Below, piece by piece: positions 1-31,185 of a stretch of DNA of 31,185 nt (its first letter is position 1; every line of letters begins with the position of its first letter). The position numbers were made by a program, and so were the translations under genes. Origin of the DNA: a virus; the IMG/VR virus record IMGVR_UViG_3300030106_005464, positions 1 to 31,185 of that record. One strand, 5' to 3'. Below the pieces are notes generated by a model. That model had not been told where the DNA came from. It worked only from the letters and a program-made list of their open reading frames with translations, and made no database searches.

Positions 1-586
1 AACCATCACCTATTAAATCATATAGCGTTAAAGTAAAATCACAGTTAGGTATTAAAGCCATAGTATTAGCTAATGAGTCGTAGTTGTACATTGTTGAATC
101 AGTACAACCAAAAACTCGCAAAGTAGTGCATGAACCGTCATCTGTATCAGCTAGAGGATTAAACTCTACGTACATCGGATCCATACACCCTGGTATGGGA
201 GGACAAGCATCAGATACAAATACGTGCATTGAGTCATTACCAAAAGCTGGATCATCACCATATACTAATGTATCATTACATTGTATAACATAATACGAAC
301 CATCTAAACCACCCCATAGCGCTCCATTTAACCCATCACCATATGAATCATATATAATAAACGTTAAATCGCCTTCTGGTAAGCATCTCTGCTCTACTAC
401 TGAAGCATAATCAGGTTGAGAACCATAACCAACACCGTAGGTTAATAATGCACCAGAAGTGTCGTAAATGCCCCAACTAGTTTCACTTTGATATTGATCT
501 AAATTTATTACTATAGTAGTTTGTACACAATTTGGTTGTGCAAAATTTATTATTGGTAATAAAAATAAAAATATTAATTTTTTCAT
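1..586 (-). CDS. Secreted Bacteroidota-type protein with calcium-binding-like repeats, truncated at window edge
   Basis: The frame is open from an ATG at 586 to the window edge, giving 195 residues with no stop. Residues 1-17 form a typical Sec signal peptide (MKK, a run of Leu/Ile/Phe, then NFAQ), so export from the host cytoplasm is predicted with cleavage after Ala16. Residues 18-128 look like a beta-sandwich module with an SETSWGIYD segment at 34-42 and a YDSYGDGLNG loop at 79-88. A second similar module starts at 183 (CDFTLTLYDLIGDG). Between them are two GC(M/T)D...N(P/D)xA elements at 133 and 160, the first ending DTDDGSC (147-153). These resemble the thrombospondin-3-like repeats common in secreted Flavobacteriia proteins, which are often type IX secretion cargo; the C-terminus that would carry a sorting domain is outside the window. 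It follows the polyvalent gene by 43 nt with no terminator seen. Function unknown; an adhesin or surface-binding role is an inference. Confidence 0.85.
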   Translation of the reverse strand, partial: MKKLIFLFLLPIINFAQPNCVQTTIVINLDQYQSETSWGIYDTSGALLTYGVGYGSQPDYASVVEQRCLPEGDLTFIIYDSYGDGLNGALWGGLDGSYYVIQCNDTLVYGDDPAFGNDSMHVFVSDACPPIPGCMDPMYVEFNPLADTDDGSCTTLRVFGCTDSTMYNYDSLANTMALIPNCDFTLTLYDLIGDG

Positions 587-629
587 GTGACAATAGTATA
601 TCTATTTAATTACTTGTTTTTTTACTTAT

Positions 630-3600
630 TTACTTTTTTTTATTTAACTCTATTATTTTGTTTATTCTATCTTCTTCATATCTTAAGCTATACGCTTCTC
701 TTTTTGAATAACCTAGTTTTAATAAAATATTTATTTGTTCTTGTTTATTAAGAGCTTTTAAATTGTCAAAAGACATATTTTTTTTAACTGCATCTAATCT
801 TTTTGTCTTTTTTATTTGTTTGCTATTTTTCTTTAATTCTTCTTTAATAGCATTTATTTCGTGATCTTCAACGCCAAGACTCCACTTGTCCCAACCAGCA
901 AATAAAAATACTCTTTGCCAATATTGATTTCTACTATCTAAAGCAGCTCTAATATTTTCTTGTTTTGTATAAAATCTTGCTGTTGGAGCATTAGTAGTAC
1001 CTTCTATTATATTTGCATAAGCCTCCCACATAGGATTATCAATATCAAACGTATTCATTTCAGGTATTACTTTTCTATTGTACTGCATAGTTCTTTCATA
1101 ACTACTAAGCTTTCTAGCTTTAATACCAATTGGTGGTGATAATTGTAATGCTTCTTTAATTATAAGATTATCTTCTTTATTCCAACCTCTTTCTTTTTGT
1201 TGGTGATATTTTATAGCAATATTTTTTATAGTAGATAAAACCGCTCCAGGAATACCACTACCTCTTAATATACTATCAATACTACCACTCAATATTCTGT
1301 CTTTTTTCTGCTCAAAAAACTTTTCGTCTCTTTCATCATCATCAAACATCATAGAAAACATAGCACTTTGTAAAGCGTAAAATATAACGTTTTGTATACC
1401 TCCATAATACAATATTCTAGATAAATTAGACATATCACTTTTTACTTGACTGTCATATGGTGGTGATTTTCTTCTATTTACTATATCTAATGTAGATTTT
1501 TTTATTATTCTAGCATACTGTGAAGTTACGTTTTGAAAAGCAAATATTAATCTACCAAGAGGAGATCTTTGTAAATATGATAATTTATCTGGTCTAGCTG
1601 ACTGCTGTGTAGTTTCAGCAAGTTCCATAAAATCATCAAAAGCTTTCTTTTCTGCTTCTTTTTTTGACAAACCTTGTTTTAAATAAGTATTAACTCTATT
1701 ACGATACATACTAGAACCACCAAGAGCAATAGCAAAACTATCAGCCATTTGCGTAGGTAAAAATCCTTTTTCTAACAAGTAAGATATAGCTGCTCTAACA
1801 GGGTTTTTTGATTTTCCAACAGCGTTAGCTATTTCACTAGCATTTAAATCAAAAGCAGCTCCAGCTCTTCTTTGTTTTAAATAATCTGAGTTAAACAACA
1901 TTGAAAAGTCTGACCAAAATTGTTTTTGATTAGCAAATGCAGCTGCTGATTTAAATATATTATTGTCACCAAAGTTTATAAAGTTAACAGTAGATAATGT
2001 TTGCAGTACAGCTGATCTAACGTTAATAAACATAGTAGCTGCTACAGATCCGTTTATATAATCTAACCATGCATTTACTATTTTATTTGGACCGACATTT
2101 CTATTTGTACCGGTTTTTGATGTGTATAACGTGTCTTGTAAAGCCGCAACAAAACTATCGCCAAACTCAGCTCTAATTTTATTTATATTTTCAGGTGAAA
2201 ATATTATATCAGCATTTTCAATAAACTCTGTAAAAAACTTTTTTCTACCAACTCTACCTGTAGCATCTGCTAAATCTTGTTTTATATTACTAGCAGACCA
2301 ATGATCACCAGGCTCTACATAACCTTCTTTTATTCTTGATATTTTACCTATTTTATTAGCAAAATCTTTTAGTTGTTGATCTGAATTTATAAAATCAATT
2401 AACTCTTTTTTATCTGTTTTACTTAAACCTGGTATTTCAAAACCAGCTTTATCCCATAAATAAACTCTAACCGCATCTTCATGTGTAAAGTCATTATCAG
2501 GTATTTTTTTAATTAACTTTTTACGTATGTCAGGCATTTGCTTTGTAAGATTTCTATAGTCATTAGCTATAGTTTGCTTTGCTATATTTAAATTTCTATA
2601 AGCTCTATTTAAAGGTTGAATTAAAGCTTTTTCAAAAAAATCTCTATGCTTATTACCTTTTTCACCTTTACCTATAAAGTTATACAATAAACCTACAAAA
2701 TCTTCGTGTGATGGTGGTACAAAAAATCTAAACCTACCTTTACCTTCACCACGCTTTCTAGCTTTAGCGTCTGAAAAACGTTTTTTAGAATCAATACCAG
2801 TAACATCTTGTAGTATATCGTTAAATTTTTTATTCATTGATTTACTAAACTTAACTCTAGCTTGAACAGATTTACCTTTAACGTCTAATTGATTTAATAC
2901 ATTTTTAACTGCTTGAACATTTTGTAAAGCGTCATCAACAAAATAAATATCATTATAACCTTCATTTGCATATTTATCTAAAACCCACATGGCTTTTGCT
3001 TCACCAGTGCTATCTCCTAAACCTGTTATGTTTTCTAATGGTATTTTTGCACCTTCAGATTCTAACCAATCATGGATAGCTTGTTGACTTTCAGGAGCTC
3101 TAGCTGTAAGTATAAATACATTTTTAGATCCGTATTTTTTTATTTGATTCTTCATTTTTTGTAAAAGTGGACCAGGTTTACCTTTAGTAACTTTATTAAA
3201 ATCTGTAAAATCAAACTCATAGCCTTGCTCTTTAAGCGTTTCACCAACAAGAGGCCAGTCTTCAGAAGCTATTTTTTCTGTTAAATTACCTTTTTTAGCT
3301 ATAACAAAATTTTCACTTATACCAACAGTTTCATCAAAATCAAATATACTAGCACCTTTTAGTTTAGAAAAAGAAGATGTTTTTCTAGCGTTTTCAATAG
3401 CTTTGTTTGCGAGATTTACTTTGTCAGATATTTGTTGTGACTTAGAAAATTTAAATTTAACGTTTTTATTATCTTTTTTGTTTATTAAGCTAACGTTTTG
3501 TTTTTTGAAAAACAAAGAGTTAAGCTGAGGTTCTATTCTAACAGAAGTAGTACGATGAGTTTTAGCTTTGTTTAATGATGCAAAAACAACTCTAGCTGTA

Positions 3601-6600
3601 AAAGGTATAGGTGCTTTTTGATCTGCAAAATTACTTAGACCTTCTATCTGTAATTCAGAATCAACGCTCATATTAAACATACCAGCGTTACCCATGTCTA
3701 TAACATGACTAGGTTTTGGAGTATCATCTTTACCTTTCTTTTGTTGATATGAATTAGCAACATCGCCTGTCGTAATAAATTGTATATTTTTAAATATAGG
3801 TAAATGAACACCTTGTTTTTTAATAATATTAACAGCGTCTTGAGTAAGTTGTAAATTACCACGATTACTAAATCTATAGCCATCTTTACCTATGGTTTCT
3901 TCAATAGCTTTAATCATAAAATCAAAAACTTCATTAGCTGTTTTTATTAATAATTCTTCTTTTGTTTTATAATTATCTGTTTCTTTTTTACCTTGAGCTA
4001 GTTTAGTTTTTTCTAATTTTCTTGTATTTTTTTTATAATTAAAAGTTACAGAAATACCTCTAGCTGTATTACCTTTTATTTCTATAGCTAATACAGTCCT
4101 TCCGTTTTTAGTTATTACAACATCTGGATTATTGTCTTTTTCAGATAATTTTTTAACTTTATATACTTTAGAATATCCTGCTTTTTTAAATATATCTTTT
4201 AATCTATTTGAAGCTATTAACTCATATTTTCTATGAATAGGCATATTTTTTTTAATAGCATTTAATTCTTGTTTACTTATAGCATCTTCAGATATATTAA
4301 ACTGTTCTTGATCTCTTTTAACATATTCATCAATAACTATTCTTTTTGTAACGCCGTCAATATTTTTATTATCTAAGTATTTTTGAAAGTTTTTACCCAT
4401 AAAACCATCATCTTTGCCTTTACCATATATTATGTTTAAACCTTTTTGCGAGTCAGAAGTACTAATGCTAAACTTAACGTTTGGATCTCTATTTATTTGA
4501 TCTGCTAAAGCTTGTATATTGTCTTCAGCTAAAGTTTCTCCATTTAAAGCAGCTATGTCTGCTCTTTTTTGCATTACTTCAGGTTCTTGAGCAACTTCCA
4601 TTGTAGCATCGTAAGCTAAAGCCCCAGACATATACTTTGCTAATTGATCTTTTCTAGTACCTTTTAAACCAGATCTTTTACCTGTTACAGGGTTTATAGA
4701 TGGTTGATCAAAAAACTTTATAAACTGCTCTTCAGTAGGCATAACTTTTTTGTAAAGATTTACAGCTTGACCTTTATCTATAACGTTAAGAGCAGATGGT
4801 GGAAGTAAGTTTTGATCAACTGCATTTTGCACTTCTTCTTTGCTAGTTAATTGTTTTACAAATTTAGTAAATACTTTTTTATCATCAGCAACTTCTCTTT
4901 CTAATTGAACTAAATCAGCTGTAAACATAACATCTACTATTGCTTCTCTAAAGTTTTTTAAATTACTTATATAAGTGTTTGTACCTAAAAAGTTTTTTAT
5001 TGTTTTAAACAAATACGTATTAGCTTCATTTCTTAAATTTCTCTGCACATTTCTAGCTGGTTTACCAGACTCGTAAGCTCTTATTAAAGCTTTACGAGCA
5101 GAATCTAAAACTCTATTGTATATTTCACTACCGGTAGCAATACCGAGTTGTTTTCTAAACTTAGAAGTTTTTTGTATTTTCTTTTTATTAGCTTCTACTT
5201 TTCTTTTAATTCTAGCTGCTATAGATAAATCTTCTGTTTCAAGAGCTTTTGTAGGAGCGTCTGTTTCAGCTGCAACTTGTACTTTTACTTCACCTTCTCT
5301 TGTTGTTTGACCTATATCTACAGTAGGTGCTGTTACTTGGCCTTTTGTAATAGCATTATAAGCTTGTTTTGCTCTATTAGCTATTTGAGGATTAATATGC
5401 CCAAATAAACCACTAGGGTTTTTTCTTTCAGGTTGATATTTTTTAAACCAAGAATAAAGCTCTGTATAAGTGCTATCTAAAAAAGTTTTATTATCAACAC
5501 CTTCGTGCGGCTGAGCTAGTATAAGTCCATCTAATAATCCTTTTTTACGTATTTTTTTATATATATTTTCAGCTTCTGCTTCAAAATAAAAATTACCTAA
5601 ACCTTTTTGCTCTAAATCAATAACAACACCGTCTTTAGTTTCAAGTGTTTTACCAAGTTTATTTATAGACTTTTCTTCTGTTTTAGATGCTTTTGCAGTT
5701 GGAGTTCTTAACACATCTGTACCTTCTTTAAATCTTTTGTCTTCTTTAGGTTCTAAACCTTTAAGCTTAACTTTAGCTATACCTCTTGCTGTTAGTTTAT
5801 TAAGTATACTAGCTCTATTTATATTAGTGTTATAATCAACTAAAAAGTCAAATACTTGCTGTCCGTTTTGAAAATCAACTTCACCAAAACCAAAACCTCT
5901 AAGTAAAGATCTAAAAGAGTTTTTTATACCAGTAGACTTAGATTCAACAGCTTCTATTTTATTCTTTTTTATTATATCAGAAAATATATTAAAATATTCT
6001 TCTTGATTAGCCTCATCTTTTGTTTTAACTAAACCGTGATTATCTCTTATAATATCACCATCACTGTCTAAAGCATCGTATTGAGTTGCTAGTCTAGCTT
6101 CTATATCAGCAACAAGATCAGCTTGCCCAATGTCGTTTAAATATTTAACAAATTCAGATACAGATCCTTTTAAAGCAGATTTACCTATTTTACTACTAAA
6201 AGCTCTAGAAACAATAGCATGTAAATATTCGTGACCAAGAACATTTGTTTGTCCAGTTGCAGCAGCTGCTTTTACATTTATATATATTTTATTTTTACCA
6301 CCTGTATTATCATAAAACATACCATCAGCAGCATTAAAACCTTTAAACTTATTATTTAATTCTTGTACTCTTGAATCAGAAGTAACATATTCTATGTCTA
6401 AATTGTCTTTATTAAATCCAAAAAACTTTTTTTGTTCTAATATTTTTTCTGTGTTTTTTAAAACTTGTCCTAAAAAAACTTCTAAATCAGCATCATAATT
6501 AAGATCTGTACCTTTAAAAAATTTATTATTAGCTTTAATAGCTTTTTGATATTCTTTTTTAGCTTTCTCTCTTGTTTTATTATCTATACGATTATCAAGC

Positions 6601-8021
6601 ATTATGTCTAGCTGCTCGTGTCTTTTATCTATATTTTCAGCATATTTTTTCTTAGCTTTATCTGTCATGCTATCAAAAAAACTAAACAGATTAGCTTTGT
6701 TAACTTCTTTTTTCTTTTTTAATGCATCTATTTCTTTATCAATAATATCTTTAGTTTTACCTTTTGCTTTGTCAGAATTTTTAGTTAAATTTATTATTTC
6801 TTCTTCTATTTTTAACTGTTCTTGTTTATATTGATCAGTGGCAACATACTCGTATATATCTTGTTTTTTTAAGCCTGCAAAAGAAACACCTGTAGAACCA
6901 GCACCTAAAAATCCACCAATAAAACCATCTTTAAAAAACGTTCTTAAAAGTGATTTAAATGTAACTTTATCGCCATAACTCCAAGCTTTTGATAAATCTT
7001 GAGTAACACCAGTTAATCCTTCAGTGGTAAACTCACTAGCAAAACCTAATCCCATTTTTTTAGCTATTGTTTGGGGTAATTTTGTTAATAAGTCAACAGC
7101 TTTTTCTTTGCCTACGCCTTTACCTATAATATTATTTATAAGTCTACCACCAATTAATTCCATAACAAAATCAGAAGAACCTGTTATAATAGAATCTTTA
7201 ACAACTTGATTACGCGTTGTTTCGTCATTAAAACCTCTTTTATACATTTCTCTTTCAAAGTTGTCCATGTAAGCGCCAGCGCCTAACATTGCCGCTCCAA
7301 TACCATATGGAAGTCTACTAATTATTAAAGAAGGAATAGCACCAAATGCATCGTTTGTAAAAGCGTCAGCAGCATCTCCATATCTTCCTTGTTCAACTAA
7401 AGACAGATAATCCATAGGATTTCCATTTTCATCTCTGTAAACATAAGTGTGTTTATCAAACCAATCTAAAACACCTTCAAACTTAACTCTATTTGTTGGG
7501 TCTAAAGCTTGAGCTTGTTCTAATGATAAACCTTTTTCTCTAGCTTCTAGCATATGAGTTTCGTATAATTCTTTTCTACTGCCTGGTGACATAAGGTCAA
7601 AACCAAGAATTTGATTTGGTATATTATAACCTCTATCTCTAAGTAAGTCTGCTGCTTCACCAGCAACAAACTCTATTGGATTTTCAAAAATAGTTTCACC
7701 TATATAACCATACTCACCAGTTTCATATCCTTTATAAAGATTATCAATAACACTAACAACGTTTTTACCAAGATTAGCTCCATAACTTTTTAAATAATCA
7801 ATAGCATTTCGCTCATCTTCATCTGGCTCTCTTTGCTCGCCATATACAACATTTTGATCGTAAACGTTTGTTTTATTAAAATTAAAACCACTTGTATCTG
7901 TATGAAAAGCTGTTGTGTCTTCGTTTTCTTCTTTATATTGACGTATAAAATCTTTTATTTCTTGATCAGACTTACCTTCACGTAATAATTGAGAAACTAA
8001 AGCTTGTAATTTTTCATCCAT
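630..8021 (-). CDS. Giant polyvalent virion/ejection protein (metalloprotease-like, nuclease-like and HAD domains)
   Basis: A 2463-residue protein, probably carried in the capsid and injected with the DNA. Visible parts in order: an N-terminal helical segment (1-33); a Gly/Ala-rich, partly hydrophobic region (about 220-390) that could contact membrane; a zinc-peptidase motif HEYLH at 597-601 with a possible third ligand in a later EEYFNIFSD segment; a PD-(D/E)XK nuclease-like core with Asp1300, Glu1314 and Lys1316; a HAD-type phosphatase with DFDET at 1561-1565, the Thr of LTAR at 1639 and a DD pair at 1696-1697; and a long helical C-terminal region of the kind seen in phage large polyvalent proteins. 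Position at the end of the structural operon, after two other internal-protein candidates, fits an ejection role. Start is 5 nt after the preceding stop. The fold assignments come from motifs read by eye; activity of each domain is inferred. Confidence 0.85.
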   Translation of the reverse strand: MDEKLQALVSQLLREGKSDQEIKDFIRQYKEENEDTTAFHTDTSGFNFNKTNVYDQNVVYGEQREPDEDERNAIDYLKSYGANLGKNVVSVIDNLYKGYETGEYGYIGETIFENPIEFVAGEAADLLRDRGYNIPNQILGFDLMSPGSRKELYETHMLEAREKGLSLEQAQALDPTNRVKFEGVLDWFDKHTYVYRDENGNPMDYLSLVEQGRYGDAADAFTNDAFGAIPSLIISRLPYGIGAAMLGAGAYMDNFEREMYKRGFNDETTRNQVVKDSIITGSSDFVMELIGGRLINNIIGKGVGKEKAVDLLTKLPQTIAKKMGLGFASEFTTEGLTGVTQDLSKAWSYGDKVTFKSLLRTFFKDGFIGGFLGAGSTGVSFAGLKKQDIYEYVATDQYKQEQLKIEEEIINLTKNSDKAKGKTKDIIDKEIDALKKKKEVNKANLFSFFDSMTDKAKKKYAENIDKRHEQLDIMLDNRIDNKTREKAKKEYQKAIKANNKFFKGTDLNYDADLEVFLGQVLKNTEKILEQKKFFGFNKDNLDIEYVTSDSRVQELNNKFKGFNAADGMFYDNTGGKNKIYINVKAAAATGQTNVLGHEYLHAIVSRAFSSKIGKSALKGSVSEFVKYLNDIGQADLVADIEARLATQYDALDSDGDIIRDNHGLVKTKDEANQEEYFNIFSDIIKKNKIEAVESKSTGIKNSFRSLLRGFGFGEVDFQNGQQVFDFLVDYNTNINRASILNKLTARGIAKVKLKGLEPKEDKRFKEGTDVLRTPTAKASKTEEKSINKLGKTLETKDGVVIDLEQKGLGNFYFEAEAENIYKKIRKKGLLDGLILAQPHEGVDNKTFLDSTYTELYSWFKKYQPERKNPSGLFGHINPQIANRAKQAYNAITKGQVTAPTVDIGQTTREGEVKVQVAAETDAPTKALETEDLSIAARIKRKVEANKKKIQKTSKFRKQLGIATGSEIYNRVLDSARKALIRAYESGKPARNVQRNLRNEANTYLFKTIKNFLGTNTYISNLKNFREAIVDVMFTADLVQLEREVADDKKVFTKFVKQLTSKEEVQNAVDQNLLPPSALNVIDKGQAVNLYKKVMPTEEQFIKFFDQPSINPVTGKRSGLKGTRKDQLAKYMSGALAYDATMEVAQEPEVMQKRADIAALNGETLAEDNIQALADQINRDPNVKFSISTSDSQKGLNIIYGKGKDDGFMGKNFQKYLDNKNIDGVTKRIVIDEYVKRDQEQFNISEDAISKQELNAIKKNMPIHRKYELIASNRLKDIFKKAGYSKVYKVKKLSEKDNNPDVVITKNGRTVLAIEIKGNTARGISVTFNYKKNTRKLEKTKLAQGKKETDNYKTKEELLIKTANEVFDFMIKAIEETIGKDGYRFSNRGNLQLTQDAVNIIKKQGVHLPIFKNIQFITTGDVANSYQQKKGKDDTPKPSHVIDMGNAGMFNMSVDSELQIEGLSNFADQKAPIPFTARVVFASLNKAKTHRTTSVRIEPQLNSLFFKKQNVSLINKKDNKNVKFKFSKSQQISDKVNLANKAIENARKTSSFSKLKGASIFDFDETVGISENFVIAKKGNLTEKIASEDWPLVGETLKEQGYEFDFTDFNKVTKGKPGPLLQKMKNQIKKYGSKNVFILTARAPESQQAIHDWLESEGAKIPLENITGLGDSTGEAKAMWVLDKYANEGYNDIYFVDDALQNVQAVKNVLNQLDVKGKSVQARVKFSKSMNKKFNDILQDVTGIDSKKRFSDAKARKRGEGKGRFRFFVPPSHEDFVGLLYNFIGKGEKGNKHRDFFEKALIQPLNRAYRNLNIAKQTIANDYRNLTKQMPDIRKKLIKKIPDNDFTHEDAVRVYLWDKAGFEIPGLSKTDKKELIDFINSDQQLKDFANKIGKISRIKEGYVEPGDHWSASNIKQDLADATGRVGRKKFFTEFIENADIIFSPENINKIRAEFGDSFVAALQDTLYTSKTGTNRNVGPNKIVNAWLDYINGSVAATMFINVRSAVLQTLSTVNFINFGDNNIFKSAAAFANQKQFWSDFSMLFNSDYLKQRRAGAAFDLNASEIANAVGKSKNPVRAAISYLLEKGFLPTQMADSFAIALGGSSMYRNRVNTYLKQGLSKKEAEKKAFDDFMELAETTQQSARPDKLSYLQRSPLGRLIFAFQNVTSQYARIIKKSTLDIVNRRKSPPYDSQVKSDMSNLSRILYYGGIQNVIFYALQSAMFSMMFDDDERDEKFFEQKKDRILSGSIDSILRGSGIPGAVLSTIKNIAIKYHQQKERGWNKEDNLIIKEALQLSPPIGIKARKLSSYERTMQYNRKVIPEMNTFDIDNPMWEAYANIIEGTTNAPTARFYTKQENIRAALDSRNQYWQRVFLFAGWDKWSLGVEDHEINAIKEELKKNSKQIKKTKRLDAVKKNMSFDNLKALNKQEQINILLKLGYSKREAYSLRYEEDRINKIIELNKKK

Positions 8022-8026
8022 AGCTA

Positions 8027-9451
8027 CTATCTATTTTGATTATATTGATTAGTTTTGTTAAAATCAAACTCTCTTTTTTGTTGCGTGTTAGTTTCTTCTT
8101 GTGTTTGATTTATTAAAGTGTAAGCAACAGGATCTTTCATAAATGATTTTATATCATTTGTAAAGTTTTTGTCTTTTGTTCTAAACGTTTGTGTGTATGT
8201 TTTACCATCAATATTTTTAGTTACTTTTATTGAGTTTCTAAATCTACTTGGATTTTCAAAAGTAAAATTAAGATTATTATCTTTGTTAATTTTATTTAGT
8301 TGATTTATAATTTTCTGATCATCTTTTGATTTTGCATCAGCTATAGCTTTTTCAACTTTACCTTCTATTGTTTTTGGTGGTGCATCTTCTTTATCTTCTT
8401 CTTTATCTTCACTTTCAGTATCTTTGTAACTATCATAAGCACTTTCAATAAAATCTAAAAACTCATTGGTTAAATCACCTCCTTGCGAATTATGCTGCTC
8501 CATTACCATAGATATTTTCATCCTTTGTATTTCTTTTGAATTAGGATCTTTTTCTATAGGTGATAATTCTGGACCAGGACCGTCTGGATCTTTATTTACC
8601 CACTCTTCAAACTGTTTGCTTAATTCTTGATTTTGATTAAAAACGTGATCAATAAAACTTTTTCTTTTACCACCAGCAAAATTATATTTTCTATCAGCCA
8701 TAGCAGATGGTAATACATCTGAATTTTCATTTATCATGTCTTCAATATAAGCTATAGAAACATTTTTTGTTTCGTTCCAAGTATTCATAGGATCTTGATT
8801 AGCAGATGTAGCTTGTTTTATAGGTATTAATTTTTGCGTAACTTGTGTTATATGATCATATAGTTTTTCACTATCTTTTTTTTGTGTTAATTTTGGATTT
8901 AAGTTGCCAGCATCAACAAAAGTACCATCAGGAGAAACTATCATATCTCTTATACCGTTTTCCATTATAAAATCTTTTTTCTCTCTAGTACTTAAAGTAC
9001 CGTCGTTTAACAAATCATTTAAATTTTTATCACCAACAGCTAAGACTCTAGAAAAATTAATACCATTTTCTAATATAGTTCCATAATACATTTCATCAGC
9101 CATGTTAACAGACAAACTAGCGCCATCTAGTTGTTGTTCTAAATTTTTTACAACAGCTTCTAGCTTGTTTTTATTGTTAGAAGCTGTTTGTAAATAATCT
9201 TCAAACACAGCTTGAAACTGAGGATCATTAACAGAAAACCTTCTTAATTTAGCAAAGTTTTCATTTTGTCCTTTTACTTCTGTTTTCATTTGCTTTGTTA
9301 CCAAGCTTTTATCTAGCTTTCTAATTCTTTTTTGCATGTTAATTAAAGCTGTAGATACAGTAGTTAAACCATTAAAATAAGGTTTATAATCTACTTTAAC
9401 AGGAGCGAATCTTTGCCCCATAGCTTGTATTATAGTTTGATCTGCTGCCAT
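8027..9451 (-). CDS. Putative internal virion (ejection) protein, 474 aa
   Basis: I do not recognise a catalytic family. The protein is mostly helical and charged, with a coiled-coil-prone stretch at about 30-110, a highly acidic segment (ESEDKEEDKEDAPP, around 343-356) that is likely a flexible linker, and a basic helical region after it. The C-terminus carries FDFNKTNQYNQN (462-473), nearly the same as residues 46-57 of the next protein. It has no signal peptide or membrane segment. It sits between a 232-aa Ala/Gln-rich protein and the giant polyvalent protein, with 19 nt and 5 nt spacing, which is the usual place for podovirus internal core proteins. That role is inferred from context. Confidence 0.7.
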   Translation of the reverse strand: MAADQTIIQAMGQRFAPVKVDYKPYFNGLTTVSTALINMQKRIRKLDKSLVTKQMKTEVKGQNENFAKLRRFSVNDPQFQAVFEDYLQTASNNKNKLEAVVKNLEQQLDGASLSVNMADEMYYGTILENGINFSRVLAVGDKNLNDLLNDGTLSTREKKDFIMENGIRDMIVSPDGTFVDAGNLNPKLTQKKDSEKLYDHITQVTQKLIPIKQATSANQDPMNTWNETKNVSIAYIEDMINENSDVLPSAMADRKYNFAGGKRKSFIDHVFNQNQELSKQFEEWVNKDPDGPGPELSPIEKDPNSKEIQRMKISMVMEQHNSQGGDLTNEFLDFIESAYDSYKDTESEDKEEDKEDAPPKTIEGKVEKAIADAKSKDDQKIINQLNKINKDNNLNFTFENPSRFRNSIKVTKNIDGKTYTQTFRTKDKNFTNDIKSFMKDPVAYTLINQTQEETNTQQKREFDFNKTNQYNQNR

Positions 9452-9470
9452 ACTTTATATTTTTTTATTT

Positions 9471-10169
9471 TTATTCACCACCACCTGTACCAAGGCTACC
9501 TATTAATGAAGAAGCTATACTAAACATTTGTCCTTGAGCTGCAAGTCTATTTTGAGAAGCTTGAGCTACACCACCTTGAGCTCCTGCAACTCTTTGGCCA
9601 GCTACACCGATTAAAGTACTCATCTTATCTATTTCAAACTGTCTTTCGCCTTCTATATTTGATATTCTTATAGCTCTAATCTCTGCTTCTCTTTGCGCTT
9701 GTTCTCTTAATTTTAATTTTCTATTATCTGCTAATTGTTTACCTATATCTATTCTAGTTTCCTTAGCTTGTTCTTTAGCTTGATTACTTAATGATTGTGC
9801 TAAAGCAGCTATACCAGAAGCTCCTGCTACACCTCTATACGCTTGCATTATATTAGCTTGTTGTTGTTGAAACTGTTCTCTAGCATAATCTACAGCCTCC
9901 ATATCAACTTCTAAATCTTCATATATATTTTCTCTATCCATTATATCTGGATCAATAGGAGTAAATTTACTTTGCTCATATTGTTCCATTCTTTCGTCTA
10001 ATTGTGCGTTTGCAATAGCTAACTGCTGCTCATATCTTCTTTGATCTGCTCTAGCTTGTTTTCTTGCTTTATTAGCACCAAACAAACCTAATACACCTAA
10101 ACCAATTTGTAAACCTTGCATTGCTGTAAGCGGTTCTTTTAAAGGACTAACTTTTTTATTTTTTGACAT
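9471..10169 (-). CDS. Putative internal virion protein of the T7 gp14-like type, 232 aa
   Basis: A small, Ala/Gln-rich, almost entirely helical protein. Residues 13-32 form a short hydrophobic Gly/Leu segment (LTAMQGLQIGLGVLGLFGAN) that could insert in a membrane, followed by a long charged helix rich in Gln, Glu, Arg and Ala (about 35-180) and a Gly/Ser-rich C-terminus ending LGTGGGE. This architecture matches the small internal protein that in T7-like phages helps form the DNA ejection channel in the host envelope; sequence-level homology is not shown. It precedes two larger ejection-protein candidates. The ATG at 10169 has an A/T-only leader and no Shine-Dalgarno sequence. Confidence 0.65.
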   Translation of the reverse strand: MSKNKKVSPLKEPLTAMQGLQIGLGVLGLFGANKARKQARADQRRYEQQLAIANAQLDERMEQYEQSKFTPIDPDIMDRENIYEDLEVDMEAVDYAREQFQQQQANIMQAYRGVAGASGIAALAQSLSNQAKEQAKETRIDIGKQLADNRKLKLREQAQREAEIRAIRISNIEGERQFEIDKMSTLIGVAGQRVAGAQGGVAQASQNRLAAQGQMFSIASSLIGSLGTGGGE

Positions 10170-10209
10170 AATATTATATTTGTATGTTTATAATTACAGT
10201 TTTTATAAC

Positions 10210-10569
10210 TTATTTACTACTAATAGCTATTTCAGAAGACAAAGAGAATAATTCTGCTGCTTCTTCAGAGTTATTATTCATTTTAACCTCAGCGTAATAA
10301 CCTAATAAGCTAGTATTATTTGCTGCTTTATTTTTTGAAAACATAAGAAAATCATTTGCGCTAGGAGTATTTACTTCATTTTCTATAGTTATAACTCCTT
10401 GCGTAAAGTTTATTGACGTTATTTCACCTATTATAGTAAAATTATCAGAATAACTTAACCCATTATTTATGTTTGTTACTTCTGCGTAATAAGCAATGTC
10501 ACCTATTTGTAAAGAAACGTTACCTATTCTTTCAGCTAAACCGCTATTTATTGCTATATCTAAAGCCAT
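10210..10569 (-). CDS. Small virion-associated protein of unknown function, 119 aa
   Basis: A short protein with beta-rich, OB- or barrel-like alternation in the first two thirds (IGDIAYYAEV, NFTIIGEITSINF, GVITIENEV) and a conserved-looking C-terminal stretch (LLGYYAEVKMNNNSEEAAEL, about 88-107). From memory, similar small proteins accompany the tail and internal-protein genes of marine uncultured phages. It lies 12 nt after the 476-aa tail-associated gene, so it is probably co-expressed with it. No signal peptide or membrane segment. A virion accessory or decoration role is plausible but not demonstrated. Confidence 0.6.
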   Translation of the reverse strand: MALDIAINSGLAERIGNVSLQIGDIAYYAEVTNINNGLSYSDNFTIIGEITSINFTQGVITIENEVNTPSANDFLMFSKNKAANNTSLLGYYAEVKMNNNSEEAAELFSLSSEIAISSK

Positions 10570-10581
10570 ATATTATTTTTT

Positions 10582-12012
10582 TTAAGTTTCTGTACCAACT
10601 GTTATAAAATTATCTAAAATTATGTTAATAGTTCTATTCGCCCTTGGAAATCTATTTACAGCTACACCACCTCTTAACGTAACTGTTTCAGTAGAGCCCT
10701 TAAAAGTAAGTACAGTACCAACTTTTACGGTTTGAGAAGAGTTCATAACTATACTACCAGCAGTGCTACTAGCAGATACAGTAGAAACAGTATTTTCACC
10801 ATCATTATAACGTATAAAAGAACCAGTTACAGAAACATGATTACCGCCAGCTATACCATAAGTACCGTTTAAATTAACAGTAGTACCAGTAGCTGTTGTT
10901 CTAACTGTTTTTGTTAAAGGAGCCGAAATAGCTATTAAATTATTAAAATTTAAATCACAACCAATTGCTTTTTGAATACTACTACTACCAAAAGATTTTA
11001 AAGTAAGAGTTATGCCATCTGCAAAAGTTTGAGCGCTACTGAGCGTTAAAGTTTTCGTGTCTGTATCTATTTCTGTTATAATTGGTGTTCCAGATAAACT
11101 ACCACTACTAACAGCTGTTATTGTAGTACCAACGCCAATATCTGTTAAGCTATCAACAATAACTTTTGTAGAACTAGTTATAGCACCATTAACAGTCTCT
11201 GTGTTTAAAAAAAAGAAATCAGTATCTACAGGTTGCCTAATAAGTCTTAATCCAAAACCAGCGCTATCACTAGCTGCGTTTTTAAATTCTAAATTAACAC
11301 TTACATTTTGAGTAGCATCTAAAACAGGAGATCCAGTTGAAGTTGTACTAGGCATTGATTGGTAGTTACTAGTACTTGTATTTCCAATAAAGGTTAATGT
11401 TGTATCTGCAACTTGCGTTATATCAGCATTAAAAACATTTTTGTTTGAAAAGCCTTCTAGCTCTGTATTTGTATTTTTTGTTATTACTATTATTTTATAA
11501 GTAGCACCACCGCTTGCAGCTGGAAAAAAAACATTTTGTTCAAAATTATTATTTTGTAGTTTTACATTAAGGTTTTTGTTATTTGTATTTCCTAATGAAA
11601 AAGTACCTGTTATAAAATCATAAAACTTATTAGAATTATCTATTATAACAATACTAAACTCTGCACCAACATCTCCACTTACAATTATTTCTCTAGTATT
11701 ACTTAAAGAACTCATGTCAGAAGTATCTATAGATATATTGTTTATTTTTTTTAAAACAGGTGTTTCTATTTCATCTAATCGTTCAATGTCTAATCTTTCA
11801 ATAATGCTTTGTGTTTCTAAAACTTCTTGTTGCTGTATTCTTTGTGCTTGCTCGTTAATAGATTCTGTATGAAATCTACCAGCCATAAATCCTTTTATAC
11901 CTTTATGAACATGAGTATGGAAACCTTGCAAGCCTCTTGCTTGACCATAAACTCTAGCTTCTTCAACTTTAGAAAACAAAGGAATATTATTTATATAAGT
12001 TAGTATAGGCAT
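10582..12012 (-). CDS. Tail-associated beta-rich structural protein, 476 aa
   Basis: The N-terminus contains a compact motif, VEEARVYGQARGLQGFHTH (16-34) followed by a Gly-Phe-Met-Ala-Gly turn near 41-45, which resembles a short His/Gly motif found at the start of tail-end proteins in marine phages. Residues 50-95 are helical and charged. From about 110 to the end the protein is Thr/Ser/Asn-rich and beta-strand-rich, as expected for a fibre or beta-sandwich attachment protein. It follows the giant tail protein by 11 nt and precedes a 119-aa accessory gene. A role as a second tail fibre or tail-tip protein is inferred. No enzymatic motif is visible. Confidence 0.65.
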   Translation of the reverse strand: MPILTYINNIPLFSKVEEARVYGQARGLQGFHTHVHKGIKGFMAGRFHTESINEQAQRIQQQEVLETQSIIERLDIERLDEIETPVLKKINNISIDTSDMSSLSNTREIIVSGDVGAEFSIVIIDNSNKFYDFITGTFSLGNTNNKNLNVKLQNNNFEQNVFFPAASGGATYKIIVITKNTNTELEGFSNKNVFNADITQVADTTLTFIGNTSTSNYQSMPSTTSTGSPVLDATQNVSVNLEFKNAASDSAGFGLRLIRQPVDTDFFFLNTETVNGAITSSTKVIVDSLTDIGVGTTITAVSSGSLSGTPIITEIDTDTKTLTLSSAQTFADGITLTLKSFGSSSIQKAIGCDLNFNNLIAISAPLTKTVRTTATGTTVNLNGTYGIAGGNHVSVTGSFIRYNDGENTVSTVSASSTAGSIVMNSSQTVKVGTVLTFKGSTETVTLRGGVAVNRFPRANRTINIILDNFITVGTET

Positions 12013-12023
12013 ATTTAATATTT

Positions 12024-15000
12024 TTAATATCCACCACCACCCATTCCGGTTCCAGACGGTGCTGGTGGAGGAGGTGTTGGCGAAGGACTAGGTGTAGTTG
12101 TTGTTGAATCTGGTGAAGGACTAGGTGAAGGTGTTGGTGTAGGTGTTGGTTGAGGTGCAGGTGGTTGTGGTGTGTTATTTTGATTTGGAGCAGGTGGATC
12201 TGTAAGTGTTGTATTTGGTGTTATTGGAGGCGCCGCATCTGTAGAGCCGTTAGTTAAATTTTCATTAGAAGAATTAGCTCTATTACCACTAACAACGCTA
12301 ACCGCACTTATTATACCTAATCCTTGAAAGCTTAAATCAGCTGTTTTTACGTCTTGATCTCTACCTCTAATATAATTAAACCATTTACCTTCTTTTTCTA
12401 TAAACTCGCTTATAGAACCTTCTTGTTTGTTGGTTATTATACTTTCTACGTACCAACCATCTTTACCAGTAATATTATAAGACTTTATAGTTTGACTAGT
12501 ATGATCTTGATTATATTGATTTATTTTTGATTGACTACCTTCGTAATTTAAAGTATTAAATATTTTTACTAAAGAAGGTTGTGTATTTAGTACTGCTGTT
12601 ATTGAAGACTCTACAATAGTATCATAAAAACTATTTCTTGGAATTATGTTACCGCTGTCATCAAACTCTCTATAATGCTGCCAAAGTTGACCATTATTAA
12701 TTGTATAATACTCTTTTGATAAACTCAAGCCGTTTTCTGGAGTAAAAGATTTAAAACTAACCCAACCTTTTACATCTTCACTAAACGATATTGTTTTTGG
12801 TTCAAATAAAGGAAACTCTTCTTGCATAGAAAAATTATCTAAAGTACCATTAACAAGATCACCTTGCGCGCCTCTAAAATGTATACCAAAAGTTAATAGT
12901 TTTTCATTAAAACCACTACCGCCATAACCGTTACCAACGTTACCACCATCACTGTTTTGTATTTCATCACCAATAACATGTACTTCGTCATAGTAACCTT
13001 CTTGCAAACCGTTAGTAGCATCTATCATTTGAGTTCTAAAACCTTGTGCATCATGGTTGAAATAATACATAATAACTTTTCCAGTTGATATACTATAATT
13101 AAATCTAATTCTATAAGAAGCACCAGTCTTTATTTTTTTATTTATTACTTGTTCTATTTCAGCACCTTGAAAACCACCAGTAAAACTAGATATAGGAGCG
13201 TTATTTATATTAATAACACCATTTTCTGAATCAAAAGAAACATAATTATTTATTATTGGATTAAAACCAACAAAATCCCAAGAATCAACACTACCACCAA
13301 CAAAAATACTTTCAAGACTTCTTATAGATAAATTAGTTATACTACAAGTTAAATCATCTAAAATTGAGCCATTTGTACCAAGTGTCCATTCGCTGTGAAG
13401 AGTAATCATATTTTTAGTTTGAGCAGTTACAATACCGTATGTTGGATCGCTATAAACATAAATAGCACTACCTATAATTGGTAAACCATTTTTTGTTTGA
13501 TAACCAAATTCTGTTAGGTTTGTGCCATCTCCAGGATTAAATTGAAATACATAATCACCATCACCATGATTAATATCAATATCTGAAGAGTTTAAAGCTG
13601 TTCTAAGAGCAAAAGGGTTTGTAGCAAAACTAGAATCATAATCACCTCTAAGATCTATCGTTAACTTACCTGTTGTAAAATTAGAAACGTTAAATCTAAG
13701 CTCATAACCTTGTGAAGTACGAGGTAAAGTTTTTGCAATAGAAACACCACTTTGATGGTTAGTATCATCAAACTTTTGTCTAGCATAATTACTACCAAAA
13801 GGAGCTCTTCTAAAATTAATTTTTCCATTTTCATAAAAAACATATGGTCTTGAAAAGCTATTTATTAGTGTATTACTAGCGTTTGAAATATCAAATTTAG
13901 GCATAGTACCACCAGTCGGTATATCATCAATATCTATAGCGTTTGCCCAATCAATTTTACCTACAAAATCAACTAATTGAAAATGAAATTTACTAGTAAG
14001 ATTATCATATATAACGTTACTATTGCTAGTAACTTTAAAAACTGCTCTAAATATTTTTTTGTTACTTATGCCTCCAGAAACACCACTCCAATGAAAAACT
14101 TCTATACCTGAGTTTGTATATCTTATAAGATTATCTTCGCTTGAAGTAGGATCTAAATCAGTTATGTTTACTAATCGGATTCTTCTATCTATACCAGGCG
14201 CGTTTTGCCAAGCACCACTTATTTGGCCTAAATGACCAGCTGGATAATCAGCGTCTCCTTGATCAACAGTATTATCCCAACTACCGTAACCTTGAGCATC
14301 AGCTACGCCTCTTATATAAATACTACCACGAACATAGTCTGTTACTATAACGTCAACCATATAAAATTTATCAGACTGCCAAGTAAAAGCAGGCATATTA
14401 GCATTTTTAAGATAACACCAATTACCTGTAGATCCTGGAACTACTGTTTCAAAAGTTATTTCATCTGATTGCGCTGGCTGTGCTAACCAAGTATTTTGTG
14501 TTGCGCTTGGGTCATGTGTAGTTACACCGTTATCATTACCAATAGTCCATGTTTGCGTAGTACCATTATTATCTACAGCGCTATCTGTTGAAGCAGGGTT
14601 TTCTGGTCCATAATCACTTATACCACCATCAAATCTAGTAGCTTTTAAAAACTGCATACCGTTTAAATCAGTTACATTCCAGTGTTCATGGTTGTGTCTT
14701 ACTTCAGCCCAAGCAGGCACTGTAGCGGCAGGTATATTAGGTATATCTGGAACGCCAGCATAAGCTAATCTACCAGGTTCTGTAAACACGTATTTTTTTC
14801 TAATTAAAATATCTGTAATTTCAAAATCTGCTTGACCAGTATTTCTAGGAGCTAACTTTATATTAAGCTGATCTACTACAATTTCTTCTTGATTATCAGT
14901 TGTGCCTTTAAATTTAAAATAAGCTCTTAAGGTAAAATCTTCATAAACAACGTATGATGGTCTTGGGCATGGTGGAAAGTCTACTTGAGCAGCGTCTTGA

Positions 15001-18000
15001 AATCCTTTTTGAAAACCAGCAGCATCTGTACCTGGAGAAAAAGCCGTTCTACCAAAAGGAAGTGAAGATTGATCACCATAAGTATTACCACTACCTTGTG
15101 GATTATGAATACTAGCATCTGGAACAGCTGTTGTACCATCAAATAATTTTATTCTTAATTGTGGATCAGCGTCGTTAGTATCGTTTTGAATACCGGATAA
15201 AGGGTGATAACTAAATACAGATCCATTGTTAAGACCATAAGGTATTTTGTTTGTAACTCTAATTTTAACTTGCACGACTATTTCTTCTCCAGCAAACATA
15301 GTCCAATCATGAGTGTTTTGAAAAGAACCAGCTACATTTATACCGTTCCATTGTAACGAGCTAAATGAATTATTACCCCCATCAAACCAAGATGTTACAT
15401 CACTAGATATTAAACTTGTCGGCCAAATACCACCATCAACTTCATAAGGTAATAATATATTTACGTTAGCATCATAATGGGTAGACCTACTCCACCCTTC
15501 ACAAATTATACCAGTATAACCATAGTTAGGCACCTGAAGACTACCACTATCTACTGGATTGTAAAGTATATAAGAATTACCGTCTATAGGAGAACTGCTA
15601 TAAGTATCATATAAATGAGTGTCCCATTGAAAATGATTCCAATCATAAATTGTAGTTCCGAAAGTCGGACTAGTAAAAGTATAAGTAGTCTCACCATTTA
15701 TTGTTTTTAACCAACTATAACCATTAGTATTTTTTGCTACTCCATAATCATTACTAGTCATACTATCAAAGTTCTGACTATCATAAGGATATGCTACTCC
15801 TAAAGATCTAAACGGATTTGTACCGTTACCATAAGGAGAGTTGTCATATTTAAAAAGAGATGTAACTTTTGGATAAGAATCACTAGAAGTAGGTGGCTGA
15901 TGATCTACTGGTATATTTGGATCATGAGTATGACTAATACCAGTTAAATAGTTTTCATTAAGTAAATCTTGATCTTGTAAAACAAACTGAGGATCTCTTT
16001 GTGCTACAGCAGGTTCACCTGCAACAAAAGCCTGTATACTACCTACTGATATTGCTGGATGATGTTTTATTTCAGTAGTAGACTGTATGTTTCTATGTTC
16101 AACATTCATATTATAAACACTAAGATTAGGTGTTGTTACCGGCGTACCATTATTTGTTGTTCCGTTTTCAATAATTTCAGGCGTAATAGGTGAAGCTAAT
16201 ATTAATTCTTCACCTTCACTAATATCAGAGTTTCTTAATAAGTTTTCTGTATATATACGAGCTAATGTTAAATTATAATCTTTTTTATAAGCATCATAAG
16301 ATCCTATTAATTCATTAGGTTCTTTTAAATTATCTCTAAACCAATCATGCATACCTGCATCAGATATTGGTGTTAAACCATCCATAGATAATCTTAAAAC
16401 AGCGCCTCTTTGTTTATCTGCAAAATAAGCTCTATAAGACTCTTTAGCAAAAGACTCTGGATTTTTAGATATACCATAATCACCAACAAAAGGACTGGCA
16501 TCACCCAAAACTTTATTAGAAGCTATTATTTGAGGATTACCATCAGCATTAAATAAAGTATCTTTACCAGCTGTTATACCAACAACTCTATCTTCACAAA
16601 ACGCAATTAAACTAATTTTTCTTTGAAATAATTTTTGTATACTACCGTATGTAGGATTTAAATCTTTAGTAATATTATTAGCTATTATAAATTGATTTAA
16701 GTTGTTTATACCGCTAATAGAGTTATAAATACCAGAATAAATTAATCCGCTTTTTCTATTATCCTCTTCGTACGGCTCTTCTATAATAGAAGAAGCTCTA
16801 GCACCATTAGTTATAAAAGTTTCATTAAAACCATCTCTTATTCTATTAGACTCTACACCATTACCAAAGCAAAAACAATTGTACCAGTTTAAACCCATTT
16901 CTAACCTAGGTGATATTTTAGGTTCTAACGCAAATATTGTTTTAAAATCACCTTGAAAACCAGGGTCTGCTTGTTGTATTGCTAACAAAGCGCTAGTATA
17001 AGAACCATCTTCTCTATAAAATCTTACTTCTGCTCCAGAATAATCTATTTCAATACCAGAAGAGTCCATATAACAAAAACCAGGATAAACTACAAAATTT
17101 CTTTCTGTAATATATTCTGGATAAACATCATAATTCCAATTGTCATAACTACCATCACCATCAAAACCATTAGGATTAGCCCATTTAGCTAAATAATTTT
17201 GTTCTTTAACTACTAATAATTCACCGCTATGATTGATACCGTTATAAGCCTCTGGTAAACCTACAATTTCTACCCTACAACCAACTGGCGCAAAAAGCTC
17301 TCTAGTGTCTTGATTTATTTTAGTTGGTATTGCCTGGCTAGCTTCATAATATATATTTAGGTCAGCTTGTTGACTTGGTTCTGTTTCAAAAACAGCTGGC
17401 TTATTTAGATTATTTAATAAAACAGCATTTGGATCGTTAGTTATAAATTCAATCGCACCAGGTTGTGCAAATGTTAAATTTGAGTTTGCTGCGCTTGCAT
17501 TACCTTTTACAGGATTGTAAGTTTGATCTTTAGGATTTTTATCTACTTCTATAATATAACAAACTCTTCTATTATTTGCTTTACCAAATTCAAATATTTT
17601 ATCTTTAAAATTAGATCTTTTAGTAGCATCTCCACCGTTACCACTAGAATCTAATGTATCAGCCCAAATCATAGCTGATTCTTCTACACTATCTCCAGCT
17701 GGAGCTAAATCGTTTGTAGTAGAATCATAATGATATCTAGTTCTCCAAGGAGTATGATTATATAATTTTTTTACACTAACTTTTTTTATTGTATATACAA
17801 TGTTTTTATCATCATCTCTAAACTTAAACTTAGAACCTTCTTTTATGTTATTAATAAAGTTTTGTATTTGGCCATCAGGATCGTCAGGATAAGCAGGGTT
17901 CCATTGGTTATAGTGTCTATCAGCATAAGCTAAATCATAACCAACAGAGTTTTTAACACCAGGACCTGGAGCTACGTTTGGCTCTGGATCAACGCTCATA

Positions 18001-21000
18001 TAAACAGATTTACCTTCTAAAGGAAAACCTTCGTGCCAGTTGTTATTACCATCAACACCAGTTCCAAAACTATTATCATAACTATCACTTGGGGTTGTTA
18101 ATGGTGTAAAAACACCACCACCCCATATACCTTCTAAATATTTTCCAACAAAGTTAGGGCTACTAGGTAATATAGATGTACCAGGAGGTGCTGCTGTTAC
18201 TAAGTTTACACCTGGTGAGAAAAAGGACAAGTGAATAAAAAATTTACCTTCATCACCACTATCGCCATAAGTTTTATCTAAATAATACTCAGAATATTGT
18301 GTACCAGTTCCACCATCATATTTCCAAACTTTATATCCAGGAGAATCAGCTTCATCAGCAGAATTTATTCTTCTATCTGTAAAGGCTGAAGTTGTTGTTA
18401 CAATACCTTCTAATCCATTAACAGCTCTGTTTTTTCTATATCCGTTAGAAGAAGTACCGCCGTTACCATACCAGGTACCAACGTTTCTTCTATGATGATA
18501 CCAACCGCTTTTTATACTATTAGAGTTTCCAATAACGCTTGTTAGTGTATTTTCTTTTTTAGCTTCTTTATTGTCACCAATCCAAACAGGATTATAAGGA
18601 TAAAAACAACCACTACCAACCCAAGTTTGACTTGCGTTTTTAGCAAAATTATTATCACTTAGCTGTCCAGCAACCATATGCATGTTATCTATAGCAAATA
18701 CACCACCATGTACATTATCAGTGTCATTGTTAAGTGTAGACATTATTGCACTCCAATCTGTTTCTGTATTAGAAAGATTTGAGCCACTAGTATTTCCTTT
18801 TACCGTATGACCACTATTCGTACTTGTAGTCCAACTAGAAGTTGAATTTACAATACCTGTTTCAGGAAATCTATTGTCACTAGCTATTTGATCAGCAGCC
18901 CAAAATACATTTTGAACACCAGCTATTGCATAATTACCTAATAACAAATCATCTGTGCTAAATGAGTTTAAATAAGTACTAGTATCATTAGCTATTTTTA
19001 CAAAAAATTTACCTGATAAAACTTCTTTTGGTCTTTTAATTCTTTGCTCAACTTGTACTACTAAATCTGCATGTAAATCTAAATTGCTAAAAGTAGGACT
19101 ATCATGAGATATCGCAAGATCTTTTGTTGTAATAGCTCTTTCTAAAGTTAATCTATATTTATTGTTAGTATTAGTAATAGAACTTATTCTATATTTAGAT
19201 GAATTTTTTCTATGACCAGTTGTTGTATTATATCTAAAAAAAGAAAAGAATAAACCGCCTTCTTCATCTGTTAAAGACTGTCTTCTATCTTCATCGCTAT
19301 AATACAAATAAGTTCCTCTAGCATCAATCCATGCTGAATATGAAAACTCTATACGAGTTGTACCAACGGCATTGGTAGTGCTACCAACAATAACTGGTCT
19401 AGTAGTATTGTTTGCAAAAAGTGTTGTTAAATAGTTTGTTTGGCCTTGAGGTTCTCTACCATTAACCCAAGCACCTCCATTACTAACAGCACCTAAGCTT
19501 TGATATTCATATTTTACAGCATCTGGAGCTTCGTTTTGTATATCAAGAATTTTAAATTTATTTTTTAAAGGAACTTGTTGCTCGCCAACACCTACTTTCT
19601 TTTTTAATATTAAATAGTCTTCAACTTTAACTTTATTTCTATCAGAAGAAGGAAAAGCTAAATAAATATGTTCTTTAAGCTCATCATATGTATTTGAACC
19701 ACCTGGAATATAAGCTTTTTCCATTAATAAGTTGTAATACTCGCCAGAATTTTCTTTTATATAAAACTTATAATAATCAACCCAATTAGGTGTATCTGTT
19801 AGTAAAGTAGGTCTTAATTGATATGTTTGGCTAGCAGATAATTGACCACTATCATTTCTCCAAGGTATTTTAATAGCACTATCATTAGAAGTTAAAACAG
19901 GTGTTTCTCTTCCATATTTATCACCAAAAACAACACCTAACTGATAGTTTCTTTGCGACTTAATAGAAGGTAAACCACCAGTATCAAAACTTGTAAAACC
20001 TCTAGGATATTCTGTTCTAGGCTCATAATTTAATTTTAACTTTGGTTCTAAATCATATAAATTATATCCTTGTGTGTAATTACCAAACACTAATCTATTA
20101 CTAGTTAATTCTTGCGCTAAAGCTTTTCTTGGTACATTATCCCAAGTTCTTAATAATTGATCTTCAGGAACTGCAGCATAAATATTTTCAGAGTTTACAA
20201 CGTATCTTCCTTTATAATTACCACCATAAATCATGTGTCTTTCACTAACAGATCTTACAGCTCCTAAATTATAAGCTAAATTACTTAAATTATTATGACC
20301 ACCTTTATAATCTCCTCTAGAAACGTCATGCCAAGCTCTTTCTTTATGTCTTATGCTAGCTATAGAATAAACAACATTAGAATCTTCTTGTTTATACAAA
20401 ATATCAACTTGAACAACATCTTCTGGTGTGTCTGGCCCTATAAAATCAGATACTTCTATAGAATCTATAATATTAGCCATAGAAGTATTATATGGCTCTT
20501 TAGAAGAATAAGCGTTATCTTTTGTGTAATCTTGTTTGTGTAAAGGGTTTAATACAACGTTTGTAAAAGGAGCAAAAGCAGAATATTCGTTGTCTTGATA
20601 TTTGTATCTATAAGAAAATCTAGGTAGTATTTTTTCAAATAAAGGTTCTGTGTAAGGATCATCAACGTTAACAGTTTTTATTTTAACGCTTAACGTTTTT
20701 TTAGGTCTTTGTTTTACAACTGTAATGTGTTTTTCTTCAATATCTTTTGCTATATTTTGACCAAATATTAAATCTCCAACCATAAAGTTGTTAGAATTAG
20801 TAGGGTCAAGATCTCTTTTCATAGTAAAACCATGCTCTACTTCTGTAACAGCTGTAGCACCTGTAATATCAGACCCTGGTGTTGCTAAAAACAAACTTGC
20901 AGCGCCACTATATATTAACTCATCATCTCTATATTGAAATATATTAAAGCTTTCACTAAGAGTTGGTTGTACAGCATTAGGATCATCAATATACTTAGGT

Positions 21001-21662
21001 ATTAATTCAAAACCAATAGCTTTGTCTAAATGATCTTTATATATAGTACCATAAGCGCCTACGTGTTCTTCTCTATTATTATATGTTACGCTATGACAAG
21101 CTTGTACTACAGCGCAGTTAAAACTACCTTTGTCAAAACTTATCGTTGTATGTGTAGGTGGTGTTGTTGACAAAGCATTTAAAGGTGTACCAGCTTTACA
21201 AGTTTTTATGTTTATTTTTCTAGGTTCATTAACGCCATCAGTAAAAAATAATAAATCATCTATTATATTTATACCAGTTATTATTTTGTTAGGAAATTTT
21301 AAAACAGCAGAAGCCGTACCAGCTTTAGCATCTACTAAAACAGGTACTATTGTACCAAAATCTGGATCATATTCGATAATAGCATCAAATTGATCAGAAC
21401 TTGTAGAAAACTCTTTTTTAATAAACCAATATAATTTATTATTTTTTTCATCAGCAATACTACCAACACATCTGCATTGCTCAGGTATAATATCTTCTAC
21501 TCTATAATTACCTAATAAGTTTTGAACAGTACCAACACCAGAACCTTCAGAAGTTGCAACCTCTATATTCATAGCATCTCTATACTGTCCGTTTGGAACT
21601 ATTCTTTCGTCTAGGTCTTTATTCATTTTACCTAGAGTAAAAGTATTTTTAATCTCCGGCAT
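12024..21662 (-). CDS. Giant tail protein (nozzle/stabilization type with adhesive insert), 3212 aa
   Basis: The N-terminus (MNKDLDERIVPNGQYRDAMN, 13-32, then GTVQNLLGN at about 43-51) is a strong signature of the tail stabilization/nozzle-type protein widespread in marine podovirus-like phages, followed by propeller-like strands (LYWFIKKE, LLFFTDGVNEPRKINI). A second conserved block lies at about 1678-1801 (GDYGISKNPESF, RGAVLRLSMDGLTP, MHDWFRDNL), and a third at about 3080-3118 (FIEKEGKWFNYIRG). The stretch between the last two blocks looks like several beta-sandwich, carbohydrate-binding-like modules, for example near 2650 (YELRFNVSNFTTGKLTID) and 2850 (YRIRFNYSISTGKVIMYYF). The last 70 residues are Pro/Thr/Ser repeats ending GMGGGGY. 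It probably forms the tail nozzle and also binds the host surface. It is long for this group. Start is 3 nt after the upstream stop. Confidence 0.85.
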   Translation of the reverse strand: MPEIKNTFTLGKMNKDLDERIVPNGQYRDAMNIEVATSEGSGVGTVQNLLGNYRVEDIIPEQCRCVGSIADEKNNKLYWFIKKEFSTSSDQFDAIIEYDPDFGTIVPVLVDAKAGTASAVLKFPNKIITGINIIDDLLFFTDGVNEPRKINIKTCKAGTPLNALSTTPPTHTTISFDKGSFNCAVVQACHSVTYNNREEHVGAYGTIYKDHLDKAIGFELIPKYIDDPNAVQPTLSESFNIFQYRDDELIYSGAASLFLATPGSDITGATAVTEVEHGFTMKRDLDPTNSNNFMVGDLIFGQNIAKDIEEKHITVVKQRPKKTLSVKIKTVNVDDPYTEPLFEKILPRFSYRYKYQDNEYSAFAPFTNVVLNPLHKQDYTKDNAYSSKEPYNTSMANIIDSIEVSDFIGPDTPEDVVQVDILYKQEDSNVVYSIASIRHKERAWHDVSRGDYKGGHNNLSNLAYNLGAVRSVSERHMIYGGNYKGRYVVNSENIYAAVPEDQLLRTWDNVPRKALAQELTSNRLVFGNYTQGYNLYDLEPKLKLNYEPRTEYPRGFTSFDTGGLPSIKSQRNYQLGVVFGDKYGRETPVLTSNDSAIKIPWRNDSGQLSASQTYQLRPTLLTDTPNWVDYYKFYIKENSGEYYNLLMEKAYIPGGSNTYDELKEHIYLAFPSSDRNKVKVEDYLILKKKVGVGEQQVPLKNKFKILDIQNEAPDAVKYEYQSLGAVSNGGAWVNGREPQGQTNYLTTLFANNTTRPVIVGSTTNAVGTTRIEFSYSAWIDARGTYLYYSDEDRRQSLTDEEGGLFFSFFRYNTTTGHRKNSSKYRISSITNTNNKYRLTLERAITTKDLAISHDSPTFSNLDLHADLVVQVEQRIKRPKEVLSGKFFVKIANDTSTYLNSFSTDDLLLGNYAIAGVQNVFWAADQIASDNRFPETGIVNSTSSWTTSTNSGHTVKGNTSGSNLSNTETDWSAIMSTLNNDTDNVHGGVFAIDNMHMVAGQLSDNNFAKNASQTWVGSGCFYPYNPVWIGDNKEAKKENTLTSVIGNSNSIKSGWYHHRRNVGTWYGNGGTSSNGYRKNRAVNGLEGIVTTTSAFTDRRINSADEADSPGYKVWKYDGGTGTQYSEYYLDKTYGDSGDEGKFFIHLSFFSPGVNLVTAAPPGTSILPSSPNFVGKYLEGIWGGGVFTPLTTPSDSYDNSFGTGVDGNNNWHEGFPLEGKSVYMSVDPEPNVAPGPGVKNSVGYDLAYADRHYNQWNPAYPDDPDGQIQNFINNIKEGSKFKFRDDDKNIVYTIKKVSVKKLYNHTPWRTRYHYDSTTNDLAPAGDSVEESAMIWADTLDSSGNGGDATKRSNFKDKIFEFGKANNRRVCYIIEVDKNPKDQTYNPVKGNASAANSNLTFAQPGAIEFITNDPNAVLLNNLNKPAVFETEPSQQADLNIYYEASQAIPTKINQDTRELFAPVGCRVEIVGLPEAYNGINHSGELLVVKEQNYLAKWANPNGFDGDGSYDNWNYDVYPEYITERNFVVYPGFCYMDSSGIEIDYSGAEVRFYREDGSYTSALLAIQQADPGFQGDFKTIFALEPKISPRLEMGLNWYNCFCFGNGVESNRIRDGFNETFITNGARASSIIEEPYEEDNRKSGLIYSGIYNSISGINNLNQFIIANNITKDLNPTYGSIQKLFQRKISLIAFCEDRVVGITAGKDTLFNADGNPQIIASNKVLGDASPFVGDYGISKNPESFAKESYRAYFADKQRGAVLRLSMDGLTPISDAGMHDWFRDNLKEPNELIGSYDAYKKDYNLTLARIYTENLLRNSDISEGEELILASPITPEIIENGTTNNGTPVTTPNLSVYNMNVEHRNIQSTTEIKHHPAISVGSIQAFVAGEPAVAQRDPQFVLQDQDLLNENYLTGISHTHDPNIPVDHQPPTSSDSYPKVTSLFKYDNSPYGNGTNPFRSLGVAYPYDSQNFDSMTSNDYGVAKNTNGYSWLKTINGETTYTFTSPTFGTTIYDWNHFQWDTHLYDTYSSSPIDGNSYILYNPVDSGSLQVPNYGYTGIICEGWSRSTHYDANVNILLPYEVDGGIWPTSLISSDVTSWFDGGNNSFSSLQWNGINVAGSFQNTHDWTMFAGEEIVVQVKIRVTNKIPYGLNNGSVFSYHPLSGIQNDTNDADPQLRIKLFDGTTAVPDASIHNPQGSGNTYGDQSSLPFGRTAFSPGTDAAGFQKGFQDAAQVDFPPCPRPSYVVYEDFTLRAYFKFKGTTDNQEEIVVDQLNIKLAPRNTGQADFEITDILIRKKYVFTEPGRLAYAGVPDIPNIPAATVPAWAEVRHNHEHWNVTDLNGMQFLKATRFDGGISDYGPENPASTDSAVDNNGTTQTWTIGNDNGVTTHDPSATQNTWLAQPAQSDEITFETVVPGSTGNWCYLKNANMPAFTWQSDKFYMVDVIVTDYVRGSIYIRGVADAQGYGSWDNTVDQGDADYPAGHLGQISGAWQNAPGIDRRIRLVNITDLDPTSSEDNLIRYTNSGIEVFHWSGVSGGISNKKIFRAVFKVTSNSNVIYDNLTSKFHFQLVDFVGKIDWANAIDIDDIPTGGTMPKFDISNASNTLINSFSRPYVFYENGKINFRRAPFGSNYARQKFDDTNHQSGVSIAKTLPRTSQGYELRFNVSNFTTGKLTIDLRGDYDSSFATNPFALRTALNSSDIDINHGDGDYVFQFNPGDGTNLTEFGYQTKNGLPIIGSAIYVYSDPTYGIVTAQTKNMITLHSEWTLGTNGSILDDLTCSITNLSIRSLESIFVGGSVDSWDFVGFNPIINNYVSFDSENGVININNAPISSFTGGFQGAEIEQVINKKIKTGASYRIRFNYSISTGKVIMYYFNHDAQGFRTQMIDATNGLQEGYYDEVHVIGDEIQNSDGGNVGNGYGGSGFNEKLLTFGIHFRGAQGDLVNGTLDNFSMQEEFPLFEPKTISFSEDVKGWVSFKSFTPENGLSLSKEYYTINNGQLWQHYREFDDSGNIIPRNSFYDTIVESSITAVLNTQPSLVKIFNTLNYEGSQSKINQYNQDHTSQTIKSYNITGKDGWYVESIITNKQEGSISEFIEKEGKWFNYIRGRDQDVKTADLSFQGLGIISAVSVVSGNRANSSNENLTNGSTDAAPPITPNTTLTDPPAPNQNNTPQPPAPQPTPTPTPSPSPSPDSTTTTPSPSPTPPPPAPSGTGMGGGGY
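12055..12175 (-). repeat. Low-complexity Thr-Pro/Ser-Pro coding repeat at the end of the giant tail gene
   Basis: The DNA consists of short GGTGTTGGT/GGTGAAGGA-like units on the plus strand, encoding alternating Thr-Pro, Ser-Pro and poly-Pro on the minus strand. The coding tract is unusually G+C-rich against its surroundings. It probably forms an extended flexible stalk before the Gly-rich C-terminus. Such arrays expand and contract by slippage, so length may vary between related genomes. Confidence 0.75.
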
Positions 21663-21665
21663 ATA

Positions 21666-23252
21666 TTAGTGTTTTATTTGTTTAGATTTACCTCTAAGTA
21701 TTTGAGTTAATTCTTCTAATTTAATATTTGATAATCTTAGTTTTGCTTGTCTTATAGCTGCAAACCTTTCTTTTTTATATCTACGAACAACATATTCAGG
21801 TACGTTTATTTTTGAAGATAAAATAGCATAAATTATATGTTTATACATTGCTTCTTCTGCAAATTTATGAACTTGCATTTCAGAGTTAGTACCTAAACTA
21901 TCACTTATATAATCTAGTATCACAGTTTTTCCTGAAATATTAGAGCTAAAATGTATAAATCCTCTTAGTTCATCAATATAAAAACTACCATTTATTTGAG
22001 CTCTTTGTGGATCTAAACCAAACCTTCTACCTTCGTTAGGCCAATAAACATTATTTTGATAATCTTGATAGTCTTGATAACTATTTATATTATTTTCAGA
22101 AGGATTATGAGATTTATATCTAGTTAAAGTAGTAGACTCTGTTTTTTCTTGTAAATTTGGAACTGGAACATCGGCACTTAAAACAACACTATCAACAGTA
22201 TTTGTTGCTAGCGTTGAAAGTGTAGATAAAGTTGTAAATTCTTGTATATGACTTATTACTAAAACATATATAAATTTTTCGTTGTTAGCATCTAAAGGTA
22301 TATTTCTTAAATCTATATTTTCTAAACTTTGTGTTGATGTTGTACCATCTGTAAATTGAATATAGCTTAAATTACCATTATTATCGAATAAATTAAATAT
22401 AGTAGGATCAATTAAAGCTGCTTTCATATAACCACTTTGACTATATGTTAAATCTGGATTTGAAATATTAGCATTAAAAGTTTCACCAATAACATTTTGA
22501 CCTCCAGGCTCAACAGTGGTAACACCTATTCTAATAAAACCAGCACCATTTCTAGATGTTTGCCCAGCAGAGGTTGCTGTTGATGTTATTGATATTTCAT
22601 CAAGACCTGTTACGTTTATTTTTTGGTGTACTAAGTAAACTCTACTAGCAATACTACCTGAATACGGTGTTCCGACTTGTGCACTATACTGCTTAGAACC
22701 ATGTGTAAAAGTAAGTTTATTATTTGTAATAGTAATGTCGTCGCCATCAGGAACTCTTTGTGGCCCTACTCTAACCCATTGATTTAACGAACTAACATTA
22801 GATTTCAAACTACTACTTTGCTCAAAATTATAATTAGTAAGCATACCATTAGCATTTATTGTAAAATCGTAGCTACCGTCTGTTTCTTGCAATATAGGAA
22901 AAGGATTAGAAGTATCTTTAGTTGGATATAAAATTCTTTTTATACCACTATCGTCAACACAAGAAAGCTTAGTGTAGTTAACATAGTCGTGAGGTAACTG
23001 CATTTTTAAAGAAGGTGGTAGCTCTATTTCTTGTGATTTTATAGATTTAAAAGTATCAAAACTTAACTCTGCTAAACCTCTTTGAGCGTGAAAAGCAACG
23101 TCAATTTTACTACAATTATTTATTAGTTTTTCGTTACCAACATAAGCAACCATAAATTGGTTTATAATATCGTTTAAAGATACAAATTGATAATTACCTT
23201 GATTAGAACCTTGATAGTATTCACTTTGTGTTTTTCCGTCTAATAACCCCAT
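21666..23252 (-). CDS. Tail ring/stump-type structural protein, 528 aa
   Basis: Residues 24-110 include a recognisable block (NDIINQFMVAYVGNEKLI, then DVAFHAQRGLAELSFDTFKS, then LPHDYVNYTKLSCVDDSGIK), and the C-terminal 70 residues are helical and basic (EEAMYKHIIYAILSS, VVRRYKKERFAAIRQAKLRL). This split helical arrangement with a beta-rich insert resembles head-to-tail ring and tail-tubular proteins of podovirus-like phages. The central part (about 130-380) is Ser/Thr/Asn-rich beta structure and could be an exposed decoration. The gene is 4 nt downstream of the 242-aa adaptor gene and 3 nt upstream of the giant tail gene, consistent with a connector between the portal and the nozzle. The exact ring position is not determinable here. 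Confidence 0.7.
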   Translation of the reverse strand: MGLLDGKTQSEYYQGSNQGNYQFVSLNDIINQFMVAYVGNEKLINNCSKIDVAFHAQRGLAELSFDTFKSIKSQEIELPPSLKMQLPHDYVNYTKLSCVDDSGIKRILYPTKDTSNPFPILQETDGSYDFTINANGMLTNYNFEQSSSLKSNVSSLNQWVRVGPQRVPDGDDITITNNKLTFTHGSKQYSAQVGTPYSGSIASRVYLVHQKINVTGLDEISITSTATSAGQTSRNGAGFIRIGVTTVEPGGQNVIGETFNANISNPDLTYSQSGYMKAALIDPTIFNLFDNNGNLSYIQFTDGTTSTQSLENIDLRNIPLDANNEKFIYVLVISHIQEFTTLSTLSTLATNTVDSVVLSADVPVPNLQEKTESTTLTRYKSHNPSENNINSYQDYQDYQNNVYWPNEGRRFGLDPQRAQINGSFYIDELRGFIHFSSNISGKTVILDYISDSLGTNSEMQVHKFAEEAMYKHIIYAILSSKINVPEYVVRRYKKERFAAIRQAKLRLSNIKLEELTQILRGKSKQIKH

Positions 23253-23256
23253 TTAA

Positions 23257-23985
23257 TTATTGTTTTTGTTGTTGTTTTTCACTTAATTCTTTTTGTGTAG
23301 CTGTTTGTACTACATTATAATCTTTTAAACCTATACCAGATAAAGCTAATATTTTATTAACTAATTCAGGCTCTTCAGACTCATGCAACTCAAAATCTGT
23401 TCTATCTGTAGCACTGTGGTTATATAATGGTTTTTCATTAACAACTATATAAGTCCAGTTTACATCAACTGGGCGTCTTATATAATAAGCTCTATAACTA
23501 CCACCTACAGCTTCTTCTGGAATAAAATATAAAACATTACCTTGTACGTAGTATATTGGTCTATCATTAGTTGCTCTAGTAAGAGGAGAACTTTGCGTTG
23601 ATATTAAATCATTTAAGTTTACTTCTTCAACAGAAACAGAATTACTAAGCGGGTTTTCAGCAGAAGAAAGATATCCGGTTTGTAATTTGTAAACATTACC
23701 TAATCTATAAGAATTTATAGACCCTAAGCCTGTACCGCTAATAACTTCATTACTTTGTCTAAAAGGGTATAGTTTTTCTTCTATTAAATTAACCATATTA
23801 TGATATTCACTATCATTACCTGGTGTTCTTTTAAATTGATTTAAGTCATAAAAGTATTGCTCAAATATTTCCATTTGCGCTTGATTAGCGTATAAATTAA
23901 ATTCCTGAGGTGTTATGTAACCTCTTTGTTCTTTATTAGCTAAAGCTAATATTCTTTGATATACTGTATTTACACTTATTGCCAT
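23257..23985 (-). CDS. Head-to-tail adaptor / ring protein, 242 aa
   Basis: The N-terminus (VNTVYQRILALANKEQRGYI, 5-24, then FNLYANQAQMEIFEQYFYDL at 28-47) matches a pattern I associate with adaptor or tail-tubular proteins of marine and Bacteroidota podovirus-like phages. The middle is beta-rich (YRLGNVYKLQTGYL; PIYYVQGNVLYFIPEE; YRAYYIRRPVDVNW) and the end is a short charged helix ending in Gln/Lys repeats. It should sit below the portal and help seal the head. It follows a 53-nt gap that contains a UUCG-loop hairpin, and it is closely coupled to the 528-aa ring-type gene. Confidence 0.7.
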   Translation of the reverse strand: MAISVNTVYQRILALANKEQRGYITPQEFNLYANQAQMEIFEQYFYDLNQFKRTPGNDSEYHNMVNLIEEKLYPFRQSNEVISGTGLGSINSYRLGNVYKLQTGYLSSAENPLSNSVSVEEVNLNDLISTQSSPLTRATNDRPIYYVQGNVLYFIPEEAVGGSYRAYYIRRPVDVNWTYIVVNEKPLYNHSATDRTDFELHESEEPELVNKILALSGIGLKDYNVVQTATQKELSEKQQQKQ

Positions 23986-24003
23986 ATTTTTTGTTTTGTA
24001 TTA

Positions 24004-24025
24004 CGATCGCCCCGAAGAGCGATCG
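24004..24025 (-). other. Intergenic RNA hairpin with UUCG tetraloop, no U-tract
   Basis: On the minus strand a 9-bp stem (CGATCGCTC with GGGCGATCG, one G-U pair) closes a TTCG loop with a C-G pair, the classic extra-stable tetraloop. It lies 13 nt after the stop of the 276-aa gene and 18 nt before the next ATG. The bases that follow are A-rich rather than T-rich, so a standard intrinsic terminator is unlikely; an RNA end stabiliser or processing site fits better. The arm overlaps a perfect 14-bp palindrome at 24016-24029, giving an alternative fold. It is strikingly G+C-rich for this genome. Confidence 0.7.
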
Positions 24026-24038
24026 CTCTACAGTTTGA

Positions 24039-24869
24039 TTAGTTTAATCGTTTTTCTATATTTGCATGTATTTCCATACCTTCATCAGTTTTAAACCAAT
24101 GCGCTAAAGCAGTGTATGGGTGCTCGTCAAATGGTACTGTCATTATAACTCTATCATTAGAACCCCATAAAAAGTTTCTTTGATCTTGAGATAATTTAAT
24201 AATACCAAGTTCTACAGCTTTGATACCAAAATTTCTAAGCTGAACATTGTCATCAGCAGCTAATTCTAAGAACAAAGCAGGATTATTACGAGCAAATACT
24301 AGTAAATCTCTTTTAAGCTCTTTAGAACTCATCTTAGATACCTCAGAACCTTTTTCTACACGTATAATAGCTTCAGCTAAATCTATATCCATATCTCTAG
24401 CTATAACTATTGCATCGGCTTCTAGCTCTAGTATTTCTATTTCATTAGCAGCTTGCTTAGCTGGTTCAAATTCTACATATAGCTTATTTTTATGAGGGTG
24501 ATATAAAGATAAAAGTTTTTGTAGTGTTGTTTTGTTTCTAGGAACTAATAAAACACCGTTTCTAAAAACAATATGCTCTAATCTTTGATCGCCTTTCATC
24601 TCATCTACAAATACTGTTTTTTGATTAGAAGTGTATTTTAATTCTCTTTCGTATCCTTTTTCTTCATCAAAATAATATATATTAGAAGATCTAATAGTAT
24701 ATGATAAAGGTTTTTTACCACCTTTAATAAAATAAGTTCTATCTTTTATTTCCCAACCATCATTTGTAGAAGGATTTTTAGGTTCTACTCTTTTAGGTTT
24801 TGCTGTTTCAACAACTGGTGTTTCAACAACAGGTACCTCTACCTCTTGTGTTTTTTGTTTTTTTGCCAT
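24039..24869 (-). CDS. Virion-region protein of unknown function, 276 aa
   Basis: I do not recognise a named family. Residues 1-35 are a Lys/Pro/Val/Glu linker with a VPVVETPVVETAKP repeat. Residues 40-115 are beta-rich (RTYFIKGGKKPLSYTI; IYYFDEEKGYERELKY; IVFRNGVLLVP). Residues 120-240 are helical, with an acidic Glu/Ala stretch (EIEILELEADAIVIARDMDI), and the C-terminus is a short Phe/His/Trp-containing region. It follows the capsid gene and precedes the tail adaptor genes, so a head accessory, decoration or completion protein is plausible. The gene is bracketed by two UUCG-loop hairpins, which suggests its level is set separately from its neighbours. Leader is A/T-only without a Shine-Dalgarno sequence. 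Confidence 0.7.
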   Translation of the reverse strand: MAKKQKTQEVEVPVVETPVVETAKPKRVEPKNPSTNDGWEIKDRTYFIKGGKKPLSYTIRSSNIYYFDEEKGYERELKYTSNQKTVFVDEMKGDQRLEHIVFRNGVLLVPRNKTTLQKLLSLYHPHKNKLYVEFEPAKQAANEIEILELEADAIVIARDMDIDLAEAIIRVEKGSEVSKMSSKELKRDLLVFARNNPALFLELAADDNVQLRNFGIKAVELGIIKLSQDQRNFLWGSNDRVIMTVPFDEHPYTALAHWFKTDEGMEIHANIEKRLN

Positions 24870-24898
24870 AATATAATATATAATAAAATTAATAAAAT

Positions 24899-24928
24899 AA
24901 AAGGCCGAGGCCGAAGCCCCGGTCTTTT
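24899..24928 (-). terminator. Intrinsic terminator with UUCG loop after the capsid gene
   Basis: On the minus strand the RNA would form a 13-position stem (AAAAGACCGGGGC against GCCTCGGCCTTTT) with one A-C mismatch and one G-U pair, closed by a C-G pair on a TTCG loop and ending in TTTT followed by A/T-rich sequence. It begins 10 nt after the capsid stop codon. The form is that of a rho-independent terminator. Since the next gene is in the same direction with no clear new promoter, it probably acts as a partial terminator that keeps capsid transcripts more abundant than those for tail genes. It may also protect the 3' end of the capsid mRNA. Confidence 0.85.
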
Positions 24929-24937
24929 AAAAATAGT

Positions 24938-26434
24938 TTACTGCATTAACATAAAGTTGTTAGCACCTTGAGTGATTAAACATCTTTCTGATAAATAGTG
25001 AACTTGCATTACGTCTAAACCTGTAGTCGCAGCACCAACCGAACCAGTAGTCCAAGTTTTCATTCTTCTATCATCAGTTTGTGAAGCTCTAAATCTCACG
25101 TGTAAGAAAGGTCTTTTCATACTTTGTCCAACAGTTTGATCATAAACTGAAGAAGTACCAGCAGGAATCATGACCCCTCTAATAGGATCAACAGTATTTC
25201 TACTATTTATACCACCTCTTGTAGCTTGATCGTTTAAGTATCTAAAGTCAGACTTATAAAAGTCATAAGAACCTCTTCTGAAACCAGTGAAACCTAAGTT
25301 TAACGCCATGTCTTCAGAGTTGTTAAATACTCCGTAAGAAGTACCGCCAGCTCCGTAAGAGTTTAATGAAGCTAACATATCATCCATAGCTAAGCTAGTT
25401 GATCTGTTAACAAACATCATGTACTCTTCAATAGCACCTTGCTTGTCAAACTCAGCAAGTATTGCATCGAACTCAGCTAAATCAGTAGCAGCGTTAACAC
25501 CAGTTACACCAGTAGTTACATTACCTCTAGTTTGTATAGCTGCAAATAAACCTTCAGTACCAAAACTATTACCAGCACCGTTAACAGTACCATCAGCTGT
25601 AGAAGAACCTTCAACACCTAAAACACTTTCTAACATTGCCATTTCAATATAGTCAGTAAATCTAGCTCTAGTATCACCTTCAGCTTTTAAATACCATAAG
25701 TAACCACTTTGTCCAGACTCACCAGATATTTCTACCCAACCAATAGCAGAAGTATCAGATCCTGAAATTTCATAATAATCTTTTAAAATAATAGGTTTAT
25801 TAGTAAAAGATTTAAAAACAGGTTCTACATTACCAAAACCATCAGTTGTAGAAGCAGTACCTCCTTGATCATTTGTAGCTTTACCAAACTCAGAACCAAA
25901 AACTAATAATGTAGCTGCGTTTGAAGTACCAGTACCAAATGCAGTAGCATCATCAATATTTTCTACTTCATAAGGTTTACAAGTTACATCGTTATTAGAA
26001 ACAGCTGTTACTAAACATTTAATAGCTCCTTCTGATGTTGCTACTATTACCATATCGTTAATTCTAACACCATGCTTGTCTGTAGATATAGAAGTACCAT
26101 CAATATCATTAGTAATAGAAAAAACTCCAGTAGTATTATTTACAGTACCAGTGTATGATAAGTGTAATCTACCTTGCTCAGACCAGACAACTTGATCAGA
26201 TGTCATAGCCTCTTCAGCCCCAACTTGTGCTAAGAAACCTGAAATAGTTCTCGGTCCGAAAACTTCAGCTTCTTTTTCCATTAGGTCTGGTAAATATTGT
26301 TGCGCCCAACCAGCAGTGGCTGTCGCAGTAAAATCGATATAGTTTGAAGCTAGTGTCGCTTTTTGTGGAGCTGGCACACTATTTAAACTACCTGCGGTCC
26401 CAGAATGCCCAGGACCTGGATTTGAAATTGCCAT
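24938..26434 (-). CDS. Major capsid protein, 498 aa
   Basis: Forms the icosahedral shell, expected to take the HK97 fold. The last third is the most diagnostic part: GFRRGSYDFYKSDFRYLND (about 384-402), then a stretch with KRPFLHVRFRASQTDDRRMK and KTWTTGSVGAATT, ending in HYLSERCLITQGANNFML (480s to 497). This matches the C-terminal signature of capsid proteins of marine podovirus-like phages. The middle is Gly/Thr/Ser-rich, as in E-loop and insertion regions. It lies directly after the scaffold-like gene and is followed by a strong terminator hairpin, both typical of a heavily expressed capsid gene. The coding sequence looks visibly richer in G+C and in preferred codons than its neighbours. 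No cleavable N-terminal scaffold domain is obvious. Confidence 0.9.
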   Translation of the reverse strand: MAISNPGPGHSGTAGSLNSVPAPQKATLASNYIDFTATATAGWAQQYLPDLMEKEAEVFGPRTISGFLAQVGAEEAMTSDQVVWSEQGRLHLSYTGTVNNTTGVFSITNDIDGTSISTDKHGVRINDMVIVATSEGAIKCLVTAVSNNDVTCKPYEVENIDDATAFGTGTSNAATLLVFGSEFGKATNDQGGTASTTDGFGNVEPVFKSFTNKPIILKDYYEISGSDTSAIGWVEISGESGQSGYLWYLKAEGDTRARFTDYIEMAMLESVLGVEGSSTADGTVNGAGNSFGTEGLFAAIQTRGNVTTGVTGVNAATDLAEFDAILAEFDKQGAIEEYMMFVNRSTSLAMDDMLASLNSYGAGGTSYGVFNNSEDMALNLGFTGFRRGSYDFYKSDFRYLNDQATRGGINSRNTVDPIRGVMIPAGTSSVYDQTVGQSMKRPFLHVRFRASQTDDRRMKTWTTGSVGAATTGLDVMQVHYLSERCLITQGANNFMLMQ

Positions 26435-26453
26435 AATTTTTTATTTTAAATTG

Positions 26454-27662
26454 TTATCGTTTGTTTTTAATTTTAAATTTAAAATCAGAAGAATTATCAC
26501 CCAACACTCTTACTTTTATACCACCCGCTTCAATTTGTCCATGACTTTGCCTTGGACTCATATCAACGTTTTTAGCTTTAGCAACACTATTTTTCATAGC
26601 ATCTGCCTTACCTTGTTCGTAAAAATGTTTTGCAATAGCGTCAGCGTTCATAGCTGTAAATAAAGATTTATGATATCCTTTAGCATCTGATAAAGCAGAA
26701 TTTTTATCTAAAAACTTTTTAGTAAAATTACTTATATCGCTTTGTATATTTTTAATCTCATTGACATTGTTTACGTTAAACCTATATTTTTTATCACCAA
26801 CGTTATATTCAAAACCTTTGAAGTTATTGTTGAAAACTTGATTAGTTTTTTTGTTAAAAATTTCAGTATTAACTTTAACAGTCTTTTCAGTTTCTTCTGA
26901 TTGCTTGTTGTATCTATTAAAAAAATCTACAGCTTTCTGTTGTTCTTTTGTAAGTTTACTTCCAGCTTTAATTTCTTCATAGTATTTGGACTTTTGCCCG
27001 TCCAAGTGGCTTCTAGCACTGGCAACTTGCTCTTTAAATGCTAGTTTTTTTCTTCTTATTTCTCTGTCAGTATCTTCGTCTTCGTCTATATTAAAAGTAT
27101 CTTCCATTAAGAAATTTATTTCTTCATTAGTTAAATGTGGTTTTGTTTGTTTGTAATACTCAAACACAACATCGTTATCATTTAACTTTGTATAATCTTG
27201 ATTAAGTTTTACGTAATCATTTATATCACCACCAGTTTCTTCCATAAAGTCAACTAGCTTTTGAATATTTTCTGGTAATGGTTTACCTGTTGCTTCAGCT
27301 TCAGCAATAGCTTCTTCAATTTTTTCTTCTACTTCTTCTATTTGCTCTTCAGTAGAATCTTCAGTTATTTCTTCTAGTACTGCTGTTTCTTCTTGTGCTT
27401 CAGCTTCCGGTTGTATTTCTTTTTGTTCTTGTGTGGGCTCGGCATTTTCAAGCTCTGCAACCACTCCGCTGTTGTCAGCGTTATCTTCTTTAGTTTCATT
27501 TTCTATTGGTTTGCTTAAGTCAACGACATAATCACCGTCTTCGTTAATATTTGGTTTATTAGTTTCTTCAACTTGATCAGTTGTTTCTTGCTTAACTTCT
27601 TCAACTTGATCAGTTGTTTCTTGTGTAGTTTCTTCAACTACATTTTCATTTTTTTCTTCCAT
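26454..27662 (-). CDS. Scaffold-like acidic head assembly protein, 402 aa
   Basis: Residues 1-160 are extremely acidic and low in complexity (many Glu, Thr, Gln, Val), starting with an ETTDQVEE repeat. Residues 160-330 are charged helices likely to form coiled coils. The last 75 residues end in a pattern, AKHFYEQGKADAMKN followed by VDMSPRQ and GIKVRVLGD, seen in the scaffold-type gene just before the capsid in marine phages. The location between portal and capsid is the standard place for a scaffold. It should guide procapsid assembly and then leave or be degraded; no protease motif is seen in it. The basic tail (FKFKIKNKR) could contact the capsid or portal. Leader is A/T-only. Confidence 0.75.
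   Translation of the reverse strand: MEEKNENVVEETTQETTDQVEEVKQETTDQVEETNKPNINEDGDYVVDLSKPIENETKEDNADNSGVVAELENAEPTQEQKEIQPEAEAQEETAVLEEITEDSTEEQIEEVEEKIEEAIAEAEATGKPLPENIQKLVDFMEETGGDINDYVKLNQDYTKLNDNDVVFEYYKQTKPHLTNEEINFLMEDTFNIDEDEDTDREIRRKKLAFKEQVASARSHLDGQKSKYYEEIKAGSKLTKEQQKAVDFFNRYNKQSEETEKTVKVNTEIFNKKTNQVFNNNFKGFEYNVGDKKYRFNVNNVNEIKNIQSDISNFTKKFLDKNSALSDAKGYHKSLFTAMNADAIAKHFYEQGKADAMKNSVAKAKNVDMSPRQSHGQIEAGGIKVRVLGDNSSDFKFKIKNKR
27564..27623 (-). repeat. Tandem direct repeat in scaffold N-terminus
   Basis: Two identical 27-nt copies at 27564-27590 and 27597-27623 (period 33 nt) encode the repeated ETTDQVEE residues of the scaffold-like protein. The period is a multiple of three, so copy number can change without breaking the frame. 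It is probably a recent in-frame duplication in a flexible acidic region. Confidence 0.85.
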
Positions 27663-27689
27663 AATATAATATAATAATAATTAATAATT

Positions 27690-30107
27690 TTATCTAGGTT
27701 CAAAAGCACCTAAATCAAACCCACCACCTAGTATATCATTACCTGCTGACTCAAAGTTTTTAGGTGCTTTATCTTTTTTTCTTTGGTCAATTAATTCACT
27801 TTGTTGTGTAGCTTGTATTTTTGTTCTTTCGTCTTTACGATCTTCTTTTTGTTTTTCTCTTGTTTTTAAATTATCAGACTCTATTTTTCTTAACTGCATG
27901 TTATACATAAACTCTTGCTCCATTAATGTTTTTTTCATTTCACCTTCTGCTTGTAATTTTTCAATATCTAATTGTGTTTGTGCTTGAGCTAATTCTACTT
28001 TATACTGAGTTATTGCTTGGTTTTTTTGAACTTCTGCTTGAGCAGCTACTTGTTGTGCTTGAGCATTAGCTTGTGCTTGCGCCTGTATATTTTGTTGTTG
28101 AATCTTTTGATCTCTATCAATCTTCTTTTTTCTTCTAATTTTTAATAACTGATTAGCTAGTTTTAAATTTTTAATTTCTCTTATATCTATAACATCTTCT
28201 AAATCTATTGTTTGTGTTGATAAAGCTATTTGAATATTGTTTTCAAGTATTGCTTTTTCTTCTTCATCAGGTTGTAAATGTATAAATATACCAAAATCAT
28301 ATAAGTGAAGCTCGTTTAATTCTTCTAAAGTAGCAACATTATGAGCACCAATAGAATTTATAAAAGCATCTCTTGTTGGTGAATATTCTATAATATCAGA
28401 TATTCTAAGTGATAATTGTTCTGCAACTTCTGCGGTTAAAAACAAACCGCTTTGTAATATGTGTCTTGTTGCTGTATTACTATTAGCAGCAGCTAGTTTT
28501 TGTACACCTACTAATGCGTTTTTATCTGGAACACTACCATCTCTAGCTTCATTTAACCCAGTTACATCACGTATCATTTGTAAATAATAATTATAATTAG
28601 CAATAAGAGACTGCATTTTTTTACCACCATGCCCAGATGTTATTTCTTGTATTGGTACTTTACCAGGATTTAAATCACCGTCAGAAGTAAATGATCTACC
28701 TATAACACTACCAGTTTGAAAGAACATGTTTAAAGCTTCTTGTGGATTATAATTTGTACCATTACCTAAATCTACTTCAGCTAAACCATCAGCATCTAAA
28801 TAAACACCGTCTGGCACCATACGTGACATTATTTGTTGTAGCTTTAAATGAGTTAATTGTATCATATCAGCAAAACCAGTTATACGATTTACTAATGAAT
28901 CAATTTTACCCTCATACATACGTGGTGCTACTAAACTATAATTCATTTTAACTTTAGTATAATCACTTTTAGAACGCATCATGTTTTTAGACAACTCCCA
29001 TTTTAAAAGTTTATTTGTTCCTAAAATAAAAGCACCTTCAAATAAAACCTCTATAGCTCTTTCTAATTTAGAATATTCACCTTGCATATTTTCAGGCGGA
29101 TTAAAATTATCATCTTTAGGTATTATTTTATCTGCACCACTACCTGTTTCTTTTATTTTATAAACTTCATTCATATAAGTTTTATAATTAAAATATAAAA
29201 CTTGTATTGTGTTGTTATCTTCTTTTTTCTTGTCGTAACGAGTATGATAGTTGTTTCTATTATAACTTTTGTTACGCATTATTTCATCTAAATCTTCGTG
29301 CTCTAAATAAGGAAACTGTTTTGCTAGTTCGTTGACAGGTATGGACTTTACTTCACCAACATAATATATATCGTCAAAATAAGGTGAATCACTATGAGAA
29401 TAAACTAAATCAGCTGGATCTACATATTTTATAGTTACACCTTCAGATGTTGTAAAGTCTGTTTTAACAGCACCAATACCTAGCACTGTTAAGTCATAAT
29501 AAAAACGTTTTCTTATTAACTCGTAATTATTACCTTCCATTAAAACTTTTAAAGCTTGTTCTTCAGCTAACTCTATAGACTGCTTGTAGCTTAATTGCAT
29601 GTGTAAAGCTAATTCTTCTTCGTTAGCAGGTAAAGTTTCCGGATCATTTTCTGTTAAATCAATATTAAAGTTTTCTTTTATATATTGATCTAAATTTTTC
29701 ATTTTCATGTCTCTTATTATAGACTCCATATACTCAGTCCTTTTTTGAACACCATATGGATCTTGTGAAAAAGCTTTTATATCGTAAGTTCTTTCAGCTA
29801 TACCGTTAACAACTATATCAACAAACTTAGCTATAATTGGAACTGGCTTCCAGTCTAAATTTAAATAAGACAAATCACCGTTTATAGATAATTCATCTTT
29901 ATACTTTTGTATTGATTGCTCGCCTCTTGCATATAGCCTTAATCTATGAAAGTCATTACGACTATTCATATATCGATTCATATTTGTGTCATCGTAAAAC
30001 CATTCGTTTTCTATAGCTTTAGCGACTTTTAAACCGTAATCATAGCTTAACTTTTCAGCATCACGTACAACTTGACTTGGAAAATAATTTTTATTAGAAT
30101 ATGCCAT
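27690..30107 (-). CDS. Portal protein, 805 aa
   Basis: Forms the dodecameric DNA channel at one capsid vertex and binds the terminase and tail. Supporting parts: NLDWKPVPIIAKFVDIVVNG (83-102), a portal-like core; a conserved beta-rich segment around 200-260 (YYDLTVLGIGAVKTDF, VTIKYVDPADLVYSHSD, FDDIYYVGEV); a long helical region around 380-560 including MIQLTHLKLQQIM and RDVTGLNEARDGSVPDKNAL; and a Gln/Ala-rich coiled-coil barrel-like region at about 666-746. The length is that of large podovirus portals. It starts 2 nt after the terminase stop, with a Shine-Dalgarno-like AAAGGA inside the terminase end, and it is followed by the scaffold gene. The function is known from the family; no activity is assayed here. 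Confidence 0.9.
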   Translation of the reverse strand: MAYSNKNYFPSQVVRDAEKLSYDYGLKVAKAIENEWFYDDTNMNRYMNSRNDFHRLRLYARGEQSIQKYKDELSINGDLSYLNLDWKPVPIIAKFVDIVVNGIAERTYDIKAFSQDPYGVQKRTEYMESIIRDMKMKNLDQYIKENFNIDLTENDPETLPANEEELALHMQLSYKQSIELAEEQALKVLMEGNNYELIRKRFYYDLTVLGIGAVKTDFTTSEGVTIKYVDPADLVYSHSDSPYFDDIYYVGEVKSIPVNELAKQFPYLEHEDLDEIMRNKSYNRNNYHTRYDKKKEDNNTIQVLYFNYKTYMNEVYKIKETGSGADKIIPKDDNFNPPENMQGEYSKLERAIEVLFEGAFILGTNKLLKWELSKNMMRSKSDYTKVKMNYSLVAPRMYEGKIDSLVNRITGFADMIQLTHLKLQQIMSRMVPDGVYLDADGLAEVDLGNGTNYNPQEALNMFFQTGSVIGRSFTSDGDLNPGKVPIQEITSGHGGKKMQSLIANYNYYLQMIRDVTGLNEARDGSVPDKNALVGVQKLAAANSNTATRHILQSGLFLTAEVAEQLSLRISDIIEYSPTRDAFINSIGAHNVATLEELNELHLYDFGIFIHLQPDEEEKAILENNIQIALSTQTIDLEDVIDIREIKNLKLANQLLKIRRKKKIDRDQKIQQQNIQAQAQANAQAQQVAAQAEVQKNQAITQYKVELAQAQTQLDIEKLQAEGEMKKTLMEQEFMYNMQLRKIESDNLKTREKQKEDRKDERTKIQATQQSELIDQRKKDKAPKNFESAGNDILGGGFDLGAFEPR

Positions 30108-30109
30108 AT

Positions 30110-31185
30110 TTATCCTTTGATTATTTTAGATATATTTCCATCGTTAGAATATTTAGAAATATGTATGTTTAATTTTGGTTTTTCAACTTTAACGTTTGGT
30201 GCATACAAATGCTTGTTGTTTGCCATTATAGCTAAACCACTACTTATTGTAGCATCAAACTTTGTTCTTTTGTTTATATCAAACTTAGCCCAATCGTTTA
30301 ACAATCTATTAAAATAAAGATCTCCAAAACTACCATCTTGTTTCATACCTACGTGATCTTGTATATACATTTCAATAGCTGCTGCATGAGCTTGTTTTAT
30401 ATCTTCACTAGAGTTTGGTATACCACCTATTTCTTTTTCAGCAACAGATAATTTGTTCCAAACTTTATCTGGCCTGTTCATACTAAAGCCTCTGTAGCCT
30501 CTACGTCTTAAATAGTATAACAGTCTAGGTTTATTATTTTCTGCAAGTATAGGCATACCGTAAAATACTAATGCCATTAGTACATCTTCAAAAAATATTT
30601 CAGCCGTAGGTGGTCTTGATAAGTATTCCAAAAAGAAGCTATTAGCAGGAGCGTCCTCCATGCTGAACTTAGTAAGTCCGTGAAGTGCTCCTTTTGAACC
30701 TTCACCATCTACGGTCCCGGATATATCATATGAGTCACATCCAAAAGCACCCATGTGTTCATTACCAGGATATCGCACGCCATTTTTAAGCACCACTTTG
30801 TTTTGCAGTTGTTGTTTAGGCACCCAACTAACTTTAAATCTACCTTTTGGATCTGGATAAAATATAACTTGCGTATCTTTTATACCATTAATCCATTGAA
30901 AATTACCTGTTGTTATGCCTAAGCTACTACTTAACTCTTCGTTATAATCTATTTGCTCGTATATTTTTACTAAGTTAAATATACTATTTTTTGTTTCATC
31001 TCTAAACGCGTGTTCTTCAGTGCGTGGAAACTGGCGATAAAATTCGTTTAAAGCATCTTGATCATCTTTTAATCCATCAGCTTCATTTTGCCAGTTATCA
31101 ATTACGCCTACATCTATTAGTTCACCGTCTGGGGCGAAGACATCTGTGTCAGGTGTAGTAAATACTGGAACTCCGTACTCATCAA
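30110..31185 (-). CDS. terL: Terminase large subunit, C-terminal nuclease part (5' end outside window)
   Basis: The frame is open from the window edge at 31183 to the stop at 30110-30112, 357 residues with no start needed inside the window. A GTG at 30823 could look like a start but the same frame continues upstream with clear family sequence (NEFYRQFPRTEEHAFRDETK), so that shorter gene is an artefact. The visible part contains the RNase-H-fold nuclease that cuts concatemeric DNA at the packaged end: acidic pair in FGCDSYD (fragment Asp150 and Asp153), a FFEDVLMALVFYG segment, and a final Asp310 in KFDATISSGLAIM. The N-terminal ATPase lies beyond the right edge. It is directly followed by the portal, the usual packaging order. 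Confidence 0.9.
   Translation of the reverse strand, partial: DEYGVPVFTTPDTDVFAPDGELIDVGVIDNWQNEADGLKDDQDALNEFYRQFPRTEEHAFRDETKNSIFNLVKIYEQIDYNEELSSSLGITTGNFQWINGIKDTQVIFYPDPKGRFKVSWVPKQQLQNKVVLKNGVRYPGNEHMGAFGCDSYDISGTVDGEGSKGALHGLTKFSMEDAPANSFFLEYLSRPPTAEIFFEDVLMALVFYGMPILAENNKPRLLYYLRRRGYRGFSMNRPDKVWNKLSVAEKEIGGIPNSSEDIKQAHAAAIEMYIQDHVGMKQDGSFGDLYFNRLLNDWAKFDINKRTKFDATISSGLAIMANNKHLYAPNVKVEKPKLNIHISKYSNDGNISKIIKG
30113..30118 (-). promoter_or_regulatory. Shine-Dalgarno-like ribosome binding site of the portal gene
   Basis: AAAGGA on the minus strand, 5 nt upstream of the portal ATG and overlapping the last codons of the terminase. It is the only purine-rich site of this kind in front of a gene in the window; the other starts have A/T-only leaders. 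It supports the 30107 start and suggests translational coupling. Confidence 0.6.

Follow-up and report, generated by a model that had tools for sequence, protein, structure and literature searches.

Why would a phage encode, at the end of a long run of virion-type genes, a protein that looks equipped for secretion by its host? The locus that raises this question lies at one end of the window, i.e., the whole stretch of DNA analyzed, which is a linear virus record of 31,185 bases with all long open reading frames (ORFs) on the minus strand. A terminase-like ORF comes first, followed by the portal and capsid genes, a group of smaller genes, the gene for a 3212-aa protein, further small genes, a giant gene for a 2463-aa protein, and the gene in question, from here on the cargo gene. 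In the matches listed, the major capsid protein (MCP) is 38-45% identical to those of podoviruses of Flavobacterium and of Maribacter phage Panino; 85 records match it, with 15 Cellulophaga phages among them. Judged from its sequence and from those of its relatives, the cargo gene is best explained as phage-borne cargo of the type IX secretion system (T9SS) of the host.

The window ends within a gene for a repeat protein with a signal peptide

The cargo ORF (586..2, minus strand) has an ATG start, begins MKKLIFLFLLPIINFAQ, and is open to the contig end, where it is truncated at its 3' end after 195 aa of the ~620 codons expected from the nearest complete relatives, L012 and L002 (621-624 aa). 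An earlier reading of the window from its letters (the sequence-only reading) had proposed a minus-strand gene with a signal peptide at this end. This gene is real, and its hydrophobic start (aa 1-16; 539..586, minus strand) is followed by Gln17, before which cleavage is expected according to the Bacteroidetes Q-rule, i.e., Gln directly after the signal peptide cleavage site (PMC5837995). The 43-nt gap described between the preceding ORF and the cargo gene was also confirmed (587..629, minus strand), the 2463-aa ORF stopping at 630, and the two genes are in the same order in L012 and L011. YGDG loops had been pointed out as well, and both YDSYGDG and YDLIGDG are present in the window protein. 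The former is part of the YDSYGDGLNG loop of an N-terminal beta domain (aa ~20-130; 197..529, minus strand), in which D80, Y82, G83, D84, G85, and G88 are invariant across 13 relatives.

The first GCxD...DDGSC repeat (aa 133-153; 128..190, minus strand) is a complete GCMD...DDGSC unit, but the second (aa 160-182; 41..109, minus strand) is degenerate and reads GCTDSTMYNYDSLANT...NC, with G160, C161, D163, and C182 invariant in 13 relatives. The repeat-unit pattern occurred in 0 of 100,000 shuffles of the cargo protein. With one complete and one degenerate unit in the window, the plural "repeats" of the sequence-only reading is borne out only by the full-length relatives, in which each complete copy has 5-21 GCxD...DDGSC-type units, mostly 26 aa apart. 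The dN/dS values of the window gene against seven relatives were 0.045-0.155, which supports that the cargo gene is under strong purifying selection.

The 2463-aa gene (630..8021, minus strand; neighbor cluster c3) lies directly upstream of the cargo gene, and 40 loci have a homologue of it near their cargo gene, in most cases on the upstream side. It is plausible that this is a virion gene; a search of the family library returned no confident or significant family match for its product. The giant protein contains the sequence GHEYLHA, which is HExxH metallopeptidase-like, and a DFDET...DD stretch that resembles HAD phosphatases, and no library match accounts for it.

The cargo gene is present in at least two phage backbones

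In a scan of IMG/VR, 61 loci in other viral contigs were found to encode cargo relatives. The sequence-only reading had suggested a search of Bacteroidota genomes and phages with the 195 window residues. Flavobacteriales genomes contain the same modules; cultured phages have no direct relative of the 195 residues or of the barrel-like and coiled-coil genes described below. The closest relative, L012, encodes a 97% identical protein at a 53-nt spacing from the same giant gene directly upstream, and L011 has the giant gene directly upstream of the cargo gene as in the window. Because these are independent contigs with the same gene order, we rejected the possibility, raised together with the original proposal, that the contig is a chimera at its end.

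Among the tested relatives of the window MCP, all eight records of ≥40 kb carry the cargo gene; shorter records mostly lack it, as expected of fragments. The window-type capsid protein was found in 33 of 46 cargo-bearing records and was absent from several long ones (up to 119 kb). At two of these long loci, L016 and L023, the cargo gene is accompanied by other virion proteins than those of the window type, and it is, therefore, present in at least two phage backbones.

The GCTD repeats alone match proteins of cyanophage S-CAM3 and marine virus AG-345-P14; the S-CAM3 protein, with GCTD-type repeats of ~52% identity (NC_031906.1 36811-36966), is annotated as virion structural. A plasmid search gave only weak matches to Vibrio megaplasmids. 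A ~63-kb contig binned in a Sphingobacteriales metagenome-assembled genome (L063; JAAXIF010000025.1, G001:C28) has the cargo gene in the arrangement with neighboring genes described below and a 67% identical capsid protein, supporting that it is a phage contig, and its bin may point to a host. In the phage record that contains L004, the capsid gene (G126:C1:5845-7325) is split over two frames with an internal TAG and TAA, reflecting a sequencing error, a decayed copy, or recoding.

Architecture of full-length cargo proteins

The complete cargo copies have a length of 611-1053 aa and are composed of a signal peptide, at least one N-terminal beta domain with YxxYGDGxxG loops, a second beta domain, the repeats, a Cys-rich domain (YCCENEWDTICQ), and the tail at the C-terminus. 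Signal peptides were judged from sequence: in all 56 family members whose start is visible, including the window copy, a hydrophobic stretch precedes a small residue and Gln. In the four cargo copies counted, we found 29-64 cysteines and a strong acidic excess in all. AlphaFold models of the repeat region had pLDDT values of <50, a confidence too low for use. The second beta domain has a weak structural likeness to CBM60 (2xfd, Z 7.3); matches of the beta domain to CBM60, PLAT/C2-like, and lipoxygenase folds were given no weight since Z scores of 6-7 are in the background range.

Cargo proteins end in one of two C-terminal tails

We scored the C-terminal tails of 44 complete cargo copies, and all 44 had one of two types, i.e., 10 had a type A sorting domain (PF18962/TIGR04183) and 34 had a tail without a name. 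Type A domains scored above the curated cut-offs in L017, L040, L055, L056, and L059; in these five scanned members, E values were 1.7e-11 to 2e-7 for PF18962 and up to 1.6e-10 for TIGR04183, and neither domain was found in the scanned members with the unnamed tail. The modeled type A domain of L017 (residues 685-754; pLDDT ~80) matched 8glk_D with a Z score of 9.0 (2.0 Å over 68 aa, 31% identity) and 8glj_D with a Z score of 8.8; 8glk and 8glj contain cargo C-terminal domains bound in T9SS translocon structures. Independently of the model, the family profile also matched 8glk_D by sequence (E 2e-5).

The sequence-only reading had asked whether a type IX sorting domain would appear once the gene was extended beyond the window edge. 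Relatives that extend past this edge have PF18962, and others carry a tail of host secreted proteins, so that either tail supports the idea of an exported, host-like secreted protein. The opposing idea that the full gene encodes a tail fiber or receptor-binding protein that is not exported was rejected based on the signal peptide together with the sorting domain. The C-terminus of the window copy is outside the contig; since L012 and L002, which are 97% identical to it and its nearest complete relatives, both have the unnamed tail, the window copy likely has this type as well. Altogether, we have good confidence that the cargo family is exported via the surface-sorting route of the host, a judgment that concerns export and not purpose.

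The unnamed tail recurs in Flavobacteriales genomes and alternates with type A domains in phages

The unnamed tail consists of ~38 aa with the pattern LGRP...YIYxDGTVEKK (also given as LGRx...). Neither phage nor host tails matched an NCBIfam family, a sorting domain in Pfam, or a curated T9SS type A, B, or C model, and comparison with the type A tails of the phages gave no profile similarity (hhalign probability 1%). A profile made from the tails of 13 phage and 2 host proteins detected the tail in 43 of 99 Flavobacteriales genomes, mainly those 0.8-2 Mb in size, with as many as 51 copies per genome; phylum-wide, it was detected in 2 of 118 genomes, one of which is the center genome itself. 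In all 17 host ORFs inspected, 2 of which come from genomes that supplied the host seeds of the profile, the tail closes the C-terminus, always at 9 residues from the stop, and most of the ORFs with a visible start have an N-terminal signal peptide followed by Gln. sprA is present in 42 of the 43 tail-bearing Flavobacteriales compared to 43 of the 56 without the tail (Fisher p 0.003, a comparison confounded by ancestry), and the sole tail-bearing genome without sprA is a metagenome-assembled genome that still has 51 type A tails. The unnamed tail, thus, has the general properties of a T9SS sorting signal, i.e., a C-terminal position on many unrelated signal peptide-containing proteins in T9SS-positive genomes.

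In a tree of the cargo core, the two tails were swapped at least 5-6 times, and at least 5 of these swaps are forced by well-supported branches. For instance, L040 and L038 share 95.5% identity as far as the Cys-rich domain, beyond which their tails are unrelated, one being of type A and the other unnamed. Since the two tails have replaced each other in at least five events on proteins that are otherwise alike, the unnamed tail, too, is probably a sorting signal of the T9SS type, and the simplest explanation of the swaps would be that both tails perform the same job. A review of the known T9SS signals names types A, B, and C only (PMC10202324). We lean toward the interpretation that the tail represents an undescribed class of T9SS signal, with dozens of tagged proteins per genome in marine Flavobacteriales that have streamlined genomes. 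The phage tail swaps would then demonstrate its interchangeability with type A, and the phages would pair the tagged cargo with an export/anchoring cassette of their own. It is unlikely, by comparison, that the tail directs proteins to a different outer membrane route and that the phages alternate between two pathways. Such a route would agree with the lack of profile similarity to type A, with the lack of a sorting-domain match in Pfam or NCBIfam, and with a length of only ~38 aa, which is shorter than a type A domain, but it sits poorly with the direct exchange of the tail for type A domains on proteins that are nearly identical and with the presence of SprA in 42 of 43 tail-bearing genomes. 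The tail swaps are a direct and testable lead to a new secretion signal on many proteins of small-genome marine Flavobacteriales.

The cargo gene is accompanied by a conserved cassette

In the 53 loci that extend ≥5 kb upstream of the cargo gene, three genes recur beside it, i.e., a gene for a thioredoxin-like exported protein of 106-130 aa (52 of 53 loci), a gene for a coiled-coil protein of ~93 aa with one transmembrane segment (52 of 53), and a gene for a barrel-like signal-peptide protein of ~360 aa (48 of 53). The barrel-like protein (L012:11869-12960 and 49 other loci) is highly conserved and has an aromatic C-terminus of the outer membrane type, with F as the last residue in 37 of 49 copies; its gene overlaps the end of the cargo gene by 1-4 nt in several loci. 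Among 26 members analyzed using Pfam and NCBIfam, and using a profile against PDB sequences, there was no match to any family, including PorP/SprF and PorV, and an assignment to these proteins, therefore, has no sequence support. A search of 99 Flavobacteriales for a host source of the barrel-like gene gave no match, this search being one without a positive control.

The thioredoxin-like gene (L012:13243-13605 and 53 other loci) directly adjoins or overlaps the cargo gene in 14 loci. Its product matches only part of the PF00085 fold (E 4e-5), reads WNxxN at the active-site position, and has a CxxC anywhere in the sequence in 2 of 54 copies; in cultured phages, there were only weak matches to Streptomyces phage thioredoxins. 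Because the CxxC is missing, this protein is unlikely to be a disulfide enzyme, and we rejected it as a disulfide oxidase for the Cys-rich cargo. The three cassette proteins probably serve the same envelope function as the cargo.

Possible functions of the cargo protein

Marine Bacteroidota phages with at least two backbones, thus, have a conserved late gene for a protein with signals for the surface-secretion machine of the host, and this combination implies that infection may redecorate the cell exterior. In the pathway that we propose, the cargo would be made late in infection, cross the inner membrane by Sec, fold with many disulfides in the periplasm, be taken through SprA via its C-terminal tail, and finally either remain on the surface of the infected cell or be released from it. 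Our tentative first choice for its purpose is that it would mask or occupy the surface of the host and thereby keep phage from adsorbing any longer to the infected cell or to its debris. The only hint for this purpose is that the repeats are shared with tail-region proteins of relatives: homologues of the 3212-aa tail-region protein have 1-3 GCxD...DDGSC-type repeats near the C-terminus (L254:720-7880, L255:3-7460, and L256:521-6805), and the window's own 3212-aa protein has none. By analogy, if a version of a virion module were displayed on the cell surface, it could take up receptors and prevent superinfection.

These shared repeats could also be read as a sign that the cargo is itself a virion appendage, either exported and then attached to progeny virions outside the cell or a tail or head fiber with an incidental signal peptide. 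The location of the cargo gene between a giant virion-like gene and a tail-fiber/endolysin module and the annotation of the S-CAM3 protein with the same repeats as virion structural point in this direction. Nevertheless, we regard an appendage as rather improbable, because a Q-rule Sec signal and a T9SS sorting domain would export the protein from the cytoplasm, where capsids are assembled, and the repeated exchange of host sorting tails is sensible only for export. An adhesin or aggregation factor, which would make the infected cell sticky to cells, particles, or glycans and release progeny among new hosts, is possible albeit doubtful. With its long acidic stalk of Cys repeats and its two beta domains, the cargo is similar to secreted host proteins made of the same modules, and its second beta domain is weakly similar to CBM60 (2xfd, Z 7.3), but Z scores of 6-7 are within the range for unrelated folds. 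We consider it very unlikely that the exported cassette of barrel-like, coiled-coil, thioredoxin-like, and cargo proteins readies the outer membrane for lysis. Although the cargo gene is co-located with an M15 endolysin gene and forms tight operons with the gene for the coiled-coil protein, a candidate spanin or holin part, known lysis proteins do not resemble a secreted repeat protein of 600-1000 aa and have no need of a surface-sorting tail. The tail swaps also offer a way to ask what phages gain by rewriting the host surface.

Relation to host proteins and to known secreted phage proteins

The sequence-only reading had considered a captured host gene. In line with a host derivation, the N-terminal beta domain also occurs in secreted Flavobacteriales proteins with E values down to 1e-28, and secreted proteins of this order have the same N-terminal domain, the same repeats, and both tails. 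However, the phage copies formed one group in a tree of the domain (SH-aLRT 85, based on few columns with long branches and few sampled host copies), apart from the few host copies, so that any capture looks old. The sequences are in line with an old capture that was followed by spread among phages. The secreted GCTD/DDGSC repeat proteins of marine Flavobacteriales share the repeats and the two tails with the phage cargo, and several also share the N-terminal domain, but they tend to be larger and to combine these parts with other modules, and the grouping of the phage copies apart from them has modest support. Type A cargo proteins of Flavobacteriia (PF18962/TIGR04183; NucA and FspA C-terminal domains in 8glk/8glj) share the signal peptide and the C-terminal domain with about one-fourth of the cargo family, and the modeled fold matches; by contrast, the present family is phage encoded, and most of its members, including the nearest complete relatives of the window copy, have a different tail.

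T9SS cargo of type B with cognate PorP/SprF shuttle barrels (PMC12618676, PMC10202324) is similar in that a cargo gene adjoins a gene for a barrel-like protein, with the two genes overlapping or abutting in several phages, but the phage neighbor has no PorP/SprF or PorV match and the tail has no type B model match. Proteins of Porphyromonas gingivalis phages have signal peptides that obey the Q-rule, as in the cargo family, and the text of that paper mentions neither T9SS nor sorting domains (PMC10367356). T9SS sorting domains also occur near crAss-BACON proteins (PMC6949934). The one clear precedent for phage-encoded T9SS cargo is Cryophage, for which such cargo was reported and superinfection exclusion was also raised (Bellas et al. 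2020, PMC7468147); these are proteins of Bacteroidota phages with T9SS type A sorting domains, as in the cargo family. The Cryophage cargo consists of an endoglucanase, a GH39 protein, and a PA14 protein and is strain-variable, whereas in the present family, both the repeat protein and its export cassette are conserved, the tails are of two interchangeable types, and the gene occurs in at least two phage backbones. The family, thus, differs from the known phage cases in being conserved and modular and in having its own cassette and a second, unnamed tail.
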